64,000 nt of DNA, from the NCBI GenBank assembly GCA_001770015.1, contig MEQB01000070.1, positions 62,001 through 126,000 of the forward strand. The letters are read 5' to 3'. This document shows, one piece after another, positions 1-64,000 of the stretch. Source of the stretch: Bdellovibrionales bacterium RIFOXYC1_FULL_37_79 (lineage in GTDB: Bacteria > Bdellovibrionota > Bacteriovoracia > Bacteriovoracales > Bacteriovoracaceae). The position numbers and the translations under genes are program-made. Within the stretch, counting starts at the first letter, position 1. Every line of letters begins with the position of its first letter. The notes below the pieces were generated by a model. It worked only from the letters and a program-made list of their open reading frames with translations. It was not told the DNA's origin and searched no databases.

Positions 1-364
1 ACTGAAGTTTTACCTTCTTCTCTTCTTCCCAAACCTTGGAAAAGGCATCAACTGCCAAAAGAGGTCCGTTAACACCAGGAAGATAAATATTTTTTTTCAA
101 TAAGGCTCTGGCAAATTTCTTAGCATTCTCAGAATTTGAATTCGATATAATCATAGGTCGTACAATATCAGTTTGAATGCCCGCAACGGCAAGGGTTCCG
201 TCAAAATTCATACCGCGCGCAAGTAAGGCCACTTCTTTCTTTTGTTCCCGACATTTTAAGGCCAAGCTAATAATCATGGAATGAATTTCAGCCTCTCTAA
301 GCAGGGTTGGAGTAACTTTATTTAAAAATACAGATACCTCAGAGTCAATTTCGAGATGGTTCAT
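1..364 (-). CDS. GNAT-family acetyltransferase, N-terminal part (cut by left edge)
   Basis: 121 codons can be read leftward from the ATG at 364 with no stop before the window edge. The residues include FLNKVTPTLLREAE near the start and YLPGVNGPLLAVDAF near the edge. This pattern is typical of the N-terminal half of two-lobed bacterial GNAT proteins, whose acetyl-CoA-binding lobe would lie outside the window. The family transfers an acetyl group from acetyl-CoA to a small molecule or protein; the substrate cannot be read here. The start overlaps the end of the upstream kinase gene by 20 bp, so the two are probably co-transcribed and translationally coupled. The family call is from memory of the motif pattern. 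Confidence 0.6.
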   Translation of the reverse strand, partial: MNHLEIDSEVSVFLNKVTPTLLREAEIHSMIISLALKCREQKKEVALLARGMNFDGTLAVAGIQTDIVRPMIISNSNSENAKKFARALLKKNIYLPGVNGPLLAVDAFSKVWEEEKKVKLQ

Positions 365-899
365 AATCATCATTCCATGTTGATAAATTTAAAAAATTTT
401 TAAGTTCACTCGGACGCTTAAAGTGATGAAATCGAATATTTGAAAACTCATCCGATTCTTTTAAGGCTAAAAATGTCTTGCGATTTTTAAAAAATGTCTT
501 AAAAATCCATATCAATAATGAATCAGTAGAAAACAAATTATTTTTAAATGTCTCAACGTTTCCATTCCATAAAACTTCCCGTTTCAGCGACCTGGTTAAC
601 GATCTAATAAAAAATCTTTTTAAAATAATAGGAAGCGAGTAATCCAGCCATATAATATCAGTGGCCCTCTTCCATGTTAAATCTTTTACTTTAAGATAAT
701 TACCATCAACAATCCATTTATCATTCCTTGTAAAGGCATCTACTTTTTGTCGAAATTCCTCAAAGTCTGATTCTTGCCAATTTGATTTCCAAAAGAAGAA
801 ATCCAATTCTTTGTGTTCTATTAATAATTTTTTTGAAAGCAACGCTCCCAATGTTGTTTTTCCGCTTGAACTAGAACCAATTATGACTATCCTTTGCAA
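345..899 (-). CDS. P-loop kinase of the FlaR/'topology modulation' type (paralogue 1)
   Basis: 184 residues opening with a Walker A loop, GSSSSGKTT (residues 8-16), followed by HKELDFFFW and WIVDGNY. These are hallmarks of the small adenylate-kinase-like proteins annotated as DNA topology modulation protein FlaR; despite the name, the substrate is unknown. The start is a TTG at 899 preceded by GAAGG, because an in-frame TAA lies two codons upstream. It is closely similar along its whole length to the gene at 6982-7524, which starts with ATG and has four extra N-terminal residues, so this copy looks like a duplicate that lost its original start. It overlaps the GNAT gene downstream. Confidence 0.75.
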   Translation of the reverse strand: MQRIVIIGSSSSGKTTLGALLSKKLLIEHKELDFFFWKSNWQESDFEEFRQKVDAFTRNDKWIVDGNYLKVKDLTWKRATDIIWLDYSLPIILKRFFIRSLTRSLKREVLWNGNVETFKNNLFSTDSLLIWIFKTFFKNRKTFLALKESDEFSNIRFHHFKRPSELKNFLNLSTWNDDYEPSRN

Positions 900-939
900 A
901 TATTACCTTCTTGTGATGTTCTTGGTCTAAACCAAAGTT

Positions 940-983
940 TCATTTAACCCACAAATACATAAATATATTATCAATGAATTTTT
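940..983 (-). pseudogene. Remnant of a GNAT gene 3' end (direct repeat copy A)
   Basis: Read on the minus strand this stretch encodes KFIDNIFMYLWVK followed by TGA. This is exactly the C-terminus of the intact GNAT gene at 2182-2736. The 42 bases at 942-983 match 2184-2225 with a single mismatch. Upstream of the match no GNAT sequence remains. It is a gene-tail fragment, not a functional gene. Confidence 0.75.
942..983. repeat. 42-bp direct repeat, left copy, flanking the MNT/HEPN cassette
   Basis: 41 of 42 bases are identical to 2184-2225 in the same orientation. The two copies are 1242 bp apart and enclose the palindromic operator and both genes of the MNT/HEPN pair. Confidence 0.85.
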
Positions 984-1065
984 GGCTTTGGAAGTGCTCT
1001 CGAGGTTTGTAAAGTAACTATGTGAAGAATTATTCTAAAATAATTAGTGCAAAACATAAATATAT

Positions 1066-1103
1066 GTTTTAAAATATAAAACGATCGTTTTAATATTTAA
1101 AAC
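1066..1103. promoter_or_regulatory. 38-bp imperfect palindrome, likely operator of the MNT/HEPN operon
   Basis: Two 19-base half-sites meet at the central CGATCG, with 16 of 19 positions matching between arms. The site ends 12 bases before the ATG of the MNT gene, whose product has a predicted N-terminal winged helix. Autorepression by the antitoxin is the natural reading; this is inference. Confidence 0.6.
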
Positions 1104-1115
1104 ATTGGGAATTAC

Positions 1116-1694
1116 ATGGATTTGATATTTAAAACTTCTCTGCAAAAAAAACTTTTGACTTATGTTTTCACACATCCCGATGACCACTATTATGTACGTG
1201 AGCTGGCTGAACTTATTGACGTTTCTGCTGGTAATTTGTCTAAGGAATTAACAAGGTGTTCTGCCGAAGGACTTTTCACTTTCAAAAAGCGTGGTAATTT
1301 AAAACTTTATACGTTGAACAAATCCCATCCTCTGTTTTCATCACTCAAAGAGATTATTTTTAAAACTTCAGGTGTAGAAGGAGCGCTCAGGGATTTGGTT
1401 TCCAAGTATAAGCATATTAAGCTTGCAATCCTCCATGGATCATTTGCTAAAAATACCAGCAAAACAGATTCTGATATTGACCTGATTATTATTGAAAATG
1501 TAAAGACTGACTTGCTTCAAGATAAATTTTTGTTAAATATCAAGAAGCTTGAAGAAAAGTTAAATCGAGAAATTAATTTTACCTGTTACAATCAAAAAGA
1601 ATTTGAAACTGAAAAAGATAAAAAAGGCAGCTTTTTATCTTTAGTACTCAAAGGGAAAATGATCATTTTAAAGGGCGAACTCAATGAAAAGTAA
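1116..1694 (+). CDS. Winged-helix / minimal nucleotidyltransferase (MNT) antitoxin-like protein
   Basis: 192 residues. Residues 1-75 look like a winged helix-turn-helix (VRELAELIDVSAGNLSKEL). Residues 100-190 are a Pol-beta-type minimal nucleotidyltransferase with the GS-x10-DxD signature, G108-S109 to D120-x-D122. In MNT/HEPN toxin-antitoxin systems such proteins add AMP to the partner HEPN toxin and neutralise it. The HEPN partner follows and overlaps this gene by 11 bp. GGGA before the ATG serves as a weak ribosome-binding site, and a 38-bp palindrome lies just upstream. The HTH fusion suggests the antitoxin also represses its own operon. Family assignment is firm; the biochemical activity is inferred. 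Confidence 0.8.
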   Translation: MDLIFKTSLQKKLLTYVFTHPDDHYYVRELAELIDVSAGNLSKELTRCSAEGLFTFKKRGNLKLYTLNKSHPLFSSLKEIIFKTSGVEGALRDLVSKYKHIKLAILHGSFAKNTSKTDSDIDLIIIENVKTDLLQDKFLLNIKKLEEKLNREINFTCYNQKEFETEKDKKGSFLSLVLKGKMIILKGELNEK

Positions 1695-2169
1695 ATTGAT
1701 CAAAAAGCTAGAAAATGAAGGAAAGCTGAAAAAACAAAAAGTAGGTTTTATTCAAATTGAAAACCTTTTAAAGGAAGCAATCATTGATTTATCTGAGGCA
1801 AAGAAAATTTGTCTTTTATCCGATAGGGCCACTTACATCATGGCTTATATGGCCATGCTAAAAGCAGGGCGTGCCTTGTTACTTACGGAAGGATATGTTC
1901 CCGATGATGGAGCTCAACATAAAACAGTTGTTGAAGTAACAACTCAAATCTTAGGTGAAGAATATCATGCCTTGACTGGACAATTCGAACGCATGCGCCG
2001 TAAACGAAATGAAATGACTTACGAGATATCAGGACTTCTCTCAAAAACTGAGTCAGAAAAAGCTTTAAATGATGCCATGTCTCTCGTAAAAAAAATACTT
2101 GATGAAGTTAAAACAAGAAATCCCCAGATTGAATTTGAGTTTGAGTTTGAAGAGAAAAAAACAAATTAA
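1684..2169 (+). CDS. HEPN-domain protein, putative toxin partner of the MNT protein
   Basis: 161 residues, mostly helical. They include the segment ATYIMAYMAMLKAGRALLL (49-67) and the HEPN-like motif R108-NEMT-Y113. HEPN toxins are usually RNases with an R-x4-6-H motif. Here the position expected to hold His is a Tyr, so either catalysis differs or the protein is a non-nuclease HEPN variant. The C-terminus is a run of alternating Glu and Phe (EFEFEFEEKK), probably a disordered tail. Overlap with the upstream MNT gene supports a two-gene toxin-antitoxin operon. The final bases lie 14 nt before the right-hand copy of the 42-bp repeat. Confidence 0.7.
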   Translation: MKSKLIKKLENEGKLKKQKVGFIQIENLLKEAIIDLSEAKKICLLSDRATYIMAYMAMLKAGRALLLTEGYVPDDGAQHKTVVEVTTQILGEEYHALTGQFERMRRKRNEMTYEISGLLSKTESEKALNDAMSLVKKILDEVKTRNPQIEFEFEFEEKKTN

Positions 2170-2181
2170 GAATTTTCCCCA

Positions 2182-2736
2182 TTATTTAACCCACAAATAC
2201 ATAAAAATATTATCAATGAATTTTTCATCTGAAAGCTTTATTTCTTTAATAAAACGACCTTCCTCAATAAAACCCATTTTTTTATAAAGAGCAATTGCGG
2301 GAATATTTTCACTAAGTACTCCCAAACTGATTTTTTTAATAACTGGATTTTCTTTTGCCCAATCTATTAAAGTTGATATCAAAGCTCTCCCTATGCCTAT
2401 ATTTATAAATGACTTATGAACACCAATTCCAAAACTTCCAATATGGGAAAGACGTCTGAGTGTTTTTTTATGAAAATCCAAAAATCCAATTATTTGGCTT
2501 TCATATATCGCAAGAATTCCTAAAGAGTCTTTTTCATCGTAAAGCTTTTTTACAAAATCAATCTCTTTTTCCAAATTAAGATTTAATTCATCTTTTTCTG
2601 ACAATCTAAATTCAAAATCTGATTCAAAGGAATTATAATAATCCAGTAACGTTTGAGCGTCATCTATCGTTACATTTCGAATAGTAAATATTCTTCCATC
2701 TTTCATTTTGTGTTGCTTGGGTTTTATTTGGGCCAT
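2182..2736 (-). CDS. GNAT-family N-acetyltransferase
   Basis: 184 residues with the GNAT acetyl-CoA-binding signature VHKSFINIGIGRALISTLI and the C-terminal pattern N-x-PAIALYKKMGFIEEGR. The latter is characteristic of RimI/RimJ-like and phosphinothricin-acetyltransferase-like members. The start ATG is preceded by AGGAG at a suitable distance. The substrate is unknown. Its last 42 bases are repeated at 942-983, so the gene end marks one boundary of the MNT/HEPN cassette. The GNAT gene at 2763-3224 lies directly upstream in the same direction, so the two may be co-transcribed. Confidence 0.85.
   Translation of the reverse strand: MAQIKPKQHKMKDGRIFTIRNVTIDDAQTLLDYYNSFESDFEFRLSEKDELNLNLEKEIDFVKKLYDEKDSLGILAIYESQIIGFLDFHKKTLRRLSHIGSFGIGVHKSFINIGIGRALISTLIDWAKENPVIKKISLGVLSENIPAIALYKKMGFIEEGRFIKEIKLSDEKFIDNIFMYLWVK
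2184..2225. repeat. 42-bp direct repeat, right copy (3' end of GNAT gene)
   Basis: Same sequence as 942-983 with one mismatch. This copy is the genuine 3' end of the intact GNAT gene, so the left copy is the derived one. Confidence 0.85.
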
Positions 2737-2762
2737 GTTTTCTCCTGTTTGTTTTTGATAGA

Positions 2763-3224
2763 TCAGTCTTCCTTGGTTTCCTTAATAAGAAATCCAATTT
2801 TTTGATAAAGTATTATTGCTTGTTCATTACTAGTTTCAACATCAATTTTAATTTCCAATTTTTCTTTTGCATTCAAGAAACTGATAGCCTGATTTATAAG
2901 CAGCATTGCGATACCTTGTCTGCGGTATTCAGGCACAACTGCCACAACACTAATATATCCATAACCATCTCGAAAATATGAAACAATAAAACCAACACAA
3001 TGATTAGTAGCTTTATCAATAGCTACAAATATTCCTTCATAAATTCGTCCATTAAATTGATCCCAGTCTTTGGGCCAAGGCAACTCATTAAACGACTTTG
3101 CATAAATTTGAGGAATAATCTGATGGTATTTTTCATTATATTGTTCAACAACAATATTTTCATTGCAAAATATTTTTTTTACTTCTGTCTGTTTATTGTT
3201 TAAAACCATTCTATGAAATTTCAT
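2763..3224 (-). CDS. GNAT-family N-acetyltransferase
   Basis: 153 residues from the ATG at 3224, which has GGAAG and GAGG just upstream. An in-frame extension to 3278 is possible but has no ribosome-binding site. The acetyl-CoA-binding motif VPEYRRQGIAMLLINQA and the later ETSNEQAIILYQKIGF identify the GNAT fold. The N-terminal 40 residues match no motif I know. Substrate unknown. The gene lies head to tail with the GNAT gene 2182-2736, and the promoter region (3225-3386) is shared with the divergent tldD-like gene. Confidence 0.8.
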   Translation of the reverse strand: MKFHRMVLNNKQTEVKKIFCNENIVVEQYNEKYHQIIPQIYAKSFNELPWPKDWDQFNGRIYEGIFVAIDKATNHCVGFIVSYFRDGYGYISVVAVVPEYRRQGIAMLLINQAISFLNAKEKLEIKIDVETSNEQAIILYQKIGFLIKETKED

Positions 3225-3325
3225 ACCTCTTTCTTCCTTAATTTTATTAATTATAGTTGGCAATAACCGCAAAATCAAAACTATATGTAATATGGCCTTT
3301 TAAAATTTATTTTTGTTCTAAACTA

Positions 3326-3339
3326 GACTAAAACGTCAC
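3326..3339. promoter_or_regulatory. 14-base motif shared with 12493-12506
   Basis: GACTAAAACGTCAC occurs here, 47 bases before the tldD-like start codon, and identically at 12493-12506. Each copy is followed within a few bases by TATAT. It could be a promoter element or a regulator site; the function is unknown. Confidence 0.35.
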
Positions 3340-3386
3340 TTCCTATATATACTTTTGTTTCAAATATCTTTCACAAAGGAATCATC

Positions 3387-4751
3387 ATGTTTAAACGTTT
3401 GGAAAACATCCTTGGTAAAATTAAATGCGATTATGCTGATGTTCGTTACGAAATAAAGCATGAAACGATTATTAAACAAAATAACGAAATATATGAACAG
3501 ATTGGAAAAAACTCCGTAGATGGGTATGTTATTAGAGTATTAAAAGATGGAGCTTTTTCTAGTATTACATTCACTGACTTTGAAGAGGTTGATCGTGCTG
3601 TTTTTAAAGTGATGGAAAACGTCACAATTTTATCAAAAGAAGAAATTGAAACCGTAAAGCTTGCTCCTACTGACATTGTTAAAGATGAGTATTTTCCACA
3701 TTTGGAGGAAGATCCTCAAAATATTTCAATGAAAGAAAAATGTGACCTCTTGGATCACTACATTAAAATCTGCAGAAAAGAAAATAAGATCGTAACAGCA
3801 ACGCTCGATTATACTGAATTAAAAAGAGAAAAATATTATTTAAATTCTGAAGGAACTCAAATCCGAGAAAATCTTGATACTATTCAACTCAAAGGAATGT
3901 TAACCAGTAAAGATGGCAATCTAACACAAGGTCTAAGAGTTGGTACAGGTGGAAGCATTGGTTTCTCCTGTATGCGAAACCTTGATCAATATTTTGAAGA
4001 ACAATCTCAAATTGTTGTTGATATGCTTAATGCCGAACCTCTTCAAGGTGGCACTTACGATATAATAGTTGATCCTAGCTTAGCAGGAGTGTTCATTCAT
4101 GAAGCCTTTGGCCATTTGTCAGAAGCAGATATTATTTTAAAAAGACCTGGTATGCTTGAAAAAATGCAAATTGGAAATAAAATAGCCAGCGATATTTTGA
4201 ATGTTATAGATGATGCTACGATAAATGGTCAATTAGGTTTTTATAAATATGACGATGAAGGTGTGGCAGTTAGACCTACCAAGCTCATTAAAGATGGTAT
4301 TCTCAAGGCAAGACTACACAGCAGAAAAACAGCCTATCTTATGAATGAACCAATTACCGGTCACTCCATTGCTGAAGATTATCGTTACGCCCCAATTATT
4401 CGTATGGGTTGTATTATTATAGAACCAGGTAAACATAGCTTTAATCAAATGCTTAAAGAATTAAATAACGGTCTTTACATTATCGGTCCCAAAGGTGGGC
4501 AAACCAGTGGCGATAACTTCACCTTTGGCGCACTCTACGGATATAAAATAAAAAATGGGAAAATTGAAAATATGATTCGAGATATAAACATCTCAGGAAA
4601 TCTTTATGAGACTTTAAATAACATTAAAGCAATTGCCAATGATCTAGCATTTCGAAAAACTGGAGGATGCGGCAAAGGACAGATTAACCCAAGGTCTTGC
4701 ATGGGTGCACCACATGTTTTAATTAAGAATTGTATTGTAGGAGGTGTGTAA
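3387..4751 (+). CDS. tldD: TldD-family metallopeptidase subunit
   Basis: 454 residues, the normal size for TldD. The zinc-binding HEAFGH motif (HExxxH, residues 238-243) is present, as are conserved glycine-rich stretches such as GLYIIGPKGGQTSGDNFTF. TldD pairs with TldE/PmbA to form a heterodimeric protease that clips unfolded peptides; in other bacteria it matures peptide antibiotics and degrades the CcdA antitoxin. The partner gene follows with a 1-base TAATG overlap, so the pair is translationally coupled. AAAGGA lies seven bases before the ATG. No substrate peptide gene was recognised nearby, although toxin-antitoxin genes are abundant in this region. Confidence 0.9.
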   Translation: MFKRLENILGKIKCDYADVRYEIKHETIIKQNNEIYEQIGKNSVDGYVIRVLKDGAFSSITFTDFEEVDRAVFKVMENVTILSKEEIETVKLAPTDIVKDEYFPHLEEDPQNISMKEKCDLLDHYIKICRKENKIVTATLDYTELKREKYYLNSEGTQIRENLDTIQLKGMLTSKDGNLTQGLRVGTGGSIGFSCMRNLDQYFEEQSQIVVDMLNAEPLQGGTYDIIVDPSLAGVFIHEAFGHLSEADIILKRPGMLEKMQIGNKIASDILNVIDDATINGQLGFYKYDDEGVAVRPTKLIKDGILKARLHSRKTAYLMNEPITGHSIAEDYRYAPIIRMGCIIIEPGKHSFNQMLKELNNGLYIIGPKGGQTSGDNFTFGALYGYKIKNGKIENMIRDINISGNLYETLNNIKAIANDLAFRKTGGCGKGQINPRSCMGAPHVLIKNCIVGGV

Positions 4752-6058
4752 TGGAACGACTTTTAAAAATCGGAAAAGAAAAAGGTTGTGAACAGATTGA
4801 AGTATTTTCATACAATGAAAGTGAAGATGATACTTCAATTGTACATGGTAAAGTGGATGAAATTACGACTCAAAATAAAAAAGGCTACTCCATTAGAGTA
4901 ATAAGAAATGGAAAACTAGGTTTTGCGTATAGTTCACATATTTCTGACCCACGACAATTAATCGATAACGCCTTGGCATCCTTGCAAGGAAATATTAATG
5001 CAACATTTGATTTTCCCCATACTGCAAAAATCGAAAAAACAAATTTCTCCAATAAAGAGCTAGATGAGACTTCAAATACTTTAATGGTGGAAGAGAGTAA
5101 AAAACTCTATACAAAAATTAAACAAATGACCGATGCTGAAGTTATTGTAGGTGTAACAAAAAGCATGGACAGTAATCGTCTTATTAATACAGCGAACACA
5201 GATTTGAACCAATCCAACTCACACTTTTTATCATACATGGTTCTGACTTATCCTGGAGGTGGATCAGCAGTCAGAAAAATCAATATTGGGAATTATTTCA
5301 ATATTCCCTCAGATCATGACATCAAAGAGACGGTCAATCTTTATAATACCTCGAAGAATTTTGTTTCAGTCCAAGAAGGAAAAATGAAAGTTTTATTTTC
5401 TCCTCATTCTGCTGCTATCTTTTCCAATAGATTTAACCGTGTTTTTAATGGAAAGAGTTTATACGAAAAAACAACTCCAATTGCCGATAAATTAAACCAA
5501 AAAATCTTTTCAGACAAGATCACTATTCTTGATGATTCAATCAATGATGATTGCTTATACAAAATGGCCTTTGACCACGAGGGGGTAAAAAAAGAAATAC
5601 TTCCGCTGGTTAAAAACGGTGTTTTTAAAAATTTCTTTAATGATCTTAACTATGCTCAAAAAAATAATATGCAACCAACCGGACATGGATTTAGAAAAGG
5701 TGATTGGGATAATAACCCCATAACCAATCGGCCATATCCTAAGCTTAGCCACATTAGAATTCAAGCAGGAGGTAAAACCTTCAATGAACTAATTTCAATG
5801 ATCGATAGAGGTATTATATTACTATCTCCTGTGGGCGCCCATAGTGGTAATATTCCCAATGGAGATTATTCCGTCGGCTCTGCTCCCGCACTGTATGTTG
5901 AAGATGGAAAAATCATTGGACGGGCCAAGCAGGCAATGATCGCTGGTAATATTTTCGAGACTCTCTCTAATGTTATCGCTCTTGAAAACAAGGATCATCC
6001 TTATGCAGGAATCAAGATGCCTTCTATTCTTTGTGATAATATTAATGTTTCCAGCTGA
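4751..6058 (+). CDS. pmbA: TldE/PmbA-family peptidase partner subunit
   Basis: 435 residues. The ATG overlapping the tldD stop (TAATG) was chosen because GGAGGTG sits just upstream; a start seven codons earlier would bury that site inside the gene. The protein shares the TldD fold but lacks the HExxxH zinc motif, as expected for the TldE/PmbA subunit that completes the active heterodimer. Conserved segments include YSIRVIRNGKLGFAYSS near the N-terminus and SPVGAHSGNIPNGDYSVGSAP near the C-terminus. A GNAT gene follows after 9 bp and may be in the same operon. Confidence 0.9.
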   Translation: MERLLKIGKEKGCEQIEVFSYNESEDDTSIVHGKVDEITTQNKKGYSIRVIRNGKLGFAYSSHISDPRQLIDNALASLQGNINATFDFPHTAKIEKTNFSNKELDETSNTLMVEESKKLYTKIKQMTDAEVIVGVTKSMDSNRLINTANTDLNQSNSHFLSYMVLTYPGGGSAVRKINIGNYFNIPSDHDIKETVNLYNTSKNFVSVQEGKMKVLFSPHSAAIFSNRFNRVFNGKSLYEKTTPIADKLNQKIFSDKITILDDSINDDCLYKMAFDHEGVKKEILPLVKNGVFKNFFNDLNYAQKNNMQPTGHGFRKGDWDNNPITNRPYPKLSHIRIQAGGKTFNELISMIDRGIILLSPVGAHSGNIPNGDYSVGSAPALYVEDGKIIGRAKQAMIAGNIFETLSNVIALENKDHPYAGIKMPSILCDNINVSS

Positions 6059-6067
6059 AAATTCCTT

Positions 6068-6514
6068 ATGAATAAATTAAATTTAAAAACACATAAGGCC
6101 ACAAATATAGACTGCACCGCAATTACTAAACTCACTTCAGAGCTTGGTTATTCATGCAATATTTTAGAAATTAGTAACCGTCTTGATAAGATTCTGAAAC
6201 GAGAAGACTGTGTCGTTTACGTTGCTGAAGATGAAAATAATTCAATTGTAGGTTGGATTCAAATTCAAGTCACCCCCATCTTGGAATTAGGGTTAAGTGC
6301 GGAAATTATCGGACTTATTGTTGCCGAAAACGCTCGTCGCAAAGGCGTTGGAAGCATTCTAGTACAATCTGCAACAAAGTGGGCAACTTCACAAAGTGCT
6401 GAAGTGATCTTCGTTCGTAGCAATATTAAACGTATCGAAAGCAATTTATTTTATCCTTCTCTGGGTTTTCTTTCAACCAAAACTCAACACGTGTACCAAA
6501 AGAAGATTGTCTGA
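6068..6514 (+). CDS. GNAT-family N-acetyltransferase
   Basis: 148 residues, a single GNAT domain. The acetyl-CoA loop appears as NARRKGVGSILVQSATKWA, with beta-strand AEIIGLIVAE before it and FYPSLGF near the end. Only 9 bp separate it from the pmbA stop, suggesting read-through transcription from the tldD-pmbA operon. It ends 1 bp from the convergent NUDIX gene. Similar small GNATs include aminoglycoside N-acetyltransferase-like proteins, but no specific substrate can be assigned. Confidence 0.8.
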   Translation: MNKLNLKTHKATNIDCTAITKLTSELGYSCNILEISNRLDKILKREDCVVYVAEDENNSIVGWIQIQVTPILELGLSAEIIGLIVAENARRKGVGSILVQSATKWATSQSAEVIFVRSNIKRIESNLFYPSLGFLSTKTQHVYQKKIV

Positions 6515-6515
6515 A

Positions 6516-6998
6516 TTAATTAATATCTCCTACATATACGTTTTCTGGAGATTTATTTTCAAAATGATAGTTAAACAGAATTTTCTTTAAAAATTTCGGG
6601 TAAAGATTGGTTTCATTAATTGTTTTCAAATCTATCCAGTCTGCTGAAATCTGATTTCTATCAGGAAGCGTTGGATTTATGATGGCTGAATTTGTATCAC
6701 AAAGAAACATGAATTCAACTCCATGAACATCCTTATCCTCTTGGCCAAATTCATGATTTTTACCAATATATTCTCTAATTAAAAATAATTTCTCAATATT
6801 CACATTGATTCCACATTCTTCAATAACTTCTCGCTTTAAAGTATCATGCAAATTCTCTTTCGCATGCTGACCGCCACCTGGAAGCAAATACCACAAATCA
6901 GAATCAGTTTTATTTTTGATAAGAAGAATTCGACCATTGTTAATTATAACGGCCTTCGCCGAGTTTCTTATCTGACACACATTATTTCCTTTGATCAA
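6516..6998 (-). CDS. NUDIX hydrolase
   Basis: 160 residues with a complete Nudix box, G-x5-E-x7-REVIEECG-I, in the first half. These enzymes hydrolyse a nucleoside diphosphate linked to another group, using metal bound by the REVxEE helix. The sequence before the box (ILLIKNK, WYLLPGGG) is typical of broad-specificity ADP-sugar or (d)NTP hydrolases. The start overlaps the end of the upstream kinase by 17 bp, making this the last gene of a five-gene minus-strand run (9648 to 6516). The specific substrate is unknown. Confidence 0.85.
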   Translation of the reverse strand: MIKGNNVCQIRNSAKAVIINNGRILLIKNKTDSDLWYLLPGGGQHAKENLHDTLKREVIEECGINVNIEKLFLIREYIGKNHEFGQEDKDVHGVEFMFLCDTNSAIINPTLPDRNQISADWIDLKTINETNLYPKFLKKILFNYHFENKSPENVYVGDIN

Positions 6999-7524
6999 TT
7001 AAATTCAAAAAATCTTTTAATTCCCTAGGGTGCTTGAAGTGATAAAACCGGAGATGAGAGAATTCATCAGAATCTTTATATGTTAAAAATTTTTTTTTAT
7101 TCTTATAAAATGTTTTTAAAATCCAAATCAACAATGAATTTCTAGAAAACAAATTATTTTTAAAAGTCTCTACATTCCCATGCCATAAAACTTTACCACT
7201 TAATGATCTTGTTATTGCTCTAATAAAAAATCGTTTTAGGATAATAGGCAGTGAAAAATCCAACCAAATGATACTGGTCGCTCTCTTCCAGGTCAAATCT
7301 CTCACTTGTGTAAAATTGCCATCTACAATCCATCTTTCTTTTTGGGTAAATATATCAACCCGCTCCCGAAATTCTTCTAGATCTGATTCTTGCCAGTTTG
7401 GTTTCCAAAAAAAATAATCTAATTCTTTATGTTCTATTGATAATTTTTTTGAAAGCAAAGTCCCAAGGGTTGTTTTTCCACTTGAACTTGAGCCAATGAT
7501 GACTATCCTTTGTAAATCTTGCAT
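6982..7524 (-). CDS. P-loop kinase of the FlaR/'topology modulation' type (paralogue 2)
   Basis: 180 residues with the Walker A loop GSSSSGKTT and the family hallmarks HKELDYFFW and WIVDGNF. It is a close paralogue of the gene at 345-899: nearly every block aligns without gaps, including VLW-GNVETFKNNLFS. The start codon is ATG. It sits between a 2H phosphoesterase (26 bp upstream) and a NUDIX hydrolase (17-bp overlap). The context suggests nucleotide or RNA-end chemistry, which is inference only. Confidence 0.75.
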   Translation of the reverse strand: MQDLQRIVIIGSSSSGKTTLGTLLSKKLSIEHKELDYFFWKPNWQESDLEEFRERVDIFTQKERWIVDGNFTQVRDLTWKRATSIIWLDFSLPIILKRFFIRAITRSLSGKVLWHGNVETFKNNLFSRNSLLIWILKTFYKNKKKFLTYKDSDEFSHLRFYHFKHPRELKDFLNLIDQRK

Positions 7525-7550
7525 TATAGCGATCCCCTTGGTTTTATCAA

Positions 7551-8225
7551 TTACAATTGAATAATCTTACTCCAATTATAATTAGCAGCAATTAATTCGA
7601 TCTTCTCGAAATTTAAATTGCCAAAATATTTGTCCAAATTTTCTAAATACAACTCTCGAACTTCTACAGGTAATAACTCATTTCTGGTCCTTACCAGTGT
7701 AGTATGCCAAATTTTCGGAGGAATTTCATGACCGATATAACGCTCTTGTAAATAAGCTGCCCAACTTGAATTTAATAATTCGCGAACATAAGTATTTCTA
7801 AGCTTAAAACTATCATCAGTTGGAATTCCTGCCAAAAGAATTGTATTTTTTAAAGGTACTAATCTAAGTTGTGTTAAAGAAAACATCTCCCGATTTATCA
7901 CTTTCTTGGAAATTCTTTTTAATTCATCAACCTCTCTTGGAAGTTCTTTTTTATTCTTATAGGTTAAAGGAGACAATGCTAAAAAAGTAAAGTGTAGATG
8001 ATCATTTGTAGTTATATCCAAACTAGGATTATTCGATGTTCTCAAACGCAAATTTTCCAAAAATAAATGCAACTCACCAACTGGATTAAATTTTGCTCCA
8101 CATGTAATACCGAAAAGATTTTGATCATAAGGAGGCCCTACGTCGGCTCCTTCTTCTGATGATTTATCCCACTGCAAGTGTGTCGTCGATTTTAATCTTT
8201 GGTATTCGTTTTCGATTTCAATCAT
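7551..8225 (-). CDS. 2H phosphoesterase / 2'-5' RNA ligase-like protein
   Basis: 224 residues with two HxT-phi motifs, H78-F-T80-F and H174-T-T176-L. These are the twin catalytic histidine motifs of the 2H phosphoesterase superfamily (LigT, ThpR, cyclic-nucleotide phosphodiesterases). The superfamily hydrolyses or forms 2'-5' or 2',3'-cyclic phosphodiester bonds. The start codon overlaps the stop of the upstream P-loop kinase by 4 bp (ATGA). An RNA-ligase-like gene occurs elsewhere in the window (52287-53048) but is not linked. Superfamily call is good; substrate unknown. Confidence 0.7.
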   Translation of the reverse strand: MIEIENEYQRLKSTTHLQWDKSSEEGADVGPPYDQNLFGITCGAKFNPVGELHLFLENLRLRTSNNPSLDITTNDHLHFTFLALSPLTYKNKKELPREVDELKRISKKVINREMFSLTQLRLVPLKNTILLAGIPTDDSFKLRNTYVRELLNSSWAAYLQERYIGHEIPPKIWHTTLVRTRNELLPVEVRELYLENLDKYFGNLNFEKIELIAANYNWSKIIQL

Positions 8226-8731
8226 AAATTTTCCAAATATATAAAACTTCCTAACTCTGCGGGATTTTTAAATCGATATATCTTTTTGTTTACAGCATAC
8301 TTATCTAGAGAATTTTCAATAATATGTCGATGATTTTTATGAAAGTTCCAAATAAATTTTAGAAACGACCAATCAAACCGCTCAGGACACCCTTTCGCCA
8401 AATCAGGTCTAACCCGTCCTTTATATTTAATGATTCTTTTAATTGTTCGATATATCGCCAAACTTCTTGAATAATCAAGGAAGATAATCGCATCGGCCGC
8501 TGGGAATCTTATATCAAAAGTACCTCCGAAATTTCCATCCATAATCCAGCTATCTTGTTTACACAGCTCTTCAACTTTTTCTCGCCACTCTTGCTTTGAA
8601 CTTTCAACCCATCCACTTTTCCAAAAATGTTTATCAAGATGGATCAATGGCAGATTTAATTTTTCTGCTAACGATTTCGCGAGCGTTGTTTTTCCAGCTC
8701 CACAGATACCTATAATCAAGATTTTTTTCAT
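8222..8731 (-). CDS. P-loop kinase of the FlaR/'topology modulation' type (divergent paralogue 3)
   Basis: 169 residues with Walker A GICGAGKTT (residues 8-16), then LIHLDKHFWKSGW and SWIMDGNFGGT, the diagnostic blocks of this small-kinase family. RFPAADAIIFLDYSR gives the hydrophobic strand ending in Asp. It is clearly more distant from the other two copies than they are from each other. Start and stop both form 4-bp ATGA overlaps with neighbours (epimerase upstream, 2H phosphoesterase downstream), so the three genes are translationally coupled. Confidence 0.8.
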   Translation of the reverse strand: MKKILIIGICGAGKTTLAKSLAEKLNLPLIHLDKHFWKSGWVESSKQEWREKVEELCKQDSWIMDGNFGGTFDIRFPAADAIIFLDYSRSLAIYRTIKRIIKYKGRVRPDLAKGCPERFDWSFLKFIWNFHKNHRHIIENSLDKYAVNKKIYRFKNPAELGSFIYLENL

Positions 8732-9648
8732 ATTCTTTTTTTGTATTTTTGAAACTCTGGTACACGTATCAACTTATCAAACGTATCTTGTTCTTGAAAT
8801 TTGTATGAACTATCCAAATAATCAAACATTTTCAAAGGAAGAGTTGAAACGTATGCATTTTCTTCTCTCTCAACAGGAAATACCTGATCAATATATCCAA
8901 ATAACGAAGCAAGTTTACTTAGAAATTCGAACTCTTCGCTCTGATCAATGGAACCTAGATGAATAATTCCTTGGGCCCTTTTAATAATCAAAGCAGCCAT
9001 CATATTTGTCAAATCTGATATATATGTCCTATTTTGAAAAATACCAAGATTGACTGGTACAACTTCTTCTGCATAAAGTTTTTGTAAAAAAAGCTCTGTT
9101 CTAGAAATTCTATTGGGGGCATAGCCATGGGTTGCAGCAAACCTAAAAGCAACATAATTATTAGAATAATCAATCAAGGCTTTTTCACATTTGGCCTTAA
9201 ATTTTCCGTAATCGCTTTTCCCATTACCAACGGATAATTCTGTATACGGGTTATCCCATATTGCATCTGTAGCGTTTGAAGACGACGAATATACATAATA
9301 AATTCCCTTCTGTGATAAATATTTAACTAACTCCAAATGCAAATTAAAATCTGTATCGGTTTCACCTCTGGTAAAATTGATCACCATATGTGGACGAATT
9401 TCACTTATCAGATGAAAAATTTTAGAATACTCACTATTATTTATCTTCTCAGTCTTAATATTTTGTTTTGGTTTATTACTACGATAAACACCACAAATTT
9501 GTTGTTCAGGATGAAGAGCGTTTATTGAATCAATTAAATAATGAGAAATCCAGCCTGATGCTCCAAGAATCATAATATTGTTAGCAAGCAAGGTTGAATC
9601 CCATTTATTTTTTTGCATGATAATCAGTTTTTCGATTTTATCTAACAC
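8728..9648 (-). CDS. NAD-dependent epimerase/dehydratase (extended SDR)
   Basis: 306 residues. A Rossmann nucleotide-binding motif GASGWIS lies at 29-35, a serine-rich strand YVYSSSS near 118-124, and the catalytic pair Y147-x3-K151. Together these mark an extended short-chain dehydrogenase acting on a nucleotide sugar or similar substrate. An internal Met at residue 11 could be the true start, because the first ten residues precede the fold. It is the first gene of the overlapping minus-strand run that continues with a kinase, a 2H phosphoesterase, another kinase and a NUDIX hydrolase. Confidence 0.8.
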   Translation of the reverse strand: MLDKIEKLIIMQKNKWDSTLLANNIMILGASGWISHYLIDSINALHPEQQICGVYRSNKPKQNIKTEKINNSEYSKIFHLISEIRPHMVINFTRGETDTDFNLHLELVKYLSQKGIYYVYSSSSNATDAIWDNPYTELSVGNGKSDYGKFKAKCEKALIDYSNNYVAFRFAATHGYAPNRISRTELFLQKLYAEEVVPVNLGIFQNRTYISDLTNMMAALIIKRAQGIIHLGSIDQSEEFEFLSKLASLFGYIDQVFPVEREENAYVSTLPLKMFDYLDSSYKFQEQDTFDKLIRVPEFQKYKKRI

Positions 9649-9701
9649 AAACCAATATTTTTATCAATTAAATTCACAACCTAATGAGCACATAATATGG
9701 A

Positions 9702-12296
9702 TTATTTGTCCTTAAGGAATTTTTCCAACTCTGATAGTCGATATTTTCTTCTGCCCTCTTCTGCAGTAATCCCCATCTCTTTTGGTACTTCTACTTTCGT
9801 TACTTCATCTTTTGTACTCTCAATACCCAGATTAATCATATGCAGATACTGGCTCTGTGAAACATGTCCAAGCTCCTTCACAAATATACACTTCTCATCT
9901 TCGGACTCTTTTTCCACCGCAATTATAGTCAATTCAGGTGGGTTGCAATCCTCCAATTGAACTTCGATAGACTCATCACTTGTACTTACTATTTTAGCAC
10001 CAAATTTATCCAAAATTTTTTTTAAAGATCGTGGATTTTTAGATGGTATGCGAAGAGTATCCTGATTTTGAACACTTGAGGATTTAGAATTATTAAAACC
10101 TCCTGTTAAAAATGGAGCTGGAGCTAGACCTGGACCTCCTTCTTTGGATCTCTTCGTATCTCTGGGAGAAACTGATGGTTGTTTTGCCAAATTACGTCCG
10201 CCACGATTCTGTGACCATTCCGTACTAATGCTAACTGGATTTTTTTGAGATTTAAATTTAGATGTAGGGAGAGATGGTTTTTTATTACCATTTTCCAAAG
10301 CCGCAATCCGTTTTTTAAGTGCTTCTATAACTTCCTTGTCCTTTTTGTTTGCTTCATCAGATGTTTCATCAGGCGTTTTATTAACAGGGGTTTTATCATT
10401 AACTTGATCAGCCTGTTTTTTCTCCATATATTTGTCAAAAAGATTCTTTAAAAAATCAAGATCGTCAGTTTTATTAAATACGCTATTTACGATATCATCA
10501 AAATTCTCTTTACCTTCTTTTCTAGCTATCATCGAAGGTAGTGGCAAATTAGGCACTGTCATGTCATCAACCGATGAGTACCCGCTCTGGGGGGAATTAT
10601 TCTCAACCGGAGGAGGAAAATCAACATCCCGAGCAAGATTTTCTCCTATTATTGATGGAGGTGTATCACTAGCAATATTTGAAGCGCCTCCATTATTATT
10701 GTCACCCTTAACAGATTGAGGGGGGACTGTAGTCTTGCCTGCTGCCGCCTTCCTGACTGCAGGCTTGTCTGAGAATAAATTTGGTTTTTCTGTACTTCTC
10801 AAGAATATTTCCTTATCCGTAATCAAAGTTTGAGGTGCAGATGCAGAGGCTTTATTTTGCTTAATATCATTTTTTGTTGTCAGGCACGCTTCAGGAATAT
10901 TATTGGATTTCATAAATTCATTGATCCATGGCGCTCTATCTTTTTTCTTTGCGTCTTTATTTGCTTCATGGTTTTGCGTATTCCTGAGACGCTTAAGGGT
11001 CGAGCGGATGCTACCGCAATATTGATATACAGCATACTCCAAAGTTTTACGTACATTTCCAAGTTGGTTCTGCTTAGCTTCGTATTCAGTTACCAAATTT
11101 TTCCAATTTTCGACAACTAAATCTTTTTTCGTCAGATTTGCCATTTGCGCTATTGGATCACTTGATTCAGAACAATATTTTTTAATTGTATCAATATCTG
11201 AACGTTGACTCTTATCCCCCAGTATGTTATCGCAGGAAATACCATGATACTTGTCCAGACTGTTTCTGATATTTATAAATTGTTCCTGTTTTATTTTATT
11301 AAGATCTCCATCCATTATTTTTTTTGTAAATTCCCCAACCGCTTCCTCAATAGCTTCGTTATTTTCGGTAAAAATTCCGAGTGCTATCTTCAAACTCTTT
11401 TTTTGTGGCTGTGAAAATGAGCTAAGTTTTTTTAAAACCCTACATAAATCCGAACCCTGTTTGGTTTTATCTCCCCCCGCAGCTTCCAACGCTTTCTTAG
11501 AACATTCATTTATGATAATTTTTTTAGCAAATTGCTCATCATTAGATTCAAGATACTCTCCAACTGCCGTTCTCACCTGAGATAATAAATTTGGAATTAT
11601 TTCCTCCTTATTCCAATTATTCCAATTGTCTTCGCTGGCTTCTCTAATTACATTTATAACCAAATCAAGCCCAGCTCCAATCGATTCATCAAAATCCAAC
11701 GAAGGAATTCCTCCACTTTGTAAATTCTTAAATAAATTAATTTCTTGAACCGGATTATACCCAGGAGAGCAAAACTCATCTTTTTCTTTGTTTTGATACT
11801 TCTGCTTGCTGTAAGCCTTCCTAACTGGCGCAATAGATTTCATTATTGCTTTAAAACGTTTACTAATATCACACGAAGCCATTTTAGCATTAGCAGAAAA
11901 CAAATATTCCCTGGTAATAATTTTTTCTAAATTTTCCTTAAGTTCAATCCTGCGACTCACATCTCGTTCGATTAACCCTATCCGTGAAAGCTCAATAGAT
12001 ATTGCACCTTCATTCGAAATATCAATATTTTTTTCAACACACTTACACGCTTCTTCAAGATCAGATATAGACAAATTTGCACATTTTTCATCTGAAAGCT
12101 TATCTGCAATTTCTTGGTCATTATTATCCAGATTTACAAGCGGTGCTACGGTACGACAATCCTTCGACACCACAATATCTTCTGTCCAAAAACATTCCTC
12201 TTGCTTAGCTCGCTCTTTTCCATAAATCTCCAGATTATTTAATCCAAGCATCACAAGTATTAATAAATAACAAAATTGATTTAACTTTTTCGCCAT
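9702..12296 (-). CDS. Large secreted protein of unknown function
   Basis: 864 residues starting with a Sec signal peptide (KK, then a hydrophobic run to about residue 22). The N-terminal half is helical and contains scattered cysteines (for example C-K-C near residue 104). The middle (about 490-690) is low-complexity, rich in Asn, Pro, Ser and Lys, with a short coiled coil EVIEALKKRIAALENGNKK. The C-terminal 120 residues again look folded (KKILDKFGAKIVSTSDESIE). I recognise no domain. Large multi-part secreted proteins without known domains are common in predatory Bdellovibrionota. It is monocistronic; the 250-bp upstream region carries a copy of the 14-base shared motif. Confidence 0.7.
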   Translation of the reverse strand: MAKKLNQFCYLLILVMLGLNNLEIYGKERAKQEECFWTEDIVVSKDCRTVAPLVNLDNNDQEIADKLSDEKCANLSISDLEEACKCVEKNIDISNEGAISIELSRIGLIERDVSRRIELKENLEKIITREYLFSANAKMASCDISKRFKAIMKSIAPVRKAYSKQKYQNKEKDEFCSPGYNPVQEINLFKNLQSGGIPSLDFDESIGAGLDLVINVIREASEDNWNNWNKEEIIPNLLSQVRTAVGEYLESNDEQFAKKIIINECSKKALEAAGGDKTKQGSDLCRVLKKLSSFSQPQKKSLKIALGIFTENNEAIEEAVGEFTKKIMDGDLNKIKQEQFINIRNSLDKYHGISCDNILGDKSQRSDIDTIKKYCSESSDPIAQMANLTKKDLVVENWKNLVTEYEAKQNQLGNVRKTLEYAVYQYCGSIRSTLKRLRNTQNHEANKDAKKKDRAPWINEFMKSNNIPEACLTTKNDIKQNKASASAPQTLITDKEIFLRSTEKPNLFSDKPAVRKAAAGKTTVPPQSVKGDNNNGGASNIASDTPPSIIGENLARDVDFPPPVENNSPQSGYSSVDDMTVPNLPLPSMIARKEGKENFDDIVNSVFNKTDDLDFLKNLFDKYMEKKQADQVNDKTPVNKTPDETSDEANKKDKEVIEALKKRIAALENGNKKPSLPTSKFKSQKNPVSISTEWSQNRGGRNLAKQPSVSPRDTKRSKEGGPGLAPAPFLTGGFNNSKSSSVQNQDTLRIPSKNPRSLKKILDKFGAKIVSTSDESIEVQLEDCNPPELTIIAVEKESEDEKCIFVKELGHVSQSQYLHMINLGIESTKDEVTKVEVPKEMGITAEEGRRKYRLSELEKFLKDK

Positions 12297-12492
12297 AACT
12301 TCACACTTTAATATGCCTAAAATGCATCACCGATATTAAGAACCCATTTCTCTAACAAACTTCATTACGGTTTATCGGTAACTCTTTATAAAAACGTAAT
12401 AAAAACTGGAGTATTTTCTTACTTTTGCCGTATTTTCAGATAATTAAATGCATCGAAAGAAATTTGCTTAATCCTTCCACAGGGTTTTACCC

Positions 12493-12506
12493 GACTAAAA
12501 CGTCAC
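12493..12506. promoter_or_regulatory. 14-base motif shared with 3326-3339
   Basis: An identical 14-mer to the one before the tldD-like gene. It lies in the 250-bp gap between two minus-strand genes, about 200 bases upstream of the 864-residue secreted protein. I see nothing else definite in this gap (12297-12546). Confidence 0.3.
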
Positions 12507-12546
12507 ACTTATATCAAAAAAAACTAGAGTTATGATCCAGAAAATT

Positions 12547-13536
12547 TCAAAGTATTCCCCTTACCCTTCTTGCCCCCTTAATATTTAAATTTTTGGTATG
12601 AAGGCTGAGAATATTGAAACATGCATTTCGTATTGCTACAGCAGAAATTTTTTTCCATTCGATCAAACGCCTAACCATCTTTTTATTAGACAATCCAAAA
12701 GATAAATCTCTTAAAAGGCAATACTCCGCATAAGCATGAGGAGAGGAGGGATTATTATTCATCGTTACTATAAACTTGTCCAAAAGCTCATATGTTCTTT
12801 TTTTTGACATAATCAATTCGGCCAATTTCGCCCGGTACTCTAAATCAATCTGCTCAAGTTTGGGAAAATGTTTATAATCATCAAAGTGTTGAGTCTCATG
12901 CACCAAATAGCTACACTTAAATTTCTCAGATCTTTGGTTATAGGCATCTTTAATACAAAAAAGAGCATCCTTCTTTGCCCATCCAGATGGATAGCTTACT
13001 CCGACAGTAGCGTAATCGGCCCATCCTCGAATAATAAAGTCATGTAAAAAAACTACTTTTACTTTTCTATTTTTATTCGGCAGTTTTACATTATATATCT
13101 TACTCGTTTGTTTTTTCCATATTTCCAGCTCCCTATATGGCAACACAGAACCTAAAATATAATACACACCTTTTTTATCAAATTGATGTCCTAATGATTT
13201 CTCAAGTTGATCAAGATTTCTACAATTTTTATAATTGATTTTATGTTTATCAAAAACTTCACAGAGTTTTTGATAAAGATAGTTTTCACCTTCATTTAGT
13301 ATCAATTTCTTTAACAACATTTGGCACCAATAAGACTGATATGCACTTATAACATCTGCAACAAATTGATCTTTAATTTTTATTTGGCTAAACCTGTCGC
13401 CATAATAAAATCTTTTCAAAAATTCTTTTTGAATTTTTAAATCTTTGTTATCTAACCTTTCAAGCTTACTGATTTTTTTAATTGCAGATCTTAAATCACC
13501 AAGCCATCCATATTTTCTAAGTATATTTTCTATCAT
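12547..13536 (-). CDS. Putative zinc-metallopeptidase-like protein (HETQH)
   Basis: 329 residues, no signal peptide. Residues 213-217 are H-E-T-Q-H, an HExxH motif inside YLVHETQHFDDYKHF. About twenty residues later comes the acidic helix LEYRAKLAELI, which could supply the third zinc ligand (E233 or E240), as in gluzincin-type proteases. The N-terminal 150 residues are helical and Lys-rich and match nothing I know. The gene ends in basic residues (KGARRVRG). It lies 8 bp downstream of a GNAT gene in the same direction, so the two may form an operon. The peptidase call rests on the motif alone. Confidence 0.5.
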   Translation of the reverse strand: MIENILRKYGWLGDLRSAIKKISKLERLDNKDLKIQKEFLKRFYYGDRFSQIKIKDQFVADVISAYQSYWCQMLLKKLILNEGENYLYQKLCEVFDKHKINYKNCRNLDQLEKSLGHQFDKKGVYYILGSVLPYRELEIWKKQTSKIYNVKLPNKNRKVKVVFLHDFIIRGWADYATVGVSYPSGWAKKDALFCIKDAYNQRSEKFKCSYLVHETQHFDDYKHFPKLEQIDLEYRAKLAELIMSKKRTYELLDKFIVTMNNNPSSPHAYAEYCLLRDLSFGLSNKKMVRRLIEWKKISAVAIRNACFNILSLHTKNLNIKGARRVRGIL

Positions 13537-13543
13537 TATTTTT

Positions 13544-14416
13544 TTACTCCAAATCCAGCTGCATAACCTCTCTTCTTTCTATTTCTCTAAACCCCAAAGA
13601 ACGGTGGAGAGCAAGCGATGAAGTATTTTCGCTGGATATAATGGATTTGATATTTGTAAATGATTCACCTTTGGCAACTTTCAAGAGCTCACTTAGCATA
13701 AATTTCCCAACACCTCTTTTTTGAAATTTTGGATTGGTTGCAATCGCCTCAATATATCCATCGGAAGTAACTTCCACAAAACCCACATAAGTACCAAATT
13801 CATCACTCCATATCTGACTTAATTCTCCGTAGCGGTAAAAAGAGTTGAAAGTATCATTCGCTTGTTGTTTATTTATGATTGCAGCATTTTGCACATTTTT
13901 AAATGCACTATTATTTAATTCAGCAAATTTTTCAGGATCAAGCTTTTCTCTTGGAATTTTTATTAACACAATTGATGAGGTCACGTCATTTAATTTTATT
14001 TCTCCAAGATCACATTGAAGAGTTATAAACTCAAAAGCATTATAAAACTGGTAATCACAAAAAATTTTCTTTTTTTCTGCCTCTTCACAAAACACTGATG
14101 ACCGAATCCATTTCGCATTATTTTCTTTGGCAATTTTTATCAATCGTTCCATAAGCAAACAATTTTTTGATGACTTAAGAACAAAAGGTGAAATAAAAAA
14201 TTCACCTTTTTCCGGTGTAGTTTTCACAAAACCTGCAAACGCCGATATTGCACCATTATCTTCTTCGATTAAAACATTCTCACCATACCCTCGACCAAAA
14301 TCCATTAACTCTCGCTTGACCCGCTCAAGCGTCCACAGTTTTTTTTCAGTGTTATCATTTTTAAAACTCATAAGAAGCTCAAGGTCATTTTCTTTAAATT
14401 TTCTGATTGTTTTCAT
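13544..14416 (-). CDS. Tandem-GNAT acetyltransferase
   Basis: 290 residues that look like two GNAT lobes. The C-terminal lobe has the clear acetyl-CoA motif TNPKFQKRGVGKFMLSELL followed by ENTSSLALHRSLGFREIER. The N-terminal lobe (about 1-130) has the fold pattern but a degenerate loop. Double-GNAT proteins of this size include mycothiol-synthase-like and other small-molecule acetyltransferases; the substrate is not predictable. It precedes the HETQH protein by 8 bp. Confidence 0.75.
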   Translation of the reverse strand: MKTIRKFKENDLELLMSFKNDNTEKKLWTLERVKRELMDFGRGYGENVLIEEDNGAISAFAGFVKTTPEKGEFFISPFVLKSSKNCLLMERLIKIAKENNAKWIRSSVFCEEAEKKKIFCDYQFYNAFEFITLQCDLGEIKLNDVTSSIVLIKIPREKLDPEKFAELNNSAFKNVQNAAIINKQQANDTFNSFYRYGELSQIWSDEFGTYVGFVEVTSDGYIEAIATNPKFQKRGVGKFMLSELLKVAKGESFTNIKSIISSENTSSLALHRSLGFREIERREVMQLDLE

Positions 14417-14581
14417 ATTGAGTCCAGCTTAAAGTTTCTACAATTCAAATATCAGTCAAACACTTTCACACAGAGATGGGTAAAATATCAAGTGGTTTTG
14501 TGAATTCGCAATAAATAATAATAAAATCCAACTTGTCATAAAATTAAAGTTAGACTAAATTATAATTAACAACAACCCTAG

Positions 14582-14707
14582 AGGCATACCTTCAAATCGG
14601 TTCAATCTTTTTTTAAAATTTACTTTCTATTTTTTATCCAACTCCTGAGTTCCTGCTCGCAATATCCCATAAGTAATCAAGATATTAAGGATGAAGCAGT
14701 TCAATTA
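14582..14707 (+). other. In-frame upstream extension encoding a lipoprotein signal without a normal start codon
   Basis: The reading frame of the next gene stays open back to a TAG at 14579-14581. It encodes a hydrophobic stretch ending in L-L-S-S-C, a good lipobox, followed by polar residues that continue smoothly into the gene. No ATG, GTG or TTG lies in frame between the TAG and the lipobox; the nearest candidates are an ATT at 14618 and an out-of-frame ATA at 14586 just after AGAGG. A seven-T run at 14608-14614 is a possible frameshift or sequencing slip. Confidence 0.6.
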
Positions 14708-16135
14708 TTGATAAAATCCTTGAGGCCACAAATCGAAGCTGTTTTTAATGAAGCTGCTCCAATTGCGCCGGCTAAACGAAGTTCCTATCCTTTAATCCAA
14801 AAACTTCATGGCCCCTCTTTTGATTTTAAAAAAGTTATCAGAGGTAGCCTTTCATATGATCCCAAGGGGAATTTACTTTTCTCACCCGGCGATTATGTTA
14901 TTCCCGTGATAACTTATTGTATGAAGCAAGGTGGAACTAGTCCAAGCGGTCATATTTATTCTTTGAGTACACTAGAAGGTACAAGGGCCGGGGTGGTTCG
15001 AGAGCTAAATCTTCGAGCACCTCCTAAATTCAGTGTCCAAGATATTCAAATTGTTTCATGGAGTCTGCAGGCTGGGTTAAGCTATGATGAAATGACCCCA
15101 ATTAGTCAAAAAATAATTGATGAAATAATTCCAAAGACTAAATCTCAACTAAAAGAATCATTTCTTGAGATATTGGAAAAAAGATGGAATCAAGTTTCAA
15201 ATTCTTCTAATGGATTGCTTCCCAACTTTTACGAAGCCTCAGAAAATCTATTCGATGCTTTTGGTGAAGTTGGACAAAAAATTAATGAAATACAAAAATT
15301 TAAAAAGCGTCTTCATGAAGTCGGTCATGATTATTCAAGATTGAGTGAATTAATAAACATACCTACAAATTTTAATAAAAATGAAATTTCAAATACTTCA
15401 TGGTCCCAAATTTCTAAAAATGTTTATGCCAGATTTATCACCGATGGACATTTTCAAGATATCGGCTTTGTGCAGATTAGAATTTTACCTAGTGGTGGAA
15501 CGGAAGGGCAGAAGCGTGAAGTAAATTCAATAAATGATAATAAAGTAGCGGTCGACATAGGAGCATTGATTGCAAATCCCAACTCAGACCCTGTGCAACC
15601 GCTGACATTTTCCCCAATGTATGGATTTGCTGGCATCTTGGTATTACCAGCCTTGGTAGAAAACCCTATATCGGCGACAATGATTTTAGCAGCAATCTTG
15701 ACCGCCACAACTATTGATTGGGATTCATTTTTTAATCTCTACAATCTTTTAAAAGACTTGAATGATCAACAAATCAAAGACCAATTTAAAAGGGGATTCA
15801 GTGCTCTTCAAAAAGAGCATGATGAGCTAGAAAAACCGCTCAAAGAAGCTGGAATAATAAATGGGAAAACCAAGGAAACATCAACTCGTCCAAAAAATAA
15901 AGTTAGAGAGTATGAAAAAGTTGGCGGGGATAAGGAGCTGCAACAAGATTTTGATAAATTTCCAGGGAACATTTCAATTGCTTCGAATGGGATAGAATAT
16001 AAAACATTACCAAGTGGAAAAAAAATAGTAAAACGTCCTAAAAAAGCTGAAAAACCTCCAACCCTTGAAGTGCAGCCATCAGATAATGATATAACATTAG
16101 ATCCAAAAATAAGGATCAAGGTGAGGTATAAATGA
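14708..16135 (+). CDS. Putative lipoprotein with toxin-like C-terminal module
   Basis: 475 residues from the TTG at 14708, but the protein very likely begins upstream with a lipoprotein signal (see 14582-14707). The N-terminal part has YCMK, GTRAGVVRELN and DIQIVSWSLQAG, a pattern I associate with secreted bacterial proteins. Residues 200-260 are helical, about 300-335 are hydrophobic (LVLPALVENP, MILAAILTA), and 350-395 are charged linker. The last 80 residues (REYEKVGGDKEL, YKTLPSGKKIVKRPK, PTLEVQ, IRIKVRYK) resemble C-terminal toxin modules of polymorphic toxins from memory. The next gene overlaps the stop (ATGA), as expected for a cognate immunity gene. The toxin role is inference. Confidence 0.6.
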   Translation: MIKSLRPQIEAVFNEAAPIAPAKRSSYPLIQKLHGPSFDFKKVIRGSLSYDPKGNLLFSPGDYVIPVITYCMKQGGTSPSGHIYSLSTLEGTRAGVVRELNLRAPPKFSVQDIQIVSWSLQAGLSYDEMTPISQKIIDEIIPKTKSQLKESFLEILEKRWNQVSNSSNGLLPNFYEASENLFDAFGEVGQKINEIQKFKKRLHEVGHDYSRLSELINIPTNFNKNEISNTSWSQISKNVYARFITDGHFQDIGFVQIRILPSGGTEGQKREVNSINDNKVAVDIGALIANPNSDPVQPLTFSPMYGFAGILVLPALVENPISATMILAAILTATTIDWDSFFNLYNLLKDLNDQQIKDQFKRGFSALQKEHDELEKPLKEAGIINGKTKETSTRPKNKVREYEKVGGDKELQQDFDKFPGNISIASNGIEYKTLPSGKKIVKRPKKAEKPPTLEVQPSDNDITLDPKIRIKVRYK

Positions 16136-16632
16136 AAGTTGAATCGGCGTATGGAAATGAAGTTTACGTTGAAGATTGGAATACACCGGTTATGCATAGT
16201 GATCAACTTTGGCTTTTGGCAGAACTTCGAATATTAAACGACGTCCATTTTTTTTTCAAACTCAATAGTGATAGTCCAGACGACATATACGTCATTACAG
16301 TATCATCTTTTTGTCCTTTACGAATCACCGATGAAGCATATGCTTATACCTGTATTGGTAAATATGTAGACAGGAAAGTGCCCAGAGAAAAAAACGAAAA
16401 AACAAGTTCAACATATAAGTTATGGAATACTTCATTCATAAAAGATGTTGATGAAAATCATGCTCTCTCTAATTATGCACCAGAGCGCAATAAAAATATT
16501 TTTCAATATTTAATTGTTACACAAAACGAGTGGATTGAATTTATTTCGCTTGATCCTATTGAATGGAGGTTGCATAAAAATATCAAGGAAGATGAGCTGG
16601 TTTGCTTTTATTTGAAAAAATCTTTGGAATAA
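16132..16632 (+). CDS. Small cytosolic protein, candidate immunity protein
   Basis: 166 residues, acidic, no signal peptide or membrane segment. The pattern is of a compact beta-rich fold (LWLLAELRILNDVHFFFKL, DIYVITVSSFCPLRI). I recognise no family. The start codon overlaps the stop of the toxin-like lipoprotein gene by four bases, and a strong terminator follows directly, so the two genes form a closed two-gene transcription unit. Position, size and cytosolic nature fit an immunity protein for the upstream C-terminal module; this is inference from context. Confidence 0.5.
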   Translation: MKVESAYGNEVYVEDWNTPVMHSDQLWLLAELRILNDVHFFFKLNSDSPDDIYVITVSSFCPLRITDEAYAYTCIGKYVDRKVPREKNEKTSSTYKLWNTSFIKDVDENHALSNYAPERNKNIFQYLIVTQNEWIEFISLDPIEWRLHKNIKEDELVCFYLKKSLE

Positions 16633-16653
16633 AGTCATTACAATATTCAAGAT

Positions 16654-16682
16654 AAAACGGTAGAAAATTTCTACCGTTTTTT
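16654..16682 (+). terminator. Rho-independent terminator after the toxin/immunity pair
   Basis: AAAACGGTAG and CTACCGTTTT form a perfect 10-bp stem around a 7-base A/T loop, ending in a T run. It lies 22 bases after the stop of the 166-residue gene. The A-rich 5' side could also terminate transcription from the opposite strand. Confidence 0.85.
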
Positions 16683-16770
16683 AGTAAAAATAGTAGAATT
16701 TTGCCACCGACAATAGGGGAAGATCTGGCAAATCATTGCGTCGGGCATTATTTTAAAAAAAATCGTAATT

Positions 16771-16860
16771 TTATCTTCCACTAATCACTCTTTGTCGATA
16801 ACCAAAATCAAGTCGAGTGCCAGTAATGGCCGAGCCTGCTTCCATTGTTCCCGCTGTAGC
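16771..16860 (-). other. Short in-frame coding-like tail after the ATPase stop
   Basis: Directly after the TGA of the ATPase gene the same frame stays open for 29 codons to a TAA at 16771-16773. It reads with good codon structure (TMEAGSAITGTRLDFGYRQR) and is richer in G and C than its surroundings. It may be the debris of another gene's 3' end. ATPases of this family do not normally carry such a tail. Confidence 0.35.
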
Positions 16861-18006
16861 TCAAATAACCAATCTATAATCAAGCACCCATTCTTTAAAA
16901 AAGGGATTTGAGTAACAATACCGTTCATCGGATTTGTAAATAAACTGTTTTTTTTCCAAAGCAATCAATGCATTTGTTATTGCGCCAGGACTTTTCACTC
17001 CAATGATTTGCTGAAAATATTTTCCAAAATATTTCACATCCACCTGTTCCATATTTTGAGCAAGTTGTATTAATAAATTCTTTTGAATCCTGGTAAGCTC
17101 CTTACCGTCAAGAATACCTTTAAAATATTTTTGCTCATTCTTATAAATAATTTCTAAAACATAAAATAATTCTTCAAAATCAAGATTGCTTTTTTCTGGA
17201 AGGCTTTCAAAGGCCACTCGGCAAAAGGTTTGCATATCCCCGGTAACACCGTAGCAAATCCGGTAAAGATAATCATATACTTCCCGCTTAATAGTTATTT
17301 TCTTTTTTTGAAAACGTTTATCAACAAATTCAAAAAAAATATCTGCTCCGATATGTTCAAAATATACAATCTCTGCCTGTTTAAAAAAAGGAGAACTTTG
17401 ATCTCTAAATATATGATCCATGTCATGCCTGATACTACCTACATACAAAAAAGAAACCCTTGTCATTTTTTGTATTTTTTCTCTCATATATTTGAGTATA
17501 GCATCACCATTTTTTACATCTTTTACCACTTGAAATTCATCAAATAAAACAATTACTTTCCCATGCGTTCTTTTTACAACTTCATTTAAAAACTCAAAGG
17601 CCACATTTAGTGTTTTTTTGTACTCTTTTTTGGAACTATCAAGGCCAAAAGAAACTCCCGCATCTGTGACATCGAGCTTAGGTGAAAGTCTGCCTGCAAA
17701 ATCAAACACCTTTTTTGAATCCCAAACTTTATCCAAAACTTTTTTACAAGCATCCATAATTGACTCAGCGATATCTGATGTTTCCATAATGTGATAGAGA
17801 TCAATATCCACCTTAGAAAAACCTTTCATATTATCAATAACGTAATGAGCCGTTGAAGTTTTACCAATCCTTCGATCCCCGATCAATGTCAAATTATGAC
17901 CACTCTCCAGTTTATTCAACACTCTTTCTTCCAAATTTTTCCGAGGACAGTAATCATCACCCTCCACTATTGAATCATCAATAAATGGATTTTTTATTTT
18001 ATTCAT
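16861..18006 (-). CDS. AAA/STAND-type ATPase of the 'archaeal ATPase' family
   Basis: 381 residues from the ATG at 18006, which has GGTGGGG just upstream; a GTG four codons earlier is an alternative. The N-terminal NPF motif leads into Walker A GDRRIGKTS (about 43-51), then Walker B VIVLFDEFQ (about 151-159) and a sensor strand FLYVGSIR. The C-terminal quarter looks like a winged helix (IGVKSPGAITNALIALEKKQFIY). Proteins of the Pfam archaeal ATPase (MNS) family have this layout, and most have unknown roles. A perfect inverted repeat lies upstream and may control it. Confidence 0.75.
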   Translation of the reverse strand: MNKIKNPFIDDSIVEGDDYCPRKNLEERVLNKLESGHNLTLIGDRRIGKTSTAHYVIDNMKGFSKVDIDLYHIMETSDIAESIMDACKKVLDKVWDSKKVFDFAGRLSPKLDVTDAGVSFGLDSSKKEYKKTLNVAFEFLNEVVKRTHGKVIVLFDEFQVVKDVKNGDAILKYMREKIQKMTRVSFLYVGSIRHDMDHIFRDQSSPFFKQAEIVYFEHIGADIFFEFVDKRFQKKKITIKREVYDYLYRICYGVTGDMQTFCRVAFESLPEKSNLDFEELFYVLEIIYKNEQKYFKGILDGKELTRIQKNLLIQLAQNMEQVDVKYFGKYFQQIIGVKSPGAITNALIALEKKQFIYKSDERYCYSNPFFKEWVLDYRLVI

Positions 18007-18043
18007 AATCCCCACCACGCTGTTTTTAATTAGACTTAATTCA

Positions 18044-18065
18044 TTTTACTCAACTTTGAGTAAAA
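18044..18065. promoter_or_regulatory. Perfect inverted repeat upstream of the ATPase gene
   Basis: TTTTACTCAA and TTGAGTAAAA form a perfect 10-bp inverted repeat around CT. It sits 38-59 bases before the ATPase start codon on the minus strand and contains a TTGAGT that could serve as a -35 box. This is typical placement for a repressor operator. It is also within the divergent region for the methyltransferase gene at 18180. Confidence 0.55.
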
Positions 18066-18179
18066 CAGACCCTCTCCAGCATTTACACATTTCCTTGAAT
18101 TAAAAATAAATAGACTTATCTCCAAACTTGAATTTATCATATCATAGCTGGTAGCAACGAATTATCTTGTGAGAAATAT

Positions 18180-19028
18180 ATGGGTATAGATAGAGTCAAA
18201 AATTATTACGACAATCAAGTTGAACATGAATGGATTAGATTAGATCAAGATTATTATCATAAAATTGAATTTGAAGTAACCAAGCATTTTATCTATAAAT
18301 ACACATCCCCCAATAGTCGAATCATTGATATCGGCGGTGGGCCTGGTCGTTATACTATTGACCTGCTGGAAAATAATCACTGCGTATGCTTAGTAGATTT
18401 AAGTCCCCAACTTCTGGACAAAGCTAAATCTGAAATTGATAAGCGAAATTTATCTCAATTACTTGAAAATATTTTTGAACGAAATGCAACTAATCTTGCC
18501 CAGATTAAATCAAACACATATGATTCAACCTTGCTCATGGGGCCGTTATATCATCTTACTGAATATACTGACAGAAAATTAGCACTACTTGAAGCACTCC
18601 GAGTAACCAGACCTGGTGGGTATATATTTTCTTCGATTATCCCCAAACTTTGCCCCGTGCGCGACATGTTTCGCTGGTCTCTTGAAGGAGCAAGACAATC
18701 TATTAATAACGAAAATCATGAATTAGACCGTATACTCAATACATGCACTTACCTCAATGAAAGCAACAATCCAAACGCATTTACCGATGCCTCTTTTGCC
18801 AACACTTTTGATATGCCTAACCTATATAAAGAATTAAATATCGAACTAGTTGAATCTTTTTCATGCGAGGGAATTGCCGCTTTCCAAGGAGATAAAATCA
18901 ATGCGCTAGTCAATAATGAAACTACTTGGAAAAACCTACTTCAGATAATTATTAGAACTGCAACTGAACCTTCAGCTCTGGGAGCTGGCGAGCATTGTGT
19001 TTTTGTTGGGAGAAAGAAAAAAATTTAA
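18180..19028 (+). CDS. Class I SAM-dependent methyltransferase
   Basis: 282 residues. Motif I IIDIGGGPGRYTIDLL (about 43-58) binds S-adenosylmethionine. It is followed by CLVDLSPQLLDKA (motif II acidic residue) and the post-motif LMGPLYHLTEY and RVTRPGGYIFSSI. This order is typical of the methyltransferase-11 family, acting on small molecules. The substrate is unknown. It converges on the antitoxin gene at 19025, with a 4-bp overlap of their 3' ends. Confidence 0.85.
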   Translation: MGIDRVKNYYDNQVEHEWIRLDQDYYHKIEFEVTKHFIYKYTSPNSRIIDIGGGPGRYTIDLLENNHCVCLVDLSPQLLDKAKSEIDKRNLSQLLENIFERNATNLAQIKSNTYDSTLLMGPLYHLTEYTDRKLALLEALRVTRPGGYIFSSIIPKLCPVRDMFRWSLEGARQSINNENHELDRILNTCTYLNESNNPNAFTDASFANTFDMPNLYKELNIELVESFSCEGIAAFQGDKINALVNNETTWKNLLQIIIRTATEPSALGAGEHCVFVGRKKKI

Positions 19029-19525
19029 GCCGCCCTATCAACTCTCCAATGAGAATGATCCATCTTATAAAAATGTTTTGATACTGACTTGCGAGCCTTG
19101 GTTGCAAATACTTTAAGATCTTCATAATTTCTAAATGGCCCAAATTTTGTCAATATTAAAACTCTAAGAAACCTTTCAGAGGCTTCTTTCATATTAACGG
19201 TCCCTTTCTCCCATCTAGAAACTGTTTCTGGGGACACACCTATGCTTTTTGCAAAATCAATCCCAGAAAAACCAAGATGTGTTCTCAAAAAACGAATTTC
19301 TTCTGATGAAATTTTATTCGCTTGAGATGCAATTTTTTCTGCCAACAACTGATGAAGTTCTTCTATATTAGGGATTGTTACCTCCTCATCCTTGCATTCT
19401 TGATTCGTGCATTCATGAATCACTATACCTTTTAAAAACACTTTCGATAATCCACACTCAGTATAATGGTATAATGGATCTTGAACTTCCTTCAATTTTG
19501 AGCCACATATCATACATTTATTCAT
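19025..19525 (-). CDS. MqsA-type (YgiT) zinc-finger/HTH antitoxin
   Basis: 166 residues. Cysteine pairs C4-x2-C7 and C39-x4-C44 form a YgiT-like zinc-binding domain. A helix-turn-helix of the Xre class follows (FLRTHLGFSGIDFAKSIGVS and VSRWEKG, about 79-110), as in the MqsA antitoxin. MqsA-type proteins neutralise an RNase-type toxin and repress their own operon. The toxin-like gene lies 12 bp upstream, so the order is toxin first, as in mqsRA. AGAGGATG precedes the ATG. This gene is intact while its toxin partner carries a nonsense codon. Confidence 0.8.
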   Translation of the reverse strand: MNKCMICGSKLKEVQDPLYHYTECGLSKVFLKGIVIHECTNQECKDEEVTIPNIEELHQLLAEKIASQANKISSEEIRFLRTHLGFSGIDFAKSIGVSPETVSRWEKGTVNMKEASERFLRVLILTKFGPFRNYEDLKVFATKARKSVSKHFYKMDHSHWRVDRAA

Positions 19526-19537
19526 AGAATCATCCTC

Positions 19538-19849
19538 TTAATCTCGCCAAGCTGTCACAACAACTACATGATTCGGTTTTTTAAAGGCAACCACTACTGA
19601 AATTTTTTTTGTTTACACACGATACTTAAAACTTCCTTTTTCAAATTCTGCAAAATTCAAAATAATTCCGACTTTTAAAACATTTAACACATCCTCCGTT
19701 TTAAGATTACGTTCACGCATTTGAGTTCTTGCGTGCTTCGTAAATGAAATTAAATTCGGATTATAGTTAAATATTTCAGACAAAATTTTTCTTACCTGCC
19801 CCGGACCCATTCTTGATGTTACATCAATTTTCGATATTAAGTCAATCAT
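19538..19849 (-). pseudogene. DUF4258-like toxin gene with an in-frame stop
   Basis: The first 78 codons encode a DUF4258-like protein (FTKHARTQMRERNLKTEDVL, then GSFKYRV). They are interrupted by TAA at 19613-19615. The same frame then continues for 24 good codons (TKKISVVVAFKKP, HVVVTAWRD) to TAA at 19538-19540, which is precisely the C-terminal beta-strand region such proteins normally have. A single base change, for example CAA to TAA, would explain this. The full 103-residue product would be the toxin of the MqsA-type pair; as it stands it is probably truncated and inactive. The antitoxin downstream is intact. Confidence 0.75.
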
Positions 19850-19881
19850 GATTTTCTTGCCTATTTATCTCGTGACAAAGG

Positions 19882-19900
19882 TTATACAAAAAACGTATAA
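19882..19900. promoter_or_regulatory. Inverted repeat upstream of the DUF4258/MqsA operon
   Basis: TTATAC and GTATAA arms are separated by seven bases, about 33 bases before the toxin start codon. It resembles the slightly longer repeat at 20939-20958 in front of the MntA-like gene. A candidate antitoxin operator. Confidence 0.45.
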
Positions 19901-19964
19901 ATAATAATTACTTCTGGCGAAAACTTTTCTAGAATTTCTTATGTAATTTTCAAATTCGAAAGCA

Positions 19965-20342
19965 TCACTTCTTTAATCCATACCTCTTTTTTAAAATATT
20001 TTTGACACCACTTTCTAGATCATCAAAATCATTTTCAAGCATGACCCATATTTTATCTGTCTCAAGCCAGGTATAATCATGATCTATTTTATTTCTTAGT
20101 CCCTTAAGAGCCTTCCAATTAACTGCGCTTGGAAATTTTTCAATTATTTTATCCATAGAGATTTCTATTTTTGAAACATTTTCACCAATCTGTGAAAGTT
20201 GCATGCAAATTGCGTCATACTCCTGATCTTGCTCTTTAAACTTTTTTAGAGACAGCCCTTTTTTATATTTTCTAATTTTATTAATATGCTCAATAATTCT
20301 CTCTAGATAAATTTGCGCCGTTTTATAATCTTTCGGTGACAT
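19965..20342 (-). CDS. HepT-like (DUF86) HEPN ribonuclease toxin
   Basis: 125 residues from the ATG at 20342, chosen because AAGGAG lies nine bases upstream; a longer form from 20378 would lack one. The protein is helical and carries the canonical HEPN motif R83-N-x3-H88-D-Y90 inside LRNKIDHDYTW. In characterised HepT toxins the Arg and His form the RNase site, and the Tyr is modified with AMP units by MntA. The gene overlaps the MntA-like gene by 20 bp, so the two are coupled. All key residues are present, so the toxin is probably active. Confidence 0.85.
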   Translation of the reverse strand: MSPKDYKTAQIYLERIIEHINKIRKYKKGLSLKKFKEQDQEYDAICMQLSQIGENVSKIEISMDKIIEKFPSAVNWKALKGLRNKIDHDYTWLETDKIWVMLENDFDDLESGVKNILKKRYGLKK

Positions 20343-20901
20343 TAATTTTTGACTCCTTGATTTCTTTTCTGAAAGCATTATGAAGATTATTTTTTAAAGT
20401 CAAGTCAACCCTGGTCCCCGGGAAAATATTTTCAAAAATGAGTTGTATCTCTCCCTCGACTTCAAGGCTTAATGTTGAATCGCTATTTATCAATATATCA
20501 ATATCAGATTCAGAAGTTGCATTTCCTTTTGCATAGCTACCAAAAAGAGCAAGTTCATTAATGCCATATTTTAATTTTAAGATCGGATAGATATTCTTTA
20601 GAATTTTAAGAATATCATTTTTTTTTAGCTTTTTTTTACTTTTGATTTTTGGAGATGTTAACAGCTCGACAGGCTGAAGCTCCATGCCGAAAAAATTTAA
20701 TAGAAAATTCACTTTGTGAAAATTAAGATTTAAATCTCCTTGTTCGATCTTTCTTAAAGTTTTAAGACCTATTCCAATTTTTTTTGCAAGCTGGTCTTGG
20801 GACAACCCTAGTTTAATTCTCTGCTCTTTAACTAAAATTGAAATATAAGGTAAAAATACAGCTTTTTTTAACACTTTTCGAGGCTTGATTATTATATCCA
20901 T
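20323..20901 (-). CDS. Xre-HTH / MntA-type nucleotidyltransferase antitoxin
   Basis: 192 residues from the ATG at 20901 (a GTG at 20919 is an alternative but lies inside the promoter). Residues about 24-76 form an Xre-type helix-turn-helix (LGLSQDQLAKKIGIGLKTL). Residues 95-190 are a minimal nucleotidyltransferase with G121-S122-x10-D133-x-D135. MntA proteins AMPylate the HepT toxin, here encoded just downstream. The HTH fusion suggests it also acts as the operon repressor. Predicted promoter and inverted repeat lie directly upstream. Confidence 0.85.
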   Translation of the reverse strand: MDIIIKPRKVLKKAVFLPYISILVKEQRIKLGLSQDQLAKKIGIGLKTLRKIEQGDLNLNFHKVNFLLNFFGMELQPVELLTSPKIKSKKKLKKNDILKILKNIYPILKLKYGINELALFGSYAKGNATSESDIDILINSDSTLSLEVEGEIQLIFENIFPGTRVDLTLKNNLHNAFRKEIKESKINVTERL

Positions 20902-20907
20902 ATTGAT

Positions 20908-20936
20908 ATAATAACGCACATCGTTTTACAAGTCAA
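20908..20936 (-). promoter_or_regulatory. Predicted sigma-70-type promoter of the mntA-hepT operon (leaderless)
   Basis: On the minus strand TTGACT, then 17 bases, then TATTAT. The -10 box ends seven bases before the ATG at 20901, so transcription would start at or next to the start codon, leaving no room for a ribosome-binding site. Confidence 0.65.
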
Positions 20937-20938
20937 TA

Positions 20939-20958
20939 TTATACCCAAAGAGGTATAA
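20939..20958. promoter_or_regulatory. Inverted repeat upstream of the mntA-hepT promoter
   Basis: TTATACC and GGTATAA arms around six bases, abutting the -35 box. Likely operator for the Xre domain of the antitoxin. Confidence 0.5.
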
Positions 20959-20973
20959 TTATAAATTAACTTT

Positions 20974-21063
20974 CTAGCACTTTAAAATCGGCGCCAGTTC
21001 CGTAAAAGACAAAAACCTTGTTCTAAATTCACGGGCCTCAAAATCGCTATTTTGTAAATGCAT
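20974..21063 (-). other. Small coding-like frame downstream of polA
   Basis: A 29-codon frame from ATG to TAG reads with ordinary amino acids (SDFEAREFRTRFLSFTE) and is richer in G and C than its surroundings. No ribosome-binding site is evident. It may be a small gene or the tail of a vanished gene between polA and the mntA promoter. Confidence 0.25.
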
Positions 21064-21098
21064 CTGATAAAATATCGGAATTTTACGCAAGTGCACTT

Positions 21099-23771
21099 TT
21101 ACTTGATATCAAACCAATTAACCCCAATTCCCATATCAACTTTCAAGGGAACATCAAGTTTTACAACCCCTTCCATCTCTTCTTTTAAAATTCGCTTCAT
21201 CAGCTCTAATTCATCTTCAGGTACTTCAAATATTAACTCGTCATGAACTTGAAGAAGCATTCTGGATTTAAGATTTTGGACAGTCAGCTTCTTATCTAGG
21301 TTAATCATCGCTACCTTGATTATATCGGCGGCGGTTCCTTGGATTGGAGAATTCACTGCCAATCTTTCTCCCATGGATTTGATCATTCTATTTTGATTAT
21401 TCAGTTCAGGAATAAATCGTTTTCTTCCATAAAGTGTTTCGGAAAAGCCTTTTTGGGTGGCAATCTCTTTTAATTCATCTAAAAAAGATTTAACTCTGGA
21501 GAATTTTTCAAAATACTTGGTGATATAATCTTTCGCCTCATTTCTGGAGATACCAAGGGTTTGGGCCAGGCCAAAGGATGACTGCCCATACATCAAGCCA
21601 AAATTAACGGTTTTAGCGATTGATCTTTCCGCTGAAGTAATTTTATCAAGATCTACGCCGGTAACTTCCGAGGCTGTCTGTGAATGGATATCCAGATCCT
21701 TTAAGAAGGCATCCACCATCACCCTATCTTTAGAAAAATGAGCAAGCAGACGAAGTTCTATTTGCGAGTAATCTGCCGACAGTAAAAGCCATCCCGGCTT
21801 TGCGATAAATCCCTTTCTAATTAATTTTCCGTTTTTACTTCTGACTGGAATATTTTGCAGGTTGGGTTTGTCCGAGGATAATCTCCCGGTAGAAACATTA
21901 TTTTGATAAAAATGGGTGTGTAATCTTCCAGTTCGGGGATTGATCATTTCAGGAAGCACTTTTACGTAGGTGGATAGCAGTTTTTCCAGCTCTCGATATT
22001 TAATAAGGAGCCCGGGGACCTCGCTTATTTTCATACTATGAAGTTCTTGTAAAACATCTATATCTGTAGATAACCCCGTTTTGGTTTTCTTAATGACCGG
22101 TAAATTCAATTTTTCAAAAAGTAATTCAGCCACCTGTTTTGGTGATTTTAGATTTATGGGAAAGTCAGTTATTTTATTAATATCCTCTTCAACCTTCTGT
22201 GCCTCGATAGAAAAATCATTTTCAAGTTTTACAAAAAATGCTTTATTTAATAACACTCCTTCTTTTTCCATTTTGGCCAAAACCGGAATAAGCGGTTGAT
22301 CAATATCATGATTGATTTTTTCCAAATCCTGTTCTTTTAATTTTTCTTCTAAAGTATTTTTAAGTAAAAATAATGAGCAAGCTCGTTCTCCCAGAAAAAT
22401 CGCTTCGAATTCTCTAGTATTGCTATAATCCACAATCGAAGCTTCATCTACAATATCAGTCCCTAAAAACATTTTAATCACATATTCAATATTTTTGGCC
22501 CCTCCCGTATCAAGATTATAATAAGCCTGCAAAACATCATAAAATTTCGCATTAAAAAATAAATCCTCTCGAAGTAATGCCACCATATGGGTTTTAGTAT
22601 CATAACCAACTATTTCCAAATCAGGATTTTGAACAATCAAAGATATTATTCTTTTTTTAATATCCATGTCCAAATCGGCTATGTGATAATAAAACGATTC
22701 ATTACCATCTGCACTAATGCTAATCGCCTCCATCCTTTCAAATTCAGGTACATTATTTGAATATTTGGCAATCATGGAGATGAGTGGTTTATGCAGAACT
22801 TGTTCCAATTCCCTTATTGAATTAAGATGAGTATGTTTAAAAACTATTTTTGGCCTATCAATAATAATTTGTGATTTAAACGAATCATTATTTTTTTGCG
22901 CCTGATACTCCCCATACTTCATATCTGCTAATTTTTTAATTACAGATTTAAATCCCAAGTCTTTCAAAAAGTTGATCAAATCATCGGTTGGGTTGAATTG
23001 AACACTCAAATCTTTAGTATCCAGGTCTAAATTTAAATCTGTAACTATTTCAATCAACTGCTTGGAAAGAATGGCATCTTGTAAATGGTTCTCGAACGCA
23101 TTTTTAATTCTTTTATCGGTATATGTATCTTTTGCCTCTATACACCCTGCGAGTGTTTTATGATCATGTAAAAGCTTACTCGCCCCCTTGGGCCCGATCC
23201 CTTTCATTCCGGGAATATTGTCAGAAGCATCACCAATAATGGCCAGATAATCAACCATTTGCTCGGGCCATACGCCCATCTTCTCAAAAACATCTTCCCG
23301 AGAATAAATCTTATCTTTCATGGTATCGATCATTTTTATATTATCGCCCACGAACTGCATCAAATCCTTATCACTCGAAGCTATTAAAATTTCATCAAAA
23401 CTTTTTTGCCATTTTACCGCTGCTGTTCCAATCACATCATCTGCCTCATATTGCTCTTTGGTAAAACTAATCAGGCCCATTTTATCAACTAATTGATGAA
23501 TAATATCAAACTGGACTATCAGATCCGCAGGCGTCTCCTGTCGATTGGCTTTATAATCAGGAAAAATTTCTTTTCTCTTTGATGGCCCCTTGCTGTCTTT
23601 TGCAATTAACATGTGGGTAGGCCGGTAATCAGATATCAATTTTAAAAACATGGAGAGAACGCCGTGAACCGCATTAACAGGTGTTCCATCTGGAGCGTTT
23701 AGCATTCTTATAGCGTAAAATGCCCTATAGATAAAGCTGCTTAGATCAACAAGAATCAATCTGGATTTCAC
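21099..23771 (-). CDS. polA: DNA polymerase I
   Basis: 890 residues, normal length. The N-terminal 5'-3' exonuclease (about 1-290) has LVDLSSFIYRAFYA and EADDVIGTAA. The polymerase domain has motif A DYSQIELR (about 665), motif B RSIAKTVNFGLMYGQ and motif C VHDELIFE (about 840). The middle 3'-5' exonuclease-like domain lacks the D-x-E of Exo I, so proofreading is probably absent, as in many family A enzymes. It fills gaps and removes RNA primers during replication and repair. The RDD-family gene lies 70 bp upstream in the same direction. Confidence 0.97.
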   Translation of the reverse strand: MKSRLILVDLSSFIYRAFYAIRMLNAPDGTPVNAVHGVLSMFLKLISDYRPTHMLIAKDSKGPSKRKEIFPDYKANRQETPADLIVQFDIIHQLVDKMGLISFTKEQYEADDVIGTAAVKWQKSFDEILIASSDKDLMQFVGDNIKMIDTMKDKIYSREDVFEKMGVWPEQMVDYLAIIGDASDNIPGMKGIGPKGASKLLHDHKTLAGCIEAKDTYTDKRIKNAFENHLQDAILSKQLIEIVTDLNLDLDTKDLSVQFNPTDDLINFLKDLGFKSVIKKLADMKYGEYQAQKNNDSFKSQIIIDRPKIVFKHTHLNSIRELEQVLHKPLISMIAKYSNNVPEFERMEAISISADGNESFYYHIADLDMDIKKRIISLIVQNPDLEIVGYDTKTHMVALLREDLFFNAKFYDVLQAYYNLDTGGAKNIEYVIKMFLGTDIVDEASIVDYSNTREFEAIFLGERACSLFLLKNTLEEKLKEQDLEKINHDIDQPLIPVLAKMEKEGVLLNKAFFVKLENDFSIEAQKVEEDINKITDFPINLKSPKQVAELLFEKLNLPVIKKTKTGLSTDIDVLQELHSMKISEVPGLLIKYRELEKLLSTYVKVLPEMINPRTGRLHTHFYQNNVSTGRLSSDKPNLQNIPVRSKNGKLIRKGFIAKPGWLLLSADYSQIELRLLAHFSKDRVMVDAFLKDLDIHSQTASEVTGVDLDKITSAERSIAKTVNFGLMYGQSSFGLAQTLGISRNEAKDYITKYFEKFSRVKSFLDELKEIATQKGFSETLYGRKRFIPELNNQNRMIKSMGERLAVNSPIQGTAADIIKVAMINLDKKLTVQNLKSRMLLQVHDELIFEVPEDELELMKRILKEEMEGVVKLDVPLKVDMGIGVNWFDIK

Positions 23772-23840
23772 AATCTCTCCTTTTAAAACGTACCCTAGAA
23801 TAAATCAGAATTGATTATTATAAAAGTAACTTGATAGATT

Positions 23841-24344
23841 TTATCCCATTTCTTTTTTGGGAGACAACCAGGATGCATCACCAGCACTGCTTTTTATTTT
23901 TATATAGTCACTACTGACTACTGATGTATCTGCCATAACATCACCAAGCCGATGCCCCGAATCGAGTTTGAACAAAATAATTACTTCCAGAGAAATCAAA
24001 ACAAATCCTAAAAAAAGTGCAAATAGCCATCCAATAACCGGAACAATCATACAGGAAAGAGGAATAATAAACGGAAGATTTCTTTTTATCGATTGTTTTA
24101 AACTACAGGGTGATCCATCCTCTAGTGAAATTACTTTCATCCCAATAATCTTTTTTCCAACGGACTGTCCGCCTTGAATAAAATCTGCAAAACACAAATA
24201 AATAATTCCGAGCAAAATTCCAAACGGGTACAAAAAAACCGACAAAAGCATCACAATAAATAAATCAACCGCTTTAGCAACCAACCTAGCAACTTTATGG
24301 GTTTGGGCCGAAGATTTAAAAAGATAATTTCTGTTTTTATTCAT
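23841..24344 (-). CDS. RDD-family membrane protein
   Basis: 167 residues with the Arg-Asp-Asp-type signature LVAKAVDLFIVMLLSVFLY near the start, then GGQSVGKKIIGMKVISL, and a second hydrophobic block (PFIIPLSCMIVPVIGWLFALF). This gives two to four membrane spans. The C-terminal RLGDVMADTSVV is typical of the family. RDD proteins are integral inner-membrane proteins; some act as Na+/H+ antiporters but most have unknown roles. It is transcribed toward polA. Confidence 0.8.
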   Translation of the reverse strand: MNKNRNYLFKSSAQTHKVARLVAKAVDLFIVMLLSVFLYPFGILLGIIYLCFADFIQGGQSVGKKIIGMKVISLEDGSPCSLKQSIKRNLPFIIPLSCMIVPVIGWLFALFLGFVLISLEVIILFKLDSGHRLGDVMADTSVVSSDYIKIKSSAGDASWLSPKKEMG

Positions 24345-24444
24345 ATATTCATTTTAGCGCATTATATTAAGAATACTAATGTGGAATATTTTTCAATATT
24401 AATGCGCGGTGTTTAAAGATCTGGGGTTTTCGATATCAAAGAAA

Positions 24445-24474
24445 TTGATTAGGATATTGGTGTCTTATTAATAT
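24445..24474 (+). promoter_or_regulatory. Predicted promoter of the thioredoxin-gmhA operon
   Basis: TTGATT at 24445-24450 and TAATAT at 24469-24474, 18 bases apart, about 30 bases before the thioredoxin ATG. A GAAGGAG ribosome-binding site follows. Confidence 0.45.
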
Positions 24475-24504
24475 AAAATATTTTTAATATTTGAAGGAGC
24501 ATAA

Positions 24505-24828
24505 ATGAGTTCATTAAAAAGTATAAACGAAAACGATTTTCAAACCGAAGTCTTAAATTCCACCAAGCCAGTGCTAGTTGATTTTTGGGCTGAATGGTGT
24601 GGACCTTGCCGAACCCTTTCCCCTCTTTTGGAAGAAATTGCGGGCGAAATGGGAAATAAAGTATCTATCGTCAAAGTAAATGTTGATAACAACAGCCAGC
24701 TGGCCCAAAAATATGGCATCAGAGGTATCCCCACAATGATTTTTTTCAAAGGTGGCAATCCTTCCAAAACCCTAGTTGGTGTCCAACCCAAAATTGAAAT
24801 TGTTAAATCACTTGAAGAACTGGCTTAA
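24505..24828 (+). CDS. trxA: Thioredoxin
   Basis: 107 residues, the standard thioredoxin length, with the active site W31-C-G-P-C35 inside FWAEWCGPCR and the cis-proline segment GIRGIPTMIFF. It reduces disulfides in cytosolic proteins using electrons from thioredoxin reductase. The ribosome-binding site GAAGGAG is strong. The phosphoheptose isomerase gene begins four bases after its stop. Confidence 0.96.
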   Translation: MSSLKSINENDFQTEVLNSTKPVLVDFWAEWCGPCRTLSPLLEEIAGEMGNKVSIVKVNVDNNSQLAQKYGIRGIPTMIFFKGGNPSKTLVGVQPKIEIVKSLEELA

Positions 24829-24832
24829 TAGC

Positions 24833-25417
24833 ATGGGATCTTTTGTCCAAACAGCTTTCCTCCAAGCGCAAAAAACTCTTGAAGATTTTGTTGGGGTTCC
24901 TGACAATATTGATTTGATTTCCAGATCGGTTAATATTTTGGTGGAAACATTAAAAAGAAATGGCACGATCTATTCATGCGGAAACGGTGGCTCTATGTGT
25001 GATGCTGCTCATTTTGCCGAAGAACTTACGGGATACTTCCGTAAAAAACGTCCCCCTTTGCGGGCCCTTGCCATTAATGATCCTTCATATATTAGCTGCG
25101 TAAGTAACGATCTTGGTTATGAATTTATTTTTTCGAGATTTCTAGAAAGTTTTGGCAAAAGTGGAGACACGCTTATTGCATTATCCACCAGCGGTAACTC
25201 CCTCAACGTAATTAATGCCACAGAAACTGCTAAAAAAAATGGCATCAAAGTGATCGGACTTCTGGGAAAAGATGGTGGAAAGCTAAAAAAACTGGTTGAT
25301 ATCCCTATAATTGTCCCGGCTCACTCCTCCGATAGGATCCAGGAGGTACATATTAAAATTATCCACATTCTGGTTGAAGGAATTGAAAGAAGTCTTTATC
25401 CAGAAAATTATACCTAA
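24833..25417 (+). CDS. gmhA: Phosphoheptose isomerase (sedoheptulose 7-phosphate isomerase)
   Basis: 194 residues from the ATG at 24833; an in-frame start further upstream would run inside trxA. The SIS-domain signatures are SCGNGGSMCDAAHFAEELTG, ALSTSGNS and HSSDRIQEVHIK, which match GmhA. The enzyme converts sedoheptulose 7-phosphate to D-glycero-D-manno-heptose 7-phosphate, the first step toward the LPS inner-core heptose. This implies a Gram-negative envelope with heptose-containing LPS. The related DiaA protein is an alternative, but the RIQEVHI block favours GmhA. There is no separate ribosome-binding site, so it is probably coupled to trxA. Confidence 0.88.
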   Translation: MGSFVQTAFLQAQKTLEDFVGVPDNIDLISRSVNILVETLKRNGTIYSCGNGGSMCDAAHFAEELTGYFRKKRPPLRALAINDPSYISCVSNDLGYEFIFSRFLESFGKSGDTLIALSTSGNSLNVINATETAKKNGIKVIGLLGKDGGKLKKLVDIPIIVPAHSSDRIQEVHIKIIHILVEGIERSLYPENYT

Positions 25418-25544
25418 CAAGAGCACTTACCCGCACGGTTTAGTCAACTTTGGGCAATAAATTCCTTCGATATTTTTTTTCCACTGATAACTATCTGATA
25501 TAAAATAGAGTTATAAGTTTTTTGAAATTAACAAGGAGTTCATT

Positions 25545-26210
25545 GTGTCCATGGAAGAAGGTTTATCACTTGTAACTATAATCAACAGTGTCGCATCATT
25601 CATGCAAAACGGTGGAATTTTCATGTGGGTTATCGCCGCCACTTGGGCGATTGGACTTGCCATCAGCATGGATCGCTTTTTAAAACTCGCCAATAAATAC
25701 GATATTGATGGCCCTTCATTTATGAATGAATTGCAAAGATATATCCTGTCGAACGATATACAAGGTGCCATACGAGTATGTTCTGGATCAATGGCCATGT
25801 TACCCAAGGTTTTAAAAAGTGGTCTCAAAAGATCGACTCAATCTCCAGATCAAATTCAAAATGCAATAGATGCCACTGCCTTGGAAGTGATTCCAAAAAT
25901 TGAATTGAGACTCAATTATTTGCAATTGATTGCCAACATCTCCACTTTATTTGGACTGCTTGGAACAATTCAAGGTCTGATTATGGCCTTTGCAGCTCTT
26001 AAAGATGTGGACCCTACTCAGAAAGCACAATTTTTAGCCGACGGTATCTCCATGGCGATGAACACTACATTCCTAGGTTTACTTGCAGCAATTAGCATTA
26101 TGGTTTTTCACACTTTTTTATCAAGCAAGTCTGAAAAAATTGTAAATGAAATTGATGAATATTCTGTAAAACTTATGGATCTTCTAGGAACAAAAAAAAT
26201 TAGTGAATAA
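25545..26210 (+). CDS. MotA/TolQ/ExbB-family proton channel protein (AglR-like)
   Basis: 221 residues from a GTG preceded by AAGGAG. Membrane segments lie at about 20-40 (GGIFMWVIAATWAIGLAIS), 125-145 (LIANISTLFGLLGTIQGL) and 160-185. The second and third form the conserved TolQ/ExbB channel core. Two ExbD/TolR-type genes follow, giving the ExbB-ExbD-ExbD arrangement seen in the Myxococcus AglRQS gliding motor. The motor uses the proton-motive force to do work across the envelope. The neighbouring operon encodes likely partners, including an AgmX/PglI-type protein. Confidence 0.85.
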   Translation: MSMEEGLSLVTIINSVASFMQNGGIFMWVIAATWAIGLAISMDRFLKLANKYDIDGPSFMNELQRYILSNDIQGAIRVCSGSMAMLPKVLKSGLKRSTQSPDQIQNAIDATALEVIPKIELRLNYLQLIANISTLFGLLGTIQGLIMAFAALKDVDPTQKAQFLADGISMAMNTTFLGLLAAISIMVFHTFLSSKSEKIVNEIDEYSVKLMDLLGTKKISE

Positions 26211-26227
26211 TTAAAAAGGTGGATAAC

Positions 26228-26755
26228 GTGTATAGAGTCCCAAGTCGAAGAAAAAGGAAAATTAAAACTGAAAAACCAAATCTAATTCCAATCATGGATG
26301 CAACTTTTATTTTCATTTTTTTCCTTTTAATGTCCGTTAATTTTATTAAAATTTTTGAAATTCAAAGTGATGTGCCACTGGTATCGAACCGGGAACCTCC
26401 TCCCGATAAAAAACAACTTGCGCTCACTTTAAAAATCACTGCCGACTCCATCAACATCTATACTGGAATTCCAAGTTCTTTTTATAAAAAAATAACCAAC
26501 ATTAATACCGGCGACTATGATCTGGAAAAATTACATACCACATTGGTCGATTTAAAATCAGGAAATCAAAAAGAAAAAACTGTCATCCTTGATCCCGAAG
26601 TAGATCTTGAATATGAAAAAATAGTTCAGATCATGGATGCCATAAGAATACTGAGACCGACCGACGAAGCGTTCTTTAACACAGGAAAAGACGGAGTCGC
26701 CCAGAAAATACAAGAACTATTTAGTAACATCATATTTGGAGATATCCAAAGCTAG
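26228..26755 (+). CDS. ExbD/TolR-family protein 1 (AglQ/AglS-like)
   Basis: 175 residues from the GTG at 26228, which has AGGTGG six bases upstream; the earlier GTG at 26219 would overlap that site. A basic N-terminus (RRKRKIK) is followed by NLIPIMDATFIFIFFLLM, the single membrane helix with the proton-binding Asp (MDA) typical of TolR/ExbD. The rest is periplasmic. It is the middle gene of the three-gene motor operon, ending 7 bp before the second ExbD-like gene. Confidence 0.85.
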   Translation: MYRVPSRRKRKIKTEKPNLIPIMDATFIFIFFLLMSVNFIKIFEIQSDVPLVSNREPPPDKKQLALTLKITADSINIYTGIPSSFYKKITNINTGDYDLEKLHTTLVDLKSGNQKEKTVILDPEVDLEYEKIVQIMDAIRILRPTDEAFFNTGKDGVAQKIQELFSNIIFGDIQS

Positions 26756-26762
26756 GTGAATT

Positions 26763-27293
26763 ATGCCCAAATCAAGATTTATACGAAACCGAGGAACAAG
26801 AAGAAAAAAGAACGTTATCGAGATGGATATCACTTCCCTTCTCGATATTCTGGTTATTCTTCTGGTTTTTTTAATTAAAAGTTACGATTCTTCAAATGTA
26901 AATTTAAATGTTCCCAAAGGAATTCATCTTCCCTTATCTGAATCCCAAAGTATAAATACCGCAGGTGTCATGGTTCAAGTATCTCCTACCACAATCTGGG
27001 TGGATGATGTGGTCGTTTTAAACTCCGAGGCTTTAAGCGAGATGGAAGAAAGAAATGCCTATGATATGGGTAAAAGAAGAATAATCCCTCTTTTCAACGA
27101 ATTGGTTAAAAAAGTTGACAAGTTTAAAGAAATTGAAAAAGCAGCGGAAGGGGCACCAAAATTTTCAGGAATTGTGAATTTAATTGTGGATAAAACAGTT
27201 AAATATTCATATGTAAAAAAATTAATGTTCACATGTGCAGAAGCCGGCTTTCAAAAATACAAATTTGTAGTTCGAGGCGAAGAACAAATCTAA
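26763..27293 (+). CDS. ExbD/TolR-family protein 2 (AglQ/AglS-like)
   Basis: 176 residues. A basic N-terminus (RNRGTRRKK) and EMDITSLLDILVILLVFLI give the canonical ExbD helix with the functional Asp in DITSLLDI. The periplasmic part includes NVNLNVPKGIHLPLSES and a C-terminal FKYVVRGE-like end. Two non-identical ExbD-like proteins with one ExbB-like protein mirror AglQ and AglS in Myxococcus. The gene ends facing the convergent FHA protein gene, 128 bp away; no clear terminator was seen there. Confidence 0.85.
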   Translation: MPKSRFIRNRGTRRKKNVIEMDITSLLDILVILLVFLIKSYDSSNVNLNVPKGIHLPLSESQSINTAGVMVQVSPTTIWVDDVVVLNSEALSEMEERNAYDMGKRRIIPLFNELVKKVDKFKEIEKAAEGAPKFSGIVNLIVDKTVKYSYVKKLMFTCAEAGFQKYKFVVRGEEQI

Positions 27294-27421
27294 TTTTTAT
27301 ATTTCTCAACATACATTAAACATATTTATCAAAAACCATCAGGTATTTGCATTGCTTGAAAACAATTCAATTCAAATTGGATTTATTCAATTATTGGTGT
27401 AACTATCTTTCCTTCAACATC

Positions 27422-29488
27422 TTACTGTCTTGGATAAAAATTCATCGGCTGACTGACTTCCACTACACCTCCACCCATGGGCTCTGGAAATCTGATTCCC
27501 CGTAAGACATTTATAACGCATTTTTTTACGTTAGCAGGCATGGAACTTTGTCCAACAACGCCAGCACGGGTAACATGCCCCGACGATCCAATGATAAAAT
27601 TAAGTGGAACAATTCCATCAAACGCAGCTTTCGAGCGATCCAATTCCTGTTGGTAACAATTTCTAAATTGAGGAATATGATCCTGCAAAATTCTTCTAAT
27701 AACGTCAGGATCCATTGATCCCATCAAAACCTCTGGAGAGGGTACACCAACGGTATAAATACTTCTCTTATTGGCCAGTCCCGAAACCCCCTTACTGGCA
27801 TCTAGCTTACCTTCTGTCGTTCCAGACAAGGATCCAGTTTTTGTACTAACCGTGGCCAGTTTGCTGGTAGCAGATTCCACGCCAGTGCCTTCCAAGGTAC
27901 TTGAAGACCCTTCCTCACCAGCAGAAGATGCCACATTTGAGACAGCTGCTGCTGAACCACCTTTGGCCAAGACTGAACTTAAGGTGCTATTAAAATTAAT
28001 TGCCTTATAAGTGTCCACATGACCTTGAGACTGGTGATTATTCAGATTTGCCCTTTGAGGTGTGGTTCTTTGAGGTACCGCTTTTTTAGGAGTGGTTCCT
28101 GGACGATCAGGCGAATTGCTTACCATGGGCTTAATTTTATCAACATCAGCCTTTTTGGGCTCTGCTTTTTTTGCCGGCTTGGTCGTTATAGCATTTTCCA
28201 CACCAGATTTTTCGACAGGTTTTTCCTTAACCACATTTTCTTTTTTAGGTTCTGGTGTTTTTGGTTGTTCTGGCTTTAACTGTTCTGGTTTTAATTTCTC
28301 AGGGGATTTTTGCACTTGTTTGGGTTTTTCCGGAGTCATATCAACGGCCGGAGATTTGGTGGCAATCAGTTTCATTTTTTGTTTATATACAATGGTGGCG
28401 ATCCGCTCGGGATTTTTTTCCTCTTCCAATTCTGTGTCAACTTGATAAAACGCAATCGGACCCAACAAAAGAAATAATAAGAAAAAAGTCAAAACCAAAA
28501 TCTTTTTAAAATCCTTGTCTCTCCTAAAAAAAGGCGCTGGCTTGACTTCAGGTGGGGCATCTGTTCTTCTAACAAAAATCTGAATATTCCCCGCTAAAAA
28601 TCTTACAATATCATTACTTCTAAGCGATATTGAGGGTATATTACTGGCAATTTCGCTGGTATTTTTATCAGACAAAATCATGCTTTCATAACCATCTGGA
28701 CGATAAACCACCACTTCATTATCACTAATTTCCAAAAACTGGAATTTATCCTTTTTTGACAGATACGGAAACTCTAATTCATTATTAACCGGTTTAAACC
28801 CCACTAACTTATAAATACCTTTCTTAGCCGGAAGATAATCAACTGAAAATATCCTATCTCGAGAAAGAATAATGACTTCTACAGCGGTTTTTCTTATATC
28901 GTATTTAAAAATGGGATATAAATAATCAATATCCTCAAATATATATTCACTAAATTCTGCACTTGGGTCTTTGGAAAGGGGATATTCCACTCTCGGAATA
29001 TTTTCAATTTCCTTTTTAATTCTCTCCTCTTCTTTTTTTACTATGCCAGGAGAACTCGGTGGTGTTTTAATTTCCGCAATAGCAGGAGGAAGATCTGATC
29101 CAATAATCACAGAAGCATGCTTTGACAAGACGGATGGAATTTTAGCTTCTTCACTTACTCGAGAAAAAACAAATTCATAATTTCCAAATTTCAGAACATC
29201 ATTTAATTTAAAATCTGCTTTAATCACCTTTTGCCCGTTTAAAAAACATCCCGTCTGGCTATTCATATCATAAAGCTTGAAAGTCTGATCTCCAACTTCA
29301 ACCACCGCATGAATGGGAGCAATCCCGGTAAACGGCAAATAAATTTCACATGTTTCAGAACTGCCCAGGAGTTTCCTCCCTTTGGCAAACCGAATCCCTT
29401 TCGCCTTGATACCTTTGGGCCTTAATTCAAAAAATGTTCTTTCTTTTGTATTGTGTAACTCCACACCTAACCCCTTGATAAATCCCAA
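27422..29488 (-). CDS. FHA-TM-AgmX/PglI C-terminal domain protein (GltG-like)
   Basis: 688 residues. Residues about 20-110 are an FHA-like domain (KLLGSSETCEIYL, IAPIHAVVE, NSQTGCFLNG). A single membrane helix lies at about 326-348 (ILVLTFFLLFLLLGPIAFY). A Pro/Lys-rich periplasmic linker follows at about 380-500. The last 100 residues (IRRILQDHIPQFRNCYQQEL, GHVTRAGVVGQSS, FPEPMGGG) match the TonB-like AgmX/PglI C-terminal domain of myxobacterial gliding proteins. It would carry motor movement across the periplasm to outer-membrane partners. It is the last gene of the tightly packed operon that begins with the beta-barrel protein. Confidence 0.85.
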   Translation of the reverse strand: MGFIKGLGVELHNTKERTFFELRPKGIKAKGIRFAKGRKLLGSSETCEIYLPFTGIAPIHAVVEVGDQTFKLYDMNSQTGCFLNGQKVIKADFKLNDVLKFGNYEFVFSRVSEEAKIPSVLSKHASVIIGSDLPPAIAEIKTPPSSPGIVKKEEERIKKEIENIPRVEYPLSKDPSAEFSEYIFEDIDYLYPIFKYDIRKTAVEVIILSRDRIFSVDYLPAKKGIYKLVGFKPVNNELEFPYLSKKDKFQFLEISDNEVVVYRPDGYESMILSDKNTSEIASNIPSISLRSNDIVRFLAGNIQIFVRRTDAPPEVKPAPFFRRDKDFKKILVLTFFLLFLLLGPIAFYQVDTELEEEKNPERIATIVYKQKMKLIATKSPAVDMTPEKPKQVQKSPEKLKPEQLKPEQPKTPEPKKENVVKEKPVEKSGVENAITTKPAKKAEPKKADVDKIKPMVSNSPDRPGTTPKKAVPQRTTPQRANLNNHQSQGHVDTYKAINFNSTLSSVLAKGGSAAAVSNVASSAGEEGSSSTLEGTGVESATSKLATVSTKTGSLSGTTEGKLDASKGVSGLANKRSIYTVGVPSPEVLMGSMDPDVIRRILQDHIPQFRNCYQQELDRSKAAFDGIVPLNFIIGSSGHVTRAGVVGQSSMPANVKKCVINVLRGIRFPEPMGGGVVEVSQPMNFYPRQ

Positions 29489-29489
29489 T

Positions 29490-29750
29490 CTATCTAATTC
29501 TTTCCACTGCCTTTTTTATTTCTGCATGAAAGTTTTTTCGATATGGTAACTTGTTGCTAAATTTTCTTTGAAATCTCGAAGAAACACTTAAATCCCCAGG
29601 TGATCCGGTCTCCCCTTCAACTACCATGTCCTCAAAATCAAACTTTTCATATTGCTTGTATTTGTAAACAATTTCAGGTTTCTTAACCTCCGCAAATCCA
29701 GCAAAAACAAACACCATCCAAAATAAAATTACTAAACATAACCTCATCAC
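29490..29750 (-). CDS. Small secreted protein of the Glt-like cluster
   Basis: 86 residues with a signal peptide (hydrophobic up to about residue 20). A polar mature part includes YKYKQYEKFDFEDMVVEGE and a basic FQRKFSNKLPYRKNF. It overlaps the TPR lipoprotein gene by 4 bp and lies 1 bp before the FHA/AgmX gene. Myxococcus gliding loci carry a similarly small periplasmic protein between TPR and FHA genes; equivalence is inferred from position and size. Confidence 0.65.
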   Translation of the reverse strand: MMRLCLVILFWMVFVFAGFAEVKKPEIVYKYKQYEKFDFEDMVVEGETGSPGDLSVSSRFQRKFSNKLPYRKNFHAEIKKAVERIR

Positions 29751-30649
29751 TGAACTCCTATATAGTTTTTCACTTTTTTATAGTAATTAGCTAACTGACC
29801 TAGTTTAGCATCATTAATTTTATCAAGAACTGAAGCCGCCTCTTGCTTTTTTCCTAACATTTTAAGAGCAACGGCATAGTTTAATCCGATATAAGGCTCT
29901 TCAAGGGACTCATTATTAATTTTTTGCCAATAGGCCAGGGCTCCGGAGGTATTCCCCAACATGAAATAGGACATTGCCATTCCATTAAGCGCATCAACAT
30001 CACCCGGATTTTTATTTAATAATGATTTGAAAATATTTTTTGCCTTCTCGGCAAAACCATAACGTAAATAAAGCTGACCGATATTAAACAGCGGAGTTAA
30101 AACAAAGCTATTCAACTTGGAAGCTTTTTCATAAACTTTAAGCGCCTTATAATGATCTCCTTCTTGCTGATAAATGACACCATGATTATTTATCGCAGGA
30201 ACATAATTGGGATTAAGATCCCTCGCCTTGTTATAGTACAAAAAAGCTTTTTTGGTTTCACCTTTTAAAAAGTAACAAGTTCCAATTTGATTCCAATAAC
30301 TAGGATGATTTTTAAATGCGAAATAGGTTCTGTCAAAGATTTCAAACGCCGAATCAAATTGTTTTCGATAACACAAACTGATTCCTTTAGAAATGACATT
30401 ACTCACCTTATTTTCCACCACCATCAATTTTGGTTCGGATACTCTCGCCATCGATTCTTTTGCCAAAGAATCGTCATTAACTTCCACATCCTCAAAAACA
30501 TCTTCATGTTCCCTATAAGGAACTTCTTCAATGACCTTGAAATCCTCGTTGCTAATTGAATCAAATTCAAAGTCGAGATTATCACTTTGTTGCGTGCTGG
30601 CACAACTATATAACAAAAGCACCAACATAAAATTAATTACCCAATTCAT
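29747..30649 (-). CDS. TPR lipoprotein of the Glt-like cluster
   Basis: 300 residues. The N-terminus FMLVLLLYSC ends in a lipobox Cys at residue 16, so the protein is likely membrane-anchored. After an acidic linker come about five tetratricopeptide repeats (for example YWNQIGTCYFLKGETKKAF and PAINNHGVIYQQEGDHYKA). Such proteins scaffold multiprotein envelope complexes. ATGA overlaps at both ends tie it to the upstream 961-residue protein and the downstream small protein. A GltE-like role is possible but not certain. Confidence 0.75.
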   Translation of the reverse strand: MNWVINFMLVLLLYSCASTQQSDNLDFEFDSISNEDFKVIEEVPYREHEDVFEDVEVNDDSLAKESMARVSEPKLMVVENKVSNVISKGISLCYRKQFDSAFEIFDRTYFAFKNHPSYWNQIGTCYFLKGETKKAFLYYNKARDLNPNYVPAINNHGVIYQQEGDHYKALKVYEKASKLNSFVLTPLFNIGQLYLRYGFAEKAKNIFKSLLNKNPGDVDALNGMAMSYFMLGNTSGALAYWQKINNESLEEPYIGLNYAVALKMLGKKQEAASVLDKINDAKLGQLANYYKKVKNYIGVQ

Positions 30650-33531
30650 CGTCTTCCCCCTCGATCCATCAAAACTCCACCTGGGGTATATATATACTCG
30701 ATCTGGATCGGCATTTTAGCGGTATTTAAAAACAGATAATTTTCATTTGATAAAATATCGTTGCTAACTATTTGGCGTCTGGCCTCTGCCATGAACTCAT
30801 TTGATCTCTTTTCCAGATCTCTTGATAAGTCGTACATACTCTTTTTAAATGAGGATACATAATCAGCTGATTTTCCGGGGGGAGTAAACTCTCTCATATC
30901 AGTAATGATAGTTAAATAATTTTCAATCAACACTTTATAAGCACGCACCAGGCCTTTGCCAGACCCTATACTTAACACCTCCAGCGCCTCATCAGTAAGC
31001 TTTTTTAATTGTACAAATTTATTTTGTAATAAAGCATTATACTTTTCTTCAGGAAAAACCGGAGTTATCTCTTTAAATTTTCTAATTTCAACATTCAAAT
31101 CTTCCACCTTAAAGGCGGCAACCACATCCAATCCCTTAAGAGGAACCTGGTATTTATTTTTTTTAGCAGTAGCAAAATAGGAAAAAATCTTTCCTTTAAA
31201 TTCCTGGGCCTTTTCGGTTCTGCTATTTTGAATTAGCTCGTTTCGCAACTTGTAAACTGGTTCTATCAATTCGGCTTGTAAAACCGGCGATTTTTCCATA
31301 ATACTCACTTGATCTTCAACAGAATTCCATCTTTTAAGTTCCACTAACGATTGTAATACTTCAATATTGGCCTGATCAATTAAATCCTGGGGGATCTCAC
31401 AGAGGGCCGTTTGTCTGATCAGGTTTCTCACCTCCTCTATCCTTTGATCTGCCAGATACATAATATAGGCGTTTTTAAAAAATGTTTTTTTCTTGGTCGA
31501 GCTAGTTTTACAAATTTTTAAAAGCGTTTTCTCATAGACAAAGACTGATTCATTAAACTTCCTTCGATTGAACATTTCATTTCCAATGGCCAAAAAAGAT
31601 GTATCAAATTTGGCAACGTCCTGGGCATCCATCAATTGTAAAGCCCTTTCCGCCCAATTGACGGTTCTTTTAACATCTTTTAATTCATTAAAAAGAAGCA
31701 TGATATTGTATGCAGCATATTTTTTTTCTTCGGAAGAAGAATCTTTATCCTTGTAAATCCCGACATAAGTCACCAATGCTCTTTTTTTATCTCCCTTACT
31801 CATCAAACCTTGAACATTTTCAAACTGCATGGCCAGTGATATCTTGTTAAGTTGGGCAGCATATTTATTATTAACCACAAATTCATTTCTTTTTATTCTT
31901 TCCACCCATTTAGCAAAATTCTCCCGGTCTTTATTGGCTTTGTAATAATCCATTATAGCAGCCAGCATGGCTTCCTGTTTGGCATGAGCGTACGGGAAAT
32001 GCTTCCGAAACATTAATAGCGTTTTTTCCGCTTCTACAATATTTTTTTTCTCCATATGACCGGTAAAAAGTCTTTGATAAATTTTAAATGCTTCATCAGA
32101 CTTAGGATTATTTTTAAGATAATCATTAAATACTTGCACGGTAAATTTTTTCTTTTTATCCGAACCAACACCTTTTTGATCAAGAGACGCCACCAACCCC
32201 TTACTAGCAAGTTCAGCAATCTTGCTATCACCAGCGGTATTTGCTTTTTGTGCTGCCGAATCATAATAATCAATTGCCTCGTCAAATTTATCAGCAGCAT
32301 ATAAGGTTTCTGCAATGGTAAACTCATATAGGTAAGCCTTTGACGGATCAACTTCTTTTAAAATTTCAAAATACCCCACTGCCATATTGGCCTTTTGGGT
32401 TCGTTTAGCCTTATCATGCTCATAGGTTTTAGCAGCCACCTGGTTTTGTAATATTGCCGATATTTTTTTCAATTGATACAAATATTGTTTCTCTTGGTCT
32501 TCATTCAATTTCTTGCTTAACTGATATGGCTTAAGCTTTTTACAAGTCCCCAAATGCGAGGAATAATTACCAGACCGGTCGTATAAATCTAAAAGAGCAA
32601 TATTGGCTTGTAATTGCTTATCTTCATCTTCCAATGTCGTCACAGCTTGCGCCAAAGTTTTTTCCGCTGAAGCATATTTTCCGTAACTGATTAGATGCTG
32701 ACCAACTTTTAATAAATTTTCTCCGACATCTTTTCCGGATTTTTCATAAAACTCAGCAGCCTTGTTAGGGTTGCCGGCTGTTGAATAAAAATACCCCAGA
32801 TCACGAGCAGCTCGATCAGACACGTCAATATATTTATCATCACTACTTTTATCATGCACCTGTTTCATAATATCAATTGCCTTTTGATATTTTTTTTCTT
32901 TGAAATAACTCCATGACAAATTATAGGCATCCTTGGTCCACCATTTATCATCATGTTCATTCAGCGCCGCCTCGTAAAGTCTGATAGCAGGCTTGTATTC
33001 CCCGTCATTATAGTGCATTTCAGCCAAGGCAATTTGGGTTTTAATTTTTAATAATTGATTCCCGGTTGACCCTTTTAAAGCACGGGCGTAATATTTTTTA
33101 GCTTCCTTATATTTTTGAAACTCCTGAGCATTGGCCCCCAAAATATAGTACACTTCGGTTTTTTTATTTATTCTAGGAAATTTTTTCAAAATAAAAAAAC
33201 AAACTTTTTGAGCCTGAATAAAATATTTTTTAGAATTATTAAAATAGGCACTCTTGTTTGCCTTACGTCTGGTATCAACAGACTCAGACAAATATTTCTT
33301 ATTTTCTGATTCCTTGATTAAACGTGCTTTTTCCAGCAATAGCTCTGCCATTCTCAACAATATGGTGGGATTATTGCTTTTATTTTGCTTATTCAATCTG
33401 GATATTTCTACCAATTCTTCATCTATAATTTTTAATAACGCAACTTTTCGTTCCTCTACATTATCATCTGAGAAAACATTTAAACCACCAAGTAAGGATA
33501 AGATAATCAAAATGACTAAATATACTTTCAT
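30646..33531 (-). CDS. Large periplasmic TPR protein of the Glt-like cluster
   Basis: 961 residues with a signal peptide (LVILIILSLLGGLNVFS). They are followed by many TPR-like helical repeats through about residue 650 (KYKEAKKYYARAL, YKPAIRLYEAALNE, YQKAIDIMKQV, FDEAIDYYDSAA). The last 250 residues are helical without clear repeats. In Myxococcus a similar long TPR protein (GltD/AgnA) is part of the periplasmic gliding complex. It overlaps both neighbouring genes by 4 bp, showing strict co-expression. Confidence 0.8.
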   Translation of the reverse strand: MKVYLVILIILSLLGGLNVFSDDNVEERKVALLKIIDEELVEISRLNKQNKSNNPTILLRMAELLLEKARLIKESENKKYLSESVDTRRKANKSAYFNNSKKYFIQAQKVCFFILKKFPRINKKTEVYYILGANAQEFQKYKEAKKYYARALKGSTGNQLLKIKTQIALAEMHYNDGEYKPAIRLYEAALNEHDDKWWTKDAYNLSWSYFKEKKYQKAIDIMKQVHDKSSDDKYIDVSDRAARDLGYFYSTAGNPNKAAEFYEKSGKDVGENLLKVGQHLISYGKYASAEKTLAQAVTTLEDEDKQLQANIALLDLYDRSGNYSSHLGTCKKLKPYQLSKKLNEDQEKQYLYQLKKISAILQNQVAAKTYEHDKAKRTQKANMAVGYFEILKEVDPSKAYLYEFTIAETLYAADKFDEAIDYYDSAAQKANTAGDSKIAELASKGLVASLDQKGVGSDKKKKFTVQVFNDYLKNNPKSDEAFKIYQRLFTGHMEKKNIVEAEKTLLMFRKHFPYAHAKQEAMLAAIMDYYKANKDRENFAKWVERIKRNEFVVNNKYAAQLNKISLAMQFENVQGLMSKGDKKRALVTYVGIYKDKDSSSEEKKYAAYNIMLLFNELKDVKRTVNWAERALQLMDAQDVAKFDTSFLAIGNEMFNRRKFNESVFVYEKTLLKICKTSSTKKKTFFKNAYIMYLADQRIEEVRNLIRQTALCEIPQDLIDQANIEVLQSLVELKRWNSVEDQVSIMEKSPVLQAELIEPVYKLRNELIQNSRTEKAQEFKGKIFSYFATAKKNKYQVPLKGLDVVAAFKVEDLNVEIRKFKEITPVFPEEKYNALLQNKFVQLKKLTDEALEVLSIGSGKGLVRAYKVLIENYLTIITDMREFTPPGKSADYVSSFKKSMYDLSRDLEKRSNEFMAEARRQIVSNDILSNENYLFLNTAKMPIQIEYIYTPGGVLMDRGGRR

Positions 33532-34916
33532 TCATTACACTCCGACCTTAAAGCAAATACATAATCACCCAATTCATCTGCCCAGAATTCACCATTAAAA
33601 GTCCAGAAATATTGCTTATCATTTCTTTTCAAGTATTTAATATCCCCGCGTTTACGATCCTGCTCTTTAATATTTTCATAGATAAGTTTTTTCTTTCTGG
33701 ATAAAATTTCCAATTTCATATAGGTCATATCCTCAAACCCTTTTTTAATTTGAGCATAAAAGCCTCTTAAGTTTCCCCGGACGTAAGCACCTATCAAATC
33801 TTTTTGCAGATCAAGCGCCAATCTTAGATTATGTCGAAGCTGCGAACTTTTATGATTATCAGCAACGTTTCTGATTTGATTGACTTCCATCACTCCCCGG
33901 TTGTATGCCTCCATCTGCTCAATAAATGCCGGGTCACGAGTAATGGAACTTAACATTTTATCCATGATTACTTCCGACCCTCTTTTTGAGTTATAAAAAT
34001 TTCTTCCCAAATTGAAATAAGCTTCATAGTTTCGTCCCATCCTGCCCAGCATATTCTCCAGTTGCTTGGAAACGTTTTGGTATTGTTCGTAATATTCCGC
34101 AACTACCTTGGAAACGTCATCGTAAAGACATAAATGCAAATAGGACATGGCTTTTAAAATATCCACTTCGGGGTTAAAGATATAATCAAAAACTGGAGCC
34201 TTGTAAGTCACCAACTTGCCCAACGATCTATTATAATCTTCCAAATAAAAACTGTTCCAAGCTTCCTCAAACAAAATTTCTGGCCAAACAAAAGATTCTT
34301 TTTCCAAATCCAGATAAGTTAAACTTGCCTGTTTATGGTTTTTGGAACCAAACTGTGCTCGGGGAATCCCAACAACACAATTATCCTTATTAATATTTAA
34401 CTGCCGAATACGACTGGGTACATCGGTTCGCTTTAAATGCATTTTCGAAACCTTGATACATTCCGCATAAACATCCAAACTAGCCTCATGCTGTCCTTGA
34501 ATAGTCAAGATACTGCCCTCTAAAAAAAGCGCAAACGGTTTTACCGGATGAAGCAGTGGTATCCGACTGCGCAGTTTATTAAGGGCTTCGCCATACCGCT
34601 CTTTTCTAAAATATTTTTTTGCCAAAATATATCTTACAATCGGTGCATCCGAACGCTCTAATATATTTTCCGGCAATACTTCAAATTGTCTGACTCCCGA
34701 GTTGGTAATGATCGTATCTATTAGAAGTTCTGATTGACTGTTAGGATTAACATTTCCTTCTGCCAGATATTCCTTTATATAAGGTATCGAAGTAAAAAAT
34801 AAATTCTTATCGGCCAATGCCTTAGCATTTCTAAGCAGGCCTGAACTACCAAATGTCTGAAAACTAAGGGCCATGCTAATAACTAAAAACAATCTAATGA
34901 TAAAATATCTGAACAT
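33528..34916 (-). CDS. Periplasmic protein of the Glt-like cluster (TPR-like)
   Basis: 462 residues from the ATG at 34916; the ATG nine bases upstream has GAAGG directly abutting it, so the inner start is better spaced. A signal peptide (FIIRLFLVISMALSF) is followed by helical pairs resembling TPRs (YILAKKYFRKERYGEALNKL, SFYLEDYNRSLGKLV). The C-terminal part is Lys/Arg-rich. Function unknown; by position it belongs to the envelope complex with the beta-barrel and the 961-residue protein, and a GltC-like role is possible. Confidence 0.7.
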   Translation of the reverse strand: MFRYFIIRLFLVISMALSFQTFGSSGLLRNAKALADKNLFFTSIPYIKEYLAEGNVNPNSQSELLIDTIITNSGVRQFEVLPENILERSDAPIVRYILAKKYFRKERYGEALNKLRSRIPLLHPVKPFALFLEGSILTIQGQHEASLDVYAECIKVSKMHLKRTDVPSRIRQLNINKDNCVVGIPRAQFGSKNHKQASLTYLDLEKESFVWPEILFEEAWNSFYLEDYNRSLGKLVTYKAPVFDYIFNPEVDILKAMSYLHLCLYDDVSKVVAEYYEQYQNVSKQLENMLGRMGRNYEAYFNLGRNFYNSKRGSEVIMDKMLSSITRDPAFIEQMEAYNRGVMEVNQIRNVADNHKSSQLRHNLRLALDLQKDLIGAYVRGNLRGFYAQIKKGFEDMTYMKLEILSRKKKLIYENIKEQDRKRGDIKYLKRNDKQYFWTFNGEFWADELGDYVFALRSECNE

Positions 34917-34931
34917 CCTGTCCATCCTTCA

Positions 34932-35663
34932 TTAAATATTAAATCCCAACGATATTACCAAATCATAATTTGAATACCATGACTGATCGCTAGGTGTTGA
35001 ATTTTGAATTGGTTTTTGCCCTTGATAATGCTGAACCGTTAAATCGGTCCGAATGTTCCAATTTTCTGTTAAATAAAACTTAAAAGCTAAATCCCAAAGA
35101 ATACAGCCATGTGTTTCTTGAGTTAATACAAACGGCGTTCGACCGCCCAATTCATCACGATTATTGGTTTCATCCAATTTTGAATAACCAAGTCCCAAGA
35201 TCCAATCCAAATAAATCACCTGATTAAAGGTATTAAACTTGGCATAAAAAGGTGACCATAAGATCATCCCACCCACATATCCGTCCACTCTACGGTTAAA
35301 AGGAATTGACCCATTCCCACCCTGATTCCTAACCGCTGCAGCCGTATCATTTTCTTTTGAACTGGTTTTGGTATAAAGCACTTCAAAACCCCAATCTTCC
35401 GTAAAAAAATAACCTGCTCTGCCTTGCAATCCAGCGGCATCCACAAAGGCTCCGGAAATCAGATGGGCATAGCCTGCATTAAAATGAAATTTTCCGGCCT
35501 TTCTGAACTTTCTGTTTTGAAGAACATAAACTTCCTTGTCTGGGTCCAACCATGAAAATTTATAAATTGACTCTTCACTAGCATAAACAGAAAAATCAAA
35601 AGTGGTGTTAATTAAAAAGGAAACGAAAAATAAAATAATTAACCTTGAAATCATAAAAAGCAT
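34932..35663 (-). CDS. Outer-membrane beta-barrel protein of the Glt-like cluster
   Basis: 243 residues. A signal peptide is followed by alternating strands (FHFNAGYAHLISGAFVDAAG, GYFFTEDWGFEVLYTKTSS, WNIRTDLTVQHYQG) and a final strand ending in aromatic and hydrophobic residues (LVISLGFNI), typical of small outer-membrane barrels. It resembles the myxobacterial-type outer membrane beta-barrel family found in gliding loci. It is the first gene of the minus-strand operon. A second ATG (35654) is the better-spaced start after AAAGGCAGG. Confidence 0.8.
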   Translation of the reverse strand: MLFMISRLIILFFVSFLINTTFDFSVYASEESIYKFSWLDPDKEVYVLQNRKFRKAGKFHFNAGYAHLISGAFVDAAGLQGRAGYFFTEDWGFEVLYTKTSSKENDTAAAVRNQGGNGSIPFNRRVDGYVGGMILWSPFYAKFNTFNQVIYLDWILGLGYSKLDETNNRDELGGRTPFVLTQETHGCILWDLAFKFYLTENWNIRTDLTVQHYQGQKPIQNSTPSDQSWYSNYDLVISLGFNI

Positions 35664-35725
35664 CCTGCCTTTGAAGTAAGTTAATAGATCAATATTAGGT
35701 ACATACTAATATTCTAACATAAGGC

Positions 35726-38700
35726 TTAGGGGGTGCAAGAAGTAGAACATATTTTAATAAACTGGCAATAATTACAGTGCTGCGCATTTATCCTGTTTAA
35801 ATTGCTCAACTTTAGCCATTGATTAAAAAGATATTCCTCAATTTCATTAAAATTCATTTCAAATTCCACCAATTTCCTCTCATCAACATAAGCAATAACC
35901 AGATGGACAACGAAATTGGAAGATACCCGTTTTAAATTGTGCATGGCCATTGCATAAGTTATCAATTGACACCGATAGGCTTCCTCATTATTCACTTTTC
36001 TAGGTCCGGTTTTAAAATCCCATATGGAAAATTTTGCCGAATCAGCACTTGGATAAATCTGCAAATCAATCACGCCTGATAACATATAACCAAAAAGTGA
36101 AAACTTAATCGGCTCTTCGGAAATATAAATATCCTTGGGATATTTCGCCTTTATCGTCTCCAAACTCCACTTAACCGCCTGGGTTTCATTTGTGCTTAAA
36201 TCCTTTTTATCATTTTGCAGTGTGAAATGATTATTAATTGCTTGAGAAATATATGCATGAACCTTTGATCCTCTTTTAGCGCTTGAAATAATCCCAAGCT
36301 CATCCCCAGTTTCATCATCTTTTTCAAATAATTGCGCAACTTCCAGATTGAAGTTAAAATCCGATTCATCCAACTTGCAAATATTTTGTAAATAAAACTT
36401 TCTAGGACATGAGGCAATTGATGAAAAACGGGTTACCGATAATTCCGAGATAAGTCCAAGCCAGACACCCTCACCCTGATAATTTTCTTTTTTAACAACA
36501 CCCATCGGATCCTTCATATAAAATGCCGGAGGTAATCCTTTGGAATTTTGCAATTGATTATCTTTGCAAAAAAATTTTTCATGTTTTTGGATAAAATTAT
36601 ACGAATTTAAGCGTTCACCAAACTCCTTTTCAAAATTTCTAAGGCCTTGGATCCAACTATTTTTTGACTTTAAAAAATCGTTATCATCAATTGACAGGGA
36701 TATCCAATTTATACTTTTAATTGCCCGGGTAAAGGCCACATAAAATAATCTTTTGGACTCACTGAATTCAATCTTTTCATTTAACAATCTTTCATAAATT
36801 TTATTGGGAGATATGTAGGGTGATTCTTGTTCATTGGTACTTTTCCACTTGATACTCCCGGGGATTTTACCAACAAACGAATAATCCACCACTGCCTTGC
36901 CGTTGGTATGTATTCCCGCTAGAATAATATGATCAAACTCCAAACCTTTAGAAGCATGACAAGTCATAATCTCAACATTGCCGGCGCCTTCACCGGTTTG
37001 CAAAACCATCGTGAATTTTTCGGCTTCCATATCTTCCAAAATCAAACACAACTTTTCCAAATCATTACCCGCTTCTTGAGTTGCACTCTCAATATTCTTA
37101 AAATTATTTTTAAAATTTGAATTGGCAATGCCCAGATCGAACAACACTTTTTTAAAGGCATCAACTGCAGTCATGATACCAAGATTACGAATAAAATTTA
37201 AAATCAGCTCATTGGTATCAAACAGGAAAACAATATTTAAATGTTTGAGGTAACATTCAAATATCAATTTAAAATAGGCTTCCAGTGCCGTGTAGCTACC
37301 ATTAATTTTTTGTTCATGGGCGACTTTCACAAATAACACGAATAAACCAAAAACAATGTCATTGTCTTGAGTCATTTTTATTTGAGCACTATGACCTACA
37401 TTATTTTCCACTAACTTCGAAATTAAATATTGCGAAGGAGAAAGTTTTTTATAGAGAACACATATTTTGTCGCCAGGAAAAGCTGACTTCAGGTGAATTA
37501 TCCTCTCTAAAATATACTGTGCCTCCACAATATTGGATAAATGCTCATCCGATATCAACGCACTTTCATCTGCCTTTTTAATTTCAACCTTGGTTATATT
37601 AACAAAGCCAGATTCCTCTGAACTGGCAGAAGGGATCACCTGATCAAAAAATGCTACAGCTGTGTCATCCTCTCCTTCAAACTCCTTATTTTTTTTAAAC
37701 AAATAGGCAAATAAGGTATTGTTAAAATCAATAATTTCTGCCTTAGAACGATAATTATTTTTTAATTTTAAATTTGACAAAACTCGTAGAGAGCAATCAG
37801 TAAATACTTGCAGTTCTCCACCTCGAAAACCATAAATGGCCTGTTTGGGGTCTCCGACGGCAAACAATCTGTTGAAGTCATGTTGAATAATACTTTCAAT
37901 GATCGAAAATTGAATTCTCGAGGTATCTTGAAACTCATCGATAATAAAATACTTATATCTACTGCTTATTTGCTTCAAGTTGGTTTCATTTGAAAGTCCC
38001 TTATAAACATAGTACTCCAAATCAGAAAAAGTTCTCTGGTTATCCAGGTCATAACAACTACATACATAATCAAAACCATTCTTGATATAACCCAGCCACT
38101 TTGTAAAATGACCATCAACCTGTTGAAAATAAGCTACAAAATCGTCCTGGTTTTTCTTTAAAAAATCACGATAGCATTTTAATTTCTTGACCCATTCAAC
38201 CACTTCAACACTTGATTGCGGGATAGTTGGCATTTTTACATAATACTGTTCAAAAAATTCACAAGTCTCTAGAATGGTATCTAATGAAAAATCAAATTTT
38301 TTTATTTCTTCAAATCTTTTAATCAGTTTATACCAAGAGGTCCCTTCCCTTTTAACATAAGCGCCAAGATCAAATGATTTATTTTTTAAATCAAGCACAC
38401 CAAGCAATTTCAAACACTCGGCTAAATAATCTTTGATCTCCCACGATGAGGCATCTGTAAAATCAATTTTTTCCCATACAATCCTCAATTCGGGCGACTT
38501 GAATATATTGCAAAGGACCTGCTCAACCTCCAATCTATGCCAAAAAATAACTTTGGCAATCTCGCTGGAGTCAAACATTAAATTTTCAATCCATTTATTA
38601 AAATATTTCTTGATTTTACATTCCAATTCATAATCACCCACAATATCAAACTCGCAAGAGGCATCCGTAATCATGCCGGATCTGAGTAATTTATGGCAAA

Positions 38701-39058
38701 ATCCATGAATAGTGGTTATCAAAATTGATTCAGCAGCTAATTTGAACGAATCAATAAAAATGGGATCTTGTCCTGACTGTGCATGCTCACTTATTAATTT
38801 ATGCAATTTAACTTCCAATTCACCGGCGGCTTTATTGGTAAAAGTCATTAACACCATGCCTGAAAAATCATTTTTAATTTTTCTGGCCAGGTCGATGGGA
38901 TTACACCCTTGATTGATTTTTAAACATTGTTCAACCAAATGCTTAATATGCTCCACCAACACAAAGGTTTTTCCAGCACCGGCGCCAGCACTTAGCAATA
39001 CTCCACCACGATGTCTGATGGCCAGTTCTTGTTCTTTATTTGGCACTTTCAGTGTCAT
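35726..39058 (-). CDS. addA: AddA-like UvrD-family helicase/nuclease
   Basis: 1110 residues. Superfamily 1 helicase motifs appear in order: Walker A SAGAGAGKTFVL (motif I, about 20-30), IIDEFQDTS (II), VGDPKQAIYGFRGG (III), NNYRS (IV), MTCHASKGLEFDHI (V) and LFYVAFTRA (VI). The C-terminal 200 residues contain a PD-(D/E)xK nuclease (WDFKTGPRK, then QLITYAMAM) and end with a Cys cluster. With the adjacent AddB-like protein it would process double-strand ends and load RecA. The start codon directly abuts the stop of the AddB-like gene. Confidence 0.85.
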   Translation of the reverse strand: MTLKVPNKEQELAIRHRGGVLLSAGAGAGKTFVLVEHIKHLVEQCLKINQGCNPIDLARKIKNDFSGMVLMTFTNKAAGELEVKLHKLISEHAQSGQDPIFIDSFKLAAESILITTIHGFCHKLLRSGMITDASCEFDIVGDYELECKIKKYFNKWIENLMFDSSEIAKVIFWHRLEVEQVLCNIFKSPELRIVWEKIDFTDASSWEIKDYLAECLKLLGVLDLKNKSFDLGAYVKREGTSWYKLIKRFEEIKKFDFSLDTILETCEFFEQYYVKMPTIPQSSVEVVEWVKKLKCYRDFLKKNQDDFVAYFQQVDGHFTKWLGYIKNGFDYVCSCYDLDNQRTFSDLEYYVYKGLSNETNLKQISSRYKYFIIDEFQDTSRIQFSIIESIIQHDFNRLFAVGDPKQAIYGFRGGELQVFTDCSLRVLSNLKLKNNYRSKAEIIDFNNTLFAYLFKKNKEFEGEDDTAVAFFDQVIPSASSEESGFVNITKVEIKKADESALISDEHLSNIVEAQYILERIIHLKSAFPGDKICVLYKKLSPSQYLISKLVENNVGHSAQIKMTQDNDIVFGLFVLFVKVAHEQKINGSYTALEAYFKLIFECYLKHLNIVFLFDTNELILNFIRNLGIMTAVDAFKKVLFDLGIANSNFKNNFKNIESATQEAGNDLEKLCLILEDMEAEKFTMVLQTGEGAGNVEIMTCHASKGLEFDHIILAGIHTNGKAVVDYSFVGKIPGSIKWKSTNEQESPYISPNKIYERLLNEKIEFSESKRLFYVAFTRAIKSINWISLSIDDNDFLKSKNSWIQGLRNFEKEFGERLNSYNFIQKHEKFFCKDNQLQNSKGLPPAFYMKDPMGVVKKENYQGEGVWLGLISELSVTRFSSIASCPRKFYLQNICKLDESDFNFNLEVAQLFEKDDETGDELGIISSAKRGSKVHAYISQAINNHFTLQNDKKDLSTNETQAVKWSLETIKAKYPKDIYISEEPIKFSLFGYMLSGVIDLQIYPSADSAKFSIWDFKTGPRKVNNEEAYRCQLITYAMAMHNLKRVSSNFVVHLVIAYVDERKLVEFEMNFNEIEEYLFNQWLKLSNLNRINAQHCNYCQFIKICSTSCTP

Positions 39059-41473
39059 CTATTCCCCTCTTGCACAAATATTTTTAACAACACACCATTC
39101 ACAATCTTTCGTTGTGCGGGGATTCGCTAAAAATTTCTTTTCATTTAAAATTTTATCCAGCTCCTTGGCTTCCTTTTGTTTAAATTCGTTAATCCATTCA
39201 TCAAAATGAAAATTTTTATTATCTGCCGTTTTGGGTTTTACCAGATTTTCCTCCACTAAAACTTGCAATGCCTGACTTTCAAAAGAAAAAAACATGGATT
39301 CCGTAATATCTGCCAGACACAAGTAGCCAGCAAACATAACATGATTTGCATCCGGCAAATGGGCAAGATAACAAGAAAGCTGGATCTTATCTAATTTCTT
39401 AATTTCACTCAGTGAAGGAACACTACTTTTGGATCTCTTTAAGTCTAGAAGGAAAATGCCCTTTTCCGTGTAACCAATTATATCAACCCGTCCTGAAAAA
39501 ATCATTTTATCATCTTCGTGCCTCAAGCTCTTTTCAAAAACATATTGAACAACCTTTAATTTATCTTTTAATGATTTTAAAACAAAAATACCATTTTTCG
39601 AATAATTTATAATTTCATTTAATGATTGTTCATAATCAAACTGGCTTAAAACAATTTTTGCCTTGGCCAATTCTTCTTCTAACAATTCTCTGCAAAACAC
39701 TATATGATCATCCTCATTCCATAAGACAGAATCCTTAAGCCAATATTGCACAATTACATGCTCAAAATTCCCTAAAGAGGCAGGTGATAATTGAGTAGCA
39801 TAGGTTGGATTATCTCTAATTTTTTTAATTACTTGAAAGTAGTATTTTCTGGGGCAGTCCAACCAGATTTGAAAACTGGTTGGGGAAATTGAGATCTTAT
39901 CCACCACAGGAGCTTCAACATAGTCATTTAAATAGTCTGTGATTTTTTTTATTTTTTCTTCAGGTTTTTCAAAACTAATTTTTTCCACCGTAAATTCCCC
40001 CAAAATTTCTTTCCAGGCAACATTTCTATCCAATAAACCGGATTCGATTAATAAAACTACATTTTGAGACATTAGAAGTTCATGTAAATAATACTTATAA
40101 AAGGAAAAATCAAAAGCCGCCCTTTTAATCGGACCAATTGTACTCAAAAACTCGTATATCTTTTCGTCATAAAAGGTTTCATCCTTATTCAAGTCAGCAT
40201 AATCGGAATTTATGCATAAAATTTTTTTTCTATCTTCCGCAAAACCAACCAACGACTCCAGACCAAAAACTCTAAAATCAGAAGCCTTTTTTATAATTGG
40301 CAAATAATAAGTCCTAGGCAGTCCCAGCTCAAGATATTTTTCAATTATCTTAAAATCAAATAACGAAAGGTTTTCGTTCATCTCTGATAAATTCCGCCAT
40401 TTTTCCAGGGTTTTTTTATAACTTAAAAGAATTTTAATGGCTTTGAAATCCCGATAAAGATTATCCACCTTAAGTTTTTTTTCAAGTTGATTTTGAAAAA
40501 ATAGTTTCAAATCCTCGGCATGTAAAACTTTTTCTTTATCTAGCCATAATTGAAGAATCAAATCCGATATTTCTTTTAAGGAATTTGTAAAAATATTGTT
40601 CGAAACTTTAAAAGAAAGCTGATTAATCGGAATCTCCATCAATTGATCGTAGGTTGGTTTTTTCTGAGCAAGGTAAATATCTGCCGATGTGATTTGATCA
40701 ACACTCAGCAGCCTACTCATGACCTCACATAACTTTCCTGGAGAAAATTCAATAGCACGAACCACCTTATGGTTAGTTTGGACTTTTACATTATCGGCAG
40801 GGTGAAGCCATTTTATCCAATCTGAGGCAACAGAAGTTTTATAAACTTCCATCGGAAAAGGTATATATATATCCCGCTTAAGGGAAATAGCTTTAATCAA
40901 ATCAATTTGCAATGAAGTGAGATAATTAAAACCCCAAAAAACCAAAGTCTCTTTTTTATCATGCCCTGAATTGACCGCCGGCTTTCTAAAAACCTCACTT
41001 AAAAGATAATAAGCCTGATGTTCGTCAATTAACTCGAGTTGATCCATCAACACCCAGAAATAACTGATGGCTGCCTGCTGGTTTTGATCTAAATCATTTA
41101 AGATTTCTGCAATCAGATCACGATTAACCGTAAAACTCCGCAACTCCGTAAAGAGATTAAAGACCAGACTAAAATTTTGGAAGGGCAAATGTATCCATTT
41201 TTTTTTCCAAGCAATGGCCAAGGTTAACAGCAAGTCAGATTTAGGAATCAGTCGATTAAAAAAGTCCTTTCCAAATTCATTCCCGAGTTCATTTGATATA
41301 AATCGTGAGATGGTATCCACCACAATTTTTTTATTTCCATGGCAATAGGTATTTTGGTAGATATCTGAAAGCATTGGATTGGGACAAATCACCCTGACTA
41401 ATGATTTATCATCTCGAATAAATTTTATATTATCCAATTCATGTAAATGTTCATAGAGAATTACTCTTAACAT
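39059..41473 (-). CDS. addB: AddB-like PD-(D/E)xK nuclease
   Basis: 804 residues. The C-terminal third has SPTSFQIWLDCPRKYYF, an RDIxGRVDIIGY-like strand (FSGRVDIIGY) and LLDLKRSKSS, the PD-(D/E)xK active site of AddB/RecB-family nucleases. Cys in LDCPRKYYF together with the terminal C-x2-C-x5-C would form the 4Fe-4S cluster seen in AddB. The N-terminal helicase-like half has no recognisable Walker A loop, so it is probably an inactive motor, as in other AddB-type proteins lacking ATP binding. The AddA-like gene follows without any gap. Confidence 0.75.
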   Translation of the reverse strand: MLRVILYEHLHELDNIKFIRDDKSLVRVICPNPMLSDIYQNTYCHGNKKIVVDTISRFISNELGNEFGKDFFNRLIPKSDLLLTLAIAWKKKWIHLPFQNFSLVFNLFTELRSFTVNRDLIAEILNDLDQNQQAAISYFWVLMDQLELIDEHQAYYLLSEVFRKPAVNSGHDKKETLVFWGFNYLTSLQIDLIKAISLKRDIYIPFPMEVYKTSVASDWIKWLHPADNVKVQTNHKVVRAIEFSPGKLCEVMSRLLSVDQITSADIYLAQKKPTYDQLMEIPINQLSFKVSNNIFTNSLKEISDLILQLWLDKEKVLHAEDLKLFFQNQLEKKLKVDNLYRDFKAIKILLSYKKTLEKWRNLSEMNENLSLFDFKIIEKYLELGLPRTYYLPIIKKASDFRVFGLESLVGFAEDRKKILCINSDYADLNKDETFYDEKIYEFLSTIGPIKRAAFDFSFYKYYLHELLMSQNVVLLIESGLLDRNVAWKEILGEFTVEKISFEKPEEKIKKITDYLNDYVEAPVVDKISISPTSFQIWLDCPRKYYFQVIKKIRDNPTYATQLSPASLGNFEHVIVQYWLKDSVLWNEDDHIVFCRELLEEELAKAKIVLSQFDYEQSLNEIINYSKNGIFVLKSLKDKLKVVQYVFEKSLRHEDDKMIFSGRVDIIGYTEKGIFLLDLKRSKSSVPSLSEIKKLDKIQLSCYLAHLPDANHVMFAGYLCLADITESMFFSFESQALQVLVEENLVKPKTADNKNFHFDEWINEFKQKEAKELDKILNEKKFLANPRTTKDCEWCVVKNICARGE

Positions 41474-41516
41474 GGATTTTGCCCGCTCCTTTAAATCATC
41501 GCTTACGTTATATAGA

Positions 41517-42539
41517 TTAAAGTAAGGGGAATATTCTTTTTACCATCTGACTTTTCAAAATCCTTTCTAAAATCTCAGATTCCTTGTATATTCCGCAAAA
41601 ATTTTCAGCACCTGCCCCTTTGGCCATGACCGGGAACATAAGCAGGGGAGATCTATAACCTGGATTATCACCTTTTTTCTCGAAATTGGCCCACTCTGTA
41701 CCCGCCTTGGGAAAATCAAATCCGATGCTCTCTGACGATGTTATCAATAATAACATTTCACTGTCACTTTTTTGTAATTCCAAAAATTTAGTTACGATTT
41801 GATCCAACTCACTTAAGATTACCCTCGCCTGTCGAATATCCCTCTTTTTCAAGGCATTTAAATAAGTAAAATCTCTCACAATAAAAAGATATCTCCCTCT
41901 CTCAATTTTAAATCGACTCAAAATTGATTCCAGGTTCCCATCCAGACTGGCAAAACAACTGCCTTTTTGGCAAGTACGATCATAGTATATTTTATTTTTT
42001 TCAAAAAATTCCCGGTCTTGAAAATGAAATAGTGATTTATCAGATGATTTTGCCTGTGCCATTCGAAAAAAGATTGCTTGATCGAGAAAAATACTGGCCT
42101 TATCTTTACAAATCAAAGTGTAATCCAATGACTCATTATCCTGGGCACCACTTTCCAATATTCCGGTTTTATATCCCAGAGTTGCCAAATAATTCCATAT
42201 TGGAATATGGTCAAAATCACCACAAGTTTTGGTTATATTCTCTTTACCAACCATTTGGGCAAACAGACCACTTGCAGCACTTGGCCTTAAATCATATAGA
42301 TTATATCCCCAAATTTTTCCTAAACAGGAAAAATTTTCAAAGGCTGATCGTTTATCCGCCAATGAGACATTAAAACGCAGCATTGATATATGATCCTCAT
42401 TCAGTCCAGGAATCTGAAACCAAATGATCCGCTTGGGAGACACCCCGTATTTATGATCACTCAAGTTTAGCGTTTCCAATCTTGCACAAGAAATAAAAAG
42501 AAAACAGGCAGCTAATTTTATCAAACTATTGCTTGGCAT
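41517..42539 (-). CDS. Lipoprotein with degenerate alkaline-phosphatase/sulfatase fold
   Basis: 340 residues. The N-terminus LAACFLFISC ends in a lipobox Cys. Scattered blocks recall the alkaline phosphatase superfamily: IPIWNYLATLGYKTGILESGA near residue 115, LLLITSSESIGF near 250 and VMAKGAGAENFCGIY near 310. The metal-binding Asp and His residues of active enzymes are not evident, so it may be a non-catalytic relative. It overlaps the upstream membrane-protein gene by 19 bp. Confidence in the fold is moderate, in the lipoprotein nature high. Confidence 0.55.
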   Translation of the reverse strand: MPSNSLIKLAACFLFISCARLETLNLSDHKYGVSPKRIIWFQIPGLNEDHISMLRFNVSLADKRSAFENFSCLGKIWGYNLYDLRPSAASGLFAQMVGKENITKTCGDFDHIPIWNYLATLGYKTGILESGAQDNESLDYTLICKDKASIFLDQAIFFRMAQAKSSDKSLFHFQDREFFEKNKIYYDRTCQKGSCFASLDGNLESILSRFKIERGRYLFIVRDFTYLNALKKRDIRQARVILSELDQIVTKFLELQKSDSEMLLLITSSESIGFDFPKAGTEWANFEKKGDNPGYRSPLLMFPVMAKGAGAENFCGIYKESEILERILKSQMVKRIFPLL

Positions 42540-43153
42540 TTGTTAACACCTTTTTGGTTATATATTTCTAACATTACAAAAACAGATAAAGTAAAAACCA
42601 CATCGGAAATAAATGAGGAAAAATCATAAAAGATAATCCTATGTCTAATTCTGATCACAAACAGTGTTATCGTCAAAATAAAAAATATCAAACCATGCCA
42701 TCCCATAATAAACTTTTTAAACGCTCTGAAAAGCAATGCCAACAAAAGCACAACATAAACTAAAAATAGAAAGTTGGTAAAAAATTGGCCATAATAATTA
42801 TTTAAAACAACCCCGCTGAGCATTCCCACCAAGGGTAATTTATATAGCAATCGTTTTTGCACACGGGTATTTTTATGCTCAGAAGTTTGATTTTCGATTA
42901 TTTTTCGAATAAATAAGTTATAAAATAACATATAGGCTAAACCGAGCAAGGACACTTCCAAGACCTTCAACTGAAAATAACTTGAAAGAATATCTTCAAC
43001 ATAAGACAATTTCATAATCAAAAAAAGAATAGCAATAAAAATTAAAAGGATTCTTTCAATAAGAAATCCGTAAGATCGAATGTATTGCCGCTCTCGCCAC
43101 AACGCACAACCGAAAAATAAAATACTATATATTATAATCATCCAGTCAAACAT
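42521..43153 (-). CDS. Integral membrane protein of unknown function
   Basis: 210 residues with about six hydrophobic helices (MIIIYSILFFGCALW, ILLIFIAILFLIM, LLGLAYMLFYNLF, FLFLVYVVLLLALLF, LIFFILTITLFVI, VVFTLSVFVMLEI). A charged loop with basic residues lies in the middle. I recognise no family. Its end overlaps the phosphatase-fold lipoprotein gene by 19 bp, so the two are co-expressed and may act together in the envelope. Confidence 0.65.
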   Translation of the reverse strand: MFDWMIIIYSILFFGCALWRERQYIRSYGFLIERILLIFIAILFLIMKLSYVEDILSSYFQLKVLEVSLLGLAYMLFYNLFIRKIIENQTSEHKNTRVQKRLLYKLPLVGMLSGVVLNNYYGQFFTNFLFLVYVVLLLALLFRAFKKFIMGWHGLIFFILTITLFVIRIRHRIIFYDFSSFISDVVFTLSVFVMLEIYNQKGVNKCQAIV

Positions 43154-43235
43154 TCAAAAAACTCCTGACCCGCTTTAATCTAATAATAGCAATTAGCCTA
43201 TCCTATCAAAAAACATCAGTATATACTATGCAAAT

Positions 43236-45191
43236 ATGACTCATGCATCTCTTTCACTAATAGTAAATTTACTTTTTCTTCTGTTGAGCAGAGGCCGCTT
43301 ATATGCCGCCACAAACACCTTGGAGCACACCCCGGGGGTACTGGAATCTTTGGAAAAGTTGATAGACACAAACCAAGACATCTATAAAAAATTACTGCAA
43401 AAAGCCAACACCAATATTTTAAAATATAACGACTTAAAAAAAGTGGAAACCAAGAACTTGTCAATCCATCCAGATTTTTTAAACATCATTATTTTTAATT
43501 CAGATGAAAAATATTTAAGCTTAATTGAAGGTGAGCAAGCGGAATGCCTTCTCTATTCACTAATGGAAAACCGTTTATTAAATGTTGCTGGTGGCATAGT
43601 CACACAGGTTATTTTACGCATTAGAAAAAATGATAAATCAATTATTGGTGTTGCTCCATTAGATGATTTCTTGAAATATATTCAAGAAAAGCAATGTTAT
43701 GCTTTCAAACAAATATCATCAGTATTTGAACCTGAACAATATCTCCAAACTTTAAATCAGACAAAAAAACCTATCCCCTCCTCCAAGACCCTTTGTCACA
43801 AAATTATGCAAGATTGGAAAAAAAATTTTCACCTGCCCTATTTTTGCAAAATGATTGAGACCATGAGGATTGGAGACTCTTTGGATCAAAAAATCAAGGG
43901 TAATCCATCTGCAAATACTCAATTAAATGATCAGCAAAATATTATCCTTAAGGAAGCCAGTTCTTACAAAAGAAATCTTTCGGTACTGGATAAATCATAT
44001 TTTAAAAGTGTTTGTGAAAACATCGATAAACCAGAAAAATTTTGCAACATTTATCTTTCAGAAAATGTTTGGGATCAGGTCATCAGAGGAGAAAAGCCCG
44101 ATTACCTTATGAAATATAAATGTCGGGACGTATTAAATAAAGAAACCATTACCGCCAAAGATTATCCGAAATGTAAAGAAATCATGGAAACCACACCCGA
44201 GATATGCACCAAAGCGGGAATGCTGCAATTTCCCTCCCTTTACCCCAAACCCAACTGCCATGAAATTGCCAGAGCCTATAAAAATTCTCATTTAAATATC
44301 GACTACCAAGACTGTCCCGGGAAAGTGGACTTTGAAAGTGTCATCAATATCTCAAGAAAACTAAGTCATTTGTTCCCTTTTTTCCGTCACTCCACCTCCG
44401 CATCCTGTGAATTCGAAACCTATCAAGCCTTCGCTGAAACTGTCATGAATGAAGAAGATGAAGACATCGTATGGCCACTTCAGTTTTGTTTTAAAAACCT
44501 GGCTTCATCAATTGAAGAATGCCTCGAATTTATCCCCGGGCATCATCCTGATCATCCCAAATCCGAAGAAAAGGTTCTCGCTTTGATATTAAGCAAAACC
44601 AAAGGGGCTTCTGTCAGTGAAACTTGTAAAAAAGTAAACACTGAAATTTATAACCCCCTTCTACTTGAATATAAAAATGGATGTTATATTGTCATTGATT
44701 CAAAAAAATGCAACGGTATCAACTGTCAACCTACCATTTTTTATAGAGGAAAGCAGGTCACCGATATTAAATATCTATCAGATATTTCTTTTGAATATTT
44801 TCCCATTAATTATCTCAAAGAAAAATATTCAGTAAATAATATTTTAAAAAAGAATTTTCCCATTATTATCAATCGAATTTATGATCTGAATATATTAAAA
44901 AATTATTTTAAAGAATACCCCTCTGGAATTATTTACGGGATAGGTTGCGTCCAGGATATTCTGCCGCAATTTTTTAAAACCAAAGCACTTAATGATTGCT
45001 CGCCAATTCCCTTTATTATCGACGGATATGACAAAAACCAGGAAAATATTCTACTTTCAATTCGGACCTCCATTGATGATCTCCACTCACCCCGACTAAT
45101 TGATTGGAACTTTATTTTCAATGCTGTATCAAACTTTAAGGAACTTCAACCAATAAATACATGGACGTTATATGGTTTTAGAAAAAAATAA
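43236..45191 (+). CDS. Secreted cysteine-rich protein of unknown function
   Basis: 651 residues with a signal peptide (LSLIVNLLFLLLSRGRLYA). The mature protein has about twenty cysteines, many in paired spacing (CRDVLNKETITAKDYPKCKE, SKKCNGINCQPTIF), which suggests several disulfides. The last 120 residues (GIIYGIGCVQDILPQFF, PFIIDGYDKN, ILLSIRTS) could be a small folded domain. No known family recognised. It is the first gene of a three-gene plus-strand operon of secreted proteins that precedes hisS. No strong ribosome-binding site precedes the ATG. Confidence 0.7.
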   Translation: MTHASLSLIVNLLFLLLSRGRLYAATNTLEHTPGVLESLEKLIDTNQDIYKKLLQKANTNILKYNDLKKVETKNLSIHPDFLNIIIFNSDEKYLSLIEGEQAECLLYSLMENRLLNVAGGIVTQVILRIRKNDKSIIGVAPLDDFLKYIQEKQCYAFKQISSVFEPEQYLQTLNQTKKPIPSSKTLCHKIMQDWKKNFHLPYFCKMIETMRIGDSLDQKIKGNPSANTQLNDQQNIILKEASSYKRNLSVLDKSYFKSVCENIDKPEKFCNIYLSENVWDQVIRGEKPDYLMKYKCRDVLNKETITAKDYPKCKEIMETTPEICTKAGMLQFPSLYPKPNCHEIARAYKNSHLNIDYQDCPGKVDFESVINISRKLSHLFPFFRHSTSASCEFETYQAFAETVMNEEDEDIVWPLQFCFKNLASSIEECLEFIPGHHPDHPKSEEKVLALILSKTKGASVSETCKKVNTEIYNPLLLEYKNGCYIVIDSKKCNGINCQPTIFYRGKQVTDIKYLSDISFEYFPINYLKEKYSVNNILKKNFPIIINRIYDLNILKNYFKEYPSGIIYGIGCVQDILPQFFKTKALNDCSPIPFIIDGYDKNQENILLSIRTSIDDLHSPRLIDWNFIFNAVSNFKELQPINTWTLYGFRKK

Positions 45192-46239
45192 TAATTTATT
45201 TCTCATCTTCATCATCAGTTTTTTATTAACTCCGGCTGCTGATGCAAACTCGAAACTTCCGGTGATAAAAACCAAGCAAAACATTGCTAATATCAGGTAT
45301 ATTTCCAGCGATGGAAAATATACCTATTATCAAAGAAGAACAGGTGAATTATATTTTTCATCCAATTATGAGGTAAAAGAAGTTCTTAAGGGTATTGAAT
45401 ATAATCATTATTTGGTCATTGGTTCAGAATCTAAAAAAAAATTAATCATATCCAGCTGGAGTAACTTTCAAAAATTTTTGAGTATGCGTGAGCCGGCAAC
45501 ATTACATATTGTTGATTACGGAACACATCTAAGTCAAAAAATAGGTAATGGTATTTCCCCAAGACTGCATTTAAATGATGAATGGTTATCTTTTTTTGAC
45601 CCGAAAACAAAATCAATACTATTTCAAAACTTAATCCATTACGAAATAAAATTAAACATTAACCTTTCAAATACTATCAATCATTATTTTATTCCTGAAG
45701 TTATCATGCCCAATAAGACAACTATTATTTACACCGATATTGATAAAAATGGCATTCCTATTGTTAGCCATTTCAACATACCCGATCAAAAATTTTCTCT
45801 TTTGTATAAACCCGAAACCCATCAGACAAAAATTGAATTATGTTTTTTAAATGATCATGTTGTGATTGCCGAATTTGGTCTAGATACCCTGAATGAATAT
45901 TCATCCATTAAAAGGCTTGCTATCACTCAACTGGAAAACTATGCTCAAGCCGTCAACATTTATGAATCAAAATTAAATGATATCGGTAATATGATCTGCC
46001 ATATGGACAAACAAATTTACTTTTCTAAAAAAATTAAAAAAAACGCTACCATTAGCAATTACGAAATTGCCTCCCTGAACCCCGATTCAAAAGAAGTAAA
46101 AATAATCAGCGATTTAAAGTATGCCCCTCAAGCCTTTCCCATGGAAGATAAAATTATTATCCCTCACCGGGGGGAATTTCTCTTACTGGTTGGGAAAAAT
46201 ATAGAATACAATGATCATATCTTTGGTGGTAAACAATGA
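45172..46239 (+). CDS. Secreted protein of unknown function, possible beta-propeller
   Basis: 355 residues with a signal peptide (FLIFIISFLLTPAADA). The mature part has repeated short strands such as RYISSDGKYTYYQRRTGELYF, HLNDEWLSFFDPKTKSILF and PQAFPMEDKIIIPHRG, a rhythm like WD40/TolB-type propellers. No catalytic motif seen. It overlaps the upstream gene by 20 bp and the downstream gene by 4 bp, so all three are co-translated. Function unknown. Confidence 0.65.
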   Translation: MVLEKNNNLFLIFIISFLLTPAADANSKLPVIKTKQNIANIRYISSDGKYTYYQRRTGELYFSSNYEVKEVLKGIEYNHYLVIGSESKKKLIISSWSNFQKFLSMREPATLHIVDYGTHLSQKIGNGISPRLHLNDEWLSFFDPKTKSILFQNLIHYEIKLNINLSNTINHYFIPEVIMPNKTTIIYTDIDKNGIPIVSHFNIPDQKFSLLYKPETHQTKIELCFLNDHVVIAEFGLDTLNEYSSIKRLAITQLENYAQAVNIYESKLNDIGNMICHMDKQIYFSKKIKKNATISNYEIASLNPDSKEVKIISDLKYAPQAFPMEDKIIIPHRGEFLLLVGKNIEYNDHIFGGKQ

Positions 46240-47147
46240 AACCTCTTTGGGTGCTGCTTCTAATCTCACTAACCATCCATCCATCATTTGCTGCCGGAAC
46301 TTTCTACCGCCCCAACAAACATTTTCCCCTGGAATTTATCTATCTTATGAACTCCATTCAAAGCAAGCCAGCCTCATCTGCGGAGACCTCGGTGCTTTCA
46401 AAACAACTTAAATCATTCGATCAACTTGCCTCTGATCTTGAAGTTGAAAAAAATCATCTATTCATCAAATCAGAAATCTACAAGGTGTTATTTAAATTGC
46501 GCCCTAAAAGTGAACTATCCAAGGAAAGCTATCAGGAAGAAATTTTAACTAATGTAAAAAATAAACTATCAGAGGATTCAAAAAGCAATTTATCCGCCTT
46601 TACTGTTTGGTTTATAGAGGCTTTAATAACTGATATCACGCTTTTATTTTCGTCGGAGCATTTCAAGCCAATCCAATTGGTGGTAACCGCAAAACAAGCA
46701 CTCAAAAATGATAAGGAAAAAAATTATAAAAAAAAGCTGGATTTATGTCTGGCCTGGATTGAACTGTATTTAAACTTGAATGCTGAAGAATTTGAAATTG
46801 AACTTTTTAATGTCATGAATAAAATTATCGAGCGATTATACCAATATAGTAACTTGTATCTTCAATTGACCCATACTGGTACCGCTTCATTAACTAATGA
46901 GCTGGTTCATTTCAGTCTTTCAGAAAAACAGCCTGATAAAAAAGGAATTGCTAATATCAATTACATTCTCGACCTTGAAAATATGGGACTTGATAAAGAT
47001 CGACCGCGAGAACCCAAATTAGACTGGCTTCCTAGTGACGAACCTTTCAACGCCAATATTCCAAAATCAAAAGAGGACAATAAAAAACAACCCCCTGACG
47101 AAAAAGAACCTGTGCCAATCAATGATTGGCCAATTGATATTGAATAA
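46236..47147 (+). CDS. Secreted protein of unknown function
   Basis: 303 residues with a signal peptide (LWVLLLISLTIHPSFAAG). The mature protein is helical through about residue 240 and ends in a Pro/Asp/Lys-rich tail (KEDNKKQPPDEKEPVP) that is likely disordered. No family recognised. ATGA overlap with the upstream gene. It is the third member of the secreted-protein operon; hisS begins about 40 bp after it. Confidence 0.65.
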   Translation: MKPLWVLLLISLTIHPSFAAGTFYRPNKHFPLEFIYLMNSIQSKPASSAETSVLSKQLKSFDQLASDLEVEKNHLFIKSEIYKVLFKLRPKSELSKESYQEEILTNVKNKLSEDSKSNLSAFTVWFIEALITDITLLFSSEHFKPIQLVVTAKQALKNDKEKNYKKKLDLCLAWIELYLNLNAEEFEIELFNVMNKIIERLYQYSNLYLQLTHTGTASLTNELVHFSLSEKQPDKKGIANINYILDLENMGLDKDRPREPKLDWLPSDEPFNANIPKSKEDNKKQPPDEKEPVPINDWPIDIE

Positions 47148-47187
47148 ATGATATGTTATGCATAGGTAATAAATTGAGGACATGATT

Positions 47188-48510
47188 ATGGCACTAACAA
47201 AGCAACCCTACAAAGGTACTAGAGATTTTTTCCCCCCTCTCGAAAGACAAAGACAGTTCATTTTTAGGCAAATGAGACATACCGCCGAGCTCTTTGGATA
47301 TGAACCCTACGATGGTCCTCTCCTAGAGGAGGTCGAGCTATACAAGGCCAAATCAGGTGAAGAGCTCATTAATGAACAAATTTATTCTTTTACTGACAGG
47401 GGAGAAAGGTTCGTTGCAATCAGACCTGAGATGACCCCCACTTTGGCAAGGATGATTGCCCAAATCCATCGAGAAACTACAAAACCCATAAGATTTTATG
47501 CAATCCCGAATCTCATGCGCTACGAAAAACCTCAAAAAGGACGACTGCGTGAACATTGGCAATTTAATGTTGATATTTTTGGGGCACCCAAAAGACAAGG
47601 AGAATTTGAAATTTTACAGGTAGCAGTCAGTCTTATGGAAAACTTTGGTGCCAATAACACCATGTTTGAGATTCTTATTAACGACCGCTCCATCGTAGAA
47701 ATTATTTTTAAAAAAATAATGAAACTTGATAATGAACTGACTTACAAACTATATAAAGTTATTGATAAGAGCAAAAAAATAACCAAAGAAGCACTGGAAG
47801 AAATGGTGAATAAGCTAGATTTATCTCCCCATAACCAAAACATTTTTTACCAATATCTTGCACTTCAATCTTTTACTGATGCCATCAACTTACTTCAAGA
47901 ACATGGGGAAACTCTGGCCAGCGACTTAAGTGACTTTTTAAATCTAGTCGCAAAGTCTAATTTAAAAAATTATTTAACCTACGATCCAGCAATCGTCAGA
48001 GGTCTTGATTATTATACTGGCATTGTTTTTGAAATCTTCGATAAGCATCCAGAAAACCGCCGCGCTATTTGTGGCGGGGGATCCTATGCTGATCTGCTGA
48101 AAATATTTGATGAACCCTCTGTCCCAGGTGTTGGCTTTGGGCTTGGAGATGTAACTCTTACCGATTTTTTAACCACCCATAAATTGTTGGAAAATTTTAG
48201 TTTGCCACAAAATGATTTACTACTTACCATTCAAGATGATCGTGCTCTTGTTACAAGCATAAATTTAGCTGACAAGCTCCGTAAACAACAACTAAAAATT
48301 GTTAATCATTACGAAACTATAAAATTCAATAAAGTTTTTCCTCTAGCTGAAAAAAAGGGAGCCAACTTTGTGGCCTTCATAGGTGAAAATGAACTTAACA
48401 GCAAAACTGTCCAGCTAAAAAACATGAAAGATAAAACTCAACATACACTTCCACTTGATAACATTGATGAAATAATAAAGGTGATAAATGGAAACGCAAA
48501 CCGTTCATGA
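47188..48510 (+). CDS. hisS: Histidyl-tRNA synthetase
   Basis: 440 residues from the ATG at 47188, which is eight bases after GAGG; an ATG two codons earlier is too close to that site. Class II motif 2 is seen as RYEKPQKGRLREHWQFNVD, and the His-binding loops are VRGLDYYTGIVFEI and the GGGSYADLL strand. The anticodon-binding domain follows from about residue 345. It charges tRNA-His with histidine in the cytosol. The valS start lies inside its 3' end (23-bp overlap), so the two are co-translated. Confidence 0.96.
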   Translation: MALTKQPYKGTRDFFPPLERQRQFIFRQMRHTAELFGYEPYDGPLLEEVELYKAKSGEELINEQIYSFTDRGERFVAIRPEMTPTLARMIAQIHRETTKPIRFYAIPNLMRYEKPQKGRLREHWQFNVDIFGAPKRQGEFEILQVAVSLMENFGANNTMFEILINDRSIVEIIFKKIMKLDNELTYKLYKVIDKSKKITKEALEEMVNKLDLSPHNQNIFYQYLALQSFTDAINLLQEHGETLASDLSDFLNLVAKSNLKNYLTYDPAIVRGLDYYTGIVFEIFDKHPENRRAICGGGSYADLLKIFDEPSVPGVGFGLGDVTLTDFLTTHKLLENFSLPQNDLLLTIQDDRALVTSINLADKLRKQQLKIVNHYETIKFNKVFPLAEKKGANFVAFIGENELNSKTVQLKNMKDKTQHTLPLDNIDEIIKVINGNANRS

Positions 48511-51157
48511 ACTACCCAAAAATCTAGATCCTAAAAGCATTGAGGAAAAGTGGTATCCCAAATGGGAAAATGAAAAATATTTCACTCCCAAAGAAGGTAA
48601 AACCGGTAAATCTTATTGCATAATCATGCCTCCACCCAACGTAACTGGAATGTTACATACTGGACACGCTTTGGATCTATCCATCCAAGACATGATTATT
48701 CGCTTTAAAAGATTGAAAGGTTTTAAAACTTTATATCTTCCAGGAATGGATCATGCAGGTATAGCCACCCAAGCAAAAGTCGAAGAACTCATCTATAAAA
48801 CTGAAAAGAAAACTAAACATGATCTTGGTCGCGAAGAATTTTTAAGACGAACATGGAAGTGGAAAGAAGAATACGGAGGAGTTATCGCCAAACAATCCAG
48901 ATATCTTGGAATAAGCTGTGATTGGGATTATTTCATTTTCACCATGGATGAAGAATCCAATGAAGCGGTAAGAACAGCTTTTTGCAATTTATACAATGAA
49001 GGACTCATCTACCAATCAGATTATATCATAAACTGGGACCCCATACTTCAATCAGCAATTTCTGATGCTGAAGTAGAACATAAAGAAGTTAAAGGTGCTT
49101 TCTATCATATTCTTTACCCAGTCAAAGACAGCAACCTAAAATTGGAAGTAGCTACTACCAGACCTGAAACTATGTTTGGTGATACTGCCGTAGCTGTTAA
49201 TCCCAAAGATAAACGCTTCAAACATTTAATTGGAAAAAAAGTGGTACTTCCGCTGGCTAACAAAGAAATCCCAATTATTGCTGACGAACACGTTGACATT
49301 GAAATGGGAACAGGTTGTTTAAAGGTAACTCCGGGACATGACTTTAACGATTTTGAAATCGGTAAGAGACACAACCTGGAAATAGTAAATATTTTAAATA
49401 AAGACGGCACACTTAATGAACACGGCCTTGAATGGCAGGGACTTAAATGTACAAAAGCAAGGCCAAAAGTTATTGAACGGTTAGAACAGCTGGGACTTTT
49501 TGTTAAAAAGATCGACCATACTCACCAAGTGGGACACAGCCAAAGATCCGAGGCGATGGTGGAACCGATGGTTAGCAAACAATGGTTTTTAAATGTTCAA
49601 GAAATGTCTCAAGTAGCAATGAATTATATTAAAAATGATGAAACCCGTTTTTATCCAAAGGGTTGGGAAAACACATTCTTTGCATGGCTGAGAGAACCCA
49701 AAAACTGGTGTATATCAAGACAGCTTTGGTGGGGGCACCAAATCCCGGTTTTTTACTGTAACAAATGCAATCATCGATGGGCTTCCCAAAATAAAGAAAA
49801 GACCTGCCCTAAATGTAAAAGCGATAATATTTTTCAAGATCCTGATGTACTAGATACTTGGTTTTCATCAGGGCTTTGGCCTATTACAACCCTTGGATGG
49901 CCCAACCTAGATCGAATGAAGAAAAGAAATTTCGATGAGTTTTTTCCAACTTCAACGCTAGTAACTGGTTTTGATATTATTTTTTTCTGGGTAGCAAGAA
50001 TGATGATGATGGTTCCAAAGTTCACTAATCAACACCCTTTTGAAAAAATTTATATTCATGCAATCGTTACCGATAAACTTGGTCGCAAAGTGAGTAAATC
50101 TCTCGGGAATGGAATTGATCCCATCGAAATGATTGATACCTACGGTGCCGATGCCTTAAGATTTGCGATTGCTTCAGGATCTGGGTATAACCGTAATCTC
50201 AATCTCGATCCCGAAAGAATTGAGGGTTATCGAAATTTTATGAATAAGATCTGGAATGCTTTCCGTTTTATTCATCCCTTCTTACATAATGCCAACTCAG
50301 GACTGCCTGCTCTAAACAAGCTTGATTCTCACGAAAAATGGATTATTTCTGAATTAAATCAAGTCACCCAAAAAATGAATGAATCGATGGAGGAATTTCG
50401 ATTTGATGACGCCAGTGGAGCAATTTATCAATTTGTTTATGATAAATTCTGTTCATGGTTTATTGAGCTATCTAAAAGTATTCTTTACGGAGAAGATGAA
50501 ACCAAAAAAAATCAGCGGGCAACAATTTTAAAATATTGCTTTAGAAAAATCTGCGCTCTTCTTCATCCAATTACCCCATTTGTCACTGAAGAGTTTTGGG
50601 CATACTTGAAAAGTGACAACGAGGATTTATTAATTGTGCAAGATTATCCTGAATATGATGAATCTTTATTATTTGTTAATGAACAAGAAAACATGAATAA
50701 ATTAATTGAGGTCATTACATCAATCAGAAACATTAGAATCTCTTTAAATGTAAAACCCAAGGATATGATCAAGATTAACCTTTTTTCTGATGATGATCAT
50801 ATCATTCATTATTTTAAAGAAAATGAAATTTGCTTTGCAGATCTGGCCAAAGTTGAAACTATTACTTACGGCAAAAAAGCTGATAAAAAACCTACAAAAG
50901 CAATTATGAATGCTACCACTCATACCGAAATTTTTGTTCCACTCGAAGGAGTGGTTGATCTGGCAGCTCACATATCAAAACTAGAAAAGGAGCTTGATAA
51001 AACTAAAAAAGAGTTTGATCAAAACAATAATAAACTCAGCAATCCAAACTTTGTCGATCACGCCCCGGAAGAGGTGCTAAACAAGGTAAAAGAAAAAGCC
51101 GCAGCACTTAAAGAAAAAATCGATTCTCTTTTTGAAAACTTGAAGGTATTTAAATAA
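48488..51157 (+). CDS. valS: Valyl-tRNA synthetase
   Basis: 889 residues, normal length. The class I signature HTGH (residues 57-60, in PPPNVTGMLHTGHA) and the KMSKS-type loop K534-V-S-K-S538 are present. The CP1 editing domain starts with TTRPETMFGDTAVAV. A zinc-binding four-Cys set (CNKC and CPKC) is visible in the middle. The C-terminal coiled-coil arm (ISKLEKELDKTKKEFDQN) contacts tRNA-Val. Its start overlaps hisS by 23 bp and has GGTG five bases upstream. The acyltransferase gene begins on the last base of its stop codon. Confidence 0.97.
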   Translation: METQTVHELPKNLDPKSIEEKWYPKWENEKYFTPKEGKTGKSYCIIMPPPNVTGMLHTGHALDLSIQDMIIRFKRLKGFKTLYLPGMDHAGIATQAKVEELIYKTEKKTKHDLGREEFLRRTWKWKEEYGGVIAKQSRYLGISCDWDYFIFTMDEESNEAVRTAFCNLYNEGLIYQSDYIINWDPILQSAISDAEVEHKEVKGAFYHILYPVKDSNLKLEVATTRPETMFGDTAVAVNPKDKRFKHLIGKKVVLPLANKEIPIIADEHVDIEMGTGCLKVTPGHDFNDFEIGKRHNLEIVNILNKDGTLNEHGLEWQGLKCTKARPKVIERLEQLGLFVKKIDHTHQVGHSQRSEAMVEPMVSKQWFLNVQEMSQVAMNYIKNDETRFYPKGWENTFFAWLREPKNWCISRQLWWGHQIPVFYCNKCNHRWASQNKEKTCPKCKSDNIFQDPDVLDTWFSSGLWPITTLGWPNLDRMKKRNFDEFFPTSTLVTGFDIIFFWVARMMMMVPKFTNQHPFEKIYIHAIVTDKLGRKVSKSLGNGIDPIEMIDTYGADALRFAIASGSGYNRNLNLDPERIEGYRNFMNKIWNAFRFIHPFLHNANSGLPALNKLDSHEKWIISELNQVTQKMNESMEEFRFDDASGAIYQFVYDKFCSWFIELSKSILYGEDETKKNQRATILKYCFRKICALLHPITPFVTEEFWAYLKSDNEDLLIVQDYPEYDESLLFVNEQENMNKLIEVITSIRNIRISLNVKPKDMIKINLFSDDDHIIHYFKENEICFADLAKVETITYGKKADKKPTKAIMNATTHTEIFVPLEGVVDLAAHISKLEKELDKTKKEFDQNNNKLSNPNFVDHAPEEVLNKVKEKAAALKEKIDSLFENLKVFK

Positions 51158-51756
51158 TGTTTGGTCTTACCAAACAACATTTGATTGGTTTTTTGGTGGC
51201 ATTAATCTACTGGCCATATTCTTTAACGTTTCGTTATAAACTGCATGTTCCCGCTAATTTTAATGTTAGTGAAAACAAACTGTTTGCTTTCTGGCATCAA
51301 GATGATTTGGTTTATATTCCTTTTTTTAAATATAGTCGCTATATTATTATGGTTTCGCTCTCCAAAGATGGAAGAATGCTAGCCGCTGCTCTTAAATTTT
51401 TTGGATATGAGATCATTTCAGGCTCCTCTTCCAGGGGAGGTATTTCTGCCCTTATTCAGGCCATAAAAAAAGTCAGACATGGTAGTAATTTTGCCATGGC
51501 AGTGGATGGGCCCCGTGGACCTATTTTTAAAGTTAAAGAGGGCATTATTCTTATGTCACAAAAAACAGGTAAGCCAATCTACCCAGCTCGGGCCTTTCCC
51601 CACCAATATTATACTTTCGAACATGCCTGGAATAAACCTCGCCTACCCTATCCTTTTTCAAAAATTGATATCGTTTTTGGAGAACCGGGATTTTATGATC
51701 AAGACAAACTGGAAGAGGTTATAAACTCACTAAAAATACCAAACAACATCCATTAG
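51157..51756 (+). CDS. DUF374 lysophospholipid-acyltransferase-like protein
   Basis: 199 residues with the DUF374 pattern FWHQDDLVYIPFF near residue 46, SLSKDGRMLAAALKFFGYE, GSSSRGGISALIQ and VDGPRGPIFKVKEGIILMSQ. This family is related to lysophospholipid acyltransferases that add an acyl chain to glycerophospholipids or lipid A. HQDD is in the position of the HX4D motif. It is joined to valS by a 1-base overlap (TAATG). Confidence 0.85.
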   Translation: MFGLTKQHLIGFLVALIYWPYSLTFRYKLHVPANFNVSENKLFAFWHQDDLVYIPFFKYSRYIIMVSLSKDGRMLAAALKFFGYEIISGSSSRGGISALIQAIKKVRHGSNFAMAVDGPRGPIFKVKEGIILMSQKTGKPIYPARAFPHQYYTFEHAWNKPRLPYPFSKIDIVFGEPGFYDQDKLEEVINSLKIPNNIH

Positions 51757-51834
51757 CGGTAATAATTTCAATTCACTTGCAAATTATCATAATTATACTA
51801 TAAAGGATAAAACTATAAATTCAGGAGAAGAAAT

Positions 51835-52248
51835 ATGAAAAAATCACTTGTCTTACTATCGTTTATCACCTTGACCAGCACCGCTTTTGCAGGTGGTGGA
51901 ACAATCATAAAATGCACCATGGAATCAATGCAAAGCCCGAAGATTACAACTTCGGCTTCCCTGAATCTTTCAAAAATTAACGGTGACGACGTAGCGACAT
52001 CAGAGAATGAAATTCAAGTAGGTGAAGACAAATATAGCTTTGATTTCTATGTTTCACAAGAAGACACGACGAAAACCATTAATGTTATTTTCTATGAAAA
52101 TGTCAATGTTCAAGACCAGGTAGGAGAAATTTCTTGCGTGTATGAACCCCAAAATATCACTTCAAAATTCTGTGAAGACAACCTTTTTGACGATAACGGT
52201 ACCCATATTCTCAGTTTTTCTTGTGAGGCAATTGTCCCTCTATTTTAA
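51835..52248 (+). CDS. Small secreted protein of unknown function
   Basis: 137 residues with a signal peptide (SLVLLSFITLTSTAFAGG). Four cysteines in the mature part suggest two disulfides, and the strand pattern suggests a small beta-fold (KYSFDFYVSQ, KTINVIFYENVNVQ). CAGGAG upstream is a good ribosome-binding site. No family recognised. It converges on the RNA-ligase-like gene 38 bp away. Confidence 0.7.
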   Translation: MKKSLVLLSFITLTSTAFAGGGTIIKCTMESMQSPKITTSASLNLSKINGDDVATSENEIQVGEDKYSFDFYVSQEDTTKTINVIFYENVNVQDQVGEISCVYEPQNITSKFCEDNLFDDNGTHILSFSCEAIVPLF

Positions 52249-52286
52249 ATGGTATTGGAGAAAAAAACAAATAATTCACTAACATT

Positions 52287-53048
52287 CTAGTTATCGAATT
52301 TATCCTGATCCTCCACTTCGTTTCGACCTTGTATGTCGTAATCTAGAATATCGATCAGGTCTTTGTAATACCAGTCAAACATATCCCTTCTGAGTTTCGC
52401 CATATAGGTTTTTTTCTCCTCTTTTCTTTTTAAATTATAAAAGATCACACCCTCGGCCATCACTTTTTCATCAATCCCAAGCTTGGAGGCACGTTTGGTG
52501 AAATAGCGTGATACGAGATGATCTTTGAACCAATTACTCCAGTTGGTAAAGTTCCTTTCATGTTCATGAAATGATTTATAGCGAAGATGCTCCATGCTTT
52601 TTCCAAAAGGATACCATTCATGCCAATCAAGCTTATAAGGGTTTCCTTGCAGTTTGGGCCCAATAACCTCTCCCGCTTGTTCCCCTGACTCATTAACATA
52701 CCCAAGCGCAATTGCCCGGAAGATCCCTTCAATGATAAATGGTTTACCTTTCATAACCTGCAAAGGATCAATGACATTTAAGCGATTTGAAACTGCAACC
52801 AGCCTACCGGCTTCTGTTTTGATTTTTACATTAGTTCCATTTAATTTTTCAACCGCAAAGGTATCTGGATCATCAAAAACCCATTCAAACCCAGGATTGA
52901 TTTTATTAACAACAAGATAAACTTCCGGTGTTTTAAGTCCAAGCTTGGCCCCATGTTTTTTCCACTGATCCTTATTTACTTGAAAAGTCTGTCGGATAAA
53001 AGGGCATTGAATTTTTGGAAAATCACTGAGTATTCTTTCTTCTTGCAT
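52287..53048 (-). CDS. RNA-ligase-like nucleotidyltransferase
   Basis: 253 residues. The block FAVEKLNGTNVKIK (near residue 66) resembles ligase motif I (K-x-D/N-G), with the AMP-accepting Lys and a following strand. GEVIGPKLQG, MAEGVIFYN and YMAKLRRD fit motifs III, IV and V. These are the pattern of ATP-dependent RNA ligases and related nucleotidyltransferases that seal nicks in RNA. No repair partner (PNKP or Hen1 type) is adjacent. It stands alone between a secreted-protein gene and a membrane-protein operon. Confidence 0.65.
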   Translation of the reverse strand: MQEERILSDFPKIQCPFIRQTFQVNKDQWKKHGAKLGLKTPEVYLVVNKINPGFEWVFDDPDTFAVEKLNGTNVKIKTEAGRLVAVSNRLNVIDPLQVMKGKPFIIEGIFRAIALGYVNESGEQAGEVIGPKLQGNPYKLDWHEWYPFGKSMEHLRYKSFHEHERNFTNWSNWFKDHLVSRYFTKRASKLGIDEKVMAEGVIFYNLKRKEEKKTYMAKLRRDMFDWYYKDLIDILDYDIQGRNEVEDQDKFDN

Positions 53049-53143
53049 GATTTATCCCCCTGTCAATTTAAAAAATTCGCACTGTCCATAGCGTAAAGGT
53101 ACACTTCTTTCTTGTCAAATATTGCGCGACTTAAATTCTCTTA

Positions 53144-53578
53144 CTAGTGATCATCGTCTTTCAAAAGCCGTTCTCTCTCTTCATTGGCATCTTTTATACT
53201 TTTAAGATAGTGCTGCAAATTATTAGGCGCAATATCCTTTTTAGGCATAGCCTTCGGTGGTGACAATGATGATCGATCTTCCATTTTTTCCAAAGCTTGT
53301 GCATCTTGTTCTTTGATATAGCTTATCAGCCCAAGCGGATCGTCCATACCCAATAAGCTTACCATATCCTTATACGTCTGAAGAATCAGGTACTCATCAT
53401 TATCACTTATCTCTAAGTATAAATGGGTAAGAAACATTGACTTGCCTTTATCTGTCATGATCTCAGATGGAATATATAGGAACTTCTGTTCTATCTTGCG
53501 AACAAGTCCCTCCCTAATCGCGCCAGCATAAAGCGAATTCGCTATAACCCCTAAAATAATTAAAAATACAATCTTCAT
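53144..53578 (-). CDS. Small secreted protein of unknown function
   Basis: 144 residues from the ATG at 53578, the first Met followed by a signal peptide (IVFLIILGVIANSLYAG). The mature protein is charged and helical, with a Lys/Asp/Glu-rich C-terminus and a hydrophobic block YLEISDNDEYLILQTYKD. Its start overlaps the stop of the upstream membrane-protein gene by 4 bp, so the two are co-expressed. Family unknown. Confidence 0.6.
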   Translation of the reverse strand: MKIVFLIILGVIANSLYAGAIREGLVRKIEQKFLYIPSEIMTDKGKSMFLTHLYLEISDNDEYLILQTYKDMVSLLGMDDPLGLISYIKEQDAQALEKMEDRSSLSPPKAMPKKDIAPNNLQHYLKSIKDANEERERLLKDDDH

Positions 53579-54135
53579 ACCATCATCCTTGAATATAGCT
53601 GCCAAGTAACAACAATCAAGCCAAGTGAATAAACAATATAATAACCTCCTACTTTTACAAAACCAATCATTCCTGATGGAATCATGGCTACGATCAGTCT
53701 TTTTTTAGAATCTCCAACCATTAACTCATTGTAGGCGAGCCTGACTTCCACCAGATAAAATAAAAACATGCTCATAAAAAACAGGTAGATAAAATTAACA
53801 GGCAAAAAATCTCTAAATAACAAAATAGCAAATAAAATAATTTTAATAAATATAAACAAAAACATCTGTTTATAATATTTATTTGCGGTCACACTTCTGG
53901 TGAAAACAAACAACAGCATATGAACAAAATAAAAAACAACCGTATAAAAAATAAAATCAAACAAAGTTAATCCTAAAAACATCAGAAATAAATTTCCAGA
54001 CATAAAACATGAAAGCAGACTTGATTCACCACAACCACCTATCCCCTGAAAAAGTGGCTTCATCAGCAATAGTGAATTTAAAAAAAATAGCAAAATAAAA
54101 AAAATAGAAAGAAGAATTATATTATTTTTCATCAA
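53575..54135 (-). CDS. Integral membrane protein of unknown function
   Basis: 186 residues with about five hydrophobic helices (IILLSIFFILLFFLNSLLL, LFLMFLGLTLFDFIFYTVV, MFLFIFIKIILFAILLF, FIYLFFMSMFLFYL, YYIVYSLGLIVVTW). No recognisable motif. It forms a tightly overlapping pair with the secreted protein at 53144-53578. Confidence 0.65.
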   Translation of the reverse strand: MMKNNIILLSIFFILLFFLNSLLLMKPLFQGIGGCGESSLLSCFMSGNLFLMFLGLTLFDFIFYTVVFYFVHMLLFVFTRSVTANKYYKQMFLFIFIKIILFAILLFRDFLPVNFIYLFFMSMFLFYLVEVRLAYNELMVGDSKKRLIVAMIPSGMIGFVKVGGYYIVYSLGLIVVTWQLYSRMMV

Positions 54136-54164
54136 TAGCCCACGGGTTTTTCTTTGTTGGTTAA

Positions 54165-55193
54165 TTATACCAAGGTTTGAATTTTATTGCTAGGTAGTCT
54201 TATCTTTTTGGGTGCACTCTGATTCAAAAGCAATAATAAATATTCCCTTTTATGTGAAGGGAGCTGGATCGCAATGACGTTATCAAAGCCCCGGTCACGG
54301 GCCCAATTTATATTATCTTGAACATATTCAACATGCTCAAGATTAACTATTTTAACCGTCACAAGCATTCCTTTCAAAAATCTAAGATTTCTACATATAC
54401 GAAAAACTTCCATAAGTGATTGTTTGGGATTTAAATTCAGATCAACACTAATCCATTCAATGTCGGTGGGAATCTCACATGGGGTAACATGCTGGACTGG
54501 TTTTTTAATATGAATAAATTTTTTATTTAAAGCACATAGAGGACTCATTTCTGCAGGGTCATTTCCCCAAACCAAAGCTTTATTTTGAAGAAGAAAATAA
54601 CTCGCACCACCAGGAGCACTGCCTAGCTCCAGCCATTTTTGATTTTCTGACAAGGAAATATTAAAAAGATGTACCGCTTCGGCTAATTTTAAATATGCCC
54701 GTGATGGTGATTCCTCGGGGAGTGAAATTTGAGGATTAGAATTTGGAAAATCTGCACATTTTTGTTCTTTAGCATGAACGCCTAGCCAGAACTCATCAGT
54801 CTTAACCTGAACAATATTGTAATACAATTCGTTTTCAGTATTTAAAGTGTTAACCTTACCCCAAAATGCGGATACTTCATCATCCAACCTTTCGTTTTCA
54901 AGCAATGAATAATAATGAAGAGAATGCGCTGTTAAATCAGGAAAATTTATTTCTTGGGACAATAATTGCTTTTTTGAAACCTTTTTAATACTCTTTGCCC
55001 ATCTGGTCGTAAATACCAGATCAATTTCATTCGATGAAATATCCTTAGTGGTTTTGTAAGTTAAAAATCTTCCGCAAGAATAGCCTAAATTCAGGTAGGG
55101 ATATTTAACTTTTATCTCATATTTAAGTAAGTCTAAATTACCATCATTACAACATAAAAATATAAATTCGCCATTGTTGATTTTTATAGTCAT
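54165..55193 (-). CDS. RlmM/FtsJ-like rRNA 2'-O-methyltransferase
   Basis: 342 residues. The SAM-binding motif is WLELGSAPGGASYFLL (about 195-210), followed by IEWISVDLNLNPKQSLMEV and a Lys (MLVTVKIVN) after it. This layout matches RlmM, which 2'-O-methylates 23S rRNA, and the wider FtsJ fold. The N-terminal 180 residues would be the THUMP-like RNA-binding part of RlmM. It ends 29 bp before the membrane-protein gene at 54135 and shares a divergent promoter region with the MFS gene. Exact target inferred. Confidence 0.75.
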   Translation of the reverse strand: MTIKINNGEFIFLCCNDGNLDLLKYEIKVKYPYLNLGYSCGRFLTYKTTKDISSNEIDLVFTTRWAKSIKKVSKKQLLSQEINFPDLTAHSLHYYSLLENERLDDEVSAFWGKVNTLNTENELYYNIVQVKTDEFWLGVHAKEQKCADFPNSNPQISLPEESPSRAYLKLAEAVHLFNISLSENQKWLELGSAPGGASYFLLQNKALVWGNDPAEMSPLCALNKKFIHIKKPVQHVTPCEIPTDIEWISVDLNLNPKQSLMEVFRICRNLRFLKGMLVTVKIVNLEHVEYVQDNINWARDRGFDNVIAIQLPSHKREYLLLLLNQSAPKKIRLPSNKIQTLV

Positions 55194-55240
55194 CTATTAC
55201 CGTCTTAGCTTATTCCCTTACTATAGTAGTATTTAATAAA

Positions 55241-56638
55241 TTGCTTTTTTTATGGCCGAAGATTAATATGGGCCATCAACTAAATATAATACCACAGATG
55301 AATGCAACGAATGTAATAGATTCAACTCTGAAAAGAAATATGCGTTACAGTATGTTGGATGCATTTTTCTTTGCCATGATGTCAGGAGCAGGAGAAGGAT
55401 ATTTTGTTGCTTTTGCCCTTGAACTGGGAATAGACCCTCTTAAAGCCGGATTACTTGGAACATTACCACTTTTTTTTGGTGGAACGTTCCAATTATTTTT
55501 CCCGAAAATACTTGAAAAACTTTCGAACTATAATCGCTTCATCTATCTGGCCTCTGCCATACAGGCCACATCCTTTTTTCCATTGGTAGCTTTCGCCTTC
55601 TTTCAATTTAAAAGTTTTTACCTGCTGCTTGCCCTTAACTCAATCTATTGGATTATGGCCTTTGGGCTTAATCAATCTTGGAATGCTATGATTAGTGGTC
55701 TTATACCCCCTGATCTAAGACTCAGTTTTTTTTCCAAAAGAAGCATGCTCATTTATGTTGGTATGTTTATCGGTGTAATCACCTCCGGCATTGCACTTGA
55801 ATATAGCCGGATTTCACACGTCTCTATTTATTGCTTTGGATGGATCTTTTTCTTTTGTATGATATTCCGACTCACTTCTGCATTTTTCTTAAAAAAACAT
55901 TCACTGGTGATGATGGAAGATAAAGAAAAAAATATTTTTAAAAAAAATATTTTTGAAAAATTCAAAACCTATACCCCAAGCGGGATGGGAAACATTCTTT
56001 TTTTTGTTTTCTTCTTTCGTATAGCCATTTACCTTTCTGCTCCTTTTTTTATCCCTTTTATGATTAAAGAATTGAAGCTAAGTTATTTTTCCTTCATGGG
56101 GATTATCTCTGCTTCCATAATTGGGAAAATAATAATAGCAAAAAGCCTTAACGCAATTGCCATCAAATATAATCTTAATAGAATTTTTTTCCTATCTTGT
56201 TTGTGTATATGCTTCATTCCCCTTGGATGGGTGTTTCTAAGCAAAAACACACTTTATCTGATTATACTGGAGATTTTTTCAGGAATGTTTTGGGGTGGAT
56301 TTGAATACTCCATATTCATCATGATCATTAATGAAATTCCAAGAAATTTTCAAGCTAGATATATGAGTATATATAATTTTATAATAGCCATTGCTATCAT
56401 AACCGGGTCACTAACGGGTGGTTATATTTTTAGCAATATTAATTTTTTGTATGGGCCTTATGTTTTAATCTTTGCCCTATCCTCAATGGGACGCCTCTCA
56501 TCACTTTTATTTTATCCCAAAATTTTTGACCGCATTCACATACCTAAACGCCATATTTTTACCAAACCCCTTAGTATAAGGCCAGGACAGGGTACGGTAG
56601 ACCGACCTATCATTTTTAAACCTAGAAACCATTCCTAA
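55241..56638 (+). CDS. MFS transporter
   Basis: 465 residues with about 12 hydrophobic helices. The N-terminal 40 residues are polar, so the true start may be an internal Met (for example at 55268). Motifs include DAFFFAMMSGAGEGYFVAFALELG in helix 1, KAGLLGTLPLFFGG and FFFRIAIYLSAPFFIPFMI in the second half. It has a basic C-terminal tail (RIHIPKRHIF). No specific substrate can be read. It ends 2 bp from the convergent aldehyde dehydrogenase gene. Confidence 0.8.
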   Translation: MLFLWPKINMGHQLNIIPQMNATNVIDSTLKRNMRYSMLDAFFFAMMSGAGEGYFVAFALELGIDPLKAGLLGTLPLFFGGTFQLFFPKILEKLSNYNRFIYLASAIQATSFFPLVAFAFFQFKSFYLLLALNSIYWIMAFGLNQSWNAMISGLIPPDLRLSFFSKRSMLIYVGMFIGVITSGIALEYSRISHVSIYCFGWIFFFCMIFRLTSAFFLKKHSLVMMEDKEKNIFKKNIFEKFKTYTPSGMGNILFFVFFFRIAIYLSAPFFIPFMIKELKLSYFSFMGIISASIIGKIIIAKSLNAIAIKYNLNRIFFLSCLCICFIPLGWVFLSKNTLYLIILEIFSGMFWGGFEYSIFIMIINEIPRNFQARYMSIYNFIIAIAIITGSLTGGYIFSNINFLYGPYVLIFALSSMGRLSSLLFYPKIFDRIHIPKRHIFTKPLSIRPGQGTVDRPIIFKPRNHS

Positions 56639-56640
56639 GG

Positions 56641-58089
56641 TTAATATTGCAAATAGGCCACTTTATGCTTGGTAAAAAAATCTATCCCTACTGTTCCGGC
56701 TTCGGGAAGACCAGCACCAGACATCTTAACTCCACCAAAAGGTAGCGCCGGTTCCTTATAAGCAGAGGGCATATTGACATGAGTAAGACCAACCTTAGTT
56801 TCTTGGATAAAGCGCATGGCCTTGGAAAAATCCTTGGTAAAAATGGACGATGACAACCCGTATTTGACATTATTAGCTACTGATAGTGCTTCATCAAAAT
56901 TATTGACAATAATAATTGATAAAACCGGTCCAAAAATTTCTTCGGTGGCGATCCTCATTTTTTCAGTCACCTCGGAAAATATGGTCGGTTTTACAAAACA
57001 ACCTTTTTTATAATCACCCTCGGTAAGTTGATCACCACCGCAACATAATGTTGCACCCTCTTTTTTTCCAATAGTAATATAATTACTGATCGTTTCCAGT
57101 TGTTTAATTCCACACACCGGTCCCATCCCGGTCTCAGGGTGAGAACCATTTCCAATTTTAATTTTTTGGGTTTTGGATTTTAACATTTCCACTAAATCTT
57201 TTGCCACCTCTTTTTCTACAATAACCCTGCTAGTGGAGGTACACCATTGTCCACTACAAGCAAATGCACCCAACACAATTGCGCTGCTGGCTTCATCCAA
57301 ATCAGCATCTTTTAAAACGACAGCGGGATTTTTTCCACCTAGTTCTAGCTGAGTAGGCATTAAATTTTTGGCAGCATTTTTTTGAATAATTAACCCAACT
57401 TCAGTGGAACCCGTAAAAGAAAGTCCATTTATTTTTGTACTATTGGTAAGCACGTCACCAATCAGACTTCCATTTCCCATAACCAAATTTACTACCCCTT
57501 TGGGAATATGCACTTTATCAAATAACTCAATAAATTTTACGGCAGTAAGCGAAGTCAGACTGGCTGGTTTTAAAATGGCAGTGTTGCCGGCCATAAGTGC
57601 CGGAATCATTTTTCGGCAGGCAACATTCAGAGGAAAATTCCAGGGTGTAATAATTGCGACAACCCCCAGTGGAACTTTCATACTCATTGCCATCGCCAAT
57701 TTTTTATTCGTTTGTAAGGTTGTACCATAAAGTCTGCATCCTTGATGAATCTGAAATTCCATCTCGTAAATAGCTGAGTCAATTTCTGACAAGGATTCTT
57801 TCAAAGTTTTTCCATTTTCCATGGTAATGATTTCAGAAAATGTCATTTTTTCTTTTTTTAACCAATCCAACACTTGTTTTAAATAATCTGCTCTTTCTAA
57901 GGCACTCATCTTACTCCATGACCCAAATGCTGTATTGGCTGCTGTAATAGCAATCTCAACATCTTCTTTTTTGGATGACGCAAATTCACCGATTACTTCA
58001 GTAAGGTCGGCGGGATTTTTCTCTTCAAAAGTCTCATTGCAGATTGAATTTTGCCAATTTCCATTAATATAATTTTGCCATTGTTTCAT
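56641..58089 (-). CDS. NAD(P)-dependent aldehyde dehydrogenase (succinate-semialdehyde type)
   Basis: 482 residues. Conserved aldehyde dehydrogenase blocks are TPWNFPLNVACRK, FTGSTEVG, the catalytic Glu in ELGGKNP and the catalytic Cys in SGQWCTSTS, ending with LPFGGVKMSGAGLP. The length and the RKMIPALMAGNTAILKPAS block fit the succinate-semialdehyde dehydrogenase group that oxidises aldehydes to acids. It lies 20 bp after the pruA-like gene in the same direction. Confidence 0.85.
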   Translation of the reverse strand: MKQWQNYINGNWQNSICNETFEEKNPADLTEVIGEFASSKKEDVEIAITAANTAFGSWSKMSALERADYLKQVLDWLKKEKMTFSEIITMENGKTLKESLSEIDSAIYEMEFQIHQGCRLYGTTLQTNKKLAMAMSMKVPLGVVAIITPWNFPLNVACRKMIPALMAGNTAILKPASLTSLTAVKFIELFDKVHIPKGVVNLVMGNGSLIGDVLTNSTKINGLSFTGSTEVGLIIQKNAAKNLMPTQLELGGKNPAVVLKDADLDEASSAIVLGAFACSGQWCTSTSRVIVEKEVAKDLVEMLKSKTQKIKIGNGSHPETGMGPVCGIKQLETISNYITIGKKEGATLCCGGDQLTEGDYKKGCFVKPTIFSEVTEKMRIATEEIFGPVLSIIIVNNFDEALSVANNVKYGLSSSIFTKDFSKAMRFIQETKVGLTHVNMPSAYKEPALPFGGVKMSGAGLPEAGTVGIDFFTKHKVAYLQY

Positions 58090-58109
58090 TAACCTATCCT
58101 TGTTATTTG

Positions 58110-59714
58110 TTATAAAGAAGTTGGAGGATTAAAATTTTCTTTGATAGATCTGAGACTTGTCCACCTGAGCAAGTTATGCTTGCTTCCCGCCTTGTCATTG
58201 GTACCACTTAACCTGGCCCCACCAAAAGGTTGTTGACCAACTACTGCTCCGGTTGGCTTATCGTTGATGTAAAAATTCCCTGCCGTATCTACCAATTTAC
58301 CCGTTAAATAACTAATCATTTCTCGATCACGAGCAAAAATTGCACCCGTTAAGGCATAGGGACTGGTATTGTTTAATATTTGAAGCGTCTCATCTAATTT
58401 ATCATCGGAATAAACATAAATACTTAAAACAGGTGCAAAAATTTCCTCTCTCATGGTCTTATACATCGGATCATCAACTAATATGATGGTTGGAGAAATA
58501 AAATATCCCCTCTGGTCTGAACATTGTCCTCCAAAAATTATTTTTGCTGACGTAGATTTTTTTGCTTCATCAATATATTGGATAGTCTTATTATATGATT
58601 TTTGATCAATTACTGCTCCCATAAAATTGTCAAAGTCAGTCACATCCCCGTATTTTAATTTTTCAAGTTTTTCAAACATATTATCTTTTAATTTATTCCA
58701 AATTGACTTGGGGATATAAGCTCGACTGATCGCTGAACATTTTTGGCCTTGATATTCAAAAGAACCTTTAATCATGGCCACAGAAAGCGCATCTATATCA
58801 GCATCAGCACTGGCAAAAACATAATCCTTTCCACCAGTCTCTCCGACTATGCGTGGATATGTCTTATAAATATTATTAGATAAATTATTTCCTATTGTTT
58901 TCCAGATATTACTAAAAGTATGGGTTGAACCAGTGAAATGAACTCCTGCAAGATCTCTGGAGTTTAAAAGTTTATCTCCAATAACAGCTCCATCCCCTGG
59001 AATCATACTAATTACCCCGTCAGGAAGGCCAGCTTCTTTTAATATTTCCATAATATAATATGAACTCAGCATTGAAGCACTGGCGGGTTTCCATATAACA
59101 CAATTTCCCATCAAGGCAGGTGCAGTTGGCAAATTCCCTGCGATAGCCGTAAAATTAAATGGTGTAATTGCAAGAACAAATCCCTCGAGCGCCCGATATT
59201 CCAATCTATTCAAACTCCCCTTTGGACTAATTAAATTTTGATCGGAACAAATTTCCTGCATAAAATGAACATTAAAGCGCCAGAAATCAATCAATTCACA
59301 GGCAGAATCAATTTCAGCCTGTAACGCAGTTTTGCTTTGACCAAGCATCGTTGCTGCATTAAGTTTAAAACGATATTTTTCTGATAACAATTCTGCCGCT
59401 TTCAAAAAAACAGTGGCTCGGTCATCAATGCTCATTTTTCTCCAATTTGAATTTGCCCCTCCGTTGTTAGCGATTAGATTTTGCGCCATCATAATTTCTT
59501 CTGCGCTGGCCTTATGGTAATAACCTAAGACATGTTGATGGTCGTGAGGACAAATAATCTTTTGTTTTTGTTTAGTATATATTTTTTTTCCACCAATAAT
59601 AACCGGAATTTCCACTTCACTCGAGAGCTGGCTGGCCAATTCTTCTTTAAGTTTCTTGATATATGAGGAAGCCTGACTATACACGATTTGATTTTCATTA
59701 ATTGGCGCACTCAT
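58110..59714 (-). CDS. pruA: L-glutamate gamma-semialdehyde dehydrogenase (P5C dehydrogenase)
   Basis: 534 residues. Aldehyde dehydrogenase motifs are ITPFNFTAIAGNLPTAPALMGN, ETGGKDYVFA (catalytic Glu) and YQGQKCSAISRAYIP (catalytic Cys), and the end is GGARLSGTNDKAGS. These are hallmarks of P5C dehydrogenase. It oxidises glutamate gamma-semialdehyde to glutamate in proline breakdown. A proline dehydrogenase gene is not in the window. The LysR gene is divergent from this start, 80 bp away. Confidence 0.9.
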   Translation of the reverse strand: MSAPINENQIVYSQASSYIKKLKEELASQLSSEVEIPVIIGGKKIYTKQKQKIICPHDHQHVLGYYHKASAEEIMMAQNLIANNGGANSNWRKMSIDDRATVFLKAAELLSEKYRFKLNAATMLGQSKTALQAEIDSACELIDFWRFNVHFMQEICSDQNLISPKGSLNRLEYRALEGFVLAITPFNFTAIAGNLPTAPALMGNCVIWKPASASMLSSYYIMEILKEAGLPDGVISMIPGDGAVIGDKLLNSRDLAGVHFTGSTHTFSNIWKTIGNNLSNNIYKTYPRIVGETGGKDYVFASADADIDALSVAMIKGSFEYQGQKCSAISRAYIPKSIWNKLKDNMFEKLEKLKYGDVTDFDNFMGAVIDQKSYNKTIQYIDEAKKSTSAKIIFGGQCSDQRGYFISPTIILVDDPMYKTMREEIFAPVLSIYVYSDDKLDETLQILNNTSPYALTGAIFARDREMISYLTGKLVDTAGNFYINDKPTGAVVGQQPFGGARLSGTNDKAGSKHNLLRWTSLRSIKENFNPPTSL

Positions 59715-59824
59715 AAAACTCCTTTCTAATTAAGTGTATCGTCATTAAGCCACATTTCGCTTTATAAGTTAAATTCATAATAATAATATTTACTATGAAT
59801 ATTATTCATAGTAGATGTAACACT

Positions 59825-60700
59825 ATGGACCTTTATCAGCTAAAAAATTTTTACACACTATGCATAAATGAGAATTACACCATAGCAGCTCAAAAACTTC
59901 TTATTTCCCAATCTGCTGTCAGCCACTCCATTAAAAAGCTCGAGGAATCCCTCCAGAAAAAATTAATTGATAAAACTCAAAAGGGATTTCATTTAACCAG
60001 GGAGGGCATGATTCTGTATGAGCATTGTAAAAAAATCAACGCCAGCATAGAAAAAGCAAGCGAAGATCTCCAAAACCTGCAACCCGGCCAATTAGAAATA
60101 ACCGTCGGAGCCACTCTGGAGTTTGGCTCTACCGTTCTGGTTAAACAACTGGCTTCATTCAATCAAGAATTTAAATATGGCAAGATTCATCTTGAATTAA
60201 GTAATCACCTGCTTCCATCACTACTAAGAGACGAAGTTGATATGATTATTGATTGTAAGCTCCATCATCATAAAGATTTAAATATGATCCCTCTTTTTCG
60301 GGAGGAATATGTGGTTATCTGCACCCCTTATTATAAAAAAATCAACAACATTATTACCCCCAGTAATCTGGATCGTTGTTATCTCTTGTCTATGGATAAA
60401 GATGGAAATTGGTGGCATCGCTTTTACTACGCCTTAAAAGAAGAAAAGCGTCCCACTTTAAAAAAGTTAATCCAGATCAATCACATCCGAGGGATCATTA
60501 ACGGAACCATTGCCTCCATGGGGGTTGGCCTGGTTCCTAAATATACCATTATTGATGAACTAAACTCCAAAAAAATTATTCAACTTTTTCCAGAGATTAA
60601 ACTTTCAGAGGATTATTTTTCTATTTACATAAAAAAAGAAAAGAAATCACTGCGAAAATTTAGGCAAGTAGTAAAACACTTGAAAAGATGTTCCATTTAA
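59825..60700 (+). CDS. LysR-family transcription regulator
   Basis: 291 residues from the ATG at 59825, where the typical LysR start MDLYQLKNFYTL begins; an ATG ten codons upstream is less likely. The N-terminal helix-turn-helix (AAQKLLISQSAVSHSIKKLEE) is followed by a ligand-binding domain (about 90-291). It is divergent from pruA and may control the pruA-aldehyde dehydrogenase operon. Its stop overlaps the wrbA stop by 3 bp on the other strand. Confidence 0.9.
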   Translation: MDLYQLKNFYTLCINENYTIAAQKLLISQSAVSHSIKKLEESLQKKLIDKTQKGFHLTREGMILYEHCKKINASIEKASEDLQNLQPGQLEITVGATLEFGSTVLVKQLASFNQEFKYGKIHLELSNHLLPSLLRDEVDMIIDCKLHHHKDLNMIPLFREEYVVICTPYYKKINNIITPSNLDRCYLLSMDKDGNWWHRFYYALKEEKRPTLKKLIQINHIRGIINGTIASMGVGLVPKYTIIDELNSKKIIQLFPEIKLSEDYFSIYIKKEKKSLRKFRQVVKHLKRCSI

Positions 60701-61317
60701 TAATTATGCCTGATCAATTTTTGGGTAATTTCCGTTACATACGTCCCCAGATAGCGTGCACCATCTAGCTCACTCTTATTAGGTTTGCGTGAACCATCGC
60801 TCCCGGCTATTGTTGAAGCTCCATACGGAGAATTCCCTGCTATAATTTCAGTTTCCATTTGCCCATGGTAGGAATAAGGAAGCCCGACCACTATAAAACC
60901 ATGGTGAAGCAAGGTTGTGTGAAAACCAAGTAGTGTAGATTCCTGTCCTCCATGCTGGGTAGCTGAGCTGGTAAATACTGCTCCCACTTTGCCAACCAGA
61001 CCACCTTTTATCCAAAGCTGCCCGGTGGCATCCCAAAACTGACTCATTTGTCCACACATATTGCCAAATCGAGTGGGTGTTCCAAATATGATGGCATCCG
61101 CACCCGACAATTCATCGACTCTACATATAGGAATATGGGCCATTTCTTTTTGTGCATCAAGTGCATTCATTTTTTTTAACACATCATTGGAAAGCGTCTC
61201 TGGAACCCGTCGAAGCATAACCTCTGCACCATCAATTGCCAAAACCCCTTCAGCTACCGCATTCGCCATTGCGTGAATATGTCCATACATTGAATAATAA
61301 ACCACCAAAATTTTCAT
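60697..61317 (-). CDS. wrbA: WrbA NAD(P)H:quinone oxidoreductase
   Basis: 206 residues, a flavodoxin-like protein. The FMN-binding start MKILVVYYSMYGHIHAMANAV is followed by FGTPTRFGNMCGQMSQFWD and SSATQHGGQESTLLGFHTT, classic WrbA blocks. It reduces quinones with two electrons and protects against oxidative stress. AAGGAG precedes the ATG. The small secreted-protein gene lies 17 bp upstream. Confidence 0.95.
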   Translation of the reverse strand: MKILVVYYSMYGHIHAMANAVAEGVLAIDGAEVMLRRVPETLSNDVLKKMNALDAQKEMAHIPICRVDELSGADAIIFGTPTRFGNMCGQMSQFWDATGQLWIKGGLVGKVGAVFTSSATQHGGQESTLLGFHTTLLHHGFIVVGLPYSYHGQMETEIIAGNSPYGASTIAGSDGSRKPNKSELDGARYLGTYVTEITQKLIRHNY

Positions 61318-61334
61318 ATGGTCTCCTTGAATTA

Positions 61335-61625
61335 TTAATTTTTAGGGACTGAAGAATCGCTCATTCCTTCCAGATACATAACCCCTCCCACATCTTTAAT
61401 CATCGGACAATCCTTTTCACCCAATATTTTACTGCAATTAGTTTGCAGCTCTTGGTAACATTGAATTGAAGTTTTCTGGGAACGCAAACAAACCGCCATT
61501 TGCTCAAGCATCAAAGCCGCCTTTCCACGCATTTCAGTTGTCATCACAACCGATTTTTTATCCTTGGCAAGCGCACTTACGCTGAGAATGATCAATAAGA
61601 TCGCTGACATTATCATCACCTTCAT
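61335..61625 (-). CDS. Small secreted protein of unknown function
   Basis: 96 residues with a signal peptide (MSAILLIILSVSALA). The mature part has four cysteines (in AVCLRS, QCYQ, NCSK and DCPM), likely two disulfides. Helical elsewhere. It lies 17 bp upstream of wrbA in the same direction and may be co-transcribed with it. Family unknown. Confidence 0.65.
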   Translation of the reverse strand: MKVMIMSAILLIILSVSALAKDKKSVVMTTEMRGKAALMLEQMAVCLRSQKTSIQCYQELQTNCSKILGEKDCPMIKDVGGVMYLEGMSDSSVPKN

Positions 61626-61638
61626 GCAAAAAATCCTC

Positions 61639-61716
61639 TCAAGCAGTCTTTAAAAAAGTATTATGTATAATGACCAATAAAATCAAAACCGCTACACTGA
61701 TCATGCATAACCCCAC
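61639..61716 (-). CDS. Possible 25-residue membrane peptide
   Basis: From a GTG at 61716 (GGGAG lies about 14 bases upstream) the frame encodes MGLCMISVAVLILLVI and ends in HNTFLKTA at a TGA 14 bases before the next gene. It would be a single short membrane helix. It sits directly upstream of the 96-residue secreted-protein gene in the same direction. Without comparative evidence it may be chance. Confidence 0.3.
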   Translation of the reverse strand: MGLCMISVAVLILLVIIHNTFLKTA

Positions 61717-61829
61717 ATAAATTTCTTCTCCCACTTTAATTAAGATTCAAGTGGGACGTATCTAACATGGGTTCCATGAATAAAAACCAAATGAAAAATT
61801 AAATAATGTTCATAATCGCAGTTTGCGGT

Positions 61830-62387
61830 TTAATCTATTTCCAATTCTAAAAATTTACTGTACTTGCATTCAAGATCCAGAAGGACTCCGCCTGCATCGG
61901 CTTTATTTACTGAGACAATTAAATAGTTACCGGTCATTTCGCTGCTTGCAAGGGTTAGCTGTGTATCCACACGGTGCCAAGCCGCATCCCAGTCAGAGAA
62001 GACTGTTTCCCTTTTTTGCTTTTGAAATGTATGGGCCAGCACAAAACCAATATCATTAGATTGAATACGGGTCTCATATACCATTCTTCTTAACAAATTT
62101 TGTGAAGTAGGTCCTTCAAATTTTGAAAAATGATCCCTGTCAACATACATTAGATCATGAAACAAAGTACTGCCCTCGCTCGATCGATTATCCAATTTGA
62201 TGCGGTCAAGATCTTGAAAACTCCACATATATTCTACTGACAATATTAATGGACACTCACCAATTTTTTCGTTGGCACTCACTAATTTATAATCTCCCGC
62301 CAACATAGCTACCTGATCTTCATTTAATTTTGCATTACTTGTTTGCATTAATGATAGAAATAACAGTACCAAAAACGAAAATTTCAC
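61830..62387 (-). CDS. Small secreted protein of unknown function
   Basis: 185 residues from a GTG at 62387 with TAGGAGGT five bases upstream, an unusually strong ribosome-binding site that lies inside a palindrome. A signal peptide (FSFLVLLFLSLMQTSNA) precedes a lipocalin-like rhythm of strands (MLAGDYKLVSANEKIG, MTGNYLIVSVNKADAGG) and two cysteines. Family unknown. Confidence 0.7.
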   Translation of the reverse strand: MKFSFLVLLFLSLMQTSNAKLNEDQVAMLAGDYKLVSANEKIGECPLILSVEYMWSFQDLDRIKLDNRSSEGSTLFHDLMYVDRDHFSKFEGPTSQNLLRRMVYETRIQSNDIGFVLAHTFQKQKRETVFSDWDAAWHRVDTQLTLASSEMTGNYLIVSVNKADAGGVLLDLECKYSKFLELEID

Positions 62388-62392
62388 TTAAA

Positions 62393-62436
62393 ACCTCCTA
62401 CAGTTATGATGCGTTTTCACGCATTCCTTAGGAGGT
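62393..62436. promoter_or_regulatory. Palindrome that can sequester the ribosome-binding site
   Basis: ACCTCCTA at 62393-62400 pairs with TAGGAGGT at 62429-62436, with an inner 6-bp stem ATGCGT/ACGCAT (62409-62424) and a four-base loop. In the minus-strand transcript the 3' arm is the ribosome-binding site of the 185-residue gene, so the hairpin would hide it. Confidence 0.65.
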
Positions 62437-62530
62437 AGTGTCAATGGACTGTATTTTCTTACGAATATTTACGAATTTTATAAATAAATATAAACAACAG
62501 ATGATTTTTAATAATCAGAAAGTATATTAC

Positions 62531-62935
62531 CTAGCGAATTCTGGTACACTTAAAAATCAGGTTCTCTACGGAGGCACCGTCATGATCATCAAAAGTCAAG
62601 TAAAGGAAAGTTACTTCGTTGACTTGATATTCATGGACTTGCTTTGAAAATTTCAAAGTATAATCAGCGGTATAGTACCAATCATAGGAAAAATCAATTA
62701 AATCCATCTTTGAACCATTTTCCATTATGGAAGTCTTTTTCATTCCAAAAGGAAGGTCTTTAAGTATTTGAGCATCTCTAAAGTAACTGATATCACTAAA
62801 TTCGATTACATTTCTATCAGCATGAATTTCAAATTTCATAGTTGCTGCGTAAGCGTCTTCACATTCAAAATAATAGCTTTGACCAAATGAAAATTGAGAA
62901 ATAATCAAACTCAAACCAATTAACAATTTTTTCAT
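62531..62935 (-). CDS. Small secreted protein of unknown function
   Basis: 134 residues with a signal peptide (LLIGLSLIISQFSFG) and GGAGG six bases before the ATG. Two cysteines, one just after the start of the mature part (FECEDAYA) and one near the C-terminus (FKCTRIR), may form a disulfide. Strands such as KFEIHADRNVIEFSDIS and YTLKFSKQVHEYQV suggest a beta-sandwich. Family unknown. Confidence 0.7.
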   Translation of the reverse strand: MKKLLIGLSLIISQFSFGQSYYFECEDAYAATMKFEIHADRNVIEFSDISYFRDAQILKDLPFGMKKTSIMENGSKMDLIDFSYDWYYTADYTLKFSKQVHEYQVNEVTFLYLTFDDHDGASVENLIFKCTRIR

Positions 62936-63071
62936 AATCCCTCCAATTAAATTCTTTATCCTTCAAAGATATATCATATTTTTAAATACACGGTACCATT
63001 TATTTTGATTTTACCAAAACTCATGAATATTTTACACAGCAAGGAAAACTGGTAAGGTATAAGCTCTGGAA

Positions 63072-63620
63072 TTAAATCCTATCAAAATTTATTAAAATCC
63101 GGCTTGGGTATTTAGGTGAATGATGAAGCTTGGTCATGTTATAAATTTTCCCCAAAGGTGCTTGCCTTATTTTTACCAACAGATTTTCATTGGCATGGAA
63201 TAACTGTTCCAAAGGGCAAGTTTTAATAAACACTCTATTGACTTTATTGTTTTTCTTTACCCGGACCTCTGGATTGCAAATTTCTAACTGAATCTCATTC
63301 CCATTGCTATCCAATTTATAAATAAACACTTCAATCCCCACCTCCCTGACATCAAATTCCACATAAAGATTCAAAATAATCGGACCGTTCAATACAAAGG
63401 ACTCGGTAGGTTTATCGGTAGGTTTATAGGAAAAAACTAAATCATCGTTTTCACTTAACAGACTTTCGGGTCGCCCATCCAGAATATTATTATTATTCAA
63501 GACTTTATCACTATGGTAATTTTTAAAATATAGTGACAATGGTAAAGTGGACATGCCGGCGTATGCAAAATTCAATACACCCAACGCAAAAATAATGAAT
63601 AACAATACATGTTTTTTCAC
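63072..63620 (-). CDS. Small secreted protein of unknown function
   Basis: 182 residues from a GTG at 63620. A signal peptide (VLLFIIFALGVLNFAYA) precedes a beta-rich protein (SFVLNGPIILNLYVEFDVREV is one strand block). Two cysteines (ICNP, TCPL) may form a disulfide. It resembles a carbohydrate- or protein-binding beta-sandwich only in strand rhythm. No strong ribosome-binding site. Family unknown. Confidence 0.65.
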   Translation of the reverse strand: MKKHVLLFIIFALGVLNFAYAGMSTLPLSLYFKNYHSDKVLNNNNILDGRPESLLSENDDLVFSYKPTDKPTESFVLNGPIILNLYVEFDVREVGIEVFIYKLDSNGNEIQLEICNPEVRVKKNNKVNRVFIKTCPLEQLFHANENLLVKIRQAPLGKIYNMTKLHHSPKYPSRILINFDRI

Positions 63621-63826
63621 TGAAACAGTCCGGTTTAGTTACTATTGATTTTGTATATCCAATATGAATTTTTGTAAAGAACCCTTGTAAAATCTATAGC
63701 TCATTACCTGACTAATTAAATTTATTTAAGAGAAAAATTCCTACTCACCAAATTAAGCATATTGTTGTATTCTAAGGACATAAGGTGCATATGTATTCAA
63801 GATAATTACACTATGAGAGAACAAAA

Positions 63827-64000
63827 ATGAGAAAAGGCAACTTACTAATTATCGATGATGAAATAGACATTATTGAAATCATCAAAGATATTTTATCAAA
63901 ATTTTCTATTAATATCTACACCGCCCAAAGCGGAAGAGAGGCCCTGGAAAAAATCAAGTCTTATAACATGCATCTGATTATTTGTGACATTAATATGCCA
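63827..64000 (+). CDS. Response regulator receiver domain (cut by right edge)
   Basis: 58 codons are readable. The N-terminus KGNLLIIDDEIDIIEIIKDI has the acidic pair (D-D-E) of a receiver domain. CDINMP at the end contains the phosphorylated Asp, just before the window stops. The rest of the protein and any output domain lie outside. GAGAGA lies upstream of the ATG. Confidence 0.85.
   Translation, partial: MRKGNLLIIDDEIDIIEIIKDILSKFSINIYTAQSGREALEKIKSYNMHLIICDINMP

Follow-up and report, generated by a model that had tools for sequence, protein, structure and literature searches.

We find that nine genes in the window, by which we mean the whole 64,000-nt stretch of Bdellovibrionales DNA analysed here, very probably encode an Agl-Glt machine. 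Further, two paralogous Glt machines in one clade of related Bacteriovoracaceae have probably had their Agl motor exchanged for copies of one canonical ExbB-ExbD-shaft module. The joint would lie inside GltG, which suggests that motor and transmembrane (TM) shaft are interchangeable and that the C-terminal domain of GltG alone chooses the envelope complex.

The nine open reading frames were found at 25545-35663, where the preliminary description had placed them, and the ORF list together with profile matches gives the following assignments:

25545..26210, plus strand: AglR-like proton-channel subunit (ExbB/TolQ/MotA family), 221 aa; PF01618 (MotA_ExbB) 1.2e-26, orthologues 69-76% identical in Bacteriovoracaceae
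26219..26755, plus strand: AglQ-like protein (ExbD/TolR family), 178 aa; PF02472 (ExbD) 6.3e-14, TM Asp27 conserved
26763..27293, plus strand: AglS-like protein (ExbD/TolR family), 176 aa; PF02472 (ExbD) 1.5e-13, TM Asp28 conserved
27422..29488, minus strand: GltG-like force transducer, 688 aa; NF033760 8.6e-35, NF033768 above cut-off, FHA 1e-10
29490..29750, minus strand: GltF/CglF-like small exported protein, 86 aa; NF033764 1.7e-6, under cut-off
29747..30649, minus strand: GltE-like TPR lipoprotein, 300 aa; TPR_2 3e-19, NF033758 3.7e-6, lipobox, operon position
30646..33531, minus strand: GltD-like large periplasmic TPR protein, 961 aa; TPR repeats, 75-bit match to D of Bd0828-0838, operon position
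33528..34925, minus strand: GltC-like periplasmic TPR protein, 465 aa; NF033756 5.9e-37, under the curated cut-off, and alignment
34932..35663, minus strand: GltA/B/H-like outer-membrane beta-barrel (OMP), 243 aa; TIGR04565 (OMP_myx_plus) 4.2e-26, above cut-off

The same description had read the plus-strand genes as one ExbB-like and two different ExbD-like proteins facing an operon of overlapping or nearly overlapping genes. Both points hold, as the motor has the composition of Agl and not of Tol-Pal, and the minus-strand genes are joined by 4-base overlaps or gaps of 1-6 bases. The motor AglR-AglQ-AglS thus converges on OMP-GltC-GltD-GltE-GltF-GltG. Signal-like N-termini were seen in the OMP, GltC, GltD, GltE and GltF, the GltE lipobox reads LLLYSCAS, and the alignment of GltC shows a conserved C-terminal end, WxFxGEFWADELGDY. 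The single barrel gene of the cluster scores 92 bits with OMP_myx_plus (cut-off 60), and the AgmX/PglI call for the C-terminal domain of GltG survives the profile search at 64 bits (cut-off 40, E 7.6e-18). In the search of the window proteins no GltD model matched GltD, and the GltE model fits GltE less well than other TPR models do; GltE also matches its Bd0828-0838 counterpart. As GltC (127 of 450 bits), GltG (120 of 650) and CglF, which is GltF (PMC4488436), with 28 of 90 stay below the equivalog cut-offs of the curated models, we treat them as homologues and not as certified equivalogs. The cluster is flanked on one side by polA, an RDD-like membrane protein, thioredoxin and gmhA (the RDD protein and thioredoxin identified by reading) and on the other by a RecB/AddA-like helicase-nuclease. 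Elsewhere in the window, three similar small P-loop proteins (adenylate-kinase/topology-modulation-like, by reading) lie within 9 kb, at 345-899, 6982-7524 and 8222-8731.

GltG consists of a cytoplasmic FHA domain, a single TM helix at about 326-351, a proline/lysine-rich periplasmic stretch and the TonB-like AgmX/PglI domain. The AlphaFold model of this C-terminal domain (pLDDT 78) resembles the C-terminal domains (CTDs) of TonB and TolA, and its best PDB matches are TonB CTDs with probabilities of 0.97-0.99 and E-values of only 0.015-0.1. By sequence, GltG gave weak PDB matches, mostly to FHA domains, and AglR gave none at E 1e-10 or better. His60 of the FHA site is kept in all 61 GltG sequences, and most of them (39 of 61) show Gly-Arg as well. 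The window GltG retains H60 but carries S43 and A57 at phosphothreonine-site positions where relatives usually have Arg and Ser; hence its FHA domain may not bind phosphothreonine.

Conservation of the motor aspartates fits the expectation for a proton channel, with D27 of AglQ kept in at least 97% of 49 sequences and D28 of AglS in at least 97% of 54. The convergent order is the common form among 80 named relatives where the locus is long enough, with the motor located elsewhere in some. It recurs in dozens of relatives and is conserved across Bacteriovoracaceae, which makes it more than chance. The nearest named relative, 91% identical in GltC, is Bdellovibrionales bacterium RIFOXYA1_FULL_36_14, among the Bacteriovoracaceae.

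For comparison we used a genome which we take to be that of B. bacteriovorus HD100, in agreement with four AglR positions. It carries four such operons, as does the genome of the window. Its Bd0828-0838 region (L207, on a contig of 3,782,950 bp) reads OMP-C-D-E-F-G-R-Q-S; no E or F homologue was found in the other three HD100 regions. The window shares with Bd0828-0838 the same nine gene kinds, the order OMP-C-D-E-F-G and an adjacent R-Q-S, which is collinear in HD100 but convergent in the window. The motor tree resolves no one-to-one orthology between the two motors. Four agl/glt operons of HD100 are named in PMC2797640, and Luciano et al. regard Bd0828-0838 as the best gliding candidate (PMC3169522); a transposon mutant of Bd0838/AglS is described as showing defects in attachment and killing as well as in prey rounding (PMC6561027). 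By content and order the window cluster therefore matches the best gliding-candidate operon, one with an attachment-defective AglS mutant.

The relations to Myxococcus xanthus were drawn from NCBIfam profile models alone. With the Glt (G1/G2) and AglRQS proteins the window shares AglRQS, GltC to GltG (GltD and GltE as probable homologues), a beta-barrel and an FHA-TM-TonB-like GltG; it differs in being a single locus, in profile scores under the equivalog cut-offs and in that no full GltJ was found. The core given by Luciano et al. for Agl-Glt/Nfs comprises AglR, AglQ, AglS, GltC, GltD, GltE and GltG. Its features in the window are the one ExbB-type and two different ExbD-type genes, the FHA-TM-AgmX/PglI GltG and a GltC homologue, with TPR proteins at the positions of GltD and GltE, and GltF (CglF match) and the barrel (OMP_myx_plus) are features of the expanded M. 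xanthus type.

The 4.36-Mb genome, that of a Bacteriovoracaceae relative of predatory bacteria, holds three further sets, on contigs C2 (OMP-C-F-R-Q-S-D-E-G, L016), C4 (F-G-R-Q-S at the contig start, L017) and C28 (R-Q-S-small protein-G-OMP-C-D-OMP, L018). The window and C2 sets are the closest pair (AglR 55%), and their motors also pair in the tree, within the limits of the Bacteriovorax side. The most Myxococcus-like GltG belongs to the C4 set, with 221 bits against 120 for that of the window, so gliding need not be the task of the window set. Directly upstream of GltF-GltG-AglRQS in C4 lies a 535-aa protein with bacterial Ig-like repeats (Big_13; L017:3-1610), a possible surface adhesin or outer-membrane partner of that set. 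On C42 an orphan protein of 141 aa (L019:8321-8746) ends in an AgmX-like domain, with no motor genes adjoining it among the ORFs read.

The composition had been likened to the Myxococcus gliding machinery. This stands as an Agl-Glt assignment, from profiles, gene order and synteny, and the label expresses homology; what does not carry over is GltJ, for which the genome search gave only C-terminal-domain and short internal matches. The absence of an MglA or Ras-like regulator is true of the window but not of the genome, where an MglA-like protein with G21 sits at the end of another contig, C54. The genome search gave no Roadblock (MglB) match, with mglA at that contig end. The suggestion of a reduced or modified machine does not quite fit, as this gene content and order, shared with Bd0828-0838, are typical of Bdellovibrionota, and the cluster is one of four sets. 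It is a member of a kind already described in 2011.

There is good reason to regard the cluster as a complete envelope machine of the Agl-Glt class, with a force path from motor through GltG to the envelope complex and an output most likely on surface or prey-contact structures; gliding or prey contact as the output we propose tentatively, the Bd0838/AglS mutant lending it indirect support. Gene content, order, homology, aspartate conservation and modular exchange in the relatives come from the sequences compared; proton flow, GltG-AglR contact and biological output are inferred. AglR and an AglQ/AglS pair would form an inner-membrane proton channel of the 5:2 type, threaded by the one TM helix of GltG, with the FHA domain on the cytoplasmic side and the TonB-like domain reaching into the periplasm. 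The motor would move the GltG shaft, whose C-terminal domain would pass the force to the set's own complex of GltC, GltD, GltE, GltF and beta-barrel and so, most likely, to surface or prey-contact structures in gliding or attachment, as proposed for Bd0828-0838. We base this on the TonB-like fold, the exchange described below and the AglR-GltG interaction and motility phenotypes reported for M. xanthus (PMC3169522, PMC3858216), the one organism in which the contact is demonstrated. A 2026 review lists the gliding motor of Bdellovibrio, together with its adhesins and force path, as not yet identified (PMC13104615); the cluster offers a conserved candidate, and its group includes cultured members (Halobacteriovorax, Bacteriovorax).

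Two other identities were weighed. The motor family and the TonB-like C-terminal fold of GltG are shared with TonB-ExbB-ExbD and TolA-TolQ-TolR, but a divergent Tol-Pal or TonB uptake system is most improbable. Profile scores reject it, with AglR at 59 bits against a TolQ cut-off of 221, and 21 and 19 bits against 127 for TolR; by these models the motor is not TolQR. Unlike these systems the window has two unlike ExbD-type subunits, an FHA domain and a dedicated C-D-E-F envelope complex with the AgmX domain; TolB and Pal are absent from the cluster, and at other places the genome encodes a TolQ/TolR-like pair as well as a separate ExbB-ExbD pair (L024:4055-5120, on C73). A closer contender, though still an unlikely one, is a transporter of the Nfs kind, which would move surface polymer or envelope material in place of serving gliding or attachment. 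The gene set is that of nfsB-G, lacking GltI/J/K, in one contiguous cluster of the same order (as given in PMC3858216), and in M. xanthus Nfs moves spore-coat polymer with the same motor type (PMC3858216). Having four sets in one genome implies a division of labour, and expression patterns are reported to differ among the four Bdellovibrio operons (PMC2797640). Nfs has no adjoining motor of its own; in the window the motor is adjacent. Against the Nfs-like reading, the window showed no polysaccharide export genes next to the cluster, the genome contains MglA and the Bd0838 mutation affects attachment.

The exchange of the motor was seen in a nested Bacteriovoracaceae clade in which AglR, AglQ and the FHA part of GltG are missing from the window-type and the sister set alike, and a canonical ExbB-ExbD-(TonB-like shaft) module occupies their place. 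Neither G nor R-Q-S was found after F in ten loci (L060, L061, L063, L064, L067-L070, L072 and L077); a gene-by-gene reading of five of these showed intact flanks (gmhA, thioredoxin, RDD and polA), and with L088, which shows the swap too, there are 11 such loci, six with flanks read. The GltG C-terminal domains of the swap genomes sit in FHA-free proteins of about 345-390 aa, which come after a canonical ExbB and a single ExbD in the regions read. For the window-type set this triplet has a separate locus (L168-L171), and for the C2-type set it follows E in the same operon (L172-L174); the Agl-type control L175 has R-Q-S between F and D. The triplet ExbB matches the TolQ/ExbB models at 1e-36/1e-28, against 5e-16/6e-7 for the window AglR.

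It could be argued that this is a mix-up, in which metagenome-assembled genomes (MAGs) miss Agl motors present elsewhere and the triplets are unrelated TonB systems. The swap genomes are indeed MAGs, and weaker Agl-type AglR matches (31-36%), belonging to other sets, persist in four of the ten. We nevertheless consider a mix-up very improbable. AglQ matches were obtained in none of the ten swap genomes and in all five controls (two each), and an AglR of window or C2 type (at least 52% identity) in none of the ten, against at least one at 52-76% in every one of ten controls; the loss recurs between intact flanks, as given above. Further, over their last 190 residues the new transducers separate in the tree by set (100/100), window-type with window-type and C2-type with C2-type, and forcing the two new C-terminal domains together was rejected (p=0.0016). 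Over the first 130 residues they resemble each other (median z 16), and their similarity to Agl-type GltGs is near background (z 0.8-2.0). A common N-terminal half joined to a C-terminal domain of each set's own points to a two-fold swap with its joint inside GltG, and indicates that the C-terminal domain is what couples each set to its own envelope complex, with motor and shaft exchangeable.

In the GltC+GltD tree the swap loci, L058 and L088 form one nested clade (support 100) whose successive neighbours bear Agl motors, hence we take the swap as derived. The AU test rejects the ten swap loci alone as a clade, which comes solely from L058 falling inside; the contig of L058 stops short of the swap site. 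The ExbB of both triplets forms one clade near the resident ExbB of the window genome (the C73 pair), apart from all Agl-type AglR, and the resident ExbD is 51-53% identical to those of the triplets. As this resident pair is the nearest relative found, the replacement motor was likely derived from a resident ExbBD. If the exchange is as proposed, two unlike ExbD subunits and an FHA domain are not essential for such a machine. The natural swap also predicts the site of force coupling, since exchanged GltG C-terminal domains should redirect the motor between envelope complexes. No earlier report of such a motor exchange was found among the open-access papers retrieved, and as far as these show it is unreported. 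In the swap clade the site expected for G and R-Q-S, between gltF and gmhA, is taken by a membrane protein of about 155 aa without a Pfam match (L060:15529-15999, L088:11894-12358).
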